A stretch of 64,000 bases of DNA from Clostridiales bacterium (GTDB lineage: Bacteria; Bacillota; Dethiobacteria; Dethiobacterales; Dethiobacteraceae). The stretch covers positions 62,001-126,000 of the forward strand of contig JAGXRM010000030.1 of NCBI GenBank assembly GCA_018335855.1, read 5' to 3'. The translations under genes were made by a program, and so were the position numbers. Below are positions 1-64,000 of the stretch, piece by piece; position 1 is the stretch's first letter; the number at the start of each line of letters is the position of its first letter. A model generated the notes under the pieces. It searched no databases. It saw only the letters and a program-made list of their open reading frames with translations, and had not been told where the DNA came from.

Positions 1-638
1 TTAAGCAGTTCCGCTTCAAAAAAGGAACGGGTACCGGAGCCTGGTTCCCTCATCAAAAGTTTATAGCCAATGATATCAGCAACCGTTAGGTTGTTTTTAT
101 GTAATAATTCCTGGTATTCTTCCCTGTTTGGTACAGCCAAAACGAGTTCGTCGTTTAGAAGAGCGGTATATGTAAGTCTGGGCAAAAAATGTTTTTCGCC
201 AACAATACCATATGGGTAATGATAGTTATGTACATCCTCGCATACCTGGCGGGAGTTTTCCTGTTTTAATGCAACCGAAACCATGGGAAACTGCAACTCA
301 AAAGCGGCCACTATCTGGGGAAGCAAATACTGGCACGGTACAGAACTTGCCGCAATGGTAAGAGTTTCCTCACTGACTATATTACTGCTTCTGATGTCAG
401 CCAGAGCGTTTGCCCGGATATCGAGGAGATCTCTGGCATAACGATACAGCGTTTCACCGGCTGAGGTTAAGATTATTTCATTTTTACCCCGGTCTAAAAG
501 GGGCATGGCCAGTTCAGTCTCCAGGCTCTTCACATGGGCACTGACGGTTGGCTGACTTAAAAATAATTGCTGTGCAGCTTTAGAAAAGGAACGTTGCGCA
601 ACAACGGCAACAAATGCTTCCAGTTGGTAGAACTCCAT
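1..638 (-). CDS. LysR-family regulator, selenium-locus associated (3' end outside window)
   Basis: DNA-binding regulator divergent from the yedE cluster. The ATG at 638 opens a frame that stays open to the window edge, about 212 residues. The first 60 residues are a typical LysR winged helix-turn-helix (SKAAQQLFLSQPTVSAHVKSLE-like, residues about 18-40, given here in part), followed by the start of a periplasmic-binding-protein-like effector domain (AASSVPCQYLLP region). Known: NCBI recognises a LysR subgroup associated with selenium metabolism next to yedE. Inference: it controls the divergent selenium genes. The effector is unknown. The C-terminal third is not in the window. Confidence 0.9.
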   Translation of the reverse strand, partial: MEFYQLEAFVAVVAQRSFSKAAQQLFLSQPTVSAHVKSLETELAMPLLDRGKNEIILTSAGETLYRYARDLLDIRANALADIRSSNIVSEETLTIAASSVPCQYLLPQIVAAFELQFPMVSVALKQENSRQVCEDVHNYHYPYGIVGEKHFLPRLTYTALLNDELVLAVPNREEYQELLHKNNLTVADIIGYKLLMREPGSGTRSFFEAELL

Positions 639-775
639 ATATTCACCGTCCTTGCGTTAGTATTTTCGCAAACAGAATGATAATTCCTGCCGCTGTCTGT
701 GTGCAAAGTCATTTTTTGTATTCTTGTGTCATCAGTATTTTCTATAACAGCAAAAATGTAATAGTTAAAACCTAT

Positions 776-804
776 TTGTTAGTAGGATTTGCAGTAAGTA
801 TAAT
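776..804 (+). promoter_or_regulatory. Sigma-A type promoter for the yedE cluster
   Basis: TTGTTA (776-781), 17-bp spacer, TATAAT (799-804), 31 bp before the preferred yedE start. The 5' flank is AT-rich and holds TAAC-N13-GTTA around 743-764, a possible LysR site; that part is weak. Confidence 0.6.
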
Positions 805-835
805 GAATGTGGTTACTAATTATTGGAGGTGAATG

Positions 836-1918
836 ATGAATAAACGTTTAATTATTGTTAGCGGGATTATAGCGGGATTTTTTGGAGTGCTGCTTGTCCG
901 GTTCGGCAACCCGGCCAATATGGGTGTTTGTGTTGCCTGTTTTGTACGGGACATATCAGGGGGGCTGGGCTTGCACAGGGCGGCAGCTGTCCAGTACATA
1001 CGGCCTGAAATATCCGGATTTATTCTTGGCTCATTTATTATTGCCTTGTTTGTAGGAGAGTTTCGCGCCCGCGGAGGCTCTTCCCCCATTATCCGCTTCT
1101 TTATTGGAATGGCTGTAATGATTGGAGCATTAGTTTTTTTGGGCTGTCCGCTGCGCATGGTTTTACGGCTTTCTGCGGGTGACCTGAATGCATTGGTTGG
1201 TCTGTTCGGATTTATTTTTGGTATCTATATTGGTGTACTTTTCCTGCGGCGCGGTTTTTCTCTGGGGCGTTCCTATAATCTGAGCTCCGGTAACGGTATG
1301 GCAATCCCTGTACTCGCTATTATATTGGTTATTCTTTTGATGACGGCACCTATATTTATCTTTTTCAGTGAAAGCGGTCCCGGCGCTGCCCGTGCTCCGT
1401 TTCTTATTTCCCTGGCGGCAGGTTTGATTATCGGCATGGTCGTTCAACGCAGTCGTTTATGTCAGGCTGGTTGTTTCCGTGACCTGATGCTGATTAAAGA
1501 CCCACACCTGCTTTACGGCTCTCTGGCGATCTTTGTCGCTGCTTTTATCGGTAATATGGCGCTTGGTTACTTCAAATTCGGCTTTGCCGGTCAGCCTGTC
1601 GCCCATACAGACGGTGTTTGGAATTTCCTTGGCCTTGCCGTTGTTGGCTTGGGTGCCACCCTTCTTGGCGGTTGCCCTCTGCGTCAGACGGTAATGGCCG
1701 GTGAAGGTGACTCGGATGCGGCCATGGTTTTTCTGGGATTGTTATTTGGCGCTGCTTTCTCCCATAACTTCGGGTTGGCCGCAAGTCCAGCCGGTGTCGG
1801 CGCAGCTGGTCAATGGGGCGCTGTGATTGCCGGGGCTTTCCTCCTCCTCGTCGGCTTTACATTTACACTGCCAAAGGTTAAAATCCCAGTTAAAGGGGGC
1901 GTCACCCATGAGCGGTAA
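836..1918 (+). CDS. yedE: YedE-family putative selenium transporter
   Basis: Polytopic inner-membrane protein of about 360 residues with roughly ten hydrophobic segments. It has two YeeE/YedE repeats, each with a GCPLR motif (cysteines near residues 105 and 281), plus a VCVACF motif near residue 33 and CQAGCFRD near residue 210. The family moves thiosulfate or selenium compounds; the YedE branch is linked to selenium metabolism. ATG codons lie at 833 and 836; GGAGG at 825-829 is 3 and 6 nt away, so 836 is preferred. It overlaps the downstream TusA-like gene by 11 bp, so they are probably translationally coupled. Confidence 0.9.
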   Translation: MNKRLIIVSGIIAGFFGVLLVRFGNPANMGVCVACFVRDISGGLGLHRAAAVQYIRPEISGFILGSFIIALFVGEFRARGGSSPIIRFFIGMAVMIGALVFLGCPLRMVLRLSAGDLNALVGLFGFIFGIYIGVLFLRRGFSLGRSYNLSSGNGMAIPVLAIILVILLMTAPIFIFFSESGPGAARAPFLISLAAGLIIGMVVQRSRLCQAGCFRDLMLIKDPHLLYGSLAIFVAAFIGNMALGYFKFGFAGQPVAHTDGVWNFLGLAVVGLGATLLGGCPLRQTVMAGEGDSDAAMVFLGLLFGAAFSHNFGLAASPAGVGAAGQWGAVIAGAFLLLVGFTFTLPKVKIPVKGGVTHER

Positions 1919-2126
1919 TATTGATGTGAGAGGCCTTTCCTGTCCCGAGCCGGTCATACGAACGAAACAAGCATTAGATCAGGGGTTAACCAATATCACT
2001 GTACTGGCCGACAGTCGGGTATCCGCTGAAAATATCCGCCGTCTGGTCAAAAATTATGACTGCTCCTGTACCGTTGATGATCAGAATGGAGAGTTCACAA
2101 TCACAATTAATAAAGAAGGAAAATGA
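1908..2126 (+). CDS. TusA-like sulfur/selenium carrier (short YedF-type)
   Basis: A 72-residue SirA/TusA-fold protein with the signature RGLSCPEPV; Cys12 would carry a persulfide or perselenide. It has only the TusA domain, unlike the two-domain YedF at 59.5 kb. The start overlaps the end of yedE (ATGAGCGGTAA). Family knowledge: TusA domains next to YeeE/YedE transporters hand on the imported chalcogen. Inference: it receives selenium or sulfur from YedE and passes it to the DUF3343 protein or another acceptor. Confidence 0.88.
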   Translation: MSGNIDVRGLSCPEPVIRTKQALDQGLTNITVLADSRVSAENIRRLVKNYDCSCTVDDQNGEFTITINKEGK

Positions 2127-2130
2127 TAAC

Positions 2131-2415
2131 TTGGAAGATTACTATGTTGCCACGTTTCATTCTGTTTCCCAGGCGCTGCGGTTTGAAAAAATGCTGCTTT
2201 CCCAGAGCGTGACCGTAAAACTGATTCCGGTGCCCCGTGTCCTGTCTTCTTCCTGCGGGATTGCTGCCCGCTTTGGCGAAGATGTTTATCCCAAGATTAC
2301 GGAACTGGCGCAAAGAGACCTTGCTGAGTTGGAAGGGGTTTACCGTTTTACTCACCAGGGCAGAAAGGCGCAAGCCCACAGTTGTCCCGGTCCCTGGGAT
2401 GAAAACAGTGAGTAA
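2131..2415 (+). CDS. DUF3343 putative Se/S carrier-like protein
   Basis: About 94 residues from a TTG at 2131, 10 nt after AAGGA; an upstream in-frame start would overlap the TusA-like gene by more than 70 bp and reads as non-homologous sequence, so it is rejected. The body has the DUF3343 pattern: an N-terminal TFHSVSQALRFEK segment, then LSSSCGIAARF with one conserved cysteine near residue 42. DUF3343 proteins occur beside YedE/YedF and are described as putative sulfur or selenium carriers. Function is inferred from family and context only. Confidence 0.8.
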   Translation: MEDYYVATFHSVSQALRFEKMLLSQSVTVKLIPVPRVLSSSCGIAARFGEDVYPKITELAQRDLAELEGVYRFTHQGRKAQAHSCPGPWDENSE

Positions 2416-2480
2416 AACCTATCCAAACAGCTATCCTTGTGATACAATATAATTTGTAATCTAAACAAGGAGCTGGTTTT

Positions 2481-2744
2481 GTGTTGCAGTTACCTCTGAT
2501 TGTGAACATGTTTTTTGAAATTTTGACATGGTTGATTATTGCCAGGGTCATTCTGTCCTGGATTCCGCATAATCCTGATCATTCTGTTCTGCGACTACTT
2601 TATGAAGGCACAGAACCCATCCTGGCTCCGTTTCGAAAGCTTATGCCTAAGGGCGGATTACCACTTGATCTGTCCCCCATCCTCGCTCTGTTAGTGCTGC
2701 AAGTTTTACGGCAAGCCTTGATTCAAATGATGTACAGATTATAG
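2481..2744 (+). CDS. YggT-family membrane protein
   Basis: An 87-residue protein with two hydrophobic segments. The central SWIPHNPDH and EPILAPFRKLMP motifs are diagnostic of the YggT family, which is linked to membrane or division-site functions in other bacteria and has no firm biochemical role. The start is GTG at 2481, with AAGGAG ending 8 nt upstream; a TTG follows at 2484. The link to the selenium genes is positional only. Confidence 0.85.
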   Translation: MLQLPLIVNMFFEILTWLIIARVILSWIPHNPDHSVLRLLYEGTEPILAPFRKLMPKGGLPLDLSPILALLVLQVLRQALIQMMYRL

Positions 2745-2750
2745 TAGAAT

Positions 2751-2792
2751 AAAAACCTCCCGGTGATACAAACTATCATGGGAGGTTTTTTT
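2751..2792 (+). terminator. Intrinsic terminator whose 3' arm contains the next gene's Shine-Dalgarno
   Basis: An 11-bp perfect stem (2751-2761 with 2780-2790) encloses an 18-nt loop and is followed by a T-run. It lies 6 bp after the yggT stop. The right arm GGGAGG is also the ribosome binding site of the ATG at 2793, so any transcript reading in from yggT would pair that site. Confidence 0.8.
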
Positions 2793-2972
2793 ATGTACCT
2801 TTTTGGTGTAAAACGCAATATTGGACGCTTTGATATGGTGGTTAGAATTATTTTAGGCAGTATTCTTATAGCTCTCGGTGCATTGCGTGTATTGCCTGGC
2901 AGTTATATAGGGGCGGCCATTGCCGTTATTATCGGCGCCTTCTTAATGATCGAAGGTGCTGCCCGCTACTGA
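2793..2972 (+). CDS. YgaP-like (DUF2892) small membrane protein
   Basis: A 59-residue protein: a short basic N-terminus with the motif KRNIGRFD, then two hydrophobic stretches (about 17-33 and 38-55). This is the DUF2892 / YgaP transmembrane pattern (NxGxxDRxxR-like start), found alone or fused to rhodanese domains. Start is ATG 2793, 7 nt after GGGAGG; an upstream in-frame GTG at 2763 lies inside the terminator stem and is unlikely. YgaP fusions to rhodanese make a sulfur-related role plausible, but nothing here proves it. Confidence 0.75.
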   Translation: MYLFGVKRNIGRFDMVVRIILGSILIALGALRVLPGSYIGAAIAVIIGAFLMIEGAARY

Positions 2973-3039
2973 GTATTTTACAGTCTTCTGGGTTGGTCAA
3001 CCCGGAAAGAAAAAAATATCAGGTAAAAGGGGGATGTTT

Positions 3040-3288
3040 ATGGACCAGCCAACGATTACTGTTTATTCCGCAGGTAAATACTGAGGACCGTGTCTGGAAG
3101 TGAAAGAGTTCCTTTCACAAAATCGGGTCACGTTCAAAGAGTACAATATTGTTGAGGACCGCAATGCATTTGAAGAAATGTGGCTTATTTCGGGCCAAAA
3201 GGCAGCGCCGGTTATTAGTGTGAATAACGAAATTGTTATCGGCTTTAAAAAAGACAGGTTGGAAGTCCTTCTGACAAGAAAATCTTAA
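3040..3288 (+). CDS. Glutaredoxin/thioredoxin-like selenoprotein, UGA-encoded Sec at residue 15
   Basis: Frame from ATG 3040 (GGGGG 7 nt upstream; another ATG at 3034) to TAA 3286-3288 gives 82 residues if the in-frame TGA at 3082-3084 is read as selenocysteine. The TGA falls at the first position of the redox motif: Y-U-G-P-C, where family members have CGPC or CPYC. The rest is glutaredoxin-like: VYS strand before the motif, VKEFL helix after it, the YNIVED strand, AAPVI with the cis-proline, and a C-terminal GFKKDRLEVLL helix. A SECIS-like hairpin follows at 3100-3118. Standard gene calls start at an internal GTG near 3100 and lose the active site. The Sec machinery (selA/B/C) is not in this window. 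Confidence 0.85.
3100..3118 (+). promoter_or_regulatory. SECIS-like hairpin
   Basis: Perfect 7-bp stem GTGAAAG / CTTTCAC with loop AGTTC. The loop G is its second base, followed by T, and sits 23 nt after the UGA. Published bacterial SECIS rules ask for a small apical loop with a G in its first two positions about 16-37 nt from the UGA; this fits. Confidence 0.75.
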
Positions 3289-3302
3289 CTTAGTCCCTCT
3301 TT

Positions 3303-3335
3303 ACAAGCGGACAGTTTGTCCGCTTGTTTTCTTTT
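3303..3335 (+). terminator. Rho-independent terminator after the selenoprotein gene
   Basis: 10-bp perfect stem ACAAGCGGAC / GTCCGCTTGT, 5-nt loop, then TTTTCTTTT. It closes the plus-strand selenium cluster. Confidence 0.85.
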
Positions 3336-3399
3336 AGTCCATTGTATATAATGTGTTCAGTATGTGGTTGAATTTGGCTACAAAAGAGGGGTGATTCGT

Positions 3400-3813
3400 T
3401 TGGGACAACTGGAAAGTAAAGTGATTGCCGGCGCTGCCATCCGCTTGGCGCTTTCCGCAGACCGTGAGGCGGAGCGGGAGTTAAAGGCCGCATTGGCAGA
3501 GGAAGGGATTAAAGCGACAGCCGTAGATTACGGTGGTGAGTTTATATCATCAGTTCAGAAAGTGGTGGAACGGGCTGTTGTCGCAGCGAAACGGGAGGGT
3601 ATTATTGAAGGCACACACCTGGCAGAAGGCGGCGTAGCCGGGGCGGCCAGAGAAGCCCTTTCACAAATCATGCCAAAAGCTCTGGGGTTAAATGTGGGTG
3701 GCAAAGTTGGTATTGCCAGGAAGGGTGATCATGTTGCCGTGGCCATTTTTTTTGCAATAGGTTTATTGCATTTAAACGAGGTCGCCATCGGTCTCGGGCA
3801 CCGGGCCATCTAA
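3400..3813 (+). CDS. HutP-family RNA-binding antiterminator-like protein
   Basis: 137 residues from a TTG at 3400, with GAGGGG about 8 nt upstream; an in-frame GTG at 3364 would add 12 residues without a ribosome site. The C-terminal third (GDHVAVAIFFAIGLLHLNE then GLGHRAI) aligns with the conserved end of Bacillus HutP (IAVSLYGTIGAP, GVGINHI), which binds hut mRNA with histidine and Mg2+. No hut genes are nearby, so its target here is unknown. The last 42 bp overlap the convergent 3' end of dinB. Confidence 0.75.
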   Translation: MGQLESKVIAGAAIRLALSADREAERELKAALAEEGIKATAVDYGGEFISSVQKVVERAVVAAKREGIIEGTHLAEGGVAGAAREALSQIMPKALGLNVGGKVGIARKGDHVAVAIFFAIGLLHLNEVAIGLGHRAI

Positions 3814-4998
3814 TTTGCCTCTCTTCTCTTTGCTGTTGTAGAGACGGGCCCGGAGTAGCGCCGAGTCTCCGTAACGGTCCCGTATCCCGTCCACAGTCTT
3901 TGACAAGCTAATCAGCTTTTCTCCGGAATTGTCCCAGAGGCTTAACTGGTACCCAGCGTCGTCGGGGATAAGATTAGACACACTGACTCCCAGTAAGCGG
4001 ATTTTCCGCCAGGGTTCGAAGCACTGTCTGTACACGCCGACGGTGGTCTGATAGATTACTTCCGTGAGCCCGGTCGGCTCAGGTAACGTCCTTGACCTGG
4101 TCGCGCTGACAAAGTTCTGATCTTTGACGGTCAATGTAACTGTCCGGGCCAGATTGCATCCCTGGCGCAAACGCCGTCCGACCCGTTCGCTCAAGTCAAG
4201 CAATACCCGGGCTACGTCTTCCGGGTTGTTAATATCTTTGGGCAGCGTTATTGAATGGCCAACAGATTTTACTGTTTCCATTGCTGTGGGATCCACGGGC
4301 GAATCATCCCTGCCGTGGGCAAGATGATGCAGCGCTTCACCGATAACCCCAAAACGGCTGACTAATAGTTGTACTGGCAGAGATGCCAGTCGTCCAATCG
4401 TATCTACTCCCATTTCTGTTAATGCCGGAGACAGCTTGCGACCTACGCCAACCATCTCCCCCACCGGAAGCGGCCATAGCTTCTCAGGCACATCCCGGGG
4501 AAACAGTTCAGTAAATCCACAGGGTTTATTACGTTCAGACGCCATTTTTGCCAGGAATTTATTGGCGGATATCCCAACAGAACAAGGGATACCCAACTCT
4601 GAGCCAATTCTTTTCTGTAAGTCCCGGCCAATCTCCTGCGCCGAACCGAACAGCCTTCCTGATCCGGTAACATCAAGCCAGGCCTCATCGATAGAGTATG
4701 GCTCCACCAGAGGCGTGTATCCTTTGAGTAGTTCGAGAATCTGTGCTGAGAAATCCTGGTACAGCCGGTGGTCGGGGGGGACAAAAATTCCCTGCGGACA
4801 CAGTCTGCGAGCCTGCCAGACAGGGATTCCCGTCTTTACGCCGCAGCGTCTTGCTTCGTAGGACGCTGTAAGAATGATTCCATGTCTTTTCCGGGGATCT
4901 CCCGCAACTAAAATGGGCTTCCCCCGCCAGGCAGGATTGGTAACCTGATGGCAGGAAGCATAAAAGGCATTCATATCCACATGAATAATTTGGCGCAT
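3772..4998 (-). CDS. dinB: DNA polymerase IV (Y family)
   Basis: 408-residue translesion polymerase. Visible: the first catalytic Asp in HVDMNAFYAS (D8, steric gate near F12/Y13), catalytic SIDEAW (D104, E105), the helix-hairpin-helix region GVGRKLSPALTEMGVDTIG, the little-finger domain, and a C-terminal QLSLW near residue 351 that fits a beta-clamp binding motif. Expected to copy past damaged bases. A sigma-A promoter and a LexA box lie directly upstream, so SOS induction is likely. The 3' end overlaps the convergent HutP-like gene by 42 bp. Confidence 0.95.
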   Translation of the reverse strand: MRQIIHVDMNAFYASCHQVTNPAWRGKPILVAGDPRKRHGIILTASYEARRCGVKTGIPVWQARRLCPQGIFVPPDHRLYQDFSAQILELLKGYTPLVEPYSIDEAWLDVTGSGRLFGSAQEIGRDLQKRIGSELGIPCSVGISANKFLAKMASERNKPCGFTELFPRDVPEKLWPLPVGEMVGVGRKLSPALTEMGVDTIGRLASLPVQLLVSRFGVIGEALHHLAHGRDDSPVDPTAMETVKSVGHSITLPKDINNPEDVARVLLDLSERVGRRLRQGCNLARTVTLTVKDQNFVSATRSRTLPEPTGLTEVIYQTTVGVYRQCFEPWRKIRLLGVSVSNLIPDDAGYQLSLWDNSGEKLISLSKTVDGIRDRYGDSALLRARLYNSKEKRGKLDGPVPETDGDLV

Positions 4999-5008
4999 AT
5001 CTTCACCC

Positions 5009-5022
5009 CGAACATATATTCC
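5009..5022 (-). promoter_or_regulatory. LexA (SOS) box of dinB
   Basis: GGAATATATGTTCG on the minus strand, one mismatch from the Bacillus-type consensus CGAACATATGTTCG. It sits between the -10 box and the dinB start, where repressor would block transcription. Confidence 0.7.
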
Positions 5023-5027
5023 CTTCT

Positions 5028-5056
5028 ATTATAAACCGCCCTTCCGACTTTGCCAA
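5028..5056 (-). promoter_or_regulatory. dinB promoter, embedded in the upstream terminator
   Basis: Minus strand TTGGCA (5051-5056), 17-bp spacer, TATAAT (5028-5033). The -35 box lies in the loop of the 5033-5073 hairpin and the -10 box at its tail. Confidence 0.7.
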
Positions 5057-5073
5057 GCCGGAAGGGCGGTTTT
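5033..5073 (-). terminator. Terminator hairpin between the SGNH hydrolase gene and dinB
   Basis: 14-bp perfect stem (AAACCGCCCTTCCG at 5033-5046 with 5059-5072). It directly follows the SGNH hydrolase stop. The T-tract is short in the minus direction and better in the plus direction, so it may work on both strands. Confidence 0.7.
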
Positions 5074-5077
5074 GTAT

Positions 5078-5623
5078 TTATAAGATTCTTGCCAGATAAC
5101 GTTCGGCAATCTCAGCCATTGCCTCATACCCGTCAATATTAGGGTGACAGCCATCAGTAGTAAATTCAATTCTAAAGCGGTTACCTTTGTCCAGGAAGGC
5201 CTCTTGGAACGGTATAAGGGAATACCCTTCTCTTTTCGCCGTATCTGATATAAACGCCCGGTATTCTGCCAGGATGGACTCAACGTTATACTCGTCAACG
5301 GGAATAGGCAGGCCGAGAATTACATGGATGCCGGCATCACGGCAGCGGTTGCAAATTTCTGTGACAGTTGGGCCAATATCTTTTACGGAATGTCCCCAGT
5401 AAGCGTCATTGGTCCCGCCTAACAATATCAGATGACTGGGGTTTGTAACAAGTGCACGCTTCAACCTGTGCAGCATAAATTCAATTGTATCACCGTTGAT
5501 GCCGCCGTTAATAATGGGAATCGGTAGCCTCTGGGCAATCACGGTAACCCATGAGTGCGCAGGACCGTATGGGAAGCCATAAGTAATGGAATCCCCAAGT
5601 GCATATATTTTTGTCTCTGTCAT
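5078..5623 (-). CDS. SGNH/GDSL-family hydrolase
   Basis: 181 residues from ATG 5623. All SGNH blocks are present: GDSITYG with nucleophile Ser12, GGINGD (Gly/Asn43), GGTND (Asn72), and DGCHPN (Asp157, His160). Such enzymes are lipases, acyl-esterases or cell-wall deacetylases; the substrate cannot be read from sequence. No signal peptide is seen, so it is probably cytoplasmic. It follows the VanW-type gene by 31 bp and may share its transcript. A longer in-frame start at 5722 would overlap the VanW gene and is rejected. Confidence 0.85.
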   Translation of the reverse strand: MTETKIYALGDSITYGFPYGPAHSWVTVIAQRLPIPIINGGINGDTIEFMLHRLKRALVTNPSHLILLGGTNDAYWGHSVKDIGPTVTEICNRCRDAGIHVILGLPIPVDEYNVESILAEYRAFISDTAKREGYSLIPFQEAFLDKGNRFRIEFTTDGCHPNIDGYEAMAEIAERYLARIL

Positions 5624-5654
5624 TCTTATCACCCAGGTACTGTTTCGTGATTCT

Positions 5655-7046
5655 TTACTCAATTTCCTGCCCGACATTATCTGCAGAGACTGATACTTCA
5701 CCGGTTCCCAACAAGTATTCATCAGGGACCGCTTTATAGGTGTCCCTGGAAAGCAGCTCCCTTCTTATTTCTTCTCCGTTTATGTACGAAACCCGCCATA
5801 CATTGACTCGGTACCCGGGTTGACCGTCTTTCACTTTTTCTTTTACACCGACTGGCAGGTCTGCCGTTTTTATATATTTAACGCCCTGGGCAATCTTTTC
5901 CGTGTCAGTCGTTACCACCTTGACTTCCTGGCCAGGGATAGGGTCACCGTAGAGTTTGATCGTAAGTCGGTATCCCGAAACAAATGCCCGAACCCAGACG
6001 GCATGATCCCGATCGTTTAAAAAACGGAGATCAATCCAACCATGAGAGACGGTGGCATCCAGCCCGGGTGGCACATATCCCACCATCAGGCTGTGGTTCC
6101 TCCGCTCCGCTATGCTTAAATCAGCTAAAAGTATGGCATTATAAAGTGTTGTGGATACCTGGCATACGCCTCCGCCTACTCCTTCAACCAATTCTCCTGC
6201 CACAATCACCGGTGCTGATTTATATCCCTCTGCCGCATCTGCCGGTCCTACCACACTGTTGAAGGAAAACTCTTTATCCGGCTCAACCAGGGTACCGTCC
6301 AGGGCATTGGCGGCAAGTTTGATATTATGCAGCCGGTTGGGCAATGATGAGGAAATATCAGTGGAAAACGCGGAGACTGGTTCCCTGACACGGAGTGATT
6401 CAAGATAGGCAGCCGTTCTGGCCGCCTCTACCTCGTCTACAAGTAGTTCCACAGGGTCAGGTGCCTTGTAAGCCGGCAACATCTCATATAATCTCTCAAG
6501 CGTTTTTGCCATATTTAGCTTTCTGCCAGGCTGGTCAGGTAAAACTTCAACCCTGTCTCCATTTTCAGTCAGAATATATACAGCGTCTTGCGGTTCTCGC
6601 AATACGGCTTTTGCCGGCGCAGACATTGCCTTATAAAAAACCTGACGGTCTATCCTGTAATGAATCGGCGTTGTAACAGGGTCTGCGAGTAGCATAACCC
6701 GTGCATAGTAATTCCGGATGTGTGCTCCCTTTCTCCCTGTGAGACAGGCTTCTCGCAGGGTAGATTCCATATCCACTGTAACACCCAGCTCTGATTTACG
6801 TAAAGCCCAACTAGCATCATTATAACTGAAGAAGACTGTTTCCTCTTCCAGCCCTTCTATGTTTTTAACAAGTTGTTTGTCTGCCTCGGCTATTGTCAAC
6901 CCGCCAACATATTGACCGTTTATATAGACGCCGCCGTAGATTCGGTTACGATGATATAAATAGTCGGTAAACACAAATCCTGATAAAAGAGTGATAAAAA
7001 TAATTATAATGAAACCTCGCGACGATTTCGGTTTATGAGCCCTCAG
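5655..7046 (-). CDS. VanW-family cell-wall protein with G5 domain (CTG start proposed)
   Basis: Order: N-terminal membrane anchor, peptidoglycan-binding-4-like region, VanW domain (GGGVCQVSTTLYNA and HSLMVGYVPPGLDATV), then a G5 domain (the VKEKVKDGQPGY region). VanW proteins occur with wall and glycopeptide-resistance genes; their biochemical role is unsettled. The first usual start (GTG at 6974) leaves out a basic segment (RAHKPKSSR) and a hydrophobic stretch encoded in frame just upstream. The only start with a good ribosome site (AGAAGG, 8 nt) is CTG at 7046, preceded at once by a stop. 463 residues on that start. Confidence 0.8.
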   Translation of the reverse strand: MRAHKPKSSRGFIIIIFITLLSGFVFTDYLYHRNRIYGGVYINGQYVGGLTIAEADKQLVKNIEGLEEETVFFSYNDASWALRKSELGVTVDMESTLREACLTGRKGAHIRNYYARVMLLADPVTTPIHYRIDRQVFYKAMSAPAKAVLREPQDAVYILTENGDRVEVLPDQPGRKLNMAKTLERLYEMLPAYKAPDPVELLVDEVEAARTAAYLESLRVREPVSAFSTDISSSLPNRLHNIKLAANALDGTLVEPDKEFSFNSVVGPADAAEGYKSAPVIVAGELVEGVGGGVCQVSTTLYNAILLADLSIAERRNHSLMVGYVPPGLDATVSHGWIDLRFLNDRDHAVWVRAFVSGYRLTIKLYGDPIPGQEVKVVTTDTEKIAQGVKYIKTADLPVGVKEKVKDGQPGYRVNVWRVSYINGEEIRRELLSRDTYKAVPDEYLLGTGEVSVSADNVGQEIE

Positions 7047-7152
7047 TTAAGACACCTTCTTTATCAATGACTTATATCATTCATATGGAAATATGTCGAA
7101 GATTATGTTGCCTGATTTTTCCTGAATAACCTTATACGTTCCGGAGATAACA

Positions 7153-7241
7153 AAAAAGAACCTCACACTCGGCCGAAAGTTTCATGTAAACCGCTTTCAT
7201 TTACATGACACCTAACAAAAAGCCACTGTGAGGTTCTTTTT
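7153..7241 (-). terminator. Long nested hairpin / terminator after the decarboxylase operon
   Basis: A 15-bp perfect outer stem (AAAAAGAACCTCACA, 7153-7167, with 7227-7241) ends in T-runs in both directions. Inside it is a second stem, TCATGTAAA / TTTACATGA. It lies 16 bp after the oadB-type stop. The 89-bp length is unusual for a plain terminator. Confidence 0.75.
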
Positions 7242-7257
7242 GTAATTAAATTTTTAC

Positions 7258-8403
7258 CTAGCCCAAGAGAGATAACAGAATGCCTGCTGCGATAGCAGAC
7301 CCTATAACACCGGCGACATTGGGTCCCATAGCGTGCATCAGCAGGTAGTTATTCGGGTTGGCTTCACGGCCTACCACTTGAGAAACCCTGGCGGCCATCG
7401 GTACGGCGGAAACGCCGGCTGAGCCAATGAGCGGGTTGATCTTACCTCCGCTCATCTTGCACATAAGTTTACCCATTAAAACACCTGCTGCGGTACCCAC
7501 CGCAAATGCAGCCAGGCCCAGTACAATAATTTTTATCGTACTGGCTGTAAGGAACATCTCTGCACTGGCTGACGCGCCAACAGCAATTCCCAGCAGGATC
7601 ACCACAATGTTATTCAGTTCGTTTTGCGCAGCCTTACTCAGCCTGTCAGTAACACCGCTCTCCCGTAAAAGGTTGCCGAACATCAGCATCCCTAAAAGGG
7701 GAATTGCCGGCGGTAACAGGAGTCCGCACAAGATGACAACGATTACCGGGAAAAGGATACGTTCGATCCGAGTGACAGGACGTAACTGTTCCATAACAAT
7801 TTTTCTTTCTTCTACTGTGGTAAAAAACTTCATGATTGGAGGCTGAATGATCGGGACAAGCGCCATGTACGAATACGCAGCAACAGCCACCGATCCCAGA
7901 AGCTCCGGGGCCAGCCGGGATGTGAGGAAAATAGCGGTCGGGCCGTCGGCACCACCGATAATTCCGATGGAACCTGCCTGTGATGGGGAAAAGCCCAACC
8001 ATATTGCGCCAATTAACGTAGTGAATATTCCGAACTGTGCAGCAGCACCTAAGAGCAGAGTCTTAGGATTAGCAATTAGTGGGCCAAAGTCTATCATGGC
8101 ACCGATCCCGAGAAAAATCAAAGGCGGGAAGATTCCTAGTTCAATACCCGAGTAAAAATAGCGAAGCAGGCCTGCTGCTGATACAAGCTTACCCTGATCA
8201 TAAACAGCGTAAGCCATAATATCACCTAAAGGCAGGTTGACTAAAAGCATACCGAAACTGATTGGTACGACTAATAAAGGTTCATATTTTTTTTCTACCC
8301 CCAGATAAAGCAGGACGCAGGCGATAATAATCATCAGCAGTTGGGGAAGTGTCATTGCCGAAAACCCGGTGCCCTGTAAAAAAATTATCATCTTATCAAG
8401 CAT
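7258..8403 (-). CDS. Na+-transporting decarboxylase beta subunit (OadB/MmdB/GcdB family)
   Basis: 381-residue polytopic membrane protein that couples decarboxylation of carboxybiotin to Na+ export. The conserved [10 protein letters not shown] motif holds Asp153, matching the essential Asp of OadB; the second conserved region is [14 protein letters not shown]. Which carboxylic acid is used depends on an alpha subunit that is not in the window; methylmalonyl-CoA, oxaloacetate and glutaconyl-CoA pumps all share this subunit. Last gene of the kor/decarboxylase operon. Confidence 0.92.
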
Positions 8404-8414
8404 CGGTTTTCCCC

Positions 8415-8837
8415 CTATTCAATGACGATCATCAGGTCACCGGTATTTACATTACTGCCTTTGCTGACAGGAATTTCTTTAACGGTACCGGCTGACGGTG
8501 AAGTCACCTCGTTCTCCATTTTCATAGCTTCGAGAATGAGTAATACATCGCCTTCTTTAACAGATTGTCCGACTGTAACCATAATGTTGAGAATCACACC
8601 AGGCATTGGCGCTGTAATCCCGGCTCCTCCTCCTGTTGATTGAGCAACTGGCTTTGGTGCAGCGGCAGGAGCAGGTCTGGGAGCGGCAGCAGATGGTTTG
8701 ACGGGTGGAGTCGGAGCGGGCGGTTTTGCAACCACAGGCGGTTTAGCCGCCGGAGCCGCAATTGGGCTGGTGGAACCCATTTCCTCGACTGATACTTCGT
8801 AGGGTTGACCGTTTACGGTGATTCTAAATTCTCTCAT
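8415..8837 (-). CDS. Biotin carboxyl carrier subunit of the sodium-pump decarboxylase
   Basis: 140 residues: a short N-terminal beta region ([12 protein letters not shown]), a Pro/Ala-rich flexible linker (about 25-70), and a biotinyl domain with EAMKMENE, biotin-accepting Lys106. This is the MmdC/GcdC architecture. It shuttles carboxybiotin from the carboxyltransferase to the beta subunit. It overlaps the upstream OadG-type gene by 4 bp (ATGA) and lies 11 bp before the beta-subunit gene. Confidence 0.93.
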
Positions 8838-9265
8838 GTTTTCCTCTCCCTTCTATACATTGCTAAATCCTGACGCTTCTCTATTGCTCTTTTTCTCCCC
8901 AGCAGTGCCCAGTTGTCTACCACTCCGGCAGAGTGAGACGGTTGCAGGGAAACAATTTGGAATTGTGCGGCAGGTAAATCCAGATAGGCTGAAATTGTGG
9001 CAGTTATGGCAGCAACAATTTCGGGGGCAGTACCGTAATTGTAATTAGACTGACTAATTCCGGCTGCCACCGGCGCGGACCCGACTTCATCCAAGACTGC
9101 AGAGGTCGGCGAAGCCAATTGCCCTTTCCTTGACTCATTATTAGAAGGTCTGACGCAAACCTTACTAAACCCGAGTAAAATTAGGTACAACAGGTAGAGA
9201 ATAGCCATGACAACCGCAAAGCCGATGATCATAACCTCTAGACCAAAAATTATATTATTTTCCAT
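8834..9265 (-). CDS. OadG-family membrane subunit (gamma/delta chain) of the sodium-pump decarboxylase
   Basis: 143 residues with one N-terminal membrane helix (about 8-34) and a soluble tail. The tail holds a YNYGTAPEIVAAITATISAYL region typical of the delta/gamma chains (MmdD/OadG), which link the carboxyltransferase to the membrane beta subunit. An unusual Asn/Tyr-rich linker sits in the middle. 4-bp overlap with the biotin-carrier gene; 44 bp after the oxidoreductase gamma gene. Confidence 0.78.
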   Translation of the reverse strand: MENNIIFGLEVMIIGFAVVMAILYLLYLILLGFSKVCVRPSNNESRKGQLASPTSAVLDEVGSAPVAAGISQSNYNYGTAPEIVAAITATISAYLDLPAAQFQIVSLQPSHSAGVVDNWALLGRKRAIEKRQDLAMYRRERKT

Positions 9266-9309
9266 TATATTTTATCTCCTCCCTAACCGATTTTCTGTCT
9301 GTAACTAAT

Positions 9310-9867
9310 TTAAATGTAATGTTCCGCCTCACCTCCGGATTTATTAGAGTCTATCAAAGCGTATCCTCTCCTGAACGCTTCAGTATTTACCGAAGCTGTC
9401 CCGGCAGGGACACGTTTCTGAATGACTTCCACTACAACTTCCTCATCAACCAAACCCGTCAAGGCAACAATGATGCCCAGGCTAACCATGTTAGCAACAA
9501 TTTCGCGGCCCAGGCTTCTTGCAGTCTCTAAAATGGGTAGTTTCAGTGAATTTGCAGGGCAATCATCGTTTTCTAATTGGTCGTCAATAATTACAGTACC
9601 TGTGGCCGACAAATCTTTACAGTGCTTGGTGTATGCTTCAGGTGTCAACGCGAGGAAATAATCTGGACAGTCAACTTTAGGGTAAGCAATGGGCCTGTCG
9701 CTGATTATGACTTCCGCTTTACTTGCTCCTCCTCTGGCTTCCGGACCGTATGATTGAGACTGTACCGCATAGTAGCCAGCTCGTACTGCCGCTTCGGCCC
9801 AAATAATCCCCGCCAGAATCAAACCCTGCCCACCTGAACCGCTAAGACGAAATTCTTTTTTAATCAT
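9310..9867 (-). CDS. korC: 2-oxoacid:ferredoxin oxidoreductase gamma subunit
   Basis: About 185 residues with GSGGQGLILAG near the start and QSYGPEARGG, both diagnostic of the gamma (POR/KOR catalytic domain III) subunit. ATG 9867 is preferred over 9876, because GGGGAAG is 9 nt from it. 8-bp overlap with the beta gene. With korD, A and B it makes a four-gene ferredoxin-dependent oxidoreductase; 2-oxoglutarate is the most likely substrate from the alpha-subunit type. Confidence 0.9.
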   Translation of the reverse strand: MIKKEFRLSGSGGQGLILAGIIWAEAAVRAGYYAVQSQSYGPEARGGASKAEVIISDRPIAYPKVDCPDYFLALTPEAYTKHCKDLSATGTVIIDDQLENDDCPANSLKLPILETARSLGREIVANMVSLGIIVALTGLVDEEVVVEVIQKRVPAGTASVNTEAFRRGYALIDSNKSGGEAEHYI

Positions 9868-10693
9868 GGCAGTCATCTTCCCCGCATTGCTCGTGAAGAC
9901 GGCGGTAAAGAGTGGTGTATTCCGGACGTAAATCCTTTACAAATACACCTGTAACAATTTTATCCTGAATCACATGCTTTGGTAAAGAAGCAGCTTTTTC
10001 CAGAGAGATTACATGTTCCTTCTGCCATGTCAACATATCTGCCGGTGAACCCATTTTATTTAAGCGCCCGTAATAAGTGGGGCACTGTGTAACTGCATCG
10101 ATAACTGAAAACCCCTTATGCTTCAAAGCTTCTGTGATTAGAGATTCCAACTTGACCGGAGCATACGTAATGCCGCGCCCGACAAATGTGGCGCCGGCGG
10201 CTTCTGCCAGTTTGCAAATATCAAAGGGTGTGTCCAGGTTTCCATAGGGCGCGGTTGTTGCTTTACATGCATGACCTGTCATGGGAGAACATTGACCTCC
10301 GGTCATACCATAGGTACCGTTATTAAAAACAATCATTGTTATGCCAATATTCCGTCTGGCTGCGTGAATAAAATGATTACCGCCAATAGCCGTGGTGTCG
10401 CCGTCACCGGCCATTACAACCACATGCAATTCCGGATTGGCAAGTTTAATCCCTGTGGCAAAAGGCAATGGCCTGCCATGGGTCGTATGCATAGTATTAA
10501 AATTAAGATAACCGGACGCCCGGGATGAACACCCAATGCCTGAAACTACGACAACCTTTTTTGGATCCCAATCAAGGGTACTGATTGCACGAAGGAATGC
10601 CCCAACCACCTGCCCGTTACCACAACCTGCACACCAGATGGTCGGGTAGCGTTCCAGCCGCAGATACGGCTTGATATCAGCAGTTTTAGTCAT
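9860..10693 (-). CDS. korB: 2-oxoacid:ferredoxin oxidoreductase beta subunit (TPP-binding)
   Basis: 277 residues. Thiamine diphosphate motif GDGDTTAIGGNH (residues about 96-107) and [4Fe-4S] cysteines in WCAGCGNG (21, 24) and SGIGCSS (55) are present; a fourth ligand cysteine would be in the C-terminal half. Catalyses oxidative decarboxylation, or reductive carboxylation, of a 2-oxoacid to the acyl-CoA with ferredoxin. Overlaps korA by 8 bp and korC by 8 bp. Confidence 0.93.
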   Translation of the reverse strand: MTKTADIKPYLRLERYPTIWCAGCGNGQVVGAFLRAISTLDWDPKKVVVVSGIGCSSRASGYLNFNTMHTTHGRPLPFATGIKLANPELHVVVMAGDGDTTAIGGNHFIHAARRNIGITMIVFNNGTYGMTGGQCSPMTGHACKATTAPYGNLDTPFDICKLAEAAGATFVGRGITYAPVKLESLITEALKHKGFSVIDAVTQCPTYYGRLNKMGSPADMLTWQKEHVISLEKAASLPKHVIQDKIVTGVFVKDLRPEYTTLYRRLHEQCGEDDCHD

Positions 10694-11828
10694 TGACTGC
10701 CGCCTCCTGAATCTTTAACAGTATTTTTTGCGGCGGCAATAAAGTTCCATCAATATGGGTAACTTTATGAAGGGAAGCGTCTTTGCCTAATACCCGCTCC
10801 AATTCACGGCTAATCTGACCCATATTCATTTCTGCACTAACGACAGCCCGAGCCTGCGAACATACACGCTCAATTTCACTTTCGGGAAAAGGCCATAAAG
10901 TAATTAACCGGAAGAGCCCTGCCTTTATTCCCTGACTACGGGCTGATTCTACCGCAGCCTGGGCAGATCTGGCAGTGCCACCGTAGGCAACCACAATAAT
11001 TTCAGCATCCTCTGTAAGATATTCTTCAAAAAAAGAATAATGGTCTTTGTGATTTTCTATTTTTTTATGCAGTCTCATACCAAGATACTCAATATCCTGC
11101 GGTTTATTACTGGGGAAACCGTCTTCTCCATGGAAGAGCCCGGTAACGTGAAAGCGATATCCGGCACCAAACGGTGCTACTACCGGCACTCCGTTCTTAT
11201 CCGCACGATATGGCAGGTAATCTTTCATTCCTTTTACCGGAACAAGCCTTGTAACAACAGGCAACTCTCCTTCTCCCGGAAGTGAAACTCCTTCACGCAT
11301 ATGGCCGACAATCTCATCCATTAAAAGAATCACCGGTGTGCGCAACAACTCTGCTAAATTAAACGCTTTTACAGTGAGGGTAAACGTTTCTGCTACCGAT
11401 GACGGCGTGAGGACAATGATTTCATGGTCGCCGTGGGTGCCATAACGGGCCTGCATCACATCCCCCTGGGATGGAGCAGTGGGAGCCCCGGTGCTGGGAC
11501 CCATACGTTGGACGTTAACGATAACACAAGGTGTTTCTGTCATGATTGCGTAGCCTAGATTCTCCTGCATCAGGCTGAATCCAGGACCGCTGGTTGCCGT
11601 CATAACTTTAGCGCCTGTCAGTGAAGCTCCGATACAGGCTGCCAGACTGGCAATCTCATCTTCCATTTGAATAAATTTTCCACCGTTTTGTGGCAAACGT
11701 TTGGCTAAGATTTCTGCGATCTCCGTTGACGGCGTAATTGGGTAGCCGGCAAAAAAAGAGAGTCCTGCGTAAAGAGCCCCGGCTACGCAAGCTTCATTGC
11801 CCTGCATAAGCCGCGTAGATTCAGTCAT
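10686..11828 (-). CDS. korA: 2-oxoacid:ferredoxin oxidoreductase alpha subunit
   Basis: 380 residues from ATG 11828; a longer frame to 11882 would lie inside korD and is rejected. QGNEACVAGALYAGLSFFAGYPITPSTEIAE is the KorA-type start (shown only as family description; key residues G-N-E-A and YPITPSTE). MTATSGPGFSLM and the C-terminal transketolase-like domain follow. The sequence type suggests 2-oxoglutarate rather than pyruvate. 8-bp overlap with korD. Confidence 0.92.
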   Translation of the reverse strand: MTESTRLMQGNEACVAGALYAGLSFFAGYPITPSTEIAEILAKRLPQNGGKFIQMEDEIASLAACIGASLTGAKVMTATSGPGFSLMQENLGYAIMTETPCVIVNVQRMGPSTGAPTAPSQGDVMQARYGTHGDHEIIVLTPSSVAETFTLTVKAFNLAELLRTPVILLMDEIVGHMREGVSLPGEGELPVVTRLVPVKGMKDYLPYRADKNGVPVVAPFGAGYRFHVTGLFHGEDGFPSNKPQDIEYLGMRLHKKIENHKDHYSFFEEYLTEDAEIIVVAYGGTARSAQAAVESARSQGIKAGLFRLITLWPFPESEIERVCSQARAVVSAEMNMGQISRELERVLGKDASLHKVTHIDGTLLPPQKILLKIQEAAVND

Positions 11829-12042
11829 TGCCATCCTCCAGTGTAATCGCATAGTCCGGGCAACGGAGTTCACACAGCCCACAATTTATACATGCTTCGG
11901 GATTTTTTACATACGCTTTACCGTCTTCACCGATATCAAGAACATCCTTAGGGCAAAAACTTTTACAGATACCGCAATTTTGCTTGCAGAATGTTTTATC
12001 GATTGTAATCCGTGGCTGCTGCTTAAGAACTCCTTTTTTCAC
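11821..12042 (-). CDS. korD: Ferredoxin-type delta subunit, 2x[4Fe-4S]
   Basis: 73 residues with two cluster motifs: C19-x3-C23-x2-C26-x3-C30 (slightly longer first gap than usual) and C51-x2-C54-x2-C57-x3-C61. It passes electrons from the KorB cluster to ferredoxin. Start is GTG 12042 behind GAGGAGG. First gene of the operon korD-A-B-C and the three decarboxylase genes. Confidence 0.93.
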   Translation of the reverse strand: MKKGVLKQQPRITIDKTFCKQNCGICKSFCPKDVLDIGEDGKAYVKNPEACINCGLCELRCPDYAITLEDGND

Positions 12043-12147
12043 GTCTACCTCCTCATGGGAAGTCTAAAAAAAAATACCGCATAGGCATATTAAATTATAT
12101 CATTATTCGTTATCACCGTCAAAATTCCTTTTTTAAGGGTAAAGAAT

Positions 12148-12987
12148 TTATTTGCGGATGTACCGTCTGAAATAATCCTGAAAGTCCCGGTATTCTTGGG
12201 CTGAAAGCCCCTGACAGCCAAGCTCCCGCACATGCCCCGCTTCTTGACCGTGAAAGTCTGACCCCCCAACAGCAAATAGATTGAACGCATTTGCCAATCC
12301 TTTATAATGGGATGATTGAACCGAATCATGATCAGGGTGATATACCTCTATGCCCTGTAACCCTGCGGAAATAAAAGTTTGAAGCAGAGTATCGTCCTCT
12401 GTAAGGCCGGGATGGGCCCAGGCAGCAACGCCTCCTGCAACCTGTATAGCGCCTATGGCCTCTTGTGGCGATAGCTTATAACGCTCAACGTAACCCGGCA
12501 TCTGATAACCAATGAGCTCATCGAATGCCTGTCGTACTGTCTGAATATAACCGGCTTCCACAAGCGCCCTGGCCACATGAGGTCTGCCCGGTGCTGCGCC
12601 GCCAGCATGGCGTAATACTGCTGACAATTCAATTTGATACCCCAATCCTGTCAGCTTATCCACCATTTTTTTAGCCCGACCCTGGCGACTTTCCTGAAGT
12701 GTTGCCAAAAGGCTGTTAAGGTATTGATTATAAGGATCAATGAAATAACCCAGTATATGAATTTCTTTGCCGGCAAACTCTGTACTCAGTTCTATTCCGG
12801 GGATGAGTTCCATAGATAATTGACGTGCAGACGCCAGCGCCTCAGGGAGTCCTGCCACCGTATCATGATCAGTAACGGCAATTGCCAGAAGTCCTTTAGC
12901 AGACGCATCAGCAACCACCTTACGCGGTGACAACAGGCCATCACTGGCCAAAGTATGAATATGAAAATCTGCAACAACAGTGGTCAT
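12148..12987 (-). CDS. PHP-domain phosphoesterase (TrpH / RNase AM-like)
   Basis: 279 residues from ATG 12987, 6 nt after GGAGG; the start shares one base with the dipeptidase stop (TGATG). Metal ligands visible: DFHIHT at the start (D7, H9, H11), TDHD, GIELST, AWAHPG and GGSDFHG near the end. Relatives hydrolyse 3',5'-nucleoside bisphosphate or trim 5' RNA ends. The exact substrate is not readable. Confidence 0.88.
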   Translation of the reverse strand: MTTVVADFHIHTLASDGLLSPRKVVADASAKGLLAIAVTDHDTVAGLPEALASARQLSMELIPGIELSTEFAGKEIHILGYFIDPYNQYLNSLLATLQESRQGRAKKMVDKLTGLGYQIELSAVLRHAGGAAPGRPHVARALVEAGYIQTVRQAFDELIGYQMPGYVERYKLSPQEAIGAIQVAGGVAAWAHPGLTEDDTLLQTFISAGLQGIEVYHPDHDSVQSSHYKGLANAFNLFAVGGSDFHGQEAGHVRELGCQGLSAQEYRDFQDYFRRYIRK

Positions 12988-13976
12988 CAAGATCCTCCTT
13001 TATGCAGGGTAGTGCGCAGTACACGTAAAAAATTACCCCCTAATATTTTAGTAATTTCATCTTCAGAAAAACCGCGTTTTATCAAACCATGGGTTAATAA
13101 TGGTAACGATGATACGTCCTCTAACCCCATGACAGTTTCCGGAATTCCATCATAATCTGAACCAATTCCCAGAAGATCCGTGCCAAAACTGTCAGCAATG
13201 TAACAGAAATGGTCTAACAGCATTTCTATTGTTGCAGGCTTTTCATTTGAAATAAATGCAGGGTAAAACGACATACCGACGACGCCGCCCTGTTCATTTA
13301 AGGCTCTTAGCTGGTCATCATCAAGGTTGCGCCGATGTTTGCAGACACCGGATGCATTAGCATGGGTAACGACAACCGGAGTTGCAGAAATATCCAATAG
13401 TTCGTAAAATCCTCTGGGAGCTAAATGAGCTGCATCAACAATCATTCCTAATTGGTTCATCTCAGTTACAACTTCTTTGCCAAAAGAAGTTAAGCCTCCT
13501 GCTGATTCACCCACACCCACGCCATCTGCCAGCATGTTTCTGCCGTTCCAAGTCAGACCAACGCTTCTTAGACCCAGACGGTGTAAAGAATGAAGAACTT
13601 CGATGTCCAGCCCTAAAGCTTCTGCACCTTCCAGAGACAGTAGAGCTGCAATCCTGTCGGAAGATAATGCATGATCTAAGTCATTTTGATTAAGAACGAC
13701 TGAAATGCTATCCTTATATTTACCTATTTCCCTGTGAAAGTGTTCCATTAAAATAATCGCTCTGCGTAAAGCTCCATACTGTTGATATTCGGGCTCAATG
13801 TACAGTGCAAAAAACTGTACATCAACCCCGCCTCGCACTAGTCGCGGCAAATCAATATGACCAACCGTATTTTCCTCACCGAAATCGTATGTACCTTTAA
13901 CTCCGGTAAAAAGGTGTACGGAGTCACAATGGCCGTCAATCACGACAGCCTGTCGATGTAGTTCTTCCGGATTCAA
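12987..13976 (-). CDS. Membrane dipeptidase family (M19) metallopeptidase
   Basis: 329 residues from TTG 13976, 8 nt after GGGAG; a GTG at 13985 would sit on that ribosome site. The zinc ligands of the renal-dipeptidase family are present: GHCDS (H16, D18), LEGAE, VTHANAS and GIGSDYDG. It hydrolyses dipeptides, possibly including D-residues; no signal peptide is seen. It lies in the same operon as the PHP gene. Confidence 0.9.
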   Translation of the reverse strand: MNPEELHRQAVVIDGHCDSVHLFTGVKGTYDFGEENTVGHIDLPRLVRGGVDVQFFALYIEPEYQQYGALRRAIILMEHFHREIGKYKDSISVVLNQNDLDHALSSDRIAALLSLEGAEALGLDIEVLHSLHRLGLRSVGLTWNGRNMLADGVGVGESAGGLTSFGKEVVTEMNQLGMIVDAAHLAPRGFYELLDISATPVVVTHANASGVCKHRRNLDDDQLRALNEQGGVVGMSFYPAFISNEKPATIEMLLDHFCYIADSFGTDLLGIGSDYDGIPETVMGLEDVSSLPLLTHGLIKRGFSEDEITKILGGNFLRVLRTTLHKGGS

Positions 13977-14030
13977 TCCAAACACTCCCGTAACTACAAC
14001 TATAACTATAACTAAGTTATTCTAACAGGC

Positions 14031-14059
14031 CTAAAAAAAACACCCATTACCTGGGTGTT
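14031..14059 (-). terminator. Terminator after spoVS
   Basis: 8-bp stem AACACCCA / TGGGTGTT with a 5-nt loop, then eight T on the minus strand. Confidence 0.8.
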
Positions 14060-14070
14060 CGGGTTTTAGA

Positions 14071-14331
14071 CTATCGTGGCTGAACAAGCAATTTAATTGC
14101 TGTCCTCTCCTCACCGTCGATAATAATGTCAGTAAACGCCGGAATACAAATCAGGTCCATCCCGCTTGGAGCAACAAACCCCCGGGCTATGGCTACCGCT
14201 TTTACTGCCTGGTTTAGTGCCCCTGCCCCTATCGCCTGAAGCTCAGCGTTGCCCCTTTCCCGTAAAACACCAGCAAGAGCACCTGCCACAGAATTTGGGT
14301 TGGATTTTGCTGAAACTTTTAATACTTCCAT
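14071..14331 (-). CDS. spoVS: Stage V sporulation protein S
   Basis: 86 residues, the normal SpoVS length, with the highly conserved EVLKVSAKSNPNSVAGALA start and the GLDLICIPAF-like segment (here GMDLICIPAF). Alba-related small protein needed for spore coat assembly and passage to stage V in Bacillus. Monocistronic between its own terminator and ymdB. Marks the host as a likely spore former, though some non-spore formers also carry it. Confidence 0.96.
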   Translation of the reverse strand: MEVLKVSAKSNPNSVAGALAGVLRERGNAELQAIGAGALNQAVKAVAIARGFVAPSGMDLICIPAFTDIIIDGEERTAIKLLVQPR

Positions 14332-14428
14332 CGCTGGACCTCCTAGATTTTTGATTTTTCTGATAACTCTAAAGAATTAGATTCAGCGTGGTTAATTAAA
14401 ATCCTGCCTGAAGTTGCAAATTTTGTAT

Positions 14429-15214
14429 TTAAAGTTCATGTAAGTCTGAAAACCTTTCAATTTTCAGGGCCAGACCTGTTTCACTGTCAATCTCGACGAT
14501 AACACCATTAAATTGATAGGTCTCCCCTTTTGCCACCTCAAATCGGGCAGGCAACTGAGTAATAAATTTTCGGATAATGATTTCCGGCTCGATACCAAGG
14601 ATAGATTCGTAAGGACCTGTCATTCCCACATCAGTTATATAAGCTGTGCCGCCGGCAAATATCCGTTCATCCGCTGTTTGTACATGTGTATGCGTCCCCA
14701 GCACCGCTGATACCTTGCCGTCAAGAAATCTTCCCATGGCAATTTTTTCAGAAGTGGCTTCGGCATGAAAGTCAACGATGACCACGGATGTTTCCTTTTT
14801 TAATACAGATATTTCCTGTAGTGCACTTCGAAACGGGCAATCCAGTGCCGGCATAAAAACACGTCCGCTGATGTTGAGAACGCCAACTTTCACTTCGCCG
14901 CAAAGGAATATACGACTACCGCTACCTGGCGTACCCGGAGGATAATTAGCAGGCCTGACTATCCTATTCTCTTTTTCGATATACTCCAGTGCTTCTTTTT
15001 TATCCCAAACATGGTTTCCCATCGTCAGAACATCGACACCATATGTAAACACTTCCTGGGCCGTTTTTTCATTGAATCCAGTACCCGAGGCCAGATTTTC
15101 ACCGTTAGCAATAATAAAATCAATACGATAATTCTCTATAATACGTGGCAACATATCCCTCAGACATAACCGTCCGGGACGACCCACCACATCACCGATC
15201 ATCAGGATGCGCAA
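14429..15214 (-). CDS. ymdB: YmdB-family metallophosphoesterase
   Basis: 261 residues with the dimetal motifs in order: IGDVVGRPG, NGEN, MGNHVWD, DFHAEATSEK and GTHTHVQT. In Bacillus YmdB hydrolyses 2',3'-cyclic nucleotides and affects the switch between motility and biofilm. Start is TTG 15214 behind GAGGTG. The rny-ymdB-spoVS neighbourhood is the common Bacillota order, here with one unknown gene between rny and ymdB. Confidence 0.93.
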   Translation of the reverse strand: MRILMIGDVVGRPGRLCLRDMLPRIIENYRIDFIIANGENLASGTGFNEKTAQEVFTYGVDVLTMGNHVWDKKEALEYIEKENRIVRPANYPPGTPGSGSRIFLCGEVKVGVLNISGRVFMPALDCPFRSALQEISVLKKETSVVIVDFHAEATSEKIAMGRFLDGKVSAVLGTHTHVQTADERIFAGGTAYITDVGMTGPYESILGIEPEIIIRKFITQLPARFEVAKGETYQFNGVIVEIDSETGLALKIERFSDLHEL

Positions 15215-15303
15215 AACACAGACACCTCACAAATTATACATACTGATATTTTACCATATGATGCCAAAATAAATACAGTAGATTCCTTTACACTTGTCAT
15301 ATT

Positions 15304-15870
15304 TTATTTATCGTACACGTATACCTTCCCCGCTTCACGAAAAGCAATAAGGCTCTCCTGTTTAGACCCGGTGCTGTGGCTAAGTAAATATTCAATAATC
15401 TCTTCCTGCCGCATTAGTTCGTCATCCTGAACAGCATCCAACGTTTCTGCATCTCTGAAAAGGATATCATCAAAAACGCTGTCGACAATTCCCGTGACCA
15501 ATTGAATAGATTCCAGGGACAGGGTTGTGGTACAACCGCTTAATTCCAACAGCGTCAATTTACCTGAGCGGACAAGTTTTGCTTTCATGACAAAATCTTC
15601 GCCGGTCAAATCCTGATAAGCCGCCAGTGAATCTCTTAACAACGTTTTAAAGCGAATAAATTCAGTTTTTTCCACACTTCCGTCCAACATAAAGGTAAAC
15701 TTAACGCAATCCTGAGGGACATCGTAATTAATGGTCATCACTTCAGGAAAGCGCATCAATAAAGATATTAACAGATTTGTGGTATAGGCGTCTTGTTTTG
15801 TTGGCTGCTTGCCCTTCAATGTAAACACATCCTCCGCAAAAAAAATAAACACAGGCCTGTCTGTATTCAA
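15304..15870 (-). CDS. Uncharacterised protein between rny and ymdB
   Basis: About 188 residues, not recognised. It is mixed alpha/beta and soluble, with a hydrophobic-rich N-terminal strand (RPVFIFFAEDVF), one cysteine near the middle (LSGCTT) and an acidic C-terminal third. The TTG at 15870 has AAGAAGG 17 nt upstream, farther than usual, so the start is uncertain; the frame is closed by a stop 33 nt upstream. The conserved neighbours (RNase Y, YmdB, SpoVS) suggest constitutive expression. No function proposed. Confidence 0.65.
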   Translation of the reverse strand: MNTDRPVFIFFAEDVFTLKGKQPTKQDAYTTNLLISLLMRFPEVMTINYDVPQDCVKFTFMLDGSVEKTEFIRFKTLLRDSLAAYQDLTGEDFVMKAKLVRSGKLTLLELSGCTTTLSLESIQLVTGIVDSVFDDILFRDAETLDAVQDDELMRQEEIIEYLLSHSTGSKQESLIAFREAGKVYVYDK

Positions 15871-15942
15871 TAACTCGTAAATAAAATCCTTCTTCTTTTT
15901 TTAAAAAAGAGATTGCAATATTTGCCTTTGTCACTAGAAAAT

Positions 15943-15976
15943 TGAATGGGCGGAGGTTTCTCCCTCCGCCCATTCA
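15943..15976 (-). terminator. Terminator after rny
   Basis: 14-bp perfect stem TGAATGGGCGGAGG / CCTCCGCCCATTCA with a 6-nt loop, two bases past the rny stop; the tail is ATTTTC on the minus strand. Confidence 0.8.
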
Positions 15977-15978
15977 GC

Positions 15979-17529
15979 TTATTTTGCGTAGTCAACCGCT
16001 CTGGTCTCCCGGATAACGGTTACTTTTATCTGACCGGGGTATTCCAGTTCTTCTTCAATTTTCTTAACAATCTCGCGGGCAACCTGTACACTGGTCAGGT
16101 CATCCACTTTTTCCGGCTTAACCATTATCCGGATTTCGCGACCCGCCTGAATTGCATACGATTTTTCAACGCCTTCGAATGTGTCGGCGATTTTTTCCAG
16201 CTTCTCTAGCCGTTTGATATACGTTTCGAGGGATTCACGACGTGCTCCCGGCCTTGCGGCAGAAATTGCGTCCGCAGCCTGAATAAGGACGGCTTCCAGC
16301 GTTAAAAAGTCTTCATCGCCGTGGTGAGCTGCGATGGCATTGACGATTTCTTTGGATTCTTTGTACTTTCTGCCCAAATCTCCGCCAATCGTTACGTGCG
16401 GACCTTCTACTTCATGGTCGACCGCCTTGCCGATATCATGAAGAAGGCCTGCCCGCTTGGCAAACTGGATGTCCAACCCAAGCTCAGCAGCCATTGCACC
16501 TGCCAGATGGGAAACTTCGATTGAGTGCTTCAGAACGTTTTGACCGTAACTTGTCCTAAAGCGCAACCGTCCAAGGAGCCTTATCAACTCAGGATGAAGG
16601 CCGTGAACACCTGCTTCAAAGGTGGCTTGTTCACCTTCCTCACGGATACGGGCATCTACTTCTGTTCGTGCTTTCTCCACCATTTCTTCAATACGCGCCG
16701 GGTGAATACGACCGTCGGCGACCAGCTTTTCCAGAGCCACACGGGCAACTTCCCGACGAATGGGGTCAAAGCCGGATAGAATAACGGCTTCCGGAGTATC
16801 ATCAATAATAAGGTCAATTCCCGTCATCGTCTCTAAAGTACGGATATTTCGGCCTTCACGACCAATAATCCGTCCCTTCATTTCATCATTGGGGAGAGAA
16901 ACAACCGATACAGTCGTTTCTGAAACATGGTCAGCAGCAAATTTTTGAATGGCGTATGTGATGATATGCCTCGCCTTTTTTTCTGCCTCTTCTTTAGCCT
17001 GGCTTTCAATGTCCTTAATCATCATCGCCATTTCGTGCCTCACTTCATCACGAACACGGGAGAGGATAATTTCTTTCGCATCTTCCGAAGTCAGGCCGGA
17101 CAGTCGCTCTAATTCGGCCAACTGTTGCTTATACAAGTCATCGACTTTTTGTTGAACTTCGGCAATGTCAACTTCTTTTTTCTTAAAGTCTTCTTCTTTC
17201 TTCTCCATATACGCTGTTTTTTTATCGAGGGATTCTTCTTTTTGTACTAAACGGCGTTCAGAGCGTTGGAATTCAGCCCGTCTTTCACGGCTTTCCTGCT
17301 CAAAGTCTTTACGCAGTTTATGCACTTCTTCTTTTGCTTCGAGAATTTTTTCCCGTTTAACAGCCTGTGCCTGCTTTTCCGCATCATCAAGAATATTTTT
17401 TGCAGCGCTTTCGGCAGAACCGATTTTGCTTTCCGCAGCTTGTTTACGGACAAAATATCCGACAGCAGCGCCGACTGCGGCTGCAACTACCGCGATAACT
17501 ATGACAATTACGATATTCAATGTTTTCAC
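15979..17529 (-). CDS. rny: Ribonuclease Y
   Basis: 516 residues, standard length. N-terminal membrane helix (3-25), long Glu/Lys/Gln-rich coiled coil (about 30-170), KH domain with [12 protein letters not shown], then the HD metal domain with [11 protein letters not shown] and AAHHGDED. Membrane-bound endoribonuclease that starts mRNA turnover. AGGAGG lies 7 nt before ATG 17529. Confidence 0.97.
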
Positions 17530-17835
17530 CTCCTGCTTAGCATTTTGTCTATTTTTGTTTTAATTTAGAAAATAAATAAAGCTGTGCGGGCACACAGCTA
17601 TAAAGAGACACCATACCGATCTTACTGGTTCTTTTTCGTTATATATCTTTTTCAGCCAGTAAAATATTTATATGATAGGCCAACGGCCACAAACCTCTTT
17701 ATGAACCCACACGAATAAAAAAATTATCTGCATAAATTGTATCTTTTTTAATAGGAGATGTCAAGAACAAGAAAGACCAGGAAAATCACAATAAAAGCTT
17801 CCCTGAGCGTTATAATTTCCTTGCCTACAAGAAAA
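17530..17835. other. Non-coding gap between recX and rny
   Basis: About 300 bp, AT-rich. It must hold the rny promoter. One hairpin is visible, AGCTGTG (17580-17586) with CACAGCT (17593-17599), in the expected rny 5' leader. I see no convincing gene or named RNA. Confidence 0.5.
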
Positions 17836-17856
17836 AACGCCGACTTCTTCGGCGTT
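17836..17856 (-). terminator. Terminator after recX
   Basis: 8-bp stem AACGCCGA / TCGGCGTT with a 5-nt loop, then TTTT on the minus strand. Confidence 0.8.
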
Positions 17857-17858
17857 CA

Positions 17859-18329
17859 TTATATCTCTCTTTCAAACACGGATAACTCTTTTTCCATAGC
17901 CTGGCGTGCAGCTGCAATGGAAAATCCCCGGTTTATAAGCTGCCGCATTACTTTATCCGCACGAATCTCTCCGTTTGGAGTCATTGATCTGACGAATAGG
18001 GCAGCCAGCTCATTTTCTCGGCTTTGGTCAACTATTTCCCCCACAACTTCTGTTGCCACATTTTTATGAATACCAACCCGATATAACATAGCCAGTAAAT
18101 AGCGGGGTCCGTACGGTTTATGAGAAAGGCGTTGCTCAATCAGGTTGCGGGCAAAAGAAACGTCATCCAGGTACCCGTCTTCACAGAGTTTAGCAACCGT
18201 CAGGGAGGCGATTTCTTCATTGAATCCCTGAAGAATCAGTTTATTATAAACCTGGCTACAGGTGCGTGCCCGGGATGATAGCATACGGAATGCCGTCTCC
18301 CTCGCTTTCTGTGGCGTCATTTTATTCAT
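17859..18329 (-). CDS. recX: Regulatory protein RecX
   Basis: 156 residues made of three-helix repeats typical of RecX ([16 protein letters not shown], then [17 protein letters not shown], then [14 protein letters not shown]). RecX inhibits or tunes RecA filaments. It overlaps the recA stop by 4 bp (ATGA), so expression follows recA. Confidence 0.93.
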
Positions 18330-19348
18330 GACTCTATGGCTGGCTCCGGAACCGGGTTTCTGGTAGGAAGCCCGTAAGCTTCACGAATTTTAGTTTCAAT
18401 GGTATTGGCAATATCGGGGTTTTCCCGTAAGAATTGCCTGGCGTTTTCCCGTCCCTGCCCCAGCCTGTCACTGCCATAGGAAAACCATGCACCGCTTTTT
18501 TGAATCAGATCCATGTCGCAGCCCAGGTCAAGGAGTGTACCTTCCCTGGAAATGCCCTGGCCGTAAACAATATCAAACTCTGCCTGCTTAAACGGCGGTG
18601 CTACCTTGTTTTTTACTACTTTGGCACGGGTACGGTTTCCCACAGCGTCGTTTCCCTGCTTCAACGTTTCTATCCGCCTGACATCCAAACGCACTGATGC
18701 GTAAAATTTTAGCGCCCTGCCCCCAGGAGTAACTTCGGGGTTACCAAACATCACACCAACTTTTTCTCGCATCTGATTAATGAAGATGGCAATTGTATGT
18801 GATTTGGAGATGGCACCGGAAAGCTTGCGCAATGCCTGAGACATCAGCCTTGCTTGCAATCCCACATGTGAATCACCCATTTCGCCTTCAATCTCAGCCT
18901 TAGGCACAAGAGCCGCCACGGAGTCAATGACAATAATATCGATAGCACCACTTCTCACCAATGACTCCGCAATCTCCAGAGCCTGTTCCCCGGTGTCTGG
19001 TTGGGATACCAGAAGTTCGTCTATATTAACGCCGAGGTTTTGCGCGTAGACCGGATCCAGTGCATGCTCTGCGTCAATAAAAGCTGCATATCCGCCGTTT
19101 CTTTGTGCCTCAGCAATGGCGTGAAGCGCCACTGTCGTCTTACCGGATGATTCCGGCCCGTAGATCTCAATTACCCTGCCTCGGGGATAACCGCCCACTC
19201 CCAGCGCGATATCCAAAGCCAGCGATCCGCTTGCCAGTACAGATACATTCAGACGACCAGCGGAATCACCCAGCTTCATTACAGATCCTTTGCCAAATTG
19301 CCGCTCAATTTGCATTAAGGCCATTTCTAAAGCCTTTTGTTTTTCCAA
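18326..19348 (-). CDS. recA: Recombinase RecA
   Basis: 340 residues. Walker A GPESSGKT (64-71), the MAW region, loop L1 ([24 protein letters not shown] region), L2 ([19 protein letters not shown] region) and Walker [10 protein letters not shown] are intact. Catalyses strand exchange and LexA self-cleavage. Start TTG 19348 with GAGGAGG; a LexA box lies just upstream. Confidence 0.98.
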
Positions 19349-19364
19349 TATATAACCTCCTCAC

Positions 19365-19378
19365 CAAACATTTGTTCC
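19365..19378 (-). promoter_or_regulatory. LexA (SOS) box of recA
   Basis: GGAACAAATGTTTG on the minus strand, GAAC-N4-GTTT, close to CGAAC-N4-GTTCG. It lies between the promoter region and the ribosome site. Confidence 0.65.
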
Positions 19379-19452
19379 CTATGAATAATTCGCTTTGCAA
19401 AACACAATTCCTTCTAATAATTTAAAATAATTATATATTTTTTCAAGAAAAG

Positions 19453-19479
19453 AAAAAATCCTGCGTGGCAGGATTTTTT
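19453..19479 (-). terminator. Terminator after the membrane metallophosphoesterase gene
   Basis: 12-bp perfect stem AAAAAATCCTGC / GCAGGATTTTTT with a 3-nt loop. The gene's stop codon (19478-19480) lies in the stem. Confidence 0.8.
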
Positions 19480-20899
19480 ATTCGAGTTCTTCTTCCGTCT
19501 CCTCATCGGCCCGCACGGAGCCGAACATTCTCCGTTCCAGGGAAAAGCCGCTTTGAAACTGGAAGACACGGATAATATCAGCTGCTTTTAGGTAAAACTC
19601 GCCGTCGCTTTGTTTGCCCCAGTGGAGCAGAATCAGGGAAAACGGCGTTTCCCGCCTGGCCTGCAGGCCGCGGATGCCGGAAGCACCGGTAGTTCCGGCA
19701 TTTATCATGACCGAATCTCCCCGTTCTGTGATATTTACCTGATGGTTATGCCCGGTGAGCACAACGTTAACCCGGTTGGTAAACCGGGAGGCAATTCCGG
19801 GATTATGAACGGCAACGATATGGGGAGGCTCTGTAGCCTCGTCCAGAATACGGTCTAACCGGAGAGCATACTCGTTTAGCACACGTTCAGGACCCACAGT
19901 CATCTCCGGGCCGTGGGAAGAAGGATCGGCAATGCCAGCGATGCGTAAGCCTTTTACCGATATCAGTCCCTCCTCTAACACGATTACATTGGGAATCTCC
20001 TGCATCCTTTCGATAACTTGCGGAGAATCGTGGTTTCCGGGCACAAAAACATATGGTATCCCAAAATTTTCGATGGGTGCTGCCAATTCCGCTTCAATCT
20101 GCGTACCGAAGTCTGTAAGATCCCCTGTATCAATCACGATGTCAACACCGAAAGTAGCAACGACTTGACTAACAAAGTCCATACCAGCCGGGTTATTATG
20201 AAGGTCGGAGATATGAGCAACCTTTAAATCTCCGGCTACTGTTCCCAAAGGTTTTAATAATTCCACCTGGATAAAAAGCTCATTTAGGTTCACGGCGATA
20301 AGTTCCAGTTGCTCACCTAAAGTCCGTACTTTAAACAGCGTTTCTTCAACAAGACCAAACATCCAGGGAGCTGCTGTAAGTATCCCTTCAAACTCCGGGT
20401 TCATAAATGCCAAAGGTTGATATGTGGCATATGAAGCAGAAAGCAAACCTCCCAGTAACAATATCCCGATCAGGCCTCCAATCAGAATCCGCCTTCGGTT
20501 TCGCTCCCCGATCAGATACGGACCCGCAACTCCGCCCAGAAAAGCAAGAGCCAGTAAACGGGCTATAAACATATTTATTTTTCTTCGGGTATCCTGGCGA
20601 AGTTCTTCTACATATGTTTCATCGTCCAGTCTGCCCAAGCCCCGTTGCAACTGATCAAGATTTATATTGGTCAAACTGGCTTTTAACATCAGCGGCGGTA
20701 AATGCGTCTTAGCACGAACTACACCCAGTGGCGGCAAAGAAAGCTGCGTATATCCGCGGTCAAAGACTGTCAGTCCTAATTCAATCTGGAAAGCATCAAT
20801 CGTTGTCGTGAAATTACCAAGCAGACTTACAAATATAAGCATTCCAATAACCGACATCAGAATGAGTGCTGCTGTTTTACGGTTGCGTTCCTGTTGCAA
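19478..20899 (-). CDS. Membrane-anchored metallophosphoesterase
   Basis: About 473 residues from TTG 20899, just after the cinA stop (20904); the longer frame to 21088 overlaps cinA and is rejected. N-terminal membrane helix (about 10-32), an extracytoplasmic stretch of about 110 residues, two more helices (about 148-200), then a calcineurin-like domain with AHISDLHNNP, DTGDLTDF, PGNHDSP and LTGHNHQ. A UDP-sugar, lipid or nucleotide substrate is possible but unproven. Part of the cinA-to-recA cluster. Confidence 0.87.
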   Translation of the reverse strand: MQQERNRKTAALILMSVIGMLIFVSLLGNFTTTIDAFQIELGLTVFDRGYTQLSLPPLGVVRAKTHLPPLMLKASLTNINLDQLQRGLGRLDDETYVEELRQDTRRKINMFIARLLALAFLGGVAGPYLIGERNRRRILIGGLIGILLLGGLLSASYATYQPLAFMNPEFEGILTAAPWMFGLVEETLFKVRTLGEQLELIAVNLNELFIQVELLKPLGTVAGDLKVAHISDLHNNPAGMDFVSQVVATFGVDIVIDTGDLTDFGTQIEAELAAPIENFGIPYVFVPGNHDSPQVIERMQEIPNVIVLEEGLISVKGLRIAGIADPSSHGPEMTVGPERVLNEYALRLDRILDEATEPPHIVAVHNPGIASRFTNRVNVVLTGHNHQVNITERGDSVMINAGTTGASGIRGLQARRETPFSLILLHWGKQSDGEFYLKAADIIRVFQFQSGFSLERRMFGSVRADEETEEELE

Positions 20900-20903
20900 A
20901 TGA

Positions 20904-22145
20904 TCACCCGTAGTGTTTGGCAAGGTACAGGCGGAGGATGTTAAGCGAAGCAATGGCCGCCCGTTCCTTAATATTCTCCCGTTTTCCCATAAAATTAAAC
21001 CTGCGGCAGGAAACGCCGTCAGGTGAAGCCAGGGCAATATAGACCAGTCCGACCGGCTTTTGGTCCGATCCACCGGTGGGCCCGGCAATACCCGTCACCG
21101 CCAGTGCCAGGTCAGTATCGGCCCGTCTGCGTACGTTCTCTGCCATAGAAAGCGCTGTCTCTTCCGATACAGCGCCGTACTCGCGGATAATGGCAGGTTT
21201 GATGCCCAAAAGATTAATTTTCGAACGATTGCTGTATGTAATGAGGCCTTCAATAAAATAGTCGGAACTACCTGAGACATTTGTCAGGTAATGAGCCAGT
21301 AACCCACCCGTACAGGATTCGGCAGTAGCCAATGTCAGCTTTGTTGCGAATAGCATCTTCGCTATCACATCGGCCATTGTTTCCTCGTTTCTGGCGAAAA
21401 TGGCATCACCCAGGCGCTCGTGCAGCAGTTCTTCTGTCTCATCAAGTAACACTTCCGCCTCTTCCCGGGTATCTGTCTTTGCAGTCACGCGAAGATGAAC
21501 TTCGGTATATTTAGCCAGCGGTGCTATGGTCGGATTTGTCTGTTTCCTAATTAAGTCAGCAATTGCCTCTTCCATGGCAGATTCACCAATACCCGTTACT
21601 TTCAGTACGCGGGATAAAATAATCTGTCCCGCTTCTTTTCTTAGTAAAGGCATGACTTTTTCCGCAAACATCGGTTCCAGCTCCCGAGGCGGCCCTGGCA
21701 GCATTACAATGACACTGTCCCCATGTTCCAGCCAGATACCCGGTGCAGTCCCGTTATCATTGATAAGTAATCTTGCACCCTGGGGAATGAGAGCTTGTTT
21801 GCGATTGTTATCGGTCATCGTACGGCCTGTTTTTGCAAACAATCCGACAATCCTGTTTTCCCAGTCAATATCCATCTCTAACGGTAAAGACAATACCGAG
21901 GCTACCGTTTCTTTGGTCAGGTCATCCATTGTTGGCCCCAGTCCGCCGCTAAAAATTAAGAGGTCGGCACGGCTCAACGCGGTATTTAATGCTTCTTGAA
22001 TCCGTAAGTCATTATCTCCCACTACCGTTTGCCAGTATACATCAATACCCAGTTCCGCCAGCTTCTCAGACAGATAGCGGGCGTTTGTATTTACAATTTG
22101 ACCAAGGAGCAGTTCTGTACCTACAGCTATAATTTCAGCCTTCAT
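20904..22145 (-). CDS. cinA: CinA: NMN amidohydrolase / competence-damage inducible protein
   Basis: 413 residues with two domains: N-terminal MoCF-like (GTELLLGQIVNTNARYLSE, SGGLGPTMDD) and C-terminal CinA deamidase (TAESCTGGLLAHYLTN, VTGIAGPTGG). The C-terminal part converts nicotinamide mononucleotide to the acid form in pyridine salvage. Usual neighbour of recA in Bacillota; here one membrane protein lies between them. Confidence 0.95.
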   Translation of the reverse strand: MKAEIIAVGTELLLGQIVNTNARYLSEKLAELGIDVYWQTVVGDNDLRIQEALNTALSRADLLIFSGGLGPTMDDLTKETVASVLSLPLEMDIDWENRIVGLFAKTGRTMTDNNRKQALIPQGARLLINDNGTAPGIWLEHGDSVIVMLPGPPRELEPMFAEKVMPLLRKEAGQIILSRVLKVTGIGESAMEEAIADLIRKQTNPTIAPLAKYTEVHLRVTAKTDTREEAEVLLDETEELLHERLGDAIFARNEETMADVIAKMLFATKLTLATAESCTGGLLAHYLTNVSGSSDYFIEGLITYSNRSKINLLGIKPAIIREYGAVSEETALSMAENVRRRADTDLALAVTGIAGPTGGSDQKPVGLVYIALASPDGVSCRRFNFMGKRENIKERAAIASLNILRLYLAKHYG

Positions 22146-22174
22146 TGTTTCGAACCTTCTCTCTATAGTGATGT

Positions 22175-23272
22175 CTAACGCAAAGCCTTCGCTATGGTTC
22201 CGCCGCCTACCACATCATCGCCGTCGTAGAAGACAACGGCCTGTCCTGGGGTTACAGCACGCTGCGGTTCGTCAAAGTCCAGTTGAACCATTCCAGCCGG
22301 CAGCGGTGTCAGTAGTGCAGCCACCTCCGGTGTATGGTAACGGACTTTTACTGTAACACGACGCGGTTCACTAAGGCCTTCTATCAAAATATAGTTCAGG
22401 TCGTCGGCAATGAGACCTTTCGAAAAGACATCTTTATCATCGCCTACAATCAGTGTATTCGTCTCTACATTGATCTCAACTACGTAAACAGGCCTGCCAG
22501 TCGCTAAACCCAGACCTTTCCTTTGCCCTATCGTATAATTGGCAAGGCCAACATGTGTACCAACCTGCTCGCCCCTTGTATCATAAATCGGTCCGGGAAT
22601 CGCTTTGATATCTGTTTCTTCACGTAAGAAACGTTTATAGTCGTCATCGGGAATAAAGCAAATTTCCTGACTGTCGGGCTTGTCGGCCACAGCCAAGCCG
22701 ATATCGGCTGCCATGGCACGGACATCAGTCTTCAGATATCCCCCCAGCGGAAATAGGGTGTGTGATAATTGCTTCTGGGTCAGGTTATACAAGGTGTATG
22801 TCTGATCTTTAGCAGGATCGGCTGCTTTTTTTAAGCGCCAACGGTTCAGGTCGCCGTCATATTCCACCCTGGCATAATGACCGGTGGCAACATACCAGGC
22901 TTCCAGTTCCAGCGCCCGGCGCAGAAGTAAATCAAATTTCATATAACGGTTGCAGGCGATGCAAGGATTTGGGGTGCGGCCCCGGCGGTATTCTGCCACA
23001 AAGTAGTCAACAACATTTTCACGAAACGCCTCTTTAAAGTTGAGCACATAAAATGGTATTTCAAGCCGGTCTGCCACACGGCGCGCGTCATCAACGGCAG
23101 CCAGCGAACAGCAACCCCGCCCCGAATGTTTAGCTTCATCCTCGAAATCCGGAGAAACCCAAAGCCGCATCGTCACACCGATACAATAATACCCTTGTTT
23201 TTTTAAAAGCGCCGCAGCCAACGAACTATCCACGCCGCCGCTCATTGCCACCATAACACGGTTATTTTTCAC
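22175..23272 (-). CDS. mnmA: tRNA-specific 2-thiouridylase MnmA
   Basis: 365 residues. PP-loop AMSGGVDSS, first catalytic Cys in NPCIACN, second in SQEICFIPDD. Thiolates U34 of tRNA-Glu, -Gln and -Lys. The start is GTG 23272 behind GGGAGG. In genomes with selenium metabolism the same 2-thiouridine can later be changed to 2-selenouridine; no selU is in the window. Confidence 0.96.
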   Translation of the reverse strand: MKNNRVMVAMSGGVDSSLAAALLKKQGYYCIGVTMRLWVSPDFEDEAKHSGRGCCSLAAVDDARRVADRLEIPFYVLNFKEAFRENVVDYFVAEYRRGRTPNPCIACNRYMKFDLLLRRALELEAWYVATGHYARVEYDGDLNRWRLKKAADPAKDQTYTLYNLTQKQLSHTLFPLGGYLKTDVRAMAADIGLAVADKPDSQEICFIPDDDYKRFLREETDIKAIPGPIYDTRGEQVGTHVGLANYTIGQRKGLGLATGRPVYVVEINVETNTLIVGDDKDVFSKGLIADDLNYILIEGLSEPRRVTVKVRYHTPEVAALLTPLPAGMVQLDFDEPQRAVTPGQAVVFYDGDDVVGGGTIAKALR

Positions 23273-23296
23273 TTGCTTCCCTCCCGCCCAAACGCC

Positions 23297-23920
23297 TTAC
23301 CTTCTAGTATGGCCAAAGTTCAGATCTATTTTCCCCCGGGTCAAATTAACCAGCTGTTTAGAAAGTGCATCCATACTACGGCGCGGAATTTTTGCCCTGA
23401 CAGATACACCGTTTTCATCGTAGTCAACGCCTTCAACTTCTCCACCCGCAGCAGCCACCTCATGAAGAACTGTTCCCAGATGGTCATACGATACTCGAGC
23501 CAGCAGCGGCTCCAGTGATACCTCGGTTATCCTGCCTGCTTCCGCCAACCCGGCATCGGCACATGCACCATAGGCCCGGATCAATCCGCCGATACCCAGT
23601 TTAACACCGCCAAAATACCGCGTGCCGACCACAGTTACGTTGGTTAGCCCCGCGTTTTCAATAGCCTGCAGGAGAGGTGTTCCGGCCGTGCCTGCAGGCT
23701 CGCTCGCATCACTCTGCCGCGCCAGCGCCATCTCCCCCCCACCTATTTTATATGCATAAGCGTTATGGGTAGCGTCGCGAAACTCATTACTCACTCTGGC
23801 TATAAACAACTTTGCTTCTTCTTCTGTCTCGGTTCGCGCAACCGATGCCAGAAAGCGGCAGGCACCCACAGCAATTTTTACCCGTATATCATTAGCTACT
23901 GTATCAAACTGGTCAGTCAT
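23297..23920 (-). CDS. YigZ/IMPACT-family protein
   Basis: 207 residues from ATG 23920 behind AAGGTGAC. UPF0029/IMPACT N-terminal domain with CRFLAS, DATHNAYAY, TVVGTRYFGGVKLGIGGLIRAYG-type core, and a C-terminal DUF1949 domain. Role not established; IMPACT relatives bind translation-stress factors. The start overlaps the orphan RarA-tail gene by 8 bp. Confidence 0.9.
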   Translation of the reverse strand: MTDQFDTVANDIRVKIAVGACRFLASVARTETEEEAKLFIARVSNEFRDATHNAYAYKIGGGEMALARQSDASEPAGTAGTPLLQAIENAGLTNVTVVGTRYFGGVKLGIGGLIRAYGACADAGLAEAGRITEVSLEPLLARVSYDHLGTVLHEVAAAGGEVEGVDYDENGVSVRAKIPRRSMDALSKQLVNLTRGKIDLNFGHTRR

Positions 23921-24089
23921 CCCGGTCACCTTTGTTTTTCCGCTCCTCTTCCCAGCGTTCCATGCGCTCGGAAATAGAACGCTCATAGCCGTTCGTACCT
24001 GGCTTATAGAATACCGGACGCGTCATCCCCTGGGGCAGGTAGTCCTGGAGAACAAATTCTTCTTCTTCCCGGAAGGAAAAGATGTCCAT
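23913..24089 (-). CDS. Orphan RarA/MgsA C-terminal domain protein
   Basis: 58 residues from ATG 24089 to TGA 23913. The run FVLQDYLPQGMTRPVFYKP then GYERSISERMERW closely resembles the last 45 residues of RarA/MgsA AAA ATPases (YLP..., YYxPTxxGxExxIxERL). The AAA domain is absent from this window. It starts 4 nt after the scfB stop with GGAAGTGAG as ribosome site, and overlaps yigZ by 8 bp, so it looks translated. It may be a remnant left by rearrangement or a free-standing oligomerisation/DNA-binding piece. Confidence 0.7.
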   Translation of the reverse strand: MDIFSFREEEEFVLQDYLPQGMTRPVFYKPGTNGYERSISERMERWEEERKNKGDRDD

Positions 24090-24093
24090 CTAC

Positions 24094-25422
24094 TCACTTC
24101 CCATGCTGTAGCGTACGCCTGGCCTGCAAATACAGGCCGCACTCCACCCGCTTACGGTGCAACGCACACCCCAGAGAATACGGTACAAGCAAATCACCGT
24201 TCATCAACCATGCCGAAGCGTGACAGCCGCCTCCGCAAAAAAAGCGGGCGAAACAGTTCAGGCAAGCTTCCTTATGATCTGCATCCAGCCCGCTAAAACG
24301 GGCCAGTTTATCCTGTACTATGCCTGAAGAGACATGGCCGGCGCAAAAATCCTCTTCACCGACAAACTGGTGGCACGGGTACAAACTGCCATCTGGCGCA
24401 ACAGCAAGATACGCTGCACCGGCTCCACATCCTGACGATCTCTTCTTGGCACAGGGACCCTGCTTCAAATCCAGTTCAAAGTGGAAAAAATCAGCCCGTT
24501 TTCCTTCAAGCTCCCTCTGCCATAATACTTCCACCAGCCGTTCATACTCCGCAATCAATCCGGGAAGATCTTCCTCCCGCAACGACTCTTCCTTCTCCGG
24601 TGTCAGTACCGCTGGCTCCAGAGAAATCCGGTCAAAGCCTTCAGCCAGCATCGCCAGTACATCCTCGGTAAAATCTCGGTTGTGCCTGGTATACGTGCCG
24701 CGCAGATAATAGTTATCTCCACCACGGCCGGCCACCATGTCTTTACAGTTCTTCAGCACAATATCATAGCTGGCTCCACCGCCGGGCCGACGGCGCATCC
24801 TGTCGTGTACATCCTTCCTTCCATCAAGGGAGAGAACAACACTGATCTGTTCAGAGTTCAGGTAGTTACGGATTTCCTCCGTTAAAGCAAGAGCATTGGT
24901 GGTGACAGTAAATTTCAATGCTTTGTCCAGTTCTTGTACCCGTTTTTTCCCGTAGGCCACCACTTCACACAGCACATCAAAATTTAAAAGCGGTTCCCCG
25001 CCAAAAAAGTCAATCTCACAATGCCGCCGTTTTCCGCTGTTTTCCAGCAAAAAATCCACCGACTGTTTCGCCGTGTCAAGGGGCATCAGGCCCCTGGTGC
25101 CGCCGTAATTCCCGGAGCCGGCAAAGCAATACCCGCAGCGGAGATTGCAGTCATGGGCCAGATGCAGACAAAGCGCCTTTACCACGCCGTCATCCACGAA
25201 GCCCACCGGTTTCTTCCCGCTAAACAGAAGTCCCCTCTCCCGCAATTCACTGATTTCAGCAAGTACCTGTTCTGTCGTCTCTTTTCCAAATCTCTCGGCC
25301 AACTCCTGTTCGGACTCCAGCAGTTGTACCGCTACATAGGAAGGCTCGTCCAAGACATGCAGCGCCCCACTCTCCACATCCAGCGCCATCCTCAACCCAT
25401 GCATCTCAAATGTATGTACCAT
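24094..25422 (-). CDS. scfB: SCIFF peptide radical SAM maturase
   Basis: 442 residues. An N-terminal RiPP-recognition-like region (about 1-80), the radical SAM motif C92-x3-C96-x2-C99 (DCNLRCGYCF), GGEP at 141-144, and a cysteine-rich SPASM region near the end (CAKKRSSGCGAG, YPCHQFVG, CLNCFARFFCGGGC). Installs thioether cross-links in the SCIFF peptide encoded directly upstream. Widespread in Clostridia. 41 bp separate it from scfA, with a terminator between that would make maturase mRNA scarcer than peptide mRNA. Confidence 0.95.
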   Translation of the reverse strand: MVHTFEMHGLRMALDVESGALHVLDEPSYVAVQLLESEQELAERFGKETTEQVLAEISELRERGLLFSGKKPVGFVDDGVVKALCLHLAHDCNLRCGYCFAGSGNYGGTRGLMPLDTAKQSVDFLLENSGKRRHCEIDFFGGEPLLNFDVLCEVVAYGKKRVQELDKALKFTVTTNALALTEEIRNYLNSEQISVVLSLDGRKDVHDRMRRRPGGGASYDIVLKNCKDMVAGRGGDNYYLRGTYTRHNRDFTEDVLAMLAEGFDRISLEPAVLTPEKEESLREEDLPGLIAEYERLVEVLWQRELEGKRADFFHFELDLKQGPCAKKRSSGCGAGAAYLAVAPDGSLYPCHQFVGEEDFCAGHVSSGIVQDKLARFSGLDADHKEACLNCFARFFCGGGCHASAWLMNGDLLVPYSLGCALHRKRVECGLYLQARRTLQHGK

Positions 25423-25444
25423 ACGATTGTTAGTCCCCCTGTAT

Positions 25445-25475
25445 AAAAAAAAGTAGTCGGCGACTACTTTTTTTC
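25445..25475 (-). terminator. Terminator/attenuator between scfA and scfB
   Basis: GTAGTC / GACTAC with a 3-nt loop, extended by pairing of the flanking A and T runs; symmetric, so it may work on both strands. The scfA stop codon lies inside the stem. Confidence 0.75.
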
Positions 25476-25622
25476 TCCTTCACGTATACATACCTGATTG
25501 CCTACAGTGCAGGAAGTTTTGCAAGCGGACTGGCACGATGTGGGACACTCGCCGCAACCTGTCCCCTCTTCGAACGCGTGAGCCGCATCGGGATTCACAG
25601 TAATAATATGCTTCTTTGTCAA
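25464..25622 (-). CDS. scfA: SCIFF (six cysteines in forty-five) precursor peptide
   Basis: 52 residues from TTG 25622 with AAGGAGG 8 nt upstream; too short and too oddly started for most gene callers. It begins with the conserved KKHIITVN and carries six cysteines at 23, 26, 30, 34, 38 and 45. This is the Clostridia-wide SCIFF ribosomally made peptide, substrate of ScfB for Cys-to-Thr/Ser-type thioether cross-links. Its biological role is not known. Confidence 0.95.
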   Translation of the reverse strand: MTKKHIITVNPDAAHAFEEGTGCGECPTSCQSACKTSCTVGNQVCIREGEKK

Positions 25623-25653
25623 AGCTTTCGCCTCCTTGTCAGATTACAGCATA

Positions 25654-25682
25654 ATTATAGCACACCTGCCATTCCCGGTAAA
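25654..25682 (-). promoter_or_regulatory. scfA promoter
   Basis: Minus strand TTTACC (25677-25682), 17-bp spacer, TATAAT (25654-25659), 32 bp before the TTG start. Confidence 0.65.
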
Positions 25683-25724
25683 GTTACCCGGGTCAGTTTA
25701 ACAATTGATGTTTCCTGCAACTTT

Positions 25725-26348
25725 TCAGTCAATAAAGCGCAGTGCTTCCTGTCTGAGTTTACCAATAAGCGTTAGTAAATCTGCTTTTGGCTCTTTTTTT
25801 GCTTCCGCAGACAGATAGTCAAAATCAATATCATCCCACTGGCTGACGAGCAGAGTCAGTGCCCAATGCCTGTCATCATCTGAATTCCAGTATACGGCGG
25901 CTCTAAGCCTGTCCAAAATTAAGTCCTCTATACCGATAATATCTACGTAGAACCCGTTTTCCAAATCAACTCGATAAACTTTATCAAGGGAGCCGGCCAG
26001 GTTACTGTCGGGAATTTCAATTGGCAAACCAAGTTCTTCGTGATACCAGTGGCGTTCACCATGGTCTTTGGTAAAACCCAGTTTTGCGAAAACTTCAGCA
26101 GCACGTTGCTGGCCGTTTAACACCAGATCGACATCTGCAGTTGCGTAGTTGCCTGCGGTGTAAATTTCAACCGCGTGTCCGCCAACGATAATCGCGCGCA
26201 CACCGATTTTATTTAATAAAAATGTTAAGTAGCTGATAACCCTGATATTTTTCTTAAATCGATCAGCATCAGAAGATGCAACAAGGGTGATTTTTTCTCG
26301 TATAAGGGTGATGTCCTCATCAGAAATTAAATTTCCATAGGCGTCCAT
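25725..26348 (-). CDS. Nucleotidyltransferase-fold protein (DUF6036 / AbiEii-like)
   Basis: 207 residues. IIVGGHAVEIYT followed by TADVDLVL is a minimal nucleotidyltransferase pattern (G-G then D-x-D), and a later Asp in DIIGIEDLILDRL fits the third acidic residue. Similar proteins are toxins of two-gene modules (AbiE/MNT types) or orphan transferases. The start overlaps a small basic upstream gene by 29 bp, so they are probably co-translated. Substrate unknown. Confidence 0.75.
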   Translation of the reverse strand: MDAYGNLISDEDITLIREKITLVASSDADRFKKNIRVISYLTFLLNKIGVRAIIVGGHAVEIYTAGNYATADVDLVLNGQQRAAEVFAKLGFTKDHGERHWYHEELGLPIEIPDSNLAGSLDKVYRVDLENGFYVDIIGIEDLILDRLRAAVYWNSDDDRHWALTLLVSQWDDIDFDYLSAEAKKEPKADLLTLIGKLRQEALRFID

Positions 26349-26550
26349 TTCTCACCAAAACCCCTTTTTGCTCCATTTTCTTTATATCGCTGAGAACTGT
26401 TCGGATCAAAAGCTGTTCTTCTTCCGAAGCACGCGGCCTTCTTCTGACAACTTTACCGGGCGAACCTTTAGAGATTATGCCCACCCTTTTTTTCATCATT
26501 TGATTCTTTCTTCCTGTATTCATGAATTCCTCGTATGAGCGCCTTCTCAT
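26320..26550 (-). CDS. Small basic protein upstream of the nucleotidyltransferase (possible antitoxin)
   Basis: 76 residues from ATG 26550 (GGGGTGG upstream; a GTG at 26559 adds three residues). The N-terminal half is very basic (RRRS, KKR, RRRPR); the C-terminal half (LIRTVLSDIKKMEQKG then VRNGRLWKF) looks like the end of a winged helix. Not a family I can name. Overlap and order (small gene first) resemble toxin-antitoxin pairs. Confidence 0.6.
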   Translation of the reverse strand: MRRRSYEEFMNTGRKNQMMKKRVGIISKGSPGKVVRRRPRASEEEQLLIRTVLSDIKKMEQKGVLVRNGRLWKFNF

Positions 26551-26680
26551 ATTTACCACCCCATGTTATAGATAATTCTTTTTAATCATTCTTATTCCTG
26601 CCTACTGGAAATCTTACGGAATAAATCAGCTACTATTTACACGTACCTGCGTTAATAGGCCCGGCTATGCAGGGCCTAGA

Positions 26681-27568
26681 TTAATCTAACTGTCCCCTGA
26701 TGGCAGCCAGGACGGCGACAACACCAACACCCTGAAAAATCGTCAGTGTTTCACCCAGGAACACCATGGCCACGAGAATGGCAACCACCGGCTCTATGGC
26801 AGCGATCAGAGTGGCTTTCCCCGCCTCGATATGAACCAGTCCGCTGACAAAAAAAACGTAGGCCAGCATCGTGCAGAAAACAGCAACTGCCACAACAAAT
26901 ACCCACAGCATAAATGGCGCTCCGACAAGCGGCATTAATCTCCATGGCGGATGAAGAACGGACAGGATCAGCATTGCCATACCCAATGCTATAATTACTG
27001 TCTCCAGCGTTCCGTAACCGCGCCTGATGGCCCCTTTACTGAAGATACTGTATGCGCCGTACGTGAACCCGGAGGCGAGCCCGGCGATGACCCCGGGGAT
27101 GTTTAGCGCCAGTTGACCGGGGCGGTATGCTTCCATCACGAGAAAAATTCCAATGAACGTAAGAATTAGTGCTACTATTTTCTTAGTAGTAAGGCTTTCT
27201 TTTAATATGATACGCGCCAAGATCATGCTGAAGGCTGGTGCGGTATAGAGCATGACAACGGCAGTTGATACCGTTGTCAGGTTAATTGCAGTCAGATAGG
27301 CAATATTGAATAAAGCAACACTGACTAAACCGAACAGAAAGAAAAGAGGCAGATCTTCCTGTTTAACCCTGACACGTCGGCCGGTTATAAGGGCAAAAAT
27401 ATAAAGTGAAAAAAAGCTGATCCCAATCCGTAGTAATGCCAGAGACATGGGGTCAACTCCGAATGCAAAAATATATTTTGAAAGCGTACCGGTTGTGCCC
27501 CACAGGGCTCCTGCCAAAACAACCAGTAAAAACCCGCGTCTTTTCTGTTTTTCTATCACAGCCATCAT
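26681..27568 (-). CDS. EamA/DMT-superfamily exporter
   Basis: 295 residues with ten hydrophobic segments in two EamA repeats; the second shows LIAAIEPVVAILVAMVFLGE, the family's most conserved stretch. Exports or exchanges a small metabolite; which one cannot be told. A 7-bp hairpin TAGGCCC / GGGCCTA at 26656-26678 just past its stop may end the transcript. Confidence 0.87.
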   Translation of the reverse strand: MMAVIEKQKRRGFLLVVLAGALWGTTGTLSKYIFAFGVDPMSLALLRIGISFFSLYIFALITGRRVRVKQEDLPLFFLFGLVSVALFNIAYLTAINLTTVSTAVVMLYTAPAFSMILARIILKESLTTKKIVALILTFIGIFLVMEAYRPGQLALNIPGVIAGLASGFTYGAYSIFSKGAIRRGYGTLETVIIALGMAMLILSVLHPPWRLMPLVGAPFMLWVFVVAVAVFCTMLAYVFFVSGLVHIEAGKATLIAAIEPVVAILVAMVFLGETLTIFQGVGVVAVLAAIRGQLD

Positions 27569-27590
27569 AAAAATCCTATCTCTCTCTAAA

Positions 27591-28793
27591 TTACATGCTA
27601 TGTTCCACAGGGTGACTCACTTGACCAGCCTCACCGGATGCAAATAATGCATACCGGGTAATCCCGGGACCGACAATTTCAAAGACAGTTACGGCAGCCA
27701 GTTCTACAGCAGTGATTACACTGGCGATGCCGGGGAAACGGCTCTGCACCAATAGCAGCAAGCCGATTGTTACTCCGGCTTTGGAAAGCATGGCAAACCC
27801 CAGGTATTTTTTTACTTCCTGACTGGCGCCGCCAATATGGGCGCCCAGAGAAATACCGCCAACTTTACCAATGCTGCGTACTACTACATACAGGATGGCC
27901 AGTTGCCAGTTAGCTACCAGAATATCGAGATGTAGACTAAGCCCTGCTAATGTAAAAAAAAGAATAAAAATTGGAAGTTCAATATCATTGAAAATAGCAA
28001 ACAAACTTGAAGGTCTGGTGTATATGTTGGCTATAAAGAAGCCTGAAATCATATTGGTTAACAATGGGGAATACGATAACGCCTGAGCAATTCCGCTGTT
28101 TAGCATAATAAACCCGATTAACAGCACCAGTCGTTGTTGTTTGTCCTTAACATAGCGTAAAAGCAGAATTAAAAATAACGCTGTGCCCACACCCAGTAAT
28201 GCAGAGCCGAACAGCTCCAAAAAAGGGTGCCAAACGATAGAGAAGCTAAGTGCAGTTCCGTTCAGCATCACCGCTACTACGGCGGAAACCAAGCCAAAAA
28301 GAATGATACATGCGGCATCGTCAATAGCTACAATACTCATTAATGTACTGGTAAACGGACCTTTGGCACGATACTCACGAATAATGGCAACCGGCGTAGC
28401 CGGTGCTGTAGCAGTAGCCATGGCGCCAAGAAGGAGAGAATGCGGTAACGGCATTCGACCTAACCAAAACATTCCGGCAAAAACAACGAATCCGGTTACG
28501 ACTACCTGAATTGGAGTAATCCAGTAAATGCACTTTCCCAGTAATTTTAACCGGGAAATTTCCAGTTCTCCGCCAATGATCATGGCGATAATTCCCAAGC
28601 CCAGAACCTTAACACTTTCCAGTTCAAGTCCTAATTCCCTCGGTAAAATCCTGAATACCGAGGGGCCAATCAGCATGCCCGCAAGGACATAGCCGGTAAC
28701 TGAAGGCATTTTACATAAACGGGCCAGATGGCCGCCCAGATAACCAATCAGCAAAAGTAACGCTATCCCTAATACTTGATTTGCGTAAAACAA
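27591..28793 (-). CDS. Cation:proton antiporter (CPA2-like)
   Basis: About 400 residues, 11-13 membrane segments. Start TTG 28793, 8 nt after GAAGG; a GTG at 28802 sits on that site. Opens with GYLGGHLARLCKMPSVTGYVLAGMLIGP, typical of KefB/NapA-type exchangers, and has the ATATAPATPVAIIREYRA and IDDAACII motif with the two Asp of the ion site. No RCK/TrkA domain at the C-terminus. The gene upstream encodes a PII-like protein that may do the gating. Confidence 0.85.
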   Translation of the reverse strand: MFYANQVLGIALLLLIGYLGGHLARLCKMPSVTGYVLAGMLIGPSVFRILPRELGLELESVKVLGLGIIAMIIGGELEISRLKLLGKCIYWITPIQVVVTGFVVFAGMFWLGRMPLPHSLLLGAMATATAPATPVAIIREYRAKGPFTSTLMSIVAIDDAACIILFGLVSAVVAVMLNGTALSFSIVWHPFLELFGSALLGVGTALFLILLLRYVKDKQQRLVLLIGFIMLNSGIAQALSYSPLLTNMISGFFIANIYTRPSSLFAIFNDIELPIFILFFTLAGLSLHLDILVANWQLAILYVVVRSIGKVGGISLGAHIGGASQEVKKYLGFAMLSKAGVTIGLLLLVQSRFPGIASVITAVELAAVTVFEIVGPGITRYALFASGEAGQVSHPVEHSM

Positions 28794-28845
28794 AAAAAAC
28801 ACCTTCTTATGAGTATTGTAATCCTTGCATGATTAAAATGTTCTT

Positions 28846-29190
28846 TTACTCGGCCAACGCCTCGGCAAAACCCCTGGCCATGGAAACGGGAACACAAAAG
28901 AGAAACCCGGTATTTGGCCTGTCGAGATTACCCAATACATCTTCTATGACAGTTATGGCCATATCCCGTTTCTCCTTATCCCGAACCACAGTAAAAATTG
29001 TCAGGTTATTCGGTCGGCAGCCCTGAATAAGGCTACGAATTCCCCCGAATATAGGAACCTTGTCACAAAGTGTCCGACCCATCCCTGTGGAGTCGATCAC
29101 TGTGGCGCCGCGAATATCAGCGCGTAAAAAACCTTCCAGTATTTCATCCAGGTATTCGGGTTGATTAAGCACAAAAACTAACAACTCCAT
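28846..29190 (-). CDS. PII-like signalling protein
   Basis: 114 residues with a ferredoxin-like PII fold pattern: ELLVFVLNQPEYLDEILEGF, then ADIRGATVIDSTGMG, a T-loop-like region, and VVRDKEKRDMAITVIEDVLG. It lacks the classical uridylylation tyrosine motif of GlnB. PII-like proteins next to transporters often sense nucleotides and control transport. AGGAGG precedes ATG 29190; the antiporter gene follows after about 50 bp. Confidence 0.75.
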   Translation of the reverse strand: MELLVFVLNQPEYLDEILEGFLRADIRGATVIDSTGMGRTLCDKVPIFGGIRSLIQGCRPNNLTIFTVVRDKEKRDMAITVIEDVLGNLDRPNTGFLFCVPVSMARGFAEALAE

Positions 29191-29229
29191 GATAGCACCT
29201 CCTGCAATATTACGTGAATATTACGTGAA

Positions 29230-29250
29230 AATACCGCTTGCGCGGTATTG
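29230..29250 (-). terminator. Hairpin after the DUF1858 gene
   Basis: 8-bp stem AATACCGC / GCGGTATT with a 4-nt loop followed by TTTTCAC on the minus strand. A direct repeat AATATTACGTG x2 adjoins it at 29206-29227. Confidence 0.65.
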
Positions 29251-29454
29251 TTAATTTTTGTTTAGCTCCGTAAGCAGTACGTCCAGCTCAATACCGTGAA
29301 CAACAGCGGCTTGAGCAATAGTCTCACCGGTGGCGGTGGCACACCCGAGGCAATGCATACCATAACGCATAAAAACCTGTACGTTTTTCGGATTTTGCCT
29401 TAGCACGTCAGCGATTGTCATTTCTTTGGTCACCTTATTCTCGTGGCGGCTCAT
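29251..29454 (-). CDS. DUF1858 domain protein
   Basis: 67 residues with the DUF1858 signature: MTIADVLRQNP, VFMRYGMHCLGC, and a C-terminal helix. The C-x2-C pair may form a redox disulfide or bind a metal; a related subfamily is associated with hybrid-cluster proteins. Start ATG 29454. Single small gene between aroF and the PII-like gene; function unknown. Confidence 0.85.
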   Translation of the reverse strand: MSRHENKVTKEMTIADVLRQNPKNVQVFMRYGMHCLGCATATGETIAQAAVVHGIELDVLLTELNKN

Positions 29455-29502
29455 CGGGGCACCCCTTTAGCATGACTTACTTTTATTTTACTCCTCTCAT
29501 AC

Positions 29503-30330
29503 TTATGCGTCAAGGGAACCTTCTCCATTTGTTAAAATCGCCTCACGAATTCTTTTTACCTGGCTCATCAACTTGCCGAACTCTGCGGGTGTTAGCGATT
29601 GCGGTCCGTCGCAAGCCGCCTTGTCCGGTTCCGGGTGCACTTCAATAATTAATCCGTCAGCGCCTGCTGCAACAGCTGCCCTGCTCATCGGTGCAACCAG
29701 GCTGCGCTTGCCTGTACTGTGACTGGGATCAACGACAACAGGCAGTCCTGATAATTCCTTAATGAGCGAAACGGCACTTAAGTCCAGCGTGTTACGTGTT
29801 GCAGTCTCAAAGGTGCGTATACCCCGTTCACAGAGAATGACATTGGGATTTCCTGCATCCAGAATATATTCGGCTGCCAACAACCATTCTTCGAGGGTCG
29901 AAGACATCCCACGTTTCAGCATAACGGGACGTTGGCTTTTGCCGACTTCTTTTAGTAGGGCAGTATTTTGCATATTACGGGAGCCGATTTGTAAAATGTC
30001 GGCGTGCTCCGCTACCAGTTCCACGTCCCGGGTATCCAGGACCTCGGTAATGACAGCCAGCCCTGAAGCTTTCGCTGCATCCCGGAGCATTGACAGACCC
30101 GGTGCACCCAACCCCTGGAATGCTTTGGGAGATGAACGTGGTTTATATGCACCGCCGCGCAGAATATGAGCCCCTTCCTTACGAACAGCCTCCGCGGTTC
30201 GGTAAAGCATCTCTTCCGTCTCCACCGCGCAAGGGCCGGCCATAACAACTAATTCTCCTCCACCGATACGAATATCACCAATCTCAATAATGTTTCTGAC
30301 GATTACATTTGTTGGGCACTCAGCCGGCAT
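29503..30330 (-). CDS. aroF: 3-deoxy-7-phosphoheptulonate synthase (DAHP synthase, AroF/KDO8P-type)
   Basis: 275 residues from ATG 30330 behind GGAGGTG; overlaps trpA by 11 bp. [45 protein letters not shown] and [10 protein letters not shown] are the metal and PEP/E4P site motifs of the type I-beta enzyme. First step of the shikimate pathway, feeding chorismate to the trp genes upstream. The N-terminal ferredoxin-like regulatory domain seen in some relatives is absent, and no chorismate mutase domain is fused. Confidence 0.94.
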
Positions 30331-31132
30331 ATTTTTCACCTCCGTCAATGGCAGATCTAAGGGAACGCACAAATTCTTCAACCGCATGTAAGTGATTATG
30401 GGGCTTGGATTCATTGATTATTTTAGTTAATGCGCTACCGACTATCACCGCATCCGCTGATTCCGCCGCAACTTTTGCCTGGGCTGAGGTAGAAATCCCG
30501 AATCCCAGGGCCAGCGGGACATCTGTGTATTTTTTCGCCCGAGTTAAAAGCGAAGTAATTCCACTGTCCATTTGAGCCCGCTCGCCGGTGACACCGGTTA
30601 CTGCCACGCAGTAGATGAATCCGGCAGCGCTCTTACATATTTTCTCCAATCGTTCGTCCGATGTGGTCGGCGATAAAAGGCGAATGTTGACCAAGCCGGC
30701 AGCTTCCGCTGCCTGGTCGAGGTTCTCTGCTTCCTCAAAGGGCAAATCTGGGACTACCAGTGCAGAGATTCCTGCTTTGGCGGCATTCTGGCAGAATACG
30801 TCCAGCCCCCGGTGAAAAACCATGTTGTAATATACCAGGAAAACCAACGGAGTATCATATTTTTCTCTGAATCGGGCTGCTGCGGCAAAGATTTGGTTTG
30901 GAGTGGTTCCACCGGCCAGCGCTTCTGTTGCCGCCGCCTGCAGCACCGGACCATCTGCCAAGGGATCAGAGAATGGTATGCCCAGTTCAATAACATCGGC
31001 ACCGCTTTCTACCAAAACCGTTAAGAACGATTCCGTCATCTCCATATCCGGATACCCTCCGGTTATGAAAGGAATCAAAGCTTTACGGTTACCGGCTCGC
31101 AGTTCACTCATCGTCTTTACAAGTCCGTTCAT
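30320..31132 (-). CDS. trpA: Tryptophan synthase alpha chain
   Basis: 270 residues. Catalytic Glu in [17 protein letters not shown] and Asp in [27 protein letters not shown] and a C-terminal phosphate-binding GFGIS. Cleaves indole-3-glycerol phosphate and passes indole to TrpB. 4-bp overlap with trpB. Confidence 0.96.
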
Positions 31133-32310
31133 GAAAGGTTCACCCCCGTTAGTCTTGCTACTGCTTCCACATCTTTGTCGCCCCGTCCTGACAGGCAGAC
31201 CAATAATGTTGTCTCCGGTGTCAGTGTTGGTGCCAGTTTGGCTGTGTACGCCAGGGCATGGGCACTTTCCAGAGCCGGGATGATCCCTTCCTCCCGTGTC
31301 AGGAGAGCAAATGCATCCAGCGCCTCCTGATCTGTCACAGAAACATATTCAACCCGGCCACTTTCTTTTAAGTGCGCATGTTCCGGGCCTACGCCGGGAT
31401 AGTCTAATCCGGCGGAGATAGAATGAACCGGTGCAATCTGGCCGTCATCATCCTGTAGCAGGTAACTCATGGCGCCGTGCAACACTCCGGGTGACCCTTT
31501 GGTCAGCGTTGCCGCATGGGATTGGGTTTCCAGTCCGTGTCCCGCAGCTTCGACTCCAATGCAGCGCACCGGATCTTTTAGGAAAGGATGGAACATACCT
31601 ATGGCATTACTGCCACCGCCAACACAGGCAATGAGGACATCGGGAAGTCTGCCTTCGCTGTCTAATACCTGCTGCCTCGCTTCTGTACCGATTACACTCT
31701 GCAATTCCCGGACCATGGTCGGATACGGGTGAGGCCCTACCGCCGAACCAATCAGGTAAAATGTGGTGCGCACGTTGGTCACCCAGTCACGGATTGCTTC
31801 ATTGGTGGCGTCTTTTAACGTCTTGCTCCCGGACACCACGGGGAATACTTCAGCGCCCAGCATCTTCATGCGAAAAACATTAAGCGCCTGACGCGACATA
31901 TCTTCTTCGCCCATATAAACAACGCAGTCTAATCCAAACAGCGCTGCGGCTGTGGCGGCAGCCACGCCGTGCTGCCCCGCCCCGGTCTCAGCAACGATTC
32001 GCTTTTTGCCCATTCTTTTAGCCAATATGGCCTGCCCCAGAGCGTTATTAATCTTATGGGCTCCTGTATGGTTTAAATCTTCCCGCTTGAGTAATATCTT
32101 CGCGCCGCCCAAATTTAGCGATAATTTTTCAGCGTGATATAAAAGTGTGGGCCGGCCAACGTAATTCTTCAAGACTTCACGATACTGGCTCTGATACCCT
32201 TCGTCTCCCCGGGCGACATTGTAGGCCTGCTCCAGCTCTCCCAGCGCAGCCATCAGCGTTTCCGGAACAAATTGTCCGCCAAACTGGCCAAACTTACCTC
32301 TGTTCTCCAT
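31129..32310 (-). CDS. trpB: Tryptophan synthase beta chain
   Basis: 393 residues from ATG 32310 (GGGAGG 8 nt upstream), sharing one base with the trpF stop. [13 protein letters not shown] start, PLP lysine in [17 protein letters not shown] phosphate loop, and LSGRGDKD end. TrpB1-type. Joins indole and serine. Confidence 0.96.
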
Positions 32311-32915
32311 CAACTGCACCTCCCAGCTTCTTCTATAAATGCCTGAATTAATCTCTGATCTTTTTTGCCGTCTGTTTCCACACCGCTGGAGACATCCACT
32401 CCGTATGGTTTCACTCTGCGTATGGCCTCAGCCAAATTTTCAGGGGTTAACCCTCCGGCTAAAATTATCGGCACATTCGGTCTATTATCTAAGAGTGACC
32501 AGTCAAATGTTTCCCCGGTACCACCCCGGAAAATAGGATGATACGTGTCTAACACAAACGCTGCTGCGGGGAACTCTTCGATTCCCCTTAAATCTTGTGC
32601 AGTCCTTACACTGATTGATTTTAGAACTGGCAGTGAAAACTGGCGGCAGTATTGTGCGTCTTCATCCCCGTGAAACTGTAAAGCAGTCAAACCACAAAAC
32701 GCAGCAATTTCGTTTACAACAGATCCATCCTCATTAACAAAGACGCCGACACGGGTGACAAACGGCGGAAGGGATGTACAAATTGCCCGGGCAGTTTCCA
32801 AATCAATCTTACGTGGACTGTTAGCAAACACCAGTCCTATGGCATCCGCTCCTGCCCTGGCAGCAACCAAACCGTCTGCTATGTTTTTTATGCCGCAGAT
32901 TTTCACCCGTGTCAT
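32310..32915 (-). CDS. trpF: Phosphoribosylanthranilate isomerase
   Basis: 201 residues: VKICGI with the catalytic Cys, ALQFHGDE, and VDVSSGVE with the catalytic Asp. Fourth step to tryptophan. Lies 3 bp after trpC and shares a base with trpB. Confidence 0.95.
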
Positions 32916-32918
32916 CGC

Positions 32919-33689
32919 CTAACCTCCAAGTAATTCTCTGATTTTTTGGGCCGGATCGGCTGAGCGTACCAGTGACTCCCCGACTAAAACGGCATCGGCG
33001 CCGGCTTCACTGAGCCGTTTCACATCATCGGCGGTAAAAATGCCGCTTTCACTCACCAACAGGACTCCGTCCGGCACCAAACCAGCCAAGCTGATGGTGT
33101 GAGAAATATCTGTCTTAAACGTGTTCAAATCTCTGTTATTGACACCGATAATCTCTGCACCGGCTCGGATTGCACTGGCCAAATCCTCCTGGCTATGTGT
33201 CTCCACCAGCGTCGCCAGTCCTAACTCCCGACAGATTCCCAGATAACGCCTTAATGTTTCTTCATCTAAGAGTCCGGCTATCAGCAGCACCGCGTCAGCC
33301 CCGATAACTCTGCTTTCATAAAGCTGATAGTGATCCACAATAAAATCTTTTCTTAGAATTGGTAGCTGTACGGCAGCACGTACTGACTGTAAATCCGTAA
33401 CAGACCCCATAAAGTAATCTTCTTCTGTTAATACCGATATCGCCGACGCACCGCCCCGCTGATAATGCCCGGCTAATGTCTCCACAGGAGTCCTCAGTCC
33501 CAAGCTTCCCCGGGACGGAGAGGCTCTCTTTACTTCAGCAATGATAGCCACTTCTTTACCGCTAAGCGCCTCTTTAAACGGACGAATCTCCCCGGCATAT
33601 TTTAATTGCTCCTGCAATGCCGCTTCCGGCATGCGACGCTTGCTATCTGCCAGCTTTGTCATTTTACCGGCAATAATTCTAGCTAGCAC
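32919..33689 (-). CDS. trpC: Indole-3-glycerol phosphate synthase
   Basis: 256 residues from GTG 33689, 8 nt after AAAGGTG; the longer frame to 33830 lies inside trpD. IAEVKRASPSRG, LRKDFIVD, LIVNNRDLNT-like IGVNNRDLNTF and VSESGI motifs are intact. Overlaps trpD by 11 bp. Confidence 0.95.
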   Translation of the reverse strand: MLARIIAGKMTKLADSKRRMPEAALQEQLKYAGEIRPFKEALSGKEVAIIAEVKRASPSRGSLGLRTPVETLAGHYQRGGASAISVLTEEDYFMGSVTDLQSVRAAVQLPILRKDFIVDHYQLYESRVIGADAVLLIAGLLDEETLRRYLGICRELGLATLVETHSQEDLASAIRAGAEIIGVNNRDLNTFKTDISHTISLAGLVPDGVLLVSESGIFTADDVKRLSEAGADAVLVGESLVRSADPAQKIRELLGG

Positions 33690-34704
33690 GTCTTCCACAC
33701 CTTTCTGTGAACCGTTGTAATGCTTGAAGCATACCCAGAGCCTTGCCGCTATCGACCGCTCTTTGGGCCAACTCCACACCATCGCGTAAACTGCCGGCCA
33801 AGCCGCCGACATAGAGTGCGGCCGCAGCATTTAACAGAGAAACATCCCTGTGCGGCCCTTTCTTTCCCTGTAAAACAGCCAGTGCCAACGCTGCATTTTC
33901 TTCCGGCCCTCCACCACTAATTTCTGACAATGCTGCCCGTTGTAAACCAACATCTTCAGGGGTCAATTGATAACAATGTAAGTCATTATTCAAAATTTCA
34001 CAGATCTTTGTTTCCCCCGCCAGAGTCAGCTCATCACTGCCGTCAGAGCCGTGAACCACCAGAGCCCTCTCCGTTCCCAGAAGCAACAGCACTCTTGCCA
34101 GCTTTTCCGCCAACTCCGGGGCGTAAACCCCCATAACCTGGCGTTTGGCACCGGCTGGATTTGTCAGCGGCCCCAAGACATTAAACACGGAACGGACACC
34201 GACTTCCCGCCGCGGCCCGGCTGCGTGGCGCATCGCCTGATGCAGCACCGGTGCATAGAGAAAAGCAATCCCCACTTCATCGAGGCACGCTCCCATTTCG
34301 TCCGGTGTAAGCTCCAGATTAACACCTAGTGCTTCCAGCACATCGGCTGAACCGCACTGACTTGATACCGATCTGTTACCGTGTTTTGCCACCGGCAAAC
34401 CGGCACCTGCCGCAATCAATGCTGCGACAGTAGAGATATTAAAGGTTCCTTTGCCATCTCCACCGGTTCCACACGTATCAGTAAGACCTAAACGGGATGA
34501 TGTGACTTTAGCCGCTCTCTCCCGCATCGCCACTGCGCAGCCGTATATCTCATCCGGTGTCTCACCTTTCATCTTCAGTGCCACCAGAAACGCCGCTACC
34601 TGTGCCGGTGTGGCCTCTCCGTCCATAATAGCTGCCATGGCCGACTTTGCTTCTGCTACATCCAAATTTTCTCCGGCACATAACCGGCTCAGGAACTCTT
34701 TCAT
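33679..34704 (-). CDS. trpD: Anthranilate phosphoribosyltransferase
   Basis: 341 residues. TCGTGGDGKGTFNIST is the PRPP-binding loop; KHGNRSVSSQCGSADVLE and GPRREVGVRSVFNVLGPLTNPA follow. Not fused to trpG here. 4-bp overlap with trpG. Confidence 0.96.
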   Translation of the reverse strand: MKEFLSRLCAGENLDVAEAKSAMAAIMDGEATPAQVAAFLVALKMKGETPDEIYGCAVAMRERAAKVTSSRLGLTDTCGTGGDGKGTFNISTVAALIAAGAGLPVAKHGNRSVSSQCGSADVLEALGVNLELTPDEMGACLDEVGIAFLYAPVLHQAMRHAAGPRREVGVRSVFNVLGPLTNPAGAKRQVMGVYAPELAEKLARVLLLLGTERALVVHGSDGSDELTLAGETKICEILNNDLHCYQLTPEDVGLQRAALSEISGGGPEENAALALAVLQGKKGPHRDVSLLNAAAALYVGGLAGSLRDGVELAQRAVDSGKALGMLQALQRFTERCGRRAS

Positions 34705-35273
34705 GACGCCAACCCCCGAACAAAGTTTTCCAGAATTTGTTTACCACAGGGAGTAATCACAGACTCTGGATGGAATTGTACTCCGTACACCGGCAGGTCC
34801 CGATGCTTCACCGCCATAACTAATCCGTCTTCCGTCTCCGCCGTCACTTTCAGGCATTCCGGCATGGTTTCCTTTTTTAAAAGCAATGAGTGATACCTGC
34901 CGGCAGTAAACGGTGTTTCTACCCCGTCAAACAGTTCATCACCGTTATGATGGACATTTGATGACTTTCCGTGGACAGGTCGTGGTGCAAGAATCACTTC
35001 TCCGCCGAAACAACTGCCGATAGCCTGATGTCCCAGACAAACCCCAAGTATTGGTACCTTGCCGGAGAAATAGCGGATGATTTCCCGGGACAGTCCGGCA
35101 TCTTCCGGCTTTCCCGGTCCCGGAGAGACCACAATGGCCTGCGGACTCATCTCTGCCAGTTCCTCAACAGTTATCGCATCATTGCGAAACACACACAGTT
35201 TTTCTCCTAGCTCGCCCAGCATCTGAACCAGGTTATAGGTAAAGGAATCGTAATTGTCGATGACAGCAATCAT
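34701..35273 (-). CDS. trpG: Anthranilate synthase glutamine amidotransferase component
   Basis: 190 residues. GVCLGHQAIG with the catalytic Cys, and GVQFHPESV with the His-Glu pair. May also serve aminodeoxychorismate synthase (PabA), as in other Bacillota. 4-bp overlaps on both sides. Confidence 0.95.
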   Translation of the reverse strand: MIAVIDNYDSFTYNLVQMLGELGEKLCVFRNDAITVEELAEMSPQAIVVSPGPGKPEDAGLSREIIRYFSGKVPILGVCLGHQAIGSCFGGEVILAPRPVHGKSSNVHHNGDELFDGVETPFTAGRYHSLLLKKETMPECLKVTAETEDGLVMAVKHRDLPVYGVQFHPESVITPCGKQILENFVRGLAS

Positions 35274-36721
35274 TTTGGATCAACCCCCAAGGTGGCAAAC
35301 ATCGCTTTTGCCTTGTGTAATGTTTCTGCATATTCCGACTCTGGCACCGAATCAGCCACAATTCCCGCCCCGGTCTGGATATACGCTTTACCCTCTTTAA
35401 TCACCATCGTCCGTATTGTTATACAGGTATCCATATTACCTGTAAAGTCCAGATACCCGATAGCCCCGCCGTAAGGTCCCCTTCTTACCGGTTCCAGGTC
35501 ATTGATTATCTGCATCGCCCGGACCTTCGGGGCCCCTGTCAGTGTTCCGGCCGGGAAACAGGCGCGCAGTGCTGACAACGCATCCTGCCCCTTCTCCAAC
35601 TCACCCGACACTTCCGAAACCAGATGCATCACGTGGGAGAATCGTTCCACCTTACCGTATTCTTTTACCTGAACTGTCCCATACCTCGCCACACGCCCGA
35701 TATCGTTTCTGCCCAGATCTACCAGCATCACATGTTCCGCCATTTCTTTCTCATCGGCTAGCAACTCTTTTTCCATGGCAGCGTCATCTTCTTCCGTCTT
35801 TCCCCGTTTTCTCGTCCCGGCGATAGGCCTGGTCGTTACCACTGTCCCTTCCAGCCTCACCAGCATCTCCGGAGAGGCTCCTACGATGGCCATCTCTTCA
35901 TTTTTCAGGTAGAACATATATGGAGAAGGGTTCAGCGACCGAAGCCGCCTGTAAATCACAAAGGGGTCTTCCGTTACCTCGGTGGTAAACCGCTGAGATA
36001 AAACAACCTGGAAGATATCGCCGTGTTTAATATAGTCCTTGGCTGTTTTCACCCGTTCCACAAATTCTGCTTCCGTCATATTTCCCAACGGTGCCGTTCC
36101 GGCTGACCGTATTGTTGCCGGCTCTTCCGACAGAGGCCGTGACATCTGCAACACCATCTGCTGCACTTCTCCGTTGGCCATCCGTTCCGCCATCGTCACC
36201 GACTCACCGTCTTTGACCGGCCGGTTCACCATTAACTGTAACTGGTGGGTAAAATGATCAAAGACCATAATGTTTTGCATAAACTGCAAGTAGATTTCCG
36301 GCAATTGCAGTTCATCGGGAGGCAGTTCACCTACCGGCTCAAACCGTGCCGCCAAATCGTAGGAGAAGTACCCCACGGCACCGCCTGAGAACCTGGGCAT
36401 GGATGGATACGCTTCCAAACGGTAATCGTCCATCACCTTCCGCAGCACTTCCAAAGGATCGCCGCCCCGCGTTTCCACCCTTCCATCTTTCCAGTGCAAT
36501 TCCACCCCACCTGCACAACCTCTCAGCGTAAGGAAGGGATTGTAGCCTAAGAAAGAATATCGGGCCACCTGTTCCCCACCCGTCGCACTTTCCAACAGAA
36601 AAGACGGGCCGTCTCCACAAAGTTTTAAAAATGCAGAAATCGGTGTTTCCAAATCCCCCACAATAGAGCGGTGAACTGTCACTATTTTTTTATTATTGGC
36701 TGACTTAATCGCTACGTTCAT
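35270..36721 (-). CDS. trpE: Anthranilate synthase component I
   Basis: 483 residues from ATG 36721, 7 nt after GGAGG; a second ATG at 36727 is too close to that site. The chorismate-binding domain shows VVLSQRF, SPEMLVR, TRPIAGTRKRG, HVMLVDLGRND and GAPKVRAMQII. An LLES motif near residue 45 fits the tryptophan feedback site. First gene of the operon, behind the T-box. Confidence 0.96.
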   Translation of the reverse strand: MNVAIKSANNKKIVTVHRSIVGDLETPISAFLKLCGDGPSFLLESATGGEQVARYSFLGYNPFLTLRGCAGGVELHWKDGRVETRGGDPLEVLRKVMDDYRLEAYPSMPRFSGGAVGYFSYDLAARFEPVGELPPDELQLPEIYLQFMQNIMVFDHFTHQLQLMVNRPVKDGESVTMAERMANGEVQQMVLQMSRPLSEEPATIRSAGTAPLGNMTEAEFVERVKTAKDYIKHGDIFQVVLSQRFTTEVTEDPFVIYRRLRSLNPSPYMFYLKNEEMAIVGASPEMLVRLEGTVVTTRPIAGTRKRGKTEEDDAAMEKELLADEKEMAEHVMLVDLGRNDIGRVARYGTVQVKEYGKVERFSHVMHLVSEVSGELEKGQDALSALRACFPAGTLTGAPKVRAMQIINDLEPVRRGPYGGAIGYLDFTGNMDTCITIRTMVIKEGKAYIQTGAGIVADSVPESEYAETLHKAKAMFATLGVDPK

Positions 36722-36743
36722 TTGCATGCCTCCTCAAGAAAAT

Positions 36744-36779
36744 AAAAAAAGCCTCTCGTCCTGAAAAGGACGAAAGACT
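36744..36779 (-). terminator. T-box terminator hairpin
   Basis: 12-bp stem (36750-36761 with 36768-36779, two G-U pairs), 6-nt loop and seven T on the minus strand; competes with the antiterminator that includes the T-box sequence. Confidence 0.88.
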
Positions 36780-37018
36780 GACTTTCGCGGTGCCACCTTC
36801 ATTGGTCTGTACATATATACAGACCCACTTTGACAGGTACGGGAACAAATATCCGATACCCCGTTCCGTATAACGTCGGAACTTGACGGCGGAGCCTACT
36901 AACCTTCGGTCCGCAACTCAAGGGCCCATTCAACGGCGGCCTTTTTACCGGATTCTCACCTACCCCGGCTCTCTGAGAAAAAGTGCCACTCCGTTTACTC
37001 TTCCCTGTCATTGTAATT
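36744..37018 (-). promoter_or_regulatory. Trp T-box riboswitch leader
   Basis: The T-box sequence AAGGTGGCACCGCG (36786-36799) is followed by a terminator hairpin and T-run. Stem I shows CAGAGAGCC and the GGTAGGTGAGAATCC region near 36955-36975. GAATGGGCC holds the specifier UGG (36926-36928), the Trp codon. Uncharged tRNA-Trp should favour readthrough into trpE. Confidence 0.93.
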
Positions 37019-37024
37019 AAAATC

Positions 37025-37054
37025 AGTTTAGCACAGATTAAAACATTCTGTCAA
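37025..37054 (-). promoter_or_regulatory. trp operon promoter
   Basis: Perfect TTGACA (37049-37054), 18-bp spacer, TAAACT (37025-37030), placed just upstream of T-box stem I. Confidence 0.6.
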
Positions 37055-37083
37055 CGGCATATTTTTAGAATGTCATTAGACTG

Positions 37084-37168
37084 TGCAACCCGGGGACGGT
37101 TCTCGAGTTGCAAAACCATTCTAGTGGCTAAGTGCATTCTGCAACTTAGGAACCGTCCCCGGGTTGCA
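37084..37168. repeat. REP/MITE-like inverted-repeat element
   Basis: 19-bp perfect terminal inverted repeats (TGCAACCCGGGGACGGTTC at 37084-37102, reversed at 37150-37168) and an inner pair AGTTGCA / TGCAACT. The core GGGGACGGTTC recurs in interspersed palindromes of many Bacillota and proteobacteria and is often linked to REP-associated transposases. One copy seen in this window. Confidence 0.7.
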
Positions 37169-37171
37169 AAA

Positions 37172-38464
37172 CTATAAAGAATGTGACGCGGTCTTTCCGT
37201 TTACAATACCTGCGCCTTGGTCGTTCTGACCGAACCCCTCAAGGTTCCTTGCTGTTTCCATTAACAGTTTTTTCAATTCATCAGGTGACAGAGTTTCATC
37301 CATTTCCAGCAATTGAGCAATAAGGCCGGCACAAACCGGAGTAGCCATGGAAGTTCCGGAAAGGGTTGTATGCCAACCATCCACCCGGGTTTCCTTGTTC
37401 TTTTTATCGATAAACGATCCGGGAGACCTCAGCGCCACGATATTTACACCCGGTGCGGTAACATCGGGTTTTATCAGACCGTCAATGGTGGGACCCCGGC
37501 TTGAAAAAGATGCTACCGTATCATCGTCGGGGTCGGCTGTATTGTTATCGTTGATTGCTCCCACTGTAATAATAACGGGATCATGTCCGGGAGAACCGAT
37601 TGTGCGGGGTTCAGGGCCGCTATTGCCGGCGGCGGCGCACACCACAATCCCAGCTTCCCAGGCTTTCTCTACCGCCTGACAAACCGGGTCATCCTGATAC
37701 GATTGATATGCCTGGCTACCCAGCGATAGATTGAGAATCTTGATCTGGAAGCGTTCCTTGTTATAGATGCACCACTGCACGCCCTGAATGACCGTGGACA
37801 GACTTCCTGATCCGACATTATTCAGTACTTTCACGCCGATCAGGTTTGCACCCGGGGCAAGGCCTTTAAATTGATTTCCAGACATACTGCCACTTGCAGC
37901 AGCGCATCCTGCAACATGGGTGCCATGGCCGTTATCGTCATACGTATTCTCCTGATTTTTTATAAAATCCTTAAATCCAATTAAACGTTCACTTAAATCG
38001 GGGTGATTGTATATCCCGGTATCAAGTACCGCAATCCCTACCCCTCTACCTGTATAACCCAAGTCCCAAAGAACGTCGGCTTCTACTGAACGAGATGCTA
38101 CATCCAACAATGCGCGTACTTCTCCATCATACCAAATCTTTTTAACTGCTTTGTTTTCCAGCAGTTTTTGCAGGCTTTTTGAGTTAACTTCGCTGCTAAA
38201 AGAGTAAATGAGAGGAAGATTTCTCTTAATGCTACAGCCTGAGGACTCTGCCAGCGACTTAACTGATAGCGAACCTATAAGATTTTTGTCAAGCTGGACA
38301 ATGACCGGGATTTTATACCATCTTTGCTTCACAGTCTTTAAGGGGTTGCTTATAAAGCAAGGCATGTAACGGGTGGGTCGATACCAGGCTAAGACATGTT
38401 TACGCAATACCGGACAAAGTTTATTGCCCTGGCCGCGAATCCAATTAACATCCTGAAAAACCAT
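37172..38464 (-). CDS. Subtilisin-like serine protease (S8, AprX-like)
   Basis: 430 residues from ATG 38464, 8 nt after GGAGGG. Catalytic triad: Asp148 in VLDTG, His180 in NGHGTHVAG, Ser372 in SGTSMATP; oxyanion Asn281 in AAGNSG. The first 110 residues include a propeptide-like region; no signal peptide, so probably intracellular like AprX, or exported by an unknown route. It ends 4 bp from the inverted-repeat element. Confidence 0.92.
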   Translation of the reverse strand: MVFQDVNWIRGQGNKLCPVLRKHVLAWYRPTRYMPCFISNPLKTVKQRWYKIPVIVQLDKNLIGSLSVKSLAESSGCSIKRNLPLIYSFSSEVNSKSLQKLLENKAVKKIWYDGEVRALLDVASRSVEADVLWDLGYTGRGVGIAVLDTGIYNHPDLSERLIGFKDFIKNQENTYDDNGHGTHVAGCAAASGSMSGNQFKGLAPGANLIGVKVLNNVGSGSLSTVIQGVQWCIYNKERFQIKILNLSLGSQAYQSYQDDPVCQAVEKAWEAGIVVCAAAGNSGPEPRTIGSPGHDPVIITVGAINDNNTADPDDDTVASFSSRGPTIDGLIKPDVTAPGVNIVALRSPGSFIDKKNKETRVDGWHTTLSGTSMATPVCAGLIAQLLEMDETLSPDELKKLLMETARNLEGFGQNDQGAGIVNGKTASHSL

Positions 38465-38543
38465 CAGCTTATCCCTCCGCAAGCTATTTACAATACAATA
38501 TGTCAGGGAGATCAGGATTGCGCCTGTATTCGATTTTGGTTAT

Positions 38544-38584
38544 AAGTTAAAGGGCTTCGCATTTCATGCGAAGCCCTTTAACTT
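38544..38584 (-). terminator. Terminator after the TRAP/CoA-transferase operon
   Basis: 18-bp perfect stem (AAGTTAAAGGGCTTCGCA with its complement), 5-nt loop. T-run weak; the stem length suggests termination or mRNA 3'-end protection. Confidence 0.75.
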
Positions 38585-38613
38585 AACACTTTTAACTTTT
38601 ATCCCATTAGGTT

Positions 38614-39936
38614 TTAAATCAGTCCTCCTGCCCTTGGGGCAAATAACAAAATGTTAGGGAATAGAGCAAAGATGACTAACGCAACAATCATTAATAAGAG
38701 AAACGGAACAACACCTTTATAAATATGGCCCAGATTTATCTCAGGTGGTGCTATGCCCTTTAGATAAAAGATTGTCAGTGCAAAGGGCGGCGTTAAAAAA
38801 GACGTTTGTAATACAACAATATTCATCAGTGAGAACCAAACAGGATTAAACCCTAATGTAACTGCTATTGGTGTAAACAGGGGCACTACTATCATAATAA
38901 TTCCTATCCAATCCAAAAAGCAACCCATTACGATAATAACCAGCCACATAGTTATCAAAATTCCCCATGGCCCAAATGGTAACCCCAAAATTAAATTCTC
39001 AATAACTTTACCGCTACCCAGTCTCATGAATACACTGGTGAAAAATGATGCTCCAATCACAACTAAATATACCATGGCCGATGTTCTCGCCGTTCTGACA
39101 GCGGCTTCCTTAAGGTTTTCCCAGGTAAGTTTTCTGTATGCAGCTGCCAACAGCACGGATGCTAATGCGCCGATTGCTGCAGCTTCCGTAGGCGCGGCTA
39201 ATCCAAAAAAGATTGTACCTAAAACTGCAAATATCAGTGCTAAAACTGGCAATACTGATGTGGCAAACATTTTAACCTTTTCAGCAGTTGGAACATTGAT
39301 ATCAGATGCAGAAGCTGACGGACCCATGGATGGTTTTAAGTAACATCTTATACCAATGTATAAAACATATAACATAGCCAGTACTAATCCAGGAACAAAT
39401 GCTCCAATCAGCAATGCTCCCACTGAAATATTTGCCACGGGAGCATATACCAAAATTAAGATACTGGGAGGGATAAGGATTCCCAGCGCACCACCGGCGC
39501 AGACTGAACCGCACGCCAGAGGTTTATCATATTCATATTTCATCATCGCAGGCAGAGACATGATTCCCATGGTAACGACAGTCGCCCCAACAACTCCTGT
39601 TGCCGCTGCAAAAATTGTGCATGTTAATACTGTGGCAATGGCTAACCCGCCTTTTAACCGTCCTGTCAAAACATATATGGCATCATAAAGCTTACCGGCA
39701 AGGCCGGACTTTTCAATAATAATCCCCATAAATACGAACAGGGGAATGGCAATCAACGTATAATCAGACATGCTCACATATAGCCTCAGCATAAAAGCAT
39801 TTGCTATTTGCGGTCCCACAAATATCATTCCAAATATTGTGGCTATACCTGCCAGGGAGAAGCCAATGGGAAAGCCTAGCATGACTGTTGCTATAAGGCT
39901 GATGAGCATTAATGCTGTAATCATTTCAACACTCAT
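38614..39936 (-). CDS. TRAP transporter large permease (DctM type)
   Basis: 440 residues, about 12 membrane segments, with the DctM features GSVCAGGALGILIPPSI and LGLPFGPWG. Carries an organic acid with Na+ using the DctP binding protein. 4-bp overlap with the small permease. Confidence 0.93.
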   Translation of the reverse strand: MSVEMITALMLISLIATVMLGFPIGFSLAGIATIFGMIFVGPQIANAFMLRLYVSMSDYTLIAIPLFVFMGIIIEKSGLAGKLYDAIYVLTGRLKGGLAIATVLTCTIFAAATGVVGATVVTMGIMSLPAMMKYEYDKPLACGSVCAGGALGILIPPSILILVYAPVANISVGALLIGAFVPGLVLAMLYVLYIGIRCYLKPSMGPSASASDINVPTAEKVKMFATSVLPVLALIFAVLGTIFFGLAAPTEAAAIGALASVLLAAAYRKLTWENLKEAAVRTARTSAMVYLVVIGASFFTSVFMRLGSGKVIENLILGLPFGPWGILITMWLVIIVMGCFLDWIGIIMIVVPLFTPIAVTLGFNPVWFSLMNIVVLQTSFLTPPFALTIFYLKGIAPPEINLGHIYKGVVPFLLLMIVALVIFALFPNILLFAPRAGGLI

Positions 39937-40448
39937 AATTGTTCTCCCCCCCTAAAAAGTATAATAAACTCTTTGATAATTTGTGAAACGCCCTGTAAAA
40001 CCATCATGATAACTCCTGTAAAAATCCACGTTTTATATGGATATATTCGAGGCATAAAACCAATCGTTGCCTTTTCTTTCAATGCCCATGACCGTAAAAC
40101 ATCGGTGTACATCACTCTTGAAATATTACCCCAGGCCAGGAAAAACAAAAAAATGATAAAGACTATATTTAAAAAAGCGGTTACTCTTTTGGGTAATCTG
40201 CTTGAAATTAAATCTACCCCAACATGTTCGCAACATTTCCATGTATAAGCCATACTCAGCATCAGAAACAGGCTTGATAAAAAATATGTAAGATCGAAAC
40301 TCCACTGTGTGGGTTTGCCAAGCACATATCTGGAAAAAACTTCGTAGGAAAGTGTTAATATTAAAGCAAACACAAGAAAAGAAACCCATCTGGAAATCTT
40401 TTCATTGATGATGTCGATTATATAAATAATCTTATCGATAATAATCAT
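39933..40448 (-). CDS. TRAP transporter small permease (DctQ type)
   Basis: 171 residues, four hydrophobic segments, with the DctQ motif SYEVFSRYVLGKPTQWS. Scaffold for the large permease. ATG 40448 is preferred (GGGGAG 5 nt upstream); GTG 40454 is an alternative. Confidence 0.88.
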   Translation of the reverse strand: MIIIDKIIYIIDIINEKISRWVSFLVFALILTLSYEVFSRYVLGKPTQWSFDLTYFLSSLFLMLSMAYTWKCCEHVGVDLISSRLPKRVTAFLNIVFIIFLFFLAWGNISRVMYTDVLRSWALKEKATIGFMPRIYPYKTWIFTGVIMMVLQGVSQIIKEFIILFRGGEQL

Positions 40449-40521
40449 TTGCACTCCCCACTTTTTACATAGTTATTGACTGGGGCCCGGTATGCCAGGC
40501 CCCAGTACTAAAGTTTTCGTG

Positions 40522-41622
40522 CTATTCTCTGATAGGCATCATAAATTCCTCATACTCACCAAACCTTACCCAGAATTCATTAACAGAGTCCCATGTTTTT
40601 TGATAGTGGGCATTCCCATTTTTCTTAACGTCTGCATCGATCCATTCCCATGCCTGTTCACGCAATTCGCGCTGTACTTCGGCAGAAACATACGTTCTTT
40701 TAATGCCGATTTCATCGAAATAATCTAAGGCTTCCATATCTGCTACGATACTCTTTGTCCACATGTTCAGAGTCATAGCGTACGATGCATTTTCTAGAAT
40801 TGCTTTGTATATACTGGGTAATTTATTGTACTCGTCTTTATTAAATCCAACTTCAAAGAAACAGGTTGGCTGGTGTAGTCCTGGGCCAGCGATATAATCT
40901 GCCACTTCATGAAAACCTTGTTGTCTGTTTACAGCCGGTATGCTGAACTCAGTTGCATCAAGGATCCCTCTTTCCAGAGAAGGATATAGCTCTGTTCCTG
41001 GAAGCATCATTACTGAAACACCAACGTCTTTGAGGACTTCACCCCACCAGCCGGGAGCTCTGTATTTTAAACCTTTCCATGCATCGATTGTTTCAAGAGG
41101 CACGTTTGAGTGGGCCAGCAACTCCGGGCCAGTTAAACCACCGGGAAGAACAATAACATTTTGCTTAGCCTCATCCATCATTTCCTGATAAAGCTCTTTC
41201 CCGCCGTAATTGTAAAGCCAGGTAGTATGCATTAACGGTTCTAAATGTAAAGGAATGGATGCAAAAAATGGAGCTGAAGGATGTTTCCCCATCCAGTATC
41301 CAGGCCAGCTATGATACGCGTCTATTGTACCGGCGTGTGTGGCATCAAGAACTTCCAACCCGCCTACGACTGCTCCTGCAGGTTGAACATCAATAATGAA
41401 GTTGCCATCACTTAAATCATAAACACGTTTGGCAAAGTCTTCGGCCATTTCATGAAGCAGCCAACCTTGTGACCATGTAGTCTGCATTGTCCACCGCACT
41501 TGAGGAAGTTCATTTGCGCCATCCCCGGTAACCGGAGCTGCTTGCTGGCCGCCGCAGCCTGCCGCCATGACTGCCAGTAATGCAATCATCAACACAAAAG
41601 CAATCCGTTTCTTATTCTTCAT
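40522..41622 (-). CDS. TRAP transporter solute-binding lipoprotein (DctP type)
   Basis: 366 residues. Lipoprotein signal with lipobox MAAGC (Cys near residue 23). The family core APGWWGEVLKDVGVSVMMLPGTELYPSLERGILDATEF region and a Trp/Tyr-lined site are present; the conserved substrate Arg falls in KYRAPG. Relatives bind 2-oxo or mannitol-type acids; the CoA-transferase neighbour suggests a carboxylate. Confidence 0.92.
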   Translation of the reverse strand: MKNKKRIAFVLMIALLAVMAAGCGGQQAAPVTGDGANELPQVRWTMQTTWSQGWLLHEMAEDFAKRVYDLSDGNFIIDVQPAGAVVGGLEVLDATHAGTIDAYHSWPGYWMGKHPSAPFFASIPLHLEPLMHTTWLYNYGGKELYQEMMDEAKQNVIVLPGGLTGPELLAHSNVPLETIDAWKGLKYRAPGWWGEVLKDVGVSVMMLPGTELYPSLERGILDATEFSIPAVNRQQGFHEVADYIAGPGLHQPTCFFEVGFNKDEYNKLPSIYKAILENASYAMTLNMWTKSIVADMEALDYFDEIGIKRTYVSAEVQRELREQAWEWIDADVKKNGNAHYQKTWDSVNEFWVRFGEYEEFMMPIRE

Positions 41623-41654
41623 AATTTCCCCTCCTGATTTTATTGGATTTGTTA

Positions 41655-43259
41655 CTACACAACTTCTTCATGCTCACCCCCCAACTCCGAAACTTCGGAG
41701 CTTTTTTGAATTTCGTCGAGTGACATGGGTTGGTGCCTGAAGATTCTGTAATCCATAATACGCAAATTCCCGGAAATTAACGGGCGAAACTCCATCTGTT
41801 GCAGAATATCCCGCTCCAGATTTATTCCGGGAGCGATTTCTGTCAGTGTCAATCCATCCGGACGCAATTCAAATACAGCCCGTTCGGTTATATAGAATAC
41901 TACCTGTCTGTTTTCCCGGGCGTAATCACCGCTGAAGGTAACTTGCTCGACTTCCCGGACAAATTTCTTTTGTGCTCCTTCTTTTTTCAAGTATATTTCT
42001 TCGTTAATCATCTCAATTTCCAAGCCGCACGTGGTAAATGTACCGCAATAGACCACCTTTTTTGCGTTCTGGCTGATATTTATAAAGCCTCCGGCACCGG
42101 CAATACGGGTGCCGAATTTGCTGACATTCACATTGCCACGGGCATCAACTTGCGCGCACCCTAAAAACGCAATATCTATGCCGCCTCCATCGTAAAAGTC
42201 AAACTGATTTGGCTGGTCAATGATGCACTCCGGATTATATGCGGCGCCGAAGCACAGTCCCCCGGCAGGGATCCCGCCAATAGGCCCTGACTCCAGTGTC
42301 AGCTTCATAAAAGAGCTAAGTCCCTCCTCCGCCGCCACTGATGAAACTCCCTCCGGCATACCAATCCCCAAGTTAACAACAACACCGGGCTTTAACTCCA
42401 TCACAGCTCTTCTGGAAATTATTTTTCGTATATCAAAAGATAAAGGAGAAATGCTGGTCAGCGGCACACGGATTTCTCCGCTGAATGATGGCTCATACTG
42501 GCAGCCGAATGATTGCATATGATTTTCTTGCCGGGATACAACAACGGCGTCAACCAGAATGCCAGGAATTTTGACTTGCTTAGGATTAAGCGTGTTTGGT
42601 TCCACGATTCTCTCAACTTGGACAATTACTTTTCCACCGGAGTTTTTAGTTGCCTGGGCAATAGATAGAACTTCCAGGGAGAGTGCTTCTTTCTCCATGG
42701 AGATATTGCCATTTAAATCTGAGGTTGTCCCTCTGAGAAACGCCACATCAACAGGCAACCTGTGATATAAGAGGTATTCGCGTCCTTTGATTTCTATGAT
42801 CTCAACTAAATCTTCTGTAGTAACCGTATTTAACTTGCCACCCTGCAGTCGTGGATCTACAAATGTCTTTAAGCCGACGTGAGTGATTGTACCAGGTTTA
42901 CCTGCTGCCGTATCCCGGAACATATGAGTGATGACACCCTGGGGAAAGTTGTAGGCTTCTATTTCGTTCTCAATTGCCAAACGGCCTAACTTTGGCGCGA
43001 GATTCCAGTGACCGCCAATTACCCTTTTTAACATCCCAGCGAAAGCGAGATGATTCATGCCTTTTTCTTTACCATCACCCTGACCCGCAGCATATACAAT
43101 AGTCAGGTTTGTTGGTTTTCCCTCTTCCATAAATCGTTCACCCAGGGCAATGGTAAGTTCCTCGGGATGACCAAACCCCACAAAGCCATCAATTGCTACA
43201 GTATCTCCGTCTTGTATTAAATGAACAGCTTCTTTCGGTGTTAAGATTTGCACGGGCAT
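41655..43259 (-). CDS. Fused-subunit acyl-CoA:carboxylate CoA-transferase
   Basis: 534 residues: an alpha-type domain ([18 protein letters not shown] start) joined to a beta-type domain, as in propionate/acetate CoA-transferases. The catalytic Glu lies in LESGPIGG, and [10 protein letters not shown]-like [12 protein letters not shown] precedes it. Moves CoA between short acyl groups. The start lies 27 bp from the expected sigma-54 start site; the TRAP genes follow after 32 bp, so uptake and activation of the acid are probably co-regulated. Confidence 0.9.
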
Positions 43260-43297
43260 TACCCCCTAAACATTAATGGCATCTACCTGATGACTAT

Positions 43298-43314
43298 TGC
43301 AATAACGTAGCCAA
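43298..43314 (-). promoter_or_regulatory. Sigma-54 promoter of the CoA-transferase/TRAP operon
   Basis: Minus strand TTGGCTACGTTATTGCA: GG and GC separated by exactly 10 nt, TTGC intact, -24 block TTGGC with a degenerate tail. About 39 bp before the start codon. Confidence 0.7.
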
Positions 43315-43385
43315 TTTATCAGGTCGTGTAAAGCTATTAACGGCGGGGGTTTTTAAAGATAAAAATAAAAAGGCATAAAGCAAGG

Positions 43386-43403
43386 TGTCTATAATTATAG
43401 ACA
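43386..43403 (-). promoter_or_regulatory. Upstream activator site 1
   Basis: TGTCTATAATTATAGACA, a perfect palindrome that extends to 24 bp (43383-43406). Centre about 108 bp upstream of the predicted start site, typical for a Fis-type activator. Confidence 0.65.
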
Positions 43404-43454
43404 CCTCTGAGAAATATAAGATAAAAGTGCCAATTTTCAGACATTAAAAGCAAG

Positions 43455-43478
43455 TGTCTATATATGTAGACATGTCTA
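43455..43478 (-). promoter_or_regulatory. Upstream activator site 2 with extra half-site
   Basis: TGTCTATATATGTAGACA (43455-43472), same TGTCTA-N6-TAGACA arms as site 1, followed directly by another TGTCTA half (43473-43478). Centres of the two sites are 69 bp apart. Confidence 0.65.
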
Positions 43479-43489
43479 TATTTGACAAC

Positions 43490-45583
43490 CTATACGGTTA
43501 ATCCGTGTTTTTTTATTTTCTGGTACAATGCTGAGCGGTGTATGCCCAGCACAATAGCCGCTTGTCGTTTATTGTTATCTGTAAATCTTAACACTCGCAA
43601 TATCGCCGCTTTTTCTGCCTCGTTTATTAATGCTTCAAGGTTCAGCGGCACCTCTTCTTCCAGTGAAAATATCTCTTCAAAAAGATTAAACTTTTTTTGC
43701 GTCAGATATAGTGGTAAATGTGTTTTCATGATTAATCCCTGCCGGTTTACGTTAATGGCACGCTCTAAAACGTTACGAAGCTCACGGATATTTCCCGGCC
43801 AGGAATGTCTAAGAAAAATATCTGTCAACTCATCATGTATTCCGGTAACCGATGTGCCCAACGACTCATTTAGCTCAGAAATTAAGTGCCTTACTATAAC
43901 GGGAATATCATCTGGAATTTCACGAAGAGCGGGAATTTCTACCCGAAAGATATTTAGCCTGTAAAAAAGATCTTCGCGAAACTTCTTTTCTTTCACAAGC
44001 TCTTCCAACGGTCTGTTGGAAGCAGCAGTAACCCTGACATCCAGAGGTATTAACTGTGTCCCCCCTACTCTTTCCATCTCCCTTTCCTGAAGGACACGAA
44101 GCAATTTAACCTGCATTTCCAGGGGAATTTCACTGACTTCATCTAGAAAGATAGTTCCTTTGTTCGCCAATTCAAATTTTCCCGGTTTATTTTTATCTGC
44201 GCCAGTAAACGCGCCCTTTTCATAGCCAAAAAGTTCAGATTCAAAGAGAGTCGCAGGGATTGCGCCACAGTTTACCCTGACAAACGGGCCAAAATGACGG
44301 TAACTGTAATTATGGATCGCGTGGGCAAAAATTTCTTTTCCAGTGCCGCTCTCTCCATAAATTAATACGGTGGAATTGGATGCGGCAGCCTGTTTCGCCA
44401 GTTGCTTTGCTTTAAGGATTTTGGGGCTGTTGCCGATGATATTCTGGAATGAGTACTTTGCTCCTTTGATTCGCTGTAGTTCGGTTTTGTAATATTTAAG
44501 CTCACTTTCAATGAGATTAAGGTTTTCCGCCAGCGATTTAAGCTCACGGACATCGCGAAACATCACCTTACCCACAGCAGCGACCACCTCCCCTTCTTTA
44601 AAGATGGGAAGCCTCATAACGACCATTTCCTTACCTTGTATCTTTTGCGTATGGCCTATTTCCGGGTTACCAGTCTCTACCACAATATGCATGCGGGTAT
44701 TTTCAATCACATCTGTCACATGCCTGCCGACCGCATCTGCTTCGTTGATGCCCAGGAACTCCTGATAAGCACGGTTAATTTTGGTAATCACACCATTCCT
44801 GTCAACAAGAATAATACCGTCATATGTATTGTCAAGAATTGTCTCCAGGACGTCAACAGCCGTCCGTGTTTCCTCCAGAGTTTGTTTCAGGACATTAATG
44901 CCGGTAATATCTTCAAAAACAGCAACAGCGCCAACGACCCTTCCGTCGCTTTTTACTGTGGTCCGGTTACTCATCAGAGTTTTACCGTTAAATTCAATCC
45001 GCACTCTTAATTGCGGTTCATCGTCTTCAATCAAATTAAGCAGCCCACTACCGGGAAGCACCTCGTGCAGATGAATCCCCAGGGCTTTATCTGCAGAAAC
45101 GTCTAAGAGCTTTTCCGCCGCGGTGTTAAACGTAGTAATTTTCCCGTGAATATCTATCGCTACTATTCCGTCATGGGTTGAATTGAGAACGGCTGCCAGT
45201 TTTTCTCCGTTAGACTTGTAGGTTTCAAAGAGAAATTTGAGAACATTAACTTTCTCAATAATTCCGGTTATTCTGCCATGACCGTCTGTAACAGGGAAGA
45301 CTTCCTGTGCGTGTACCAGCAGTTTTTCAAGCTGTTGTTGGCTGTATTCAGTTTCAGGTATGGTCATGATTTCTTGCTCATAGAGCGCTGATAACCCGGT
45401 TCCAGAGTCTTTTTTATAGGCATCGTTTATTCTCTTTGCCTTCACCATAGCCACAAAATCTCCCGCATGGCTTATCACAGGCAGTATGTCACAGTCTATT
45501 GCAGAAGTTACCGCATCTTCCAGGGTGGTGTCACAATACAGAAAGCTGAATTCCCGGGAGATATAATCACATAGTTTAATCAT
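43490..45583 (-). CDS. Sigma-54-dependent activator with CBS and PAS sensors
   Basis: 697 residues from ATG 45583 (GAGG 7 nt upstream; ATG 45589 is too close). Two CBS motifs (about 5-120), PAS (about 128-235), PAS (about 245-350), AAA+ domain with Walker [15 protein letters not shown] sigma-54 loop and DEVSEIP, then a Fis-type helix-turn-helix at the end ([21 protein letters not shown] region). CBS domains may read adenine nucleotides and PAS a metabolite. Its 3' end lies 12 bp from the activator sites. Confidence 0.93.
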
Positions 45584-45660
45584 TCCCATACCTCAATTCA
45601 TAGGAAAGTTATTCTATGTAATAATTCTCAACTCGAACCAGCATTACCTTTATCCGCCAC

Positions 45661-45710
45661 AAAAAATGTGTCAGAGGAACGTCCTGCCCTCTGCTAAGGG
45701 TTCCCCTGAC
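45661..45710 (-). terminator. Terminator after the feo operon
   Basis: 11-bp stem GTCAGGGGAAC / GTTCCTCTGAC (one G-U), 19-nt loop, then ACATTTTTT on the minus strand. The stop codon of the CDF-like gene is in the loop. Confidence 0.75.
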
Positions 45711-46284
45711 GCAATCCGATGCCTAAACGGATAACCAGGACGCTGATTAACAGGCTGGCCAGGCCGTGGGCTATGGGATATCCGATTCGCCCTGCTGTGA
45801 CGGCCACGCAGGTGGCAGCAAGTATCAACAATCCGTTACGCTGCGACCACACTTCGGTGTAAAGGAATCTGATTTTGATTTTTTGCGCTGCCAACACTGT
45901 CTTTCTAAGGAGTATACTCTTCAGAAAGAAAACTGAATAAGCTGCAATCAGTGTTGACAATGTAACTGTTAACGTATACCCATCCGCAAGTAGCCGCAGA
46001 ATTGTAGTTGTCAGCAGGAAGCCGGTAACTATCAGGAAAAATCGGGAGAGAAACAGGAGAATTACAGCATATTTACGTCCAAGGCCATGGACGGCAGGAT
46101 AATTTTTGATTCGATAACCGTGTAAAAGATCGGGTTTTTCCAGAATTCCACCAATCGTAAAAAGGGCTGCAGCCATAAACGCCGGGTTTTCTGCCACCAA
46201 GCCGACAAACAATAGAATGGTGGTAATAAATATATCGCCCAGTAAAGATATAGCTAAAATTATTTGTGTTACAGGCCTTGTCAT
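45694..46284 (-). CDS. CDF-like integral membrane protein lacking metal-site residues
   Basis: 196 residues, about six hydrophobic segments, no soluble domain. The layout follows the membrane part of cation diffusion facilitators: a KNYPAVHGLGRKYA segment where CDFs have HPYGHGK, and TEVWSQRNGLLILAA then GYPIAHGLASLLISVLVIRLG where CDFs have ADAxHxxSDxxTSL and DPLLALLIALLIL. The HxxxD metal pairs are replaced. Last gene of the feo cluster (18 bp after feoB-C, AGGGGGAG ribosome site). Possibly an accessory of FeoB. Confidence 0.6.
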   Translation of the reverse strand: MTRPVTQIILAISLLGDIFITTILLFVGLVAENPAFMAAALFTIGGILEKPDLLHGYRIKNYPAVHGLGRKYAVILLFLSRFFLIVTGFLLTTTILRLLADGYTLTVTLSTLIAAYSVFFLKSILLRKTVLAAQKIKIRFLYTEVWSQRNGLLILAATCVAVTAGRIGYPIAHGLASLLISVLVIRLGIGLRQGNP

Positions 46285-46302
46285 ATATTACTCCCCCTAA
46301 AA

Positions 46303-47703
46303 CTACACCAATCCTGTCAGACGTGCTCCCTGTGCAATGATAAAACATACCAGAACTGCAACGATGGTGGGTATAGTGGCAGCCAGCACAGTCCATTTCA
46401 GGCTGCCTGTTTCTTTGCGGATGGTCAGTAGTGTGGTACCGCAGGGGAAGTGCAGCAAGGAAAAGATCATGAAATTTAAGGCGGTCAGCATCGTCCAGTT
46501 TTGTGAAAGCAACAGCTGACGAAAAGCTAGCAGGCTGTCAAACTCCAGCATGGAGCCGGCAGCAAGATAGCTCATTACCATGATGGGTACGACAATTTCG
46601 TTTGCCGGCAGACCCAGGATGAACGCCAGGACAATGATTCCGTCCAGACCAATAGCCCTGGCGAAGGGGTCGAGCCATCCCGCCACATATCCGATTACAG
46701 AAAGGTCTCCAATGTATATATTGGCGAATATCCACGTAAGAGCTCCGGCCGGAGCCGCCACAATAACGGCCCTGGTCAAAACAAATAAGGTCCGATCAAA
46801 GAGGGAACGCACGATAACCGGGATAATCTGAGGTTTCCGGTATGGTGGCAATTCCAGGGTAAATGTGGACGGTTCCCCTCTTAGCAATGTTTTAGAAAGC
46901 AGCCATGAAACCAGCAGTGTTACACTAATGCCGATCAAAATGAGAGCGACAACCATGGCGGCGGCCAGGATAGTGCCGTATACCGAGATGACTCCGCCGG
47001 CAAGAAAGATCATGGAGATAGCAATAATTGCCGGAAAGCGGCCGTTACACGGTACAAAATTATTGGTGAGTATGGCAATCATCCGCTCTCTGGGTGAATC
47101 GATGATACGGGCCGCAATAACGCCTGCGGCATTGCAGCCGAAGCCCATAGACATAGTCAGTGCTTGCTTACCGTGGGCACCAACCCGTTTGAATGCGCGG
47201 TCAAGATTAAATGCTACCCGGGGCAGATACCCCAAGTCTTCCAGTAGGGTGAATATCGGAAAAAAAATTGCCATCGGTGGCAACATAACCGACACAACCC
47301 AGGCCAATGCCCGGTAGGTACCCAATACGACCAATCCATGGAGCCAATCCGGGGCACCAAATTGGAAAAACAGTGCGCTTAGATGTTCCTCAAGACCGAA
47401 AAAAAAGTTGGCCAGCATGTCGGTCGGGACGTTTGCGCCGCTTAGCGTTACCCAGAAAACGGCACCAAGGAGCGCTAACATCAGTGGGTAGCCTAGAATC
47501 CGGGAAGTAACAATATTGTCAATTTTACGATCCCAGTCTACTCTTCTTTCCAGGTGAGACACTACAGAGGATGCCAGTGTTTCGGCCTCATTGTAAATAT
47601 TGCTGACAATCCGGTCCCTGACGCTTTCATCCTGCGTTTCCCGATATTCCGCTGCCTTTCTGACAACTTCGTTAAGGTCTGTAATCTGCGTTACCTGGGT
47701 CAA
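46303..47703 (-). CDS. feoB: FeoB membrane permease half (split FeoB)
   Basis: 466 residues: a short helical linker (about 1-60), then the FeoB Gate/nucleoside-recognition domains. MGFGCNAAGVIAAR and NNFVPCNGRFPAI carry the conserved permease cysteines; GLPANEIVVP belongs to the second Gate repeat. Starts TTG 47703 with GGAGGG 9 nt upstream inside the end of the GTPase gene, overlapping it by 4 bp. Together both parts make about 722 residues, close to a normal FeoB. Fe2+ uptake. Confidence 0.9.
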   Translation of the reverse strand: MTQVTQITDLNEVVRKAAEYRETQDESVRDRIVSNIYNEAETLASSVVSHLERRVDWDRKIDNIVTSRILGYPLMLALLGAVFWVTLSGANVPTDMLANFFFGLEEHLSALFFQFGAPDWLHGLVVLGTYRALAWVVSVMLPPMAIFFPIFTLLEDLGYLPRVAFNLDRAFKRVGAHGKQALTMSMGFGCNAAGVIAARIIDSPRERMIAILTNNFVPCNGRFPAIIAISMIFLAGGVISVYGTILAAAMVVALILIGISVTLLVSWLLSKTLLRGEPSTFTLELPPYRKPQIIPVIVRSLFDRTLFVLTRAVIVAAPAGALTWIFANIYIGDLSVIGYVAGWLDPFARAIGLDGIIVLAFILGLPANEIVVPIMVMSYLAAGSMLEFDSLLAFRQLLLSQNWTMLTALNFMIFSLLHFPCGTTLLTIRKETGSLKWTVLAATIPTIVAVLVCFIIAQGARLTGLV

Positions 47704-48470
47704 GATGCAAATCCCTCCACCACTATCTTCTTCTCGAGAAATTTTTGAATTCCGTCTATGACTGTATAATCACCGTCTAGCAACCGGAGCGCAATCCAGC
47801 GCTTGTTGATTCTCTCAGGCAGAAGGGGTTCCAGCTCACCGGCCAGTTTTGATATTGCAACTTCCAGCCGGTCTTCATATTTCAGGCGTAATGGATTCAA
47901 CTGTATAGCATCTGAAGCAACCCGGTTAATGGTGTCTTTCAGAAAACCCAAACCCTCTTTACTCCGTGCGGCAGTAGGGATAACGGGTACTCCCAGCTTG
48001 ATAGCAAGCATCTCAACATCTATGCGCAACTTCTTACGTCTTGCCTCGTCAATAAGATTAAGACAGACGATTGTTTTTGGGGTAATTTCCAATACCTGCA
48101 GAACCAGGTTAAGGTTGCGTTCCAAGCAAGTAGAATCTACCACTACCACAGTTGCATCCGGTTCTGCAAAACATATGAAATCCCTGGCGACTTGCTCCTC
48201 AGGGGAATTAGCAAGCAGTGAATAGGTTCCCGGCAAATCAACCAGAGTAATAAGTTTCTGGCCATGTCTGTAGTTTCCGAGGGCCTGAGTGACCGTCTTA
48301 CCCGGCCAATTTCCTGTATGTTGCTTCAGCCCTGTTAAGGCATTAAAAACAGTGCTTTTACCGGTGTTTGGATTGCCGGCTAAAGCAACAATATAATCAC
48401 TTTTCGTTTCATAACTAAGAAAGTCTTCCCGCAGAACACCTTTTCCTGATGATTGACACGTTAAACCCAT
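47700..48470 (-). CDS. feoB: FeoB GTPase half (split FeoB)
   Basis: 256 residues: G1 AGNPNTGKST, G2 near NWPGKTV, G3 DLPGTYSL, G4 NLID, then the helical switch region ending at a TGA. The permease half follows as a separate gene. ATG 48470 with AAGGGAG, 21 bp after feoA. Confidence 0.92.
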   Translation of the reverse strand: MGLTCQSSGKGVLREDFLSYETKSDYIVALAGNPNTGKSTVFNALTGLKQHTGNWPGKTVTQALGNYRHGQKLITLVDLPGTYSLLANSPEEQVARDFICFAEPDATVVVVDSTCLERNLNLVLQVLEITPKTIVCLNLIDEARRKKLRIDVEMLAIKLGVPVIPTAARSKEGLGFLKDTINRVASDAIQLNPLRLKYEDRLEVAISKLAGELEPLLPERINKRWIALRLLDGDYTVIDGIQKFLEKKIVVEGFAS

Positions 48471-48491
48471 AGTTAACTCCCTTCTTAACTC

Positions 48492-48737
48492 TTAAAGTAG
48501 TTCCACATAGACTTTGCAACCTTCCTCCGCACGCAAAGCGATAATCGCCCCTCTGATGTTATACGCTGTTGGATCTCCTGCAGGACTGCGCCGGACGGAT
48601 TCCACAACAGTTCCTGGCACCAAACCAAGGTCCAGCATTCGCCTCCGTATGATTCCTTGGGCATGCAGAGAAGTAACCACTCCACGTTCACCCACGCGCA
48701 GTCTGCTGAGCGTGAACTCACTATCTTTTGCTTCCAA
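48492..48737 (-). CDS. feoA: Ferrous iron transport protein FeoA
   Basis: 81 residues, SH3-like, with RRMLDLGLVPGTVVE (family motif MxxGxxPGxxV) and a final VYVELL strand. Cytosolic partner of FeoB. TTG 48737 behind GGGAGG. First gene of feoA-feoB(N)-feoB(C)-CDF-like. Confidence 0.93.
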   Translation of the reverse strand: MEAKDSEFTLSRLRVGERGVVTSLHAQGIIRRRMLDLGLVPGTVVESVRRSPAGDPTAYNIRGAIIALRAEEGCKVYVELL

Positions 48738-48896
48738 TTCTTTGCCTCCCAGTTTTTATAGTTATAATTATTGAATGAGTACGCCAAAAACTTTTCCCTT
48801 CGGAAATCTTGTGATACCAGACTATGCGTAACGGGTGAAATAGGTGAACGGTAAGAAATCATGAGAGAAAGGTGCTCTTTTAATTTTCAGGAGTAA

Positions 48897-48930
48897 ATAA
48901 AAAGATGGCTCTGTAGAATACAGAAGCCAT
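48897..48930 (-). terminator. Terminator after mntR
   Basis: Stem ATGGC-TCTGTA / TACAGA-GCCAT with a one-base bulge, 3-nt loop, then CTTTTTAT on the minus strand. Confidence 0.75.
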
Positions 48931-48947
48931 TTTACCGCCAGAAATAA

Positions 48948-49427
48948 TTATATCTCCTCCATATTATGACGAAACTCCCACGCACGGAGTTGATCCAGAC
49001 CGTCTTCATTCCCGTTAGCCTGACCGTGCTGCAGAGCGTGGAAAGATCGTAGTGCACCCGGATTGGATTCAAAATAGGTAATCAGGTTATTAATGAGTTG
49101 CATAGTCTTTGGAGTAATATAGTGCTCCATCCCTTCAACCTGCTCCTCAACCCCGGTCTGTGAATTTAGTAAGCGAAGAAACTTTTTCAATGTAGAATCG
49201 CGCCAAACTAAAAATTTACCGTACCGCTCACCCTTGGAAGTCAGCGCAATATTACGGTATTTTTCATATTTTATAAATTCTGCCTCATCCAGCTTCTGAA
49301 TCATTTTTGTAATACTCGAGGCCTGAAAATGTAATGCTTCTGCCAAGTCAACGGCACGGACGTACCCCTTCTCTTCAACGATACGATATATCATTTCCAG
49401 GTAGTCTTCCATGCTTTCTGTAAGCAA
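48948..49427 (-). CDS. DtxR/MntR-family metal-dependent repressor
   Basis: 159 residues. N-terminal winged helix (LTESMEDYLEMIYRI start, ALHFQASSITKMIQKL recognition helix), then the dimerisation domain with metal ligands in EEQVEGMEHYITPK (E-x3-HxI type). Responds to Mn2+ or Fe2+. TTG 49427 with GGAGGAGG. It sits between feoA and a divergent GDT1-type gene, so both are candidate targets. Confidence 0.9.
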   Translation of the reverse strand: MLTESMEDYLEMIYRIVEEKGYVRAVDLAEALHFQASSITKMIQKLDEAEFIKYEKYRNIALTSKGERYGKFLVWRDSTLKKFLRLLNSQTGVEEQVEGMEHYITPKTMQLINNLITYFESNPGALRSFHALQHGQANGNEDGLDQLRAWEFRHNMEEI

Positions 49428-49446
49428 GACAATCCTCCTCCGGGCC

Positions 49447-49480
49447 TTTTGGCGTAACCTACATTTTTAGTTTATGCCAA
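49447..49480. promoter_or_regulatory. Inverted repeat between mntR and the GDT1 gene; candidate metal-box
   Basis: TTGGCGTAA (49449-49457) and TTATGCCAA (49472-49480) are near-perfect inverted arms 14 nt apart. The 10-mer TTTTGGCGTA at 49447-49456 recurs on the minus strand at 48780-48789, upstream of feoA. Confidence 0.4.
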
Positions 49481-49574
49481 CAAATCAATTGTAATGACAC
49501 TTTGAGGGTAACTGTCCAGGTACCATCATAGTGGGTACATCCTGCGAATACACATACATAAAGGAGATGATCAG

Positions 49575-49847
49575 ATGATGATGAAGGCCTTCTTGACTTC
49601 TTTTGCACTTATTTTTCTGGCAGAGCTTGGTGACAAAACGCAGCTTGCCACCATGCTGTTGGTTTCCCAGGGGCAATCGGCGAAGGCGGTTTTCTTCGGA
49701 GCAGCTGCTGCGCTTGTTCTTTCTTCTCTTATTGGGGTAATGGCCGGAAGTTGGCTGATAAAAATATTTCCGCCCAATATTCTGCAGACCGGTGCAGGAG
49801 TAGCTTTTATCGGTATAGGGGTTCTGCTTTTGCTAGGAAGGTTTTAG
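49575..49847 (+). CDS. GDT1/TMEM165 (UPF0016) family half-size transporter
   Basis: 90 residues with three hydrophobic segments and a single E-x-G-D-K-T motif (AELGDKTQLAT). Full-length family members have two copies; single-motif proteins must pair. Family transports Mn2+ or Ca2+ out. GGAG is 8 nt before ATG 49575. Divergent from the MntR-type repressor, which fits Mn2+ efflux control. Confidence 0.88.
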   Translation: MMMKAFLTSFALIFLAELGDKTQLATMLLVSQGQSAKAVFFGAAAALVLSSLIGVMAGSWLIKIFPPNILQTGAGVAFIGIGVLLLLGRF

Positions 49848-49849
49848 AG

Positions 49850-49883
49850 AAAAAAATAACCGTTATTCACGGTTATTTTTTTT
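49850..49883 (+). terminator. Terminator after the GDT1 gene
   Basis: Stem AATAACCG / CGGTTATT framed by A- and T-runs; probably works in both directions. Confidence 0.85.
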
Positions 49884-49930
49884 CTGCTAAATATGACTTA
49901 GGAAAACAGGTACTGAATCAGTGAATTAAG

Positions 49931-50329
49931 TCAGGAGTTAATTCCGAAGATTCCGCCGGCTGCTCCGGCTACAAAAGCCAAAAATGCTTTTGAAACATAG
50001 CCCAGGTGAATGCTGAAGTCAGGAAGCAATATTAACGCGAATATCAAGAGGCCGGCCAGGTAAACCAAACCCGTGATGCCACCGTTTAGCCACCCTTTGG
50101 TGTCCAGTCTGCTTGATACATACGCGGCACCGGCAAAGATTGTAATCAGTGATGTGCCGTATGCAACATAGGGAAGTACAGCTTCCGTCAGGCCAGTGAA
50201 TTGAATAAGTGTGCTGAATACAAGGAAAATACAAAGAGAAAAAAAGTAAGCAAAAAGTACTCCTTTGGCAATAACCAGGGCAGGTGCCTGTGTTTTTATC
50301 ACAGTGGCAGCACCGCTTCTTCTCGGCAT
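49931..50329 (-). CDS. TIGR04086-family membrane protein
   Basis: 132 residues, four membrane segments, start ATG 50329 with GGAGG 8 nt upstream. Family of unknown function usually found near yajC in Clostridia, as here. Glycine-rich last helix. Confidence 0.8.
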   Translation of the reverse strand: MPRRSGAATVIKTQAPALVIAKGVLFAYFFSLCIFLVFSTLIQFTGLTEAVLPYVAYGTSLITIFAGAAYVSSRLDTKGWLNGGITGLVYLAGLLIFALILLPDFSIHLGYVSKAFLAFVAGAAGGIFGINS

Positions 50330-50405
50330 GGGCGTCACCTCCACAAGTTCTTACTTGCAATGTATGTGCCCAAGCCTTTGAATATGCCAAAGATTTCTAA
50401 GTGAG

Positions 50406-50677
50406 TTATTCTTTCTCTGTCATAACACGTTCTATACCAAAACGTGCTATGCGAATCTTTGTGTTTTCAGCGATTTTAATGATCAGGTCTTCGTCTTTAA
50501 TTTTTTCAATGGTGCCATAGACACCGCCAATTGTCCTGATTTTATCTCCCTCTTTCAAAGAACTTAACAGTTCTTTGCGCTGTTTTTGCTGTGTCACTTG
50601 CGGCCTGATTAGCAAAAAGTAGAAGACAACAAATAATAATACAAACGGTAGCAGGCTCTGAAGTACAGCAGTATTCA

Positions 50678-50678
<1 letters not shown>
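50406..50678 (-). CDS. yajC: Preprotein translocase accessory subunit YajC
   Basis: 90 residues: one N-terminal helix (PFVLLFVVFYFLLIRPQ), then KEGDKIRTIGGVYGTIEKI. Partner of SecDF. Start shares one base with the tgt stop (TAATG). Confidence 0.94.
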
Positions 50679-52878
<2,200 letters not shown>

Positions 52879-52896
52879 ATAACCACCTTGTCGTAA

Positions 52897-54483
52897 TTAA
52901 TCAATTGAAATTCCGCGAAAATAATATGTTAATATCTCTTGGTAAGTATGCCCTTGTTTTGCCATCTCATAAGCGCCCCACTGAGACATACCTACTCCAT
53001 GCCCCCAACCACGTCCGTCAAAAGCAAAACCGCTGGCAACTTTTGAAACCGTTCTGGTTCTGCTGCCGTTGCTTAACACGATACTGTCTGACGAATGGGC
53101 TGCTCTGGCAGCTCCGTTTGAGGTGGTAGCAAACACCTCTCCGACAAATACTTCTTTAGTAATGCCTTTGGCTCCGACAACGTGAACCCGCTGTTGCGCC
53201 TGAATTATATTGTACAAACTGCTGGGAAGGTTAAAAGCACTGCGTGTTTGACTACGTGTAAGTGTATATTCGCCGGCGGTTCCCCGTACTAAAATTTCCA
53301 AATGCCGGCCGCCCTCGGATTGATTCAATGAACGTATTTCCAGCAGCGTACCTATATTTACGCCAATATTATTACGGAGCATATCTTCCACTTCTTGCCG
53401 GGAGTGGGTATACAGCCACTTAGCGGGAAACTGGGAACTGCTACCCGTCCTGGATGCAAGGTGAATAAGAAGTGAATCGTTGACAGAGTAGGGATCCGGA
53501 GTAGCCCGTACATAAGGTACAGGATTGGACCACACGTCTTCCGAATTTTCTGTATGGCCGCCGCTGTTAGAATGATAGTAGAGCTGGGCTACTTTCCCGT
53601 TATACCGTGCTAACTTGCCTGCCGTTTCTTCCACGGCACGCCTTGTATTTACGTAGTCGCCATTAAAACCAGCATACTTCTGACAGCAGGCCGGGGAGTC
53701 GCACACGCCAAACCCCAACGCTCTATGTTTATTTTGATTCACGTAAGCGTAGGAGCGTGCAGCAACAGCCTGAGCTTTCAAAGCTTCCACGGGCCAGGAC
53801 TCGTACATTTCGTATGGCACCACTCCGAAAATATACTGCTCCATACCGGGAGTATTTACTACGGCTATTCTGCCGCCGCTTACAGTAAATTCAAAGGCTC
53901 CCTCATAGTTTCGCGTAAACTGTCCGGATGCTCCCACCCTTGTTACCCCTCCCCGGGGCGCCAGTAGCAGAGCGACTCTACCGTCGATAATCAAGCCAAC
54001 TTCTGCCTGGGTATTATCGTTCAGAAGCAGCAGATCACCTTGAGGATAAACTGCAACGGCAGAAGGGTAATGGGCGGACTTAACTGCGACTTCAATCCCT
54101 TCAACCCAAACTTTATAAGGGAAAGCAGTTCCATCGCTTCGGTATACCAAATATGTTTTATATCCTAAACTCTTTGTTTCTCTGGCTAACTGCAGCGTAT
54201 CTGTCGCTGTAGAGCCGGCACCGACTTGTACTAAGGGGGCAGATTGATTTACAGGCATTAAACTGGCGTGAGTGTAGGTAACTGGAAGGACAACCGGGTC
54301 TGCCAACCGTAAAGAGACATCCAATCCCTGTTGATTTATAAATTCGGCGGATAAAAGCACAGCATTGGTTCTCAAACCTGCGTCATAATATAAACCTACC
54401 CGAATCGTCTCCTGGGCTAAGACGCTACCGGGAAACAACCGGGAGAAAAAAACAATTGCCATGATAAAGATGATTTTTTTCAT
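52897..54483 (-). CDS. SpoIID/LytB-domain exported protein
   Basis: 528 residues. Signal peptide (1-23, VLAQ cleavage region), an N-terminal region of about 170 residues with SPOR-like stretches, then the SpoIID domain: VPYEMYESWPVEALKAQAVAARSYA, CQKYAGF, YYHSNSGGHTENSEDVW, and DGRGWGHGVGMSQWGA. SpoIID cuts the glycan of stem-peptide-free peptidoglycan; this longer paralogue may act in sporulation or wall turnover. Confidence 0.88.
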   Translation of the reverse strand: MKKIIFIMAIVFFSRLFPGSVLAQETIRVGLYYDAGLRTNAVLLSAEFINQQGLDVSLRLADPVVLPVTYTHASLMPVNQSAPLVQVGAGSTATDTLQLARETKSLGYKTYLVYRSDGTAFPYKVWVEGIEVAVKSAHYPSAVAVYPQGDLLLLNDNTQAEVGLIIDGRVALLLAPRGGVTRVGASGQFTRNYEGAFEFTVSGGRIAVVNTPGMEQYIFGVVPYEMYESWPVEALKAQAVAARSYAYVNQNKHRALGFGVCDSPACCQKYAGFNGDYVNTRRAVEETAGKLARYNGKVAQLYYHSNSGGHTENSEDVWSNPVPYVRATPDPYSVNDSLLIHLASRTGSSSQFPAKWLYTHSRQEVEDMLRNNIGVNIGTLLEIRSLNQSEGGRHLEILVRGTAGEYTLTRSQTRSAFNLPSSLYNIIQAQQRVHVVGAKGITKEVFVGEVFATTSNGAARAAHSSDSIVLSNGSRTRTVSKVASGFAFDGRGWGHGVGMSQWGAYEMAKQGHTYQEILTYYFRGISID

Positions 54484-54555
54484 GATTCACCCCCAGAATT
54501 TTAGTCTCCCATAATTTCGACATTTACCCAGCTTTTCCTGCCAAAAAAGGATATG

Positions 54556-54584
54556 AAAAAGACGCTTCTTTGAAGCGCCTTTTT
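54556..54584 (-). terminator. Terminator after rsgI
   Basis: AAAAAGaCGCTTC / GAAGCGcCTTTTT with one mismatch, 3-nt loop, T-run on the minus strand; the rsgI stop is at its edge. Confidence 0.75.
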
Positions 54585-55701
54585 ATTCGTTGGCCCCGGG
54601 AAAGAAAACGCCTTTTATCCGACCCCAATTCCAGCGCTTATTTTGCCTGAATTCTTCAGATACCTGATCATGATTTAACTGGAAAGGAACAGTTTCATTT
54701 GATACGTTTGTTTCCCCGTATACAACATCAGAAACTTCGTCATCACTGTTATTGTTCGCTTGTGCTAAATTCGGCTGTTCCACCGCTGGCGTTTCCGGCT
54801 TGCCTGTTTTTTTGTCCGGCTGATTGCCACGCCCGGGCTTCCTGGATGTATTCTCTTCAACTGTACCCGGCTCGTCTTCTTCACCGTCGTCTTCTTCACT
54901 GAGCATATCTTGTTTATTAGCGGCGGCCATGCGGTTCTGAGCGTTCTGTGCAAATATCAGTATCTGTTCTTTATCAACACGCCGCAAAAATTCACCGGGA
55001 TGAACATCCATGTCAAGCAGTGCTCTACCAATACCTTTTTCCTGAAGTTCACTCATAATCAGAGATAATCCCTCGTGTTCAGCTGCCAGATAAATGGCGT
55101 ACTTACCGGTGGAAAGCCCCAATTCCTGAGCTTCCTCTCTCATCTCTTTCGTGCCCGCAACAACAGTTACGGCAACCGGGGAAGCTGTTGGCGGAAGATA
55201 ACTGGCAGAAGCTAAAACGATAACTTCGCTGACATCAGGCGCTTCTTCGTTTACCGGTGTACTGGTAATCACAATCAGAGAATCGCTGTCAAAATACTGT
55301 TGTTCTTCTGCAGCCTGGAATATTTTTCGTAACGCAACATCCAGCGGTAGTTTTTTGATCTTCAGCCCTTGCAAAAACAGCTGACCGTCATTATTTAGTG
55401 CATCTACAGCAATTACTTTTCCGGTGGTGGATACAGTTAGTTCCAGGCTGGGGTTGATATCAATGGTAACGTAAGCCGCAGGTACTGCAGGGTTTGTCAA
55501 TGGAAGAAGTATTGATGCCAGAGCGAGCATAAGTACCGCTGCAACAGCAAACCATGGACGGAATGAAGAAGACGAACCATAGGCATATTCTTCACCGACC
55601 TGTACAGATCCGGAGCGGGGCAAACGGCAAAAACGGCCGTCCTTGGTGAGTACGACTACTGTATTTTTTTGGACTTCCATGACCAGTCCTTTTGTTTTCA
55701 C
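54583..55701 (-). CDS. rsgI: RsgI-like anti-sigma-I factor
   Basis: 372 residues. N-terminal RsgI_N domain (GLVMEVQKNTVVVLTKDGRF), one membrane helix (about 49-70), then an extracellular part beginning AAYVTIDINPSLELTV and a long acidic, Pro/Asn-rich tail. No carbohydrate-binding module as in cellulolytic RsgI. GTG start overlaps the sigI stop by 4 bp. Confidence 0.88.
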   Translation of the reverse strand: MKTKGLVMEVQKNTVVVLTKDGRFCRLPRSGSVQVGEEYAYGSSSSFRPWFAVAAVLMLALASILLPLTNPAVPAAYVTIDINPSLELTVSTTGKVIAVDALNNDGQLFLQGLKIKKLPLDVALRKIFQAAEEQQYFDSDSLIVITSTPVNEEAPDVSEVIVLASASYLPPTASPVAVTVVAGTKEMREEAQELGLSTGKYAIYLAAEHEGLSLIMSELQEKGIGRALLDMDVHPGEFLRRVDKEQILIFAQNAQNRMAAANKQDMLSEEDDGEEDEPGTVEENTSRKPGRGNQPDKKTGKPETPAVEQPNLAQANNNSDDEVSDVVYGETNVSNETVPFQLNHDQVSEEFRQNKRWNWGRIKGVFFPGANE

Positions 55702-56435
55702 AATCCGTCTTCTCCTTTAAGGTACTCACGAATATTTGGCAAATCTTCTATACAGACAAGAAGTAACGCAATAATATACTTACGCTGCCTCTCCAGTGTT
55801 TTACGGCTTACAGACAGATGTCCGTCCAGTTCTTTTAACGGCAATTCTTTGTATTTCATAAAAAACTGTAGCCAGCGTTCGTTTTTGAAAATAGCGAGAG
55901 CCGCCTGCATTGCTCTCTTACGCGCCTTGGCATGTTTCGGTGAAATCTTCACCAGTTCATCCAGCGAGATTTTAAACTCCTGCAGTCGTTCGGCAAAGTA
56001 AACAATTTCTTCCCGTCTGTCCCGTTTAATCTCAGAATCTGCGTAGACCTGCACTGCCGCGTTTCTTTCCAACAGATACAATTCATCATCGCCATCTCCA
56101 AATCCCGAAAAAGGGATTTCCTGCAATCTGGGCTTTGTGCGTCGAAAATAATCAGTCAGCCGTCTTTCTACGACCAGTCTGGCAAAGCTGAGGAAACGGG
56201 ATCCTTGCCCCGGCCGAAAACTGTCTATCGCTTCGTTAAACGCCATCAGCGCTACTGATATTTCCTCATCCGCACCTTCCGAGACAAATCTGTGACAGGT
56301 GCGGGATGTAACTTTGATAATAAACGGTTGATACGTCTTTAATAAGAATTCCCGGCAATCATTGTCCCCACACTGTGCTTTGAGGACGACATCATCCGGC
56401 ACGGGATTTCCCCGGGTCTCAATATGTATGACCAC
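55698..56435 (-). CDS. sigI: RNA polymerase sigma factor SigI
   Basis: 245 residues. Region 2 with DEEISVALMAFNEAIDSF (here DEEISVALMAFNEAI) and GSRFLSFARLVVERRLTDYFRR; C-terminal SigI domain with SRKTLERQRKYIIALLL. Controls heat or wall-stress genes in Bacillus. GTG start with AAGGAGG 8 nt upstream. Confidence 0.93.
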   Translation of the reverse strand: MVIHIETRGNPVPDDVVLKAQCGDNDCREFLLKTYQPFIIKVTSRTCHRFVSEGADEEISVALMAFNEAIDSFRPGQGSRFLSFARLVVERRLTDYFRRTKPRLQEIPFSGFGDGDDELYLLERNAAVQVYADSEIKRDRREEIVYFAERLQEFKISLDELVKISPKHAKARKRAMQAALAIFKNERWLQFFMKYKELPLKELDGHLSVSRKTLERQRKYIIALLLVCIEDLPNIREYLKGEDGL

Positions 56436-56459
56436 CGGTTCGCCCTCCTTACTTATTCA

Positions 56460-56488
56460 TTCGTAAATGTATCTCTCTTTTTGGGGGT
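56460..56488 (-). promoter_or_regulatory. SigI-type promoter (autoregulation)
   Basis: Minus strand ACCCCC (56483-56488), 19-nt spacer, CGAA (56460-56463), matching the ACCCCC / CGAA elements reported for Bacillus SigI promoters. It lies 25 bp before the sigI start. Confidence 0.7.
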
Positions 56489-56529
56489 ATGGTTGAAATA
56501 AATGAAATTACACAACAATCCCCATTGTT

Positions 56530-56742
56530 TTACAAACGGCGCAATATATAAAATAAAAACGATAAAACAAGACTAATCACAATCCCCGTCATTATGGGAA
56601 AATAAAATACAAAATTTTCCCGTCGCACGATTATATCACCCGGCAGCCTGCCAAGGTGCAACCGACCGCCCAAAGTAAGGGCCAGTCCGAAAAGAAGAAA
56701 AAAGCCGCCGATATAGAGAAATAGCCGGCCGAATTGATCCAT
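56530..56742 (-). CDS. DUF2905 family small membrane protein
   Basis: 70 residues with two hydrophobic segments; LGRLPGDIIVRRENFVFYFPI is the family core. Function unknown; commonly near ruvB/queA in Bacillota. 12 bp after queH. Confidence 0.87.
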   Translation of the reverse strand: MDQFGRLFLYIGGFFLLFGLALTLGGRLHLGRLPGDIIVRRENFVFYFPIMTGIVISLVLSFLFYILRRL

Positions 56743-56754
56743 CCCAACTGCCTC

Positions 56755-57282
56755 CTATTTTAAATAACGTTCCTTTTCGCTAAAAATGCAACCGCAGTAA
56801 GGCTGACGGTAAATTCCCAGCTTGCGGGAAATTTCTACGCTTTCCCTGTAACCGGGGCGCAAATCTTCATATATAAATGATACACCGTGCTTGCGTCCCG
56901 CTTCTTCACCCTCAAGGCGCAAAAGCTCATGATCCTGATAGGGGCTAATAGCCAGAGTCGTTGAGAACCAGGGTATATTCATTTTGGCTGCCTGCTGTGC
57001 AGCCTCCTCAAGACGGATACGATAACAATACCGACAGCGGCTTGACATGTCTTCCATCACCATGTGCAGGTAATCTTCCAGATCATATGAGTCTGATACG
57101 TCAAGCGGTATATCTTCATTTTGGCAAAACTCTTTCAAAGCATCCCGGCGCCGCAGAAATTCTTTGTACGGATGGATGTTTGGGTTATAAAAGTAACCGT
57201 GGATATCATATCCCAGACGGCGAAAATGCCCTGTACTATAAGTACTGCACGGTGCGCAGCACATGTGCAATAAAAGTTTCAC
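56755..57282 (-). CDS. queH: Epoxyqueuosine reductase QueH
   Basis: 175 residues from GTG 57282 (AGGTGA upstream; TTG 57297 is alternative). Cysteine pairs MCCAPCS near the start, SSRCRYCYR in the middle, PYCGCIFS near the end bind the Fe-S and metal site. Last step of queuosine synthesis, matching tgt and queA. Confidence 0.93.
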   Translation of the reverse strand: MKLLLHMCCAPCSTYSTGHFRRLGYDIHGYFYNPNIHPYKEFLRRRDALKEFCQNEDIPLDVSDSYDLEDYLHMVMEDMSSRCRYCYRIRLEEAAQQAAKMNIPWFSTTLAISPYQDHELLRLEGEEAGRKHGVSFIYEDLRPGYRESVEISRKLGIYRQPYCGCIFSEKERYLK

Positions 57283-57290
57283 TGTGTCAC

Positions 57291-58313
57291 CTACCAAAGA
57301 GAGTTTTGCTGTGCAGATTCCGGGAAGGTTACACCCAGATGTCGGCAGGCCAGTTGGGTAACAATTCGTCCCCGCGGCGTACGCTGTAAAAAGCCTATCT
57401 GCATTAAATAGGGCTCGAAAATATCTTCAATGGTCTCACGCTCTTCTGAGATGGCAGCAGCCAGAGTATCCAGCCCCACAGGGCCGCCACTGAACTTTTC
57501 AACCATTGTGCGCAAAAGAAATCGATCAACCTCATCCAGGCCAAGGGAATCCACTTCCAGCATTTGCAACGCCAACCGGGCGACATCTCCGGTAATCTCA
57601 TTATCTGCTTTAATTTGGGCAAAATCCCGTACACGCTTTAGTAAGCGGTTAGCTACCCGAGGTGTGCCCCGGGCTGCAGAAGCTATCTGACGGGAGCCCT
57701 CTTCATCGATGGGTACCTGTAAAATGCGGGCCGCCCGACGGACAATTTCCTGTAGTTCTTCTTCACGGTAAAACTCTAACCGGGAAACAACGCCAAAGCG
57801 GTCGCGTAGCGGAGAAGACAGCGCACCTGCCCTGGTTGTTGCGCCAATCAGGGTAAAGGGCGGCAGATCCAAACGCAATGAACGGGCACTGGGCCCTTTG
57901 CCGATGATAATATCTAATGCAAAGTCTTCCATAGCGGGGTACAATACTTCTTCTACCGTTCTGTGCAATCGGTGAATTTCGTCAATAAACAGAACGTCAT
58001 AGGGTGCCAGATTGGTCAGGATAGCTGCCAGATCGCCAGGTCGCTCAATGGCCGGACCGGATGTGGCACGTAAATTTACGCCCAGTTCAGCGGCTATAAT
58101 TGCAGCCAGTGTCGTTTTGCCGAGACCGGGAGGTCCGTACAGGAGCACATGATCCAAAGAATCGCCCCGCTCCTTGGCAGCACAGATAAATACCTGCAGA
58201 TTCTCTTTTAGTTTATCCTGACCGATATATTCATCCAATGTCCTCGGACGTAGCGACACTTCCTGCCAGTCATCATCAGAACGTGTACGCGCAGAAATTA
58301 TCCGTTCTTCCAT
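57291..58313 (-). CDS. ruvB: Holliday junction helicase subunit RuvB
   Basis: 340 residues. Walker [10 protein letters not shown], Walker B FIDEIHRL, sensor [18 protein letters not shown], and a C-terminal winged helix ending near RTPRGRIVT. Branch migration motor. Confidence 0.97.
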
Positions 58314-58323
58314 GCCGTTTTTC

Positions 58324-58929
58324 TCACCTCATTCCCAGTTGGGCCAAAGCCCGGCGTAACAATGCCTGCCCTGTATCATTATTACCGTCCTTACGCGCCG
58401 CCTGCAACGCAGTTTGTGCTTCCGTTCCGTTGTAACCCAGGGCCAGGAGAGCCTCCATAGCATCATTGTACGCATCGGGATTTTGCAAGTCTGAAGCAAC
58501 ATGGGCAACCGGTATTTCCCCGCCGATTGCGGCCACCTTATCCTTCAGTTCCATAATTAGACGTTTGGCCGACTTGGGACCGACTCCGGGGACTCTGGTC
58601 AGTGTGCGCACATTTTCATGCATAACTGCCAGATAAAAGTCAGCGGTACTTAGCGTGGAAAGAACAGCCAAAGCAGCTTTGGGACCTACTCCGGAAACCG
58701 AAAGTAAAAGCTCGAATATAGCCAAATCTTCAGCGGAAGAAAATCCATACAGAGATAAATCATCTTCACGAACAGCCAGATATGTAAATAGTTTAACCTC
58801 TTCTCCCAAGTTAATCAACTGGGCAAGGGTAGTGGCGGGCACAGTAAGGAAATAACCGATTCCATGGTTCTCAATAATCACTGCATTTTTAGTTTTCTGT
58901 ATCAGTTTGCCGCGAATATAATTAAACAT
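58324..58929 (-). CDS. ruvA: Holliday junction helicase subunit RuvA
   Basis: 201 residues from ATG 58929 with GGAGG 7 nt upstream; a longer frame overlaps ruv[11 protein letters not shown] start, two helix-hairpin-helix motifs ([32 protein letters not shown]), and a C-terminal domain. 8-bp overlap with ruvC. Confidence 0.96.
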
Positions 58930-59419
58930 AGTTATTCCTCCGACCATAGCCGTTGCAGCTATGGGCATGGCAGATAGCCACGGCCAGAGCGTCTGCAGCA
59001 TCATCAGGACGGGGGATAACTTTCAGTGCCAACAGCACCCGGACCATGTGCTGAACTTGTTGTTTTTCTGCGCGGCCATATCCCACCACTGCCTGTTTGA
59101 CTTGCAGGGGTGTATACTCACAAACGATCAGTCCGGTGTGGCACCCTGCGAGCACTGCTACTCCCCGGGCTTCCCCCACCTGCATGGCACTGGTTACATT
59201 CCGGCTAAAGAAGAGTTTTTCAACGGCCATAACAGACGGTTGATATTTAGTAAGAAGCGAATGCAAATCATTATAAATAATCTTTAAACGCTCCGGGCCT
59301 TCCCATTTAGAGTCGGTTCGGACACAACCAAAGTCAACCAAACTGCAGCGGTAACCATCACTGTCCACAATACCGTAGCCGGTTGTGGACAGTCCCGGGT
59401 CAATGCCGATAATGCGCAC
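58922..59419 (-). CDS. ruvC: Holliday junction resolvase RuvC
   Basis: 165 residues from GTG 59419 (GGGGGG upstream). Acidic catalytic residues in GIDPGLSTTG, AVEKLFF and DAADALAVA. First gene of ruvCAB-queH-DUF2905; LexA box upstream. Confidence 0.96.
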   Translation of the reverse strand: MRIIGIDPGLSTTGYGIVDSDGYRCSLVDFGCVRTDSKWEGPERLKIIYNDLHSLLTKYQPSVMAVEKLFFSRNVTSAMQVGEARGVAVLAGCHTGLIVCEYTPLQVKQAVVGYGRAEKQQVQHMVRVLLALKVIPRPDDAADALAVAICHAHSCNGYGRRNNYV

Positions 59420-59443
59420 CCAGTTCCCCCCTCTCACTATACA

Positions 59444-59457
59444 CAAACATATATTCG
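59444..59457 (-). promoter_or_regulatory. LexA (SOS) box of ruvCAB
   Basis: CGAATATATGTTTG on the minus strand, sharing GAATATATGTT with the dinB box; 25 bp before ruvC. Confidence 0.65.
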
Positions 59458-59483
59458 ATATCCAGAGGGAATATCCTTCCTTT

Positions 59484-60062
59484 TTATAAAATCATTGCCT
59501 GTCCTGATGTAAGCTGGTCAACAATTGAGTACATATTAGTTACTTCCCCAACGCGCAGCTTTTCTTTCAGGTGGTAAAAATCCAGGCAAAGTCCGCAGGA
59601 ATATACTGCGACTCCGCGCGATGCCAGTTTCTCCAGACTCTCCAGAGAGGGTGAGCCGTCACAAGCCAGGGTCACTGCACTGTTAACCAGGGAGACCGAC
59701 TCCGGGAGTTTGTCGCTCTCTGCCAGTGCATAGAAAAAGGACTTAATGAGAAGCTTCCCCAATTCTTCATCGCCCCGGCCCATAGTATCTGCTGTGATTA
59801 AAAAAGTTACCTTTCCCTTCTCTGCTTTATTCATTTCTTTGTTACCATCAAGCAACACAGTGACAGCAAAGACTCCCTTATCCTCCCGGGACACCACTTC
59901 TAAATTAAGACTTCCCGCCAGTTTCAGCAGATTGTTTTTTGCCGTTTCATTATCAACGAGTATATTGAGCATGCCGCCCTGCATCTGTGTCAGTTTCTTT
60001 TTTGCTTCAACCACCGGCATCGGACAAGACAAACCGCGGCAGTCCAGTGTTTCTGTTGTCAA
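59484..60062 (-). CDS. yedF: Selenium metabolism protein YedF
   Basis: 192 residues from TTG 60062, 8 nt after GAGGGG (GTG 60071 is alternative). N-terminal TusA domain with DCRGLSCPMPV, C-terminal DsrE-like domain with SCGLCLDFY, two cysteines. The two-domain YedF form tracks with selenium use. Unlinked to the yedE cluster at 0.8-2.4 kb, but likely the same pathway. Confidence 0.9.
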   Translation of the reverse strand: MTTETLDCRGLSCPMPVVEAKKKLTQMQGGMLNILVDNETAKNNLLKLAGSLNLEVVSREDKGVFAVTVLLDGNKEMNKAEKGKVTFLITADTMGRGDEELGKLLIKSFFYALAESDKLPESVSLVNSAVTLACDGSPSLESLEKLASRGVAVYSCGLCLDFYHLKEKLRVGEVTNMYSIVDQLTSGQAMIL

Positions 60063-60261
60063 TGAATTCACCCCTCAATGATTTTTACACTTCTACCATA
60101 CCATAATCTTTACAAACAGGAAAAGGATTATAGCTATTTTCCGGCGAAAATTTATACCAGAGGTGATTCGACTATTTACACACGGAAGATGTGGCAGCCT
60201 GCGATGTTGTTACCCGCCTGCTGACTGCACAGGCAAAGAAATAAAGTCGATTCGTTTTCAT

Positions 60262-60303
60262 ATGAATAAAGGTGCCAGGGATTTCCCTGGCACCTTTATT
60301 CAT
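60262..60303 (-). terminator. Terminator after the FtsH-like gene
   Basis: 19-bp perfect stem (ATGAATAAAGGTGCCAGGG and its complement) with a 4-nt loop. The T-run is short. Upstream, 60085-60260 holds no gene I can support. Confidence 0.75.
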
Positions 60304-60310
60304 CAGGAAA

Positions 60311-61804
60311 TTATGATACTGCACACTGCCCGGCGAGGTCGAGACGGCACCGCAACATTTCTCCGGTTAATTTTTCTTCTTCTATCAGAACTCCCGCTAA
60401 ATCATGGATTTGTGTCTGGTAATCACAAAGGACGTCCCGGACATATTGCTCCTGAGCCGCTATAATTTGCTGTATAATACGATGCAAAATAGTGCCAGGC
60501 AAATCATCCAGGGAAACGACGCCCAGTGTTGACATTCCTGCGGCAATAATACGCTTAGCCGCATCAACCGCTTGCTGAAAGTCATTGGCTGCTCCGGTGG
60601 AACGATTGCCAAGCACGATTTCTTCTGCTACGGCTCCGCCAACCAGAATGGCAATTTGGCCCTCCAGATATTGCTGAGTATACAGATAACTGTCTTTTTC
60701 CGGGCTCTGTCGCATATAACCCAAAGCTCTTCCACGGGGGGTCGTTGTAATGGTAGATACGGAACCTGGGCGATTCATCTCACTAATGATTGCGTGACCA
60801 ATCTCATGGACGGCTACGCGCCATAGTTCTTCCTTATCAGGCTTTCGATCTAATTTTTCACCCATAATTACTTTATCTATAGCTTCATGCAAATCACGCT
60901 CACTGATTTTTTCCCTTTTTTCCCGCATCGCCAGAATAGCGGCCTCATTCGCCACGCTCTCCAGGTGAGCACCGGAGAATCCGAAAGTTTCCCGGGCCAC
61001 ACGGAGTAAGTCAGTGTCATCTTCCTGTGGCTTATTTATTAAGTGAAGTTTAAGAATCTCAAACCTGGCATCCACATCAGGCAAGTCCACCTGGACAATT
61101 CTGTCAAAGCGTCCCGGGCGCACCAGAGCACTATCAAGCATATCAGACCGGTTGGTTGCGCCAATGAGCAGAACGCGGACTTTCTCGTCCACAGACAATC
61201 CGTCCATTTCAACCAGCAACTGGTTTAGTGTTTGGTCATATTCGTGATGAGAACTATGAGATCCCCTTTTACCACCAAGAATTTCAATTTCGTCAATGAA
61301 AACAATGGCGCTGCTCTTTTTTTCCTTCAGAGCCAGACTCCGGGCCTTTGAAAATATCTGTCTAATCCTTTGTGCTCCTACACCGGCATACATTTCGATA
61401 AACTCACTACCCGATGATGCCAGAAAGATGGATTCGGTGTATTGGGCTGCCGCTTTAGCAAGAAGTGTCTTTCCTGTGCCCGGGGGACCCACCAACAGTA
61501 TTCCTTTAAGCGGCCGAATTCCCATTTTAGCAATGCGCTCCGGGAAACGGACAAAGTCCAGTGCTTCCAGAAGTTCTTTTTTAGCCGTTTGCTGACCGCC
61601 TATTTGCTCAAATTTTACAAGACCGCTGGTGCTTTTGCCCGAATCAACCACGGCAAAATTTTTGCTGCCTCCTCTGGAGCCTGCGAAATGAAAGAGTAGA
61701 AGGAACATAACACCAAAGAAGACAACAGGAGTTATATTGACACCCTGCCACGCCAATGTAGTAATGAGCGCTAATGCCGCACCTAAGGCAATTTCACGAA
61801 TCAT
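60311..61804 (-). CDS. Short FtsH-like AAA+ metalloprotease
   Basis: 497 residues. Two closely spaced N-terminal helices (3-20, 24-42) with almost no outside loop, unlike FtsH. AAA domain: Walker A GPPGTGKT, Walker [32 protein letters not shown]. Protease: HEIGHA zinc motif and the third ligand in [10 protein letters not shown]. Probably a specialised membrane protease. 4-bp overlap with its upstream partner gene. Confidence 0.85.
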
Positions 61805-62334
61805 ACGCGCTCACCTGCTTCCTGCCTGTCATTTCTCTTAATCACTTCGTATAAATAAGCGTCTCCGCTCTGAATCTGAATGTATATATACTCCGAGTCT
61901 ACAAACAGTGAATAATTTTCCACGCCAAAAGAACGTAGTCCCTGACTAACACGGTCTCCCATTTCAGCAAAATTTCCCAACCTCTCTCCCTCATAAAGAG
62001 CAAGATGGACAGCATAAAAAGCCGACTGCAAGGCGTCGTCACGTTCGTCCAATAGTACCAGACGATAGCGTTTTTGACCTAAAAGTCTGCTGATTTCATC
62101 GTTTACTTGCCGATGTATGCCGGGAAAATCATTTACATTTGACAATTTAACTGTAATTACCTGCAGGTTCCCATCCTGATTCAAGCTTACGGTCTCTACG
62201 CTTTCAAGTTCGCTGATTCGCTTAAATAAAGGTTCATTGACCATCTGAGTCTGACGCAAATATACGGCCCCCACTGACAAAGCCAGGGTAAGCACAAACG
62301 CCAAAACAGTTATAGTCCACTTGAAATTCTTCAT
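61801..62334 (-). CDS. Membrane-anchored protein paired with the FtsH-like protease
   Basis: 177 residues from ATG 62334. N-terminal signal anchor (about 5-25), then an alpha/beta outside domain (RISELESVETVSLNQDGNLQVITVKL start); YAVHLALYEGERLGNFAEMG and the end region are mixed. Not a family I recognise. The ATGA overlap ties it to the protease; it could supply the extracytoplasmic part the protease lacks. Confidence 0.65.
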   Translation of the reverse strand: MKNFKWTITVLAFVLTLALSVGAVYLRQTQMVNEPLFKRISELESVETVSLNQDGNLQVITVKLSNVNDFPGIHRQVNDEISRLLGQKRYRLVLLDERDDALQSAFYAVHLALYEGERLGNFAEMGDRVSQGLRSFGVENYSLFVDSEYIYIQIQSGDAYLYEVIKRNDRQEAGERV

Positions 62335-62433
62335 ATAATCGCCCTTTCCAGCGTTCGCCAGTTTACATAAATCATTATAACATAGCACAGAGGCGAATCC
62401 AACTGGAAGGTAAGACCACTGGTGGGGAATTTT

Positions 62434-63768
62434 TTAGGAACTGCTTACTATACTCCCCAATAAATCATAGCCATCAAAGCCTGTAATACGTACGGAGACC
62501 ATCTCCCCGTTCTGCTTTTTAATGACCGGAAGACGGACATAACCGTCAACATCCGGAGCCTGCCCGTATGTCCTGGCCAGTATCACTGACGGATCCTGGG
62601 CGGAACAACCGTCTATCATTACCCTCTGAATACTGCCCACCAGTGTTTTGTTTTTTTCCAAAACAACAGAACTCTGCAGCGCAACAGCGCGGTCTACCCT
62701 CTCTTGTTTTACCCCCTCGGGAACCTGCCGGTGAAAACGGGCCGCCGGAGTCCCTTCTTCCCGGGAGTAGGCAAAAAACCCGACCCTGTCAAGTTGAGCC
62801 TCCTGTAAAAATGATAGCATTTGCTCAAACTCTTCTTCTCCTTCTCCGGGAAACCCGACGATGAAAGATGATCGTAACACTATGCCGGGGATGAGTCTCC
62901 GCAATTTAGCCAGCAGCGTTAAAATCTGGCGTGACGTCATTCTTCTGCCCATTCTACGCAGGATTGCATCACAACCGTGCTGGAGCGGCAAATCAAGGTA
63001 ATTGCAAACCTTCGGCTCAGTTGCCATGGCTTCAATAATATCATCATCCAGTCTTTCAGGGTATGCATACAGCAACCTTATCCAGTGCAGATTTTCCAAG
63101 CCGGCCAGTTCCCGCAACAGTAGGGGAAGTGCCTTATTACCGGTTGTGTCCGTACCAAAGAGAGTTATATCCTGGGCAATCAGATTTAGTTCTTTCACAC
63201 CACCTGCAATAAGTCTGACCGCCTCATCCACAACAGAAGTGGTTCTTCGGCTGCGATACGGGCCGCGAATGGACGGAATGGCACAGTAACTGCAACGGTT
63301 GTCGCAACCTTCAGCTATTTTCAGGTAAGCTGTATGGGAAGGGGTACCAAGAAGTCGTGGCGCCCCTTCAGGAGCCGGGAACTCCCCTGATGTTAAGGTC
63401 ACTTTTTCACCGGCAAGGCCTCGGTGAATTGCTGCCGACACGCCATAAACATCTTCCGTACCGAAAATACCGTCAAGCTCTGGGATTTCAACTAATAATT
63501 CTTTTCCGTAACGCTGCGCCATGCATCCGGCGGCCAGGAGCAATCGGCAACTGCCTTTTTTCAGGCTGGCCATTTCCAGAATTTTTTTAATGGATTCTTC
63601 TTTCGCCGACTCGATAAACCCGCATGTATTAATAATAATGACCTCGGCCTCAGCCGTATTATTTGTTAAAATAAAACCCTCTACTTTTAATAAAGCAAGC
63701 ATCGTCTCACTGTCAACCAGATTCTTGGCACAGCCTAAAGAGACTAACGCAACATGTGTATCCCTCAT
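62434..63768 (-). CDS. rimO: Ribosomal protein S12 methylthiotransferase RimO
   Basis: 444 residues. N-terminal UPF0004 domain with LGCAKNLVDSE, NTCGFIESAKEES and LAAGCMAQRY (three cluster cysteines), radical SAM C-x3-C-x2-C in GCDNRCSYCAIPSIRGPYRSR region, and a C-terminal TRAM domain. Adds a methylthio group to S12 Asp. ATG 63768 with GGGAGG. Confidence 0.96.
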   Translation of the reverse strand: MRDTHVALVSLGCAKNLVDSETMLALLKVEGFILTNNTAEAEVIIINTCGFIESAKEESIKKILEMASLKKGSCRLLLAAGCMAQRYGKELLVEIPELDGIFGTEDVYGVSAAIHRGLAGEKVTLTSGEFPAPEGAPRLLGTPSHTAYLKIAEGCDNRCSYCAIPSIRGPYRSRRTTSVVDEAVRLIAGGVKELNLIAQDITLFGTDTTGNKALPLLLRELAGLENLHWIRLLYAYPERLDDDIIEAMATEPKVCNYLDLPLQHGCDAILRRMGRRMTSRQILTLLAKLRRLIPGIVLRSSFIVGFPGEGEEEFEQMLSFLQEAQLDRVGFFAYSREEGTPAARFHRQVPEGVKQERVDRAVALQSSVVLEKNKTLVGSIQRVMIDGCSAQDPSVILARTYGQAPDVDGYVRLPVIKKQNGEMVSVRITGFDGYDLLGSIVSSS

Positions 63769-63840
63769 ATGTCCTCCCCAACAATTTTATCCAGTCTAAA
63801 CGAGATCAGTATAAACGGTAATCATACTATTGTCAAAAGA

Positions 63841-63881
63841 TAAAGTTCAAAAGCAGCCTTTCCGGCTGCTTTTGAACTTTA
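63841..63881 (-). terminator. Terminator between the edge gene and rimO
   Basis: 18-bp perfect stem TAAAGTTCAAAAGCAGCC and its complement, 5-nt loop. The stop codon of the upstream gene is the first base triplet of the stem; tail ATCTTTTG on the minus strand. Confidence 0.8.
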
Positions 63882-64000
63882 GTTTTCATTTAGTTTAACC
63901 CGGGACTTTTCGCGACGGGTGATAGCTGCAATCTCTTTGTGGTCCAGATCATCCACAATATATAGCGACGCATCGGCTTTTTCTGCCATTTTCTCCAGAA
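63879..64000 (-). CDS. C-terminus of an unidentified gene (5' part outside window)
   Basis: The last 40 codons are open to the edge and end at TAA 63879. The visible part, LEKMAEKADASLYIVDDLD then KEIAAITRREKSRV, is charged and has no motif I can assign. It is read toward rimO; the terminator at its end suggests a separate transcript. No function proposed. Confidence 0.6.
   Translation of the reverse strand, partial: LEKMAEKADASLYIVDDLDHKEIAAITRREKSRVKLNEN

Follow-up and report, generated by a model that had tools for sequence, protein, structure and literature searches.

The window, i.e. the whole 64,000-nt stretch of DNA that was analysed, carries a gene for a small glutaredoxin in which the UGA codon at 3082-3084 very probably specifies selenocysteine (Sec) at the active site. 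From sequence comparison, we consider it highly likely that this gene encodes a Sec glutaredoxin that would be decoded by SelB, act through Sec15/Cys18 chemistry, be regenerated by a reductant other than glutathione, and serve protein thiols or selenols. This assignment follows from the position of the TGA at the catalytic Cys, the conserved SECIS, the complete Sec machinery of the genome, and the selection acting on both sides of the TGA. Related bacteria have already yielded Sec glutaredoxins, and the window gene is a further, divergent one.

When the TGA is read as Sec, positions 3040-3288 of the plus strand translate as one 82-residue frame (MDQPTITVYSAGKY-U-GPC...RKS; in full, MDQPTITVYSAGKYUGPCLEVKEFLSQNRVTFKEYNIVEDRNAFEEMWLISGQKAAPVISVNNEIVIGFKKDRLEVLLTRKS), which ends with a TAA codon at 3286-3288 and is preceded by a likely ribosome-binding site, AAGGGGG (3027-3033). 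The active site of the full product is U15-G-P-C18. A sequence-only reading of this DNA had described a frame broken by the TGA at 3082-3084, with a Y-U-G-P-C active site and an 82-residue product, all of which is borne out by the translation. It had also anticipated that standard annotation would give a 62-residue protein, and the only remnant of this frame in the standard-code list of ORFs is indeed a 62-aa ORF starting with GTG (3100-3288).

With Cys in place of Sec, the product matches the Pfam Glutaredoxin domain (PF00462) with 48 bits for a cut-off of 22.9. The UGA occupies the position of the N-terminal active-site Cys, and the resolving Cys is located three residues further on, as in the UxxC Sec glutaredoxins. 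AlphaFold2 predicts a glutaredoxin fold (pLDDT 92), for which glutaredoxins are the top Foldseek matches. In the predicted succession of elements (strand 6-10, helix 16-27, strand 33-36, helix 41-51, strands 58-61 and 64-67, helix 71-80), residue 15 is found directly before the first helix.

Among 200 related genomes searched for relatives of the Sec glutaredoxin, 77 gave matches, and 47 homologous genes were extracted after re-orientation and extension of the hits. At the position of the UGA, 36 of the 47 genes have TGA and the 11 others a Cys codon, no other residue being observed, and both this U/C column and Cys18 are invariant (alignment A2). The expectation that homologues would have Cys at this site thus holds in the form of Cys or TGA without exception. 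The nearest orthologues, from two other genera of the family, both have TGA; their motifs are UGSC (locus L013) and, in Dethiobacter sp. CROMO_A_105, UMSC (L010/L012, a scan of contigs with the protein giving L010 as the single orthologue). Over codons 3-14, which precede the TGA, the window gene and L013 differ by five synonymous and no non-synonymous changes. On the tree, which is weakly resolved (47 rows, 80 columns), there are at least six changes between Sec and Cys. The selA gene, searched in the same set of related genomes, is present in nearly all of those carrying TGA genes, and the exceptions seen are the incomplete assemblies G023 (75%) and G029 (90%). This survey shows that Sec-glutaredoxin genes are widespread in the selenium-using relatives of the source bacterium. 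The clade of the window gene (UGPC, UGSC, and UMSC) shares 68-71% identity internally and at most 46% with the other rows of the alignment; a search of 98 genomes of the class detected it in three.

With regard to the SECIS, the UGA is followed, after a 15-nt spacer, by a hairpin with a 7-bp stem (arms GTGAAAG, 3100-3106, and CTTTCAC, 3112-3118) and the loop AGTTC (3107-3111). These features had been recognised in the sequence-only reading, which however placed the G of the loop at nt 23 after the UGA; the loop opens at nt 23, and its G is nt 24 (3108). The arrangement is that of a bacterial SECIS, with a stem-loop soon after the UGA and a G in loop position 1 or 2. Folding of the single sequence was dropped as proof, as the hairpin proved no better than chance for stretches at or just after the UGA (z -0.3 to -1.1) or relative to synonymous recodings (p = 0.16), and comparative tests were therefore used, the significance of the SECIS coming from the comparison across genes rather than from the lone hairpin. 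Nucleotide 24 is G in 35 of 35 comparable TGA genes (counted without L056, whose hairpin is offset by one base) versus 5 of 11 Cys genes. This site is mostly the third base of a Glu codon, where changes are mostly synonymous; the codon is GAG in 32 of 32 cases, compared with 86 of 255 at the other Glu positions of these genes (Fisher p 2.6e-14, a value inflated by relatedness). Furthermore, two-sided changes occur in five of eight pairs, a count reached in none of 500 shuffles, although this value, like the Fisher one, overstates independence because the homologues are related. Two of the Cys genes, L018 and L021, which are close to Sec genes, retain remnants of the hairpin, and most other Cys genes are without it. 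The conserved SECIS (GUGAAAGAGUU(U/C)CUUUC) can serve directly as a signature in searches for members that have been missed.

The source genome (2.96 Mb, 60 contigs, 99.5% complete) possesses the genes of a Sec-decoding organism, for which the sequence-only reading had proposed a search: selA (C20:38827-40194, 578 bits), the adjoining selB (385 bits), selD (380 bits), which has an internal TGA of its own, and selC in the form of a tRNA-Sec with the anticodon TCA. Since TGA is the stop codon of ordinary genes as well, the DUF2892 gene (2970-2972) among them, read-through must be signalled locally.

Two other explanations of the UGA have to be weighed against Sec. It might be a plain stop in a decayed gene or a sequencing error, perhaps with a 62-aa internal product starting from the GTG at 3100; such an ORF is present and the lone hairpin is not significant, but TGA recurs at this codon in another two genera and, overall, in 36 of the homologous genes, the coding sequence upstream of it is constrained, and the SECIS covaries. 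According to the structural model, the 62-aa product would also be devoid of strand 1 and both active-site residues, and we regard a plain stop as very improbable. If a variant code or a suppressor recoded UGA as Trp, Cys, or Gly, read-through would likewise give an intact protein. However, TGA terminates ordinary genes here, the sel genes and tRNA-Sec are present, and the residue seen in homologues at this site is Cys rather than Trp or Gly, which makes this explanation scarcely credible, even less so than the plain stop. The decoding of the UGA as Sec is consequently preferred.

UxxC Sec glutaredoxins are an established family of prokaryotic selenoproteins (PMC13188914), and the earlier suggestion of a new member, or of a new context for a known selenoprotein family, was well founded, since the nearest relative with a solved structure is a known Sec glutaredoxin. 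In terms of both sequence and fold, the best solved match is the dithiol cGrx1 of 7c10 (about 43% identity; Foldseek TM 0.83/0.90, rmsd 1.4). The identification of cGrx1 with Clostridium (Alkaliphilus) oremlandii Grx1 rests on the shared name, the C16S variant in 7c12, and the chains of 7c13, which contains a chain identical to the cGrx1 of 7c12 together with a C. oremlandii-type MsrA chain. Natively, C. oremlandii Grx1 harbours Sec13 and Cys16 (PMC4479559), corresponding to U15 and C18 here. The window protein shares with it the predicted glutaredoxin fold, a UxxC motif in which Sec would be native, and the presence of a Sec-MsrA in the genome. In contrast, its active site reads UGPC, as opposed to CPHC in the solved cGrx1, one more residue precedes Sec, and its gene adjoins selenium-transport genes and is paired with a DUF2892 gene.

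Among NCBIfam models, the YruB family (TIGR02196) gives the best match, with 66 bits over a near full-length alignment, and it matches all 42 family members scanned; the protein was nevertheless not filed there, as the curated cut-off is 88.55. It also resembles the UXX-star families, which are small glutaredoxin-like selenoproteins, but again the scores fall short of the cut-offs (NF041212, 35.2 versus 66 bits; NF041114, 21.6 versus 72; NF041211, 25 versus 100; NF047338, 16 versus 97). Unlike families 1 and 2, for which the motifs UxxT and GxGU, respectively, are tabulated (PMC13188914), it has kept the resolving Cys18. An assignment to thioredoxins was likewise rejected, as the CGPC-type motif UGPC is found in the window only, the orthologues having UGSC or UMSC, and the Pfam match is Glutaredoxin and not Thioredoxin. 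By sequence comparison, what is new is the divergent clade alone, which lies below every NCBIfam cut-off. Its members are called by no NCBIfam model and are cut off by standard ORF calling.

Table 1. Position of the Sec-glutaredoxin gene, its predicted elements and neighbours, and related genes elsewhere in the source genome (G000).
Feature	Position	Strand	Basis
LysR regulator, selenium-metabolism type	1..638	-	NF040786, 222.6 bits (cut-off 250); part cut by window start
YedE-type putative selenium transporter	833..1918	+	TIGR04112, 487 bits (cut-off 200)
TusA / YedF N-domain	1908..2126	+	Pfam TusA, 61.6 bits
DUF3343 Se/S carrier-like (Se_S_carrier)	2131..2415	+	PF11823, 69.1 bits
YggT family membrane protein	2481..2744	+	PF02325, 87.3 bits
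Terminator-like hairpin and T run after yggT	2751..2790	+	-20.6 kcal/mol, z -4.6; kept in 3 orthologous loci
DUF2892 / YgaP-like transmembrane protein	2793..2972	+	PF11127, 34.8 bits (cut-off 25.3)
Near-palindrome GGGTTGGTCAACCC, DUF2892/Sec-glutaredoxin intergenic	2990..3003	+	Kept in 3 orthologous loci
Sec-glutaredoxin gene (predicted)	3040..3288	+	Translation with TGA = U; Pfam Glutaredoxin; purifying selection on both sides of TGA; AlphaFold2 fold
UGA codon, predicted Sec15, catalytic position at N-terminus of helix 1	3082..3084	+	47 homologous genes: TGA in 36, Cys in 11 at the aligned codon
Bacterial SECIS (predicted)	3085..3118	+	15-nt spacer; stem 3100-3106/3112-3118; loop AGUUC, G at 3108
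Intrinsic terminator closing two-gene unit	3303..3327	+	11 pairs, then T-rich tail; z -6.05
Sec-MsrA	L073 1321-1988 (C38:159851-160255)		MsrA_helical domain partly recognisable
Second Sec-glutaredoxin, UTYC	L053 2716-2949 (C10)

The gene had been described as closing a cluster of selenium genes (LysR, YedE, TusA-like, and DUF3343). Pfam and NCBIfam searches confirm these neighbours and the position of the gene after them, but the terminator-like hairpin and the pattern of insertion speak against membership in their operon. Between DUF3343 and the Sec-glutaredoxin gene, a YggT gene, the hairpin at 2751-2790, and a DUF2892/YgaP-like gene had been overlooked. The order LysR, YedE, TusA, DUF3343, YggT, DUF2892, Sec glutaredoxin, HutP, and DinB is the same in three genera. 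YedE was found in 20 of 20 family genomes (19 above the cut-off), whereas DUF2892 with a window-type Sec glutaredoxin is inserted between YggT and HutP in three of the 20, some of the other clusters stopping at a contig end. The DUF2892 gene adjoins this Sec glutaredoxin in all three genomes that have it and occurs in no other cluster read, and yggT is followed by a terminator-like hairpin with or without the insertion. In view of this hairpin, the insertion pattern, and the strong terminator at 3303-3327, the two genes are best seen, on genomic grounds, as a two-gene unit of their own next to the selenium operon.

In other respects, the 3' arm of the hairpin after yggT includes GGGAGG, the Shine-Dalgarno sequence of the DUF2892 gene. 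Within 2751-2795, this arm (GGGAGGTTTTTTTATG) thus has a double role, and the 16-nt stretch is identical in the three genera, which suggests that the region may act as an attenuator or as a leader hiding the ribosome-binding site.

Regarding the mechanism, SelB and Sec-tRNA-Sec would decode the UGA, making production of the protein dependent on selenium. The Sec15 selenolate, at the start of helix 1, would attack a partner protein at disulfides, selenenylsulfides, or sulfenic/selenenic acids, and the mixed intermediate would then be resolved by Cys18. No glutamate-cysteine ligase (PF04262 or PF04107) was found in the source genome; native glutathione is therefore doubtful in this organism, and thioredoxin reductase or some other non-glutathione donor is the probable reductant. 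By analogy with C. oremlandii, whose MsrA is reduced by glutaredoxin and not by thioredoxin (PMC4479559), the best-supported class of targets would be oxidised protein thiols or selenols, with the Sec-MsrA encoded in this genome as an example. The MsrA search in this genome returned one gene, with TGA at the catalytic site (AMGUFWG) and without Cys; among solved structures, those of C. oremlandii MsrA are its best matches. The transfer of the cGrx1 substrate is nonetheless weak owing to the low identity of the clade with other family members, and the location of the gene beside selenium-transport genes, not msrA, also counts against an MsrA partner. Either of the two Sec glutaredoxins of the genome may serve MsrA. 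A Sec-MsrA close to the C. oremlandii enzyme, together with the lack of a detected glutamate-cysteine ligase, makes this organism a natural place to ask how a Sec glutaredoxin works without glutathione.

The second Sec glutaredoxin resembles the window protein in fold family, TGA placement, and SECIS hairpin, and shares 40% identity with it over 67 residues. It is flanked by ORFs that read as dihydroxyacid dehydratase and ketol-acid reductoisomerase, its surroundings thus resembling branched-chain amino-acid biosynthesis genes. A close relative (L054, in genome G010) has Cys and no comparable hairpin.

The genomic context also raises the question of selenium assimilation, in which the Sec glutaredoxin and DUF2892, with YedE, TusA, and DUF3343, would reduce incoming selenium (for instance selenite-derived selenotrisulfides or perselenides) or hand it on towards SelD. 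The unit directly follows YedE-TusA-DUF3343-YggT in three genera, and thioredoxin-type proteins can share in selenite reduction (PMC8538045). On the other hand, all 20 family genomes have YedE and just three this Sec glutaredoxin, and a terminator-like hairpin separates the units. Two other genera have a rubrerythrin-family protein (L102 2020-2740, 58 bits; L106 3040-3750) between YggT and HutP instead, which points to an oxidative-stress slot. We thus judge a role in assimilation unlikely. As a more specific and similarly speculative proposal, DUF2892 and the UGPC/UGSC/UMSC Sec glutaredoxin might constitute a membrane-linked selenol redox module for imported selenium or for the carrier thiols of YedE/TusA/DUF3343, gated by selenium through the UGA and by the leader hairpin hiding the Shine-Dalgarno sequence. 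The reduction of oxidised protein thiols or selenols remains the preferred function of the Sec glutaredoxin.

Several further features of the region were noticed. The near-palindrome GGGTTGGTCAACCC shows a central T/C change among the three genera; a palindrome regulon was considered and set aside, as the genome contains the exact motif only once. Beyond LysR, both orthologous clusters carry an aminotransferase that reads as a cysteine desulfurase/selenocysteine lyase-like ORF (L010 3-656; L070 12589-13746), possibly a further member of the selenium cluster. Directly after the Sec-glutaredoxin gene, a HutP-family protein (histidine-dependent RNA antiterminator family) is encoded at 3364-3813 (163 bits); it stays beside the YedE cluster in several genera, with 75-90% identity, and is better conserved than most neighbours. 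Finally, a T-box leader at 36763-37020 on the minus strand (121 bits) is the sole Rfam match of the window at the gathering threshold.
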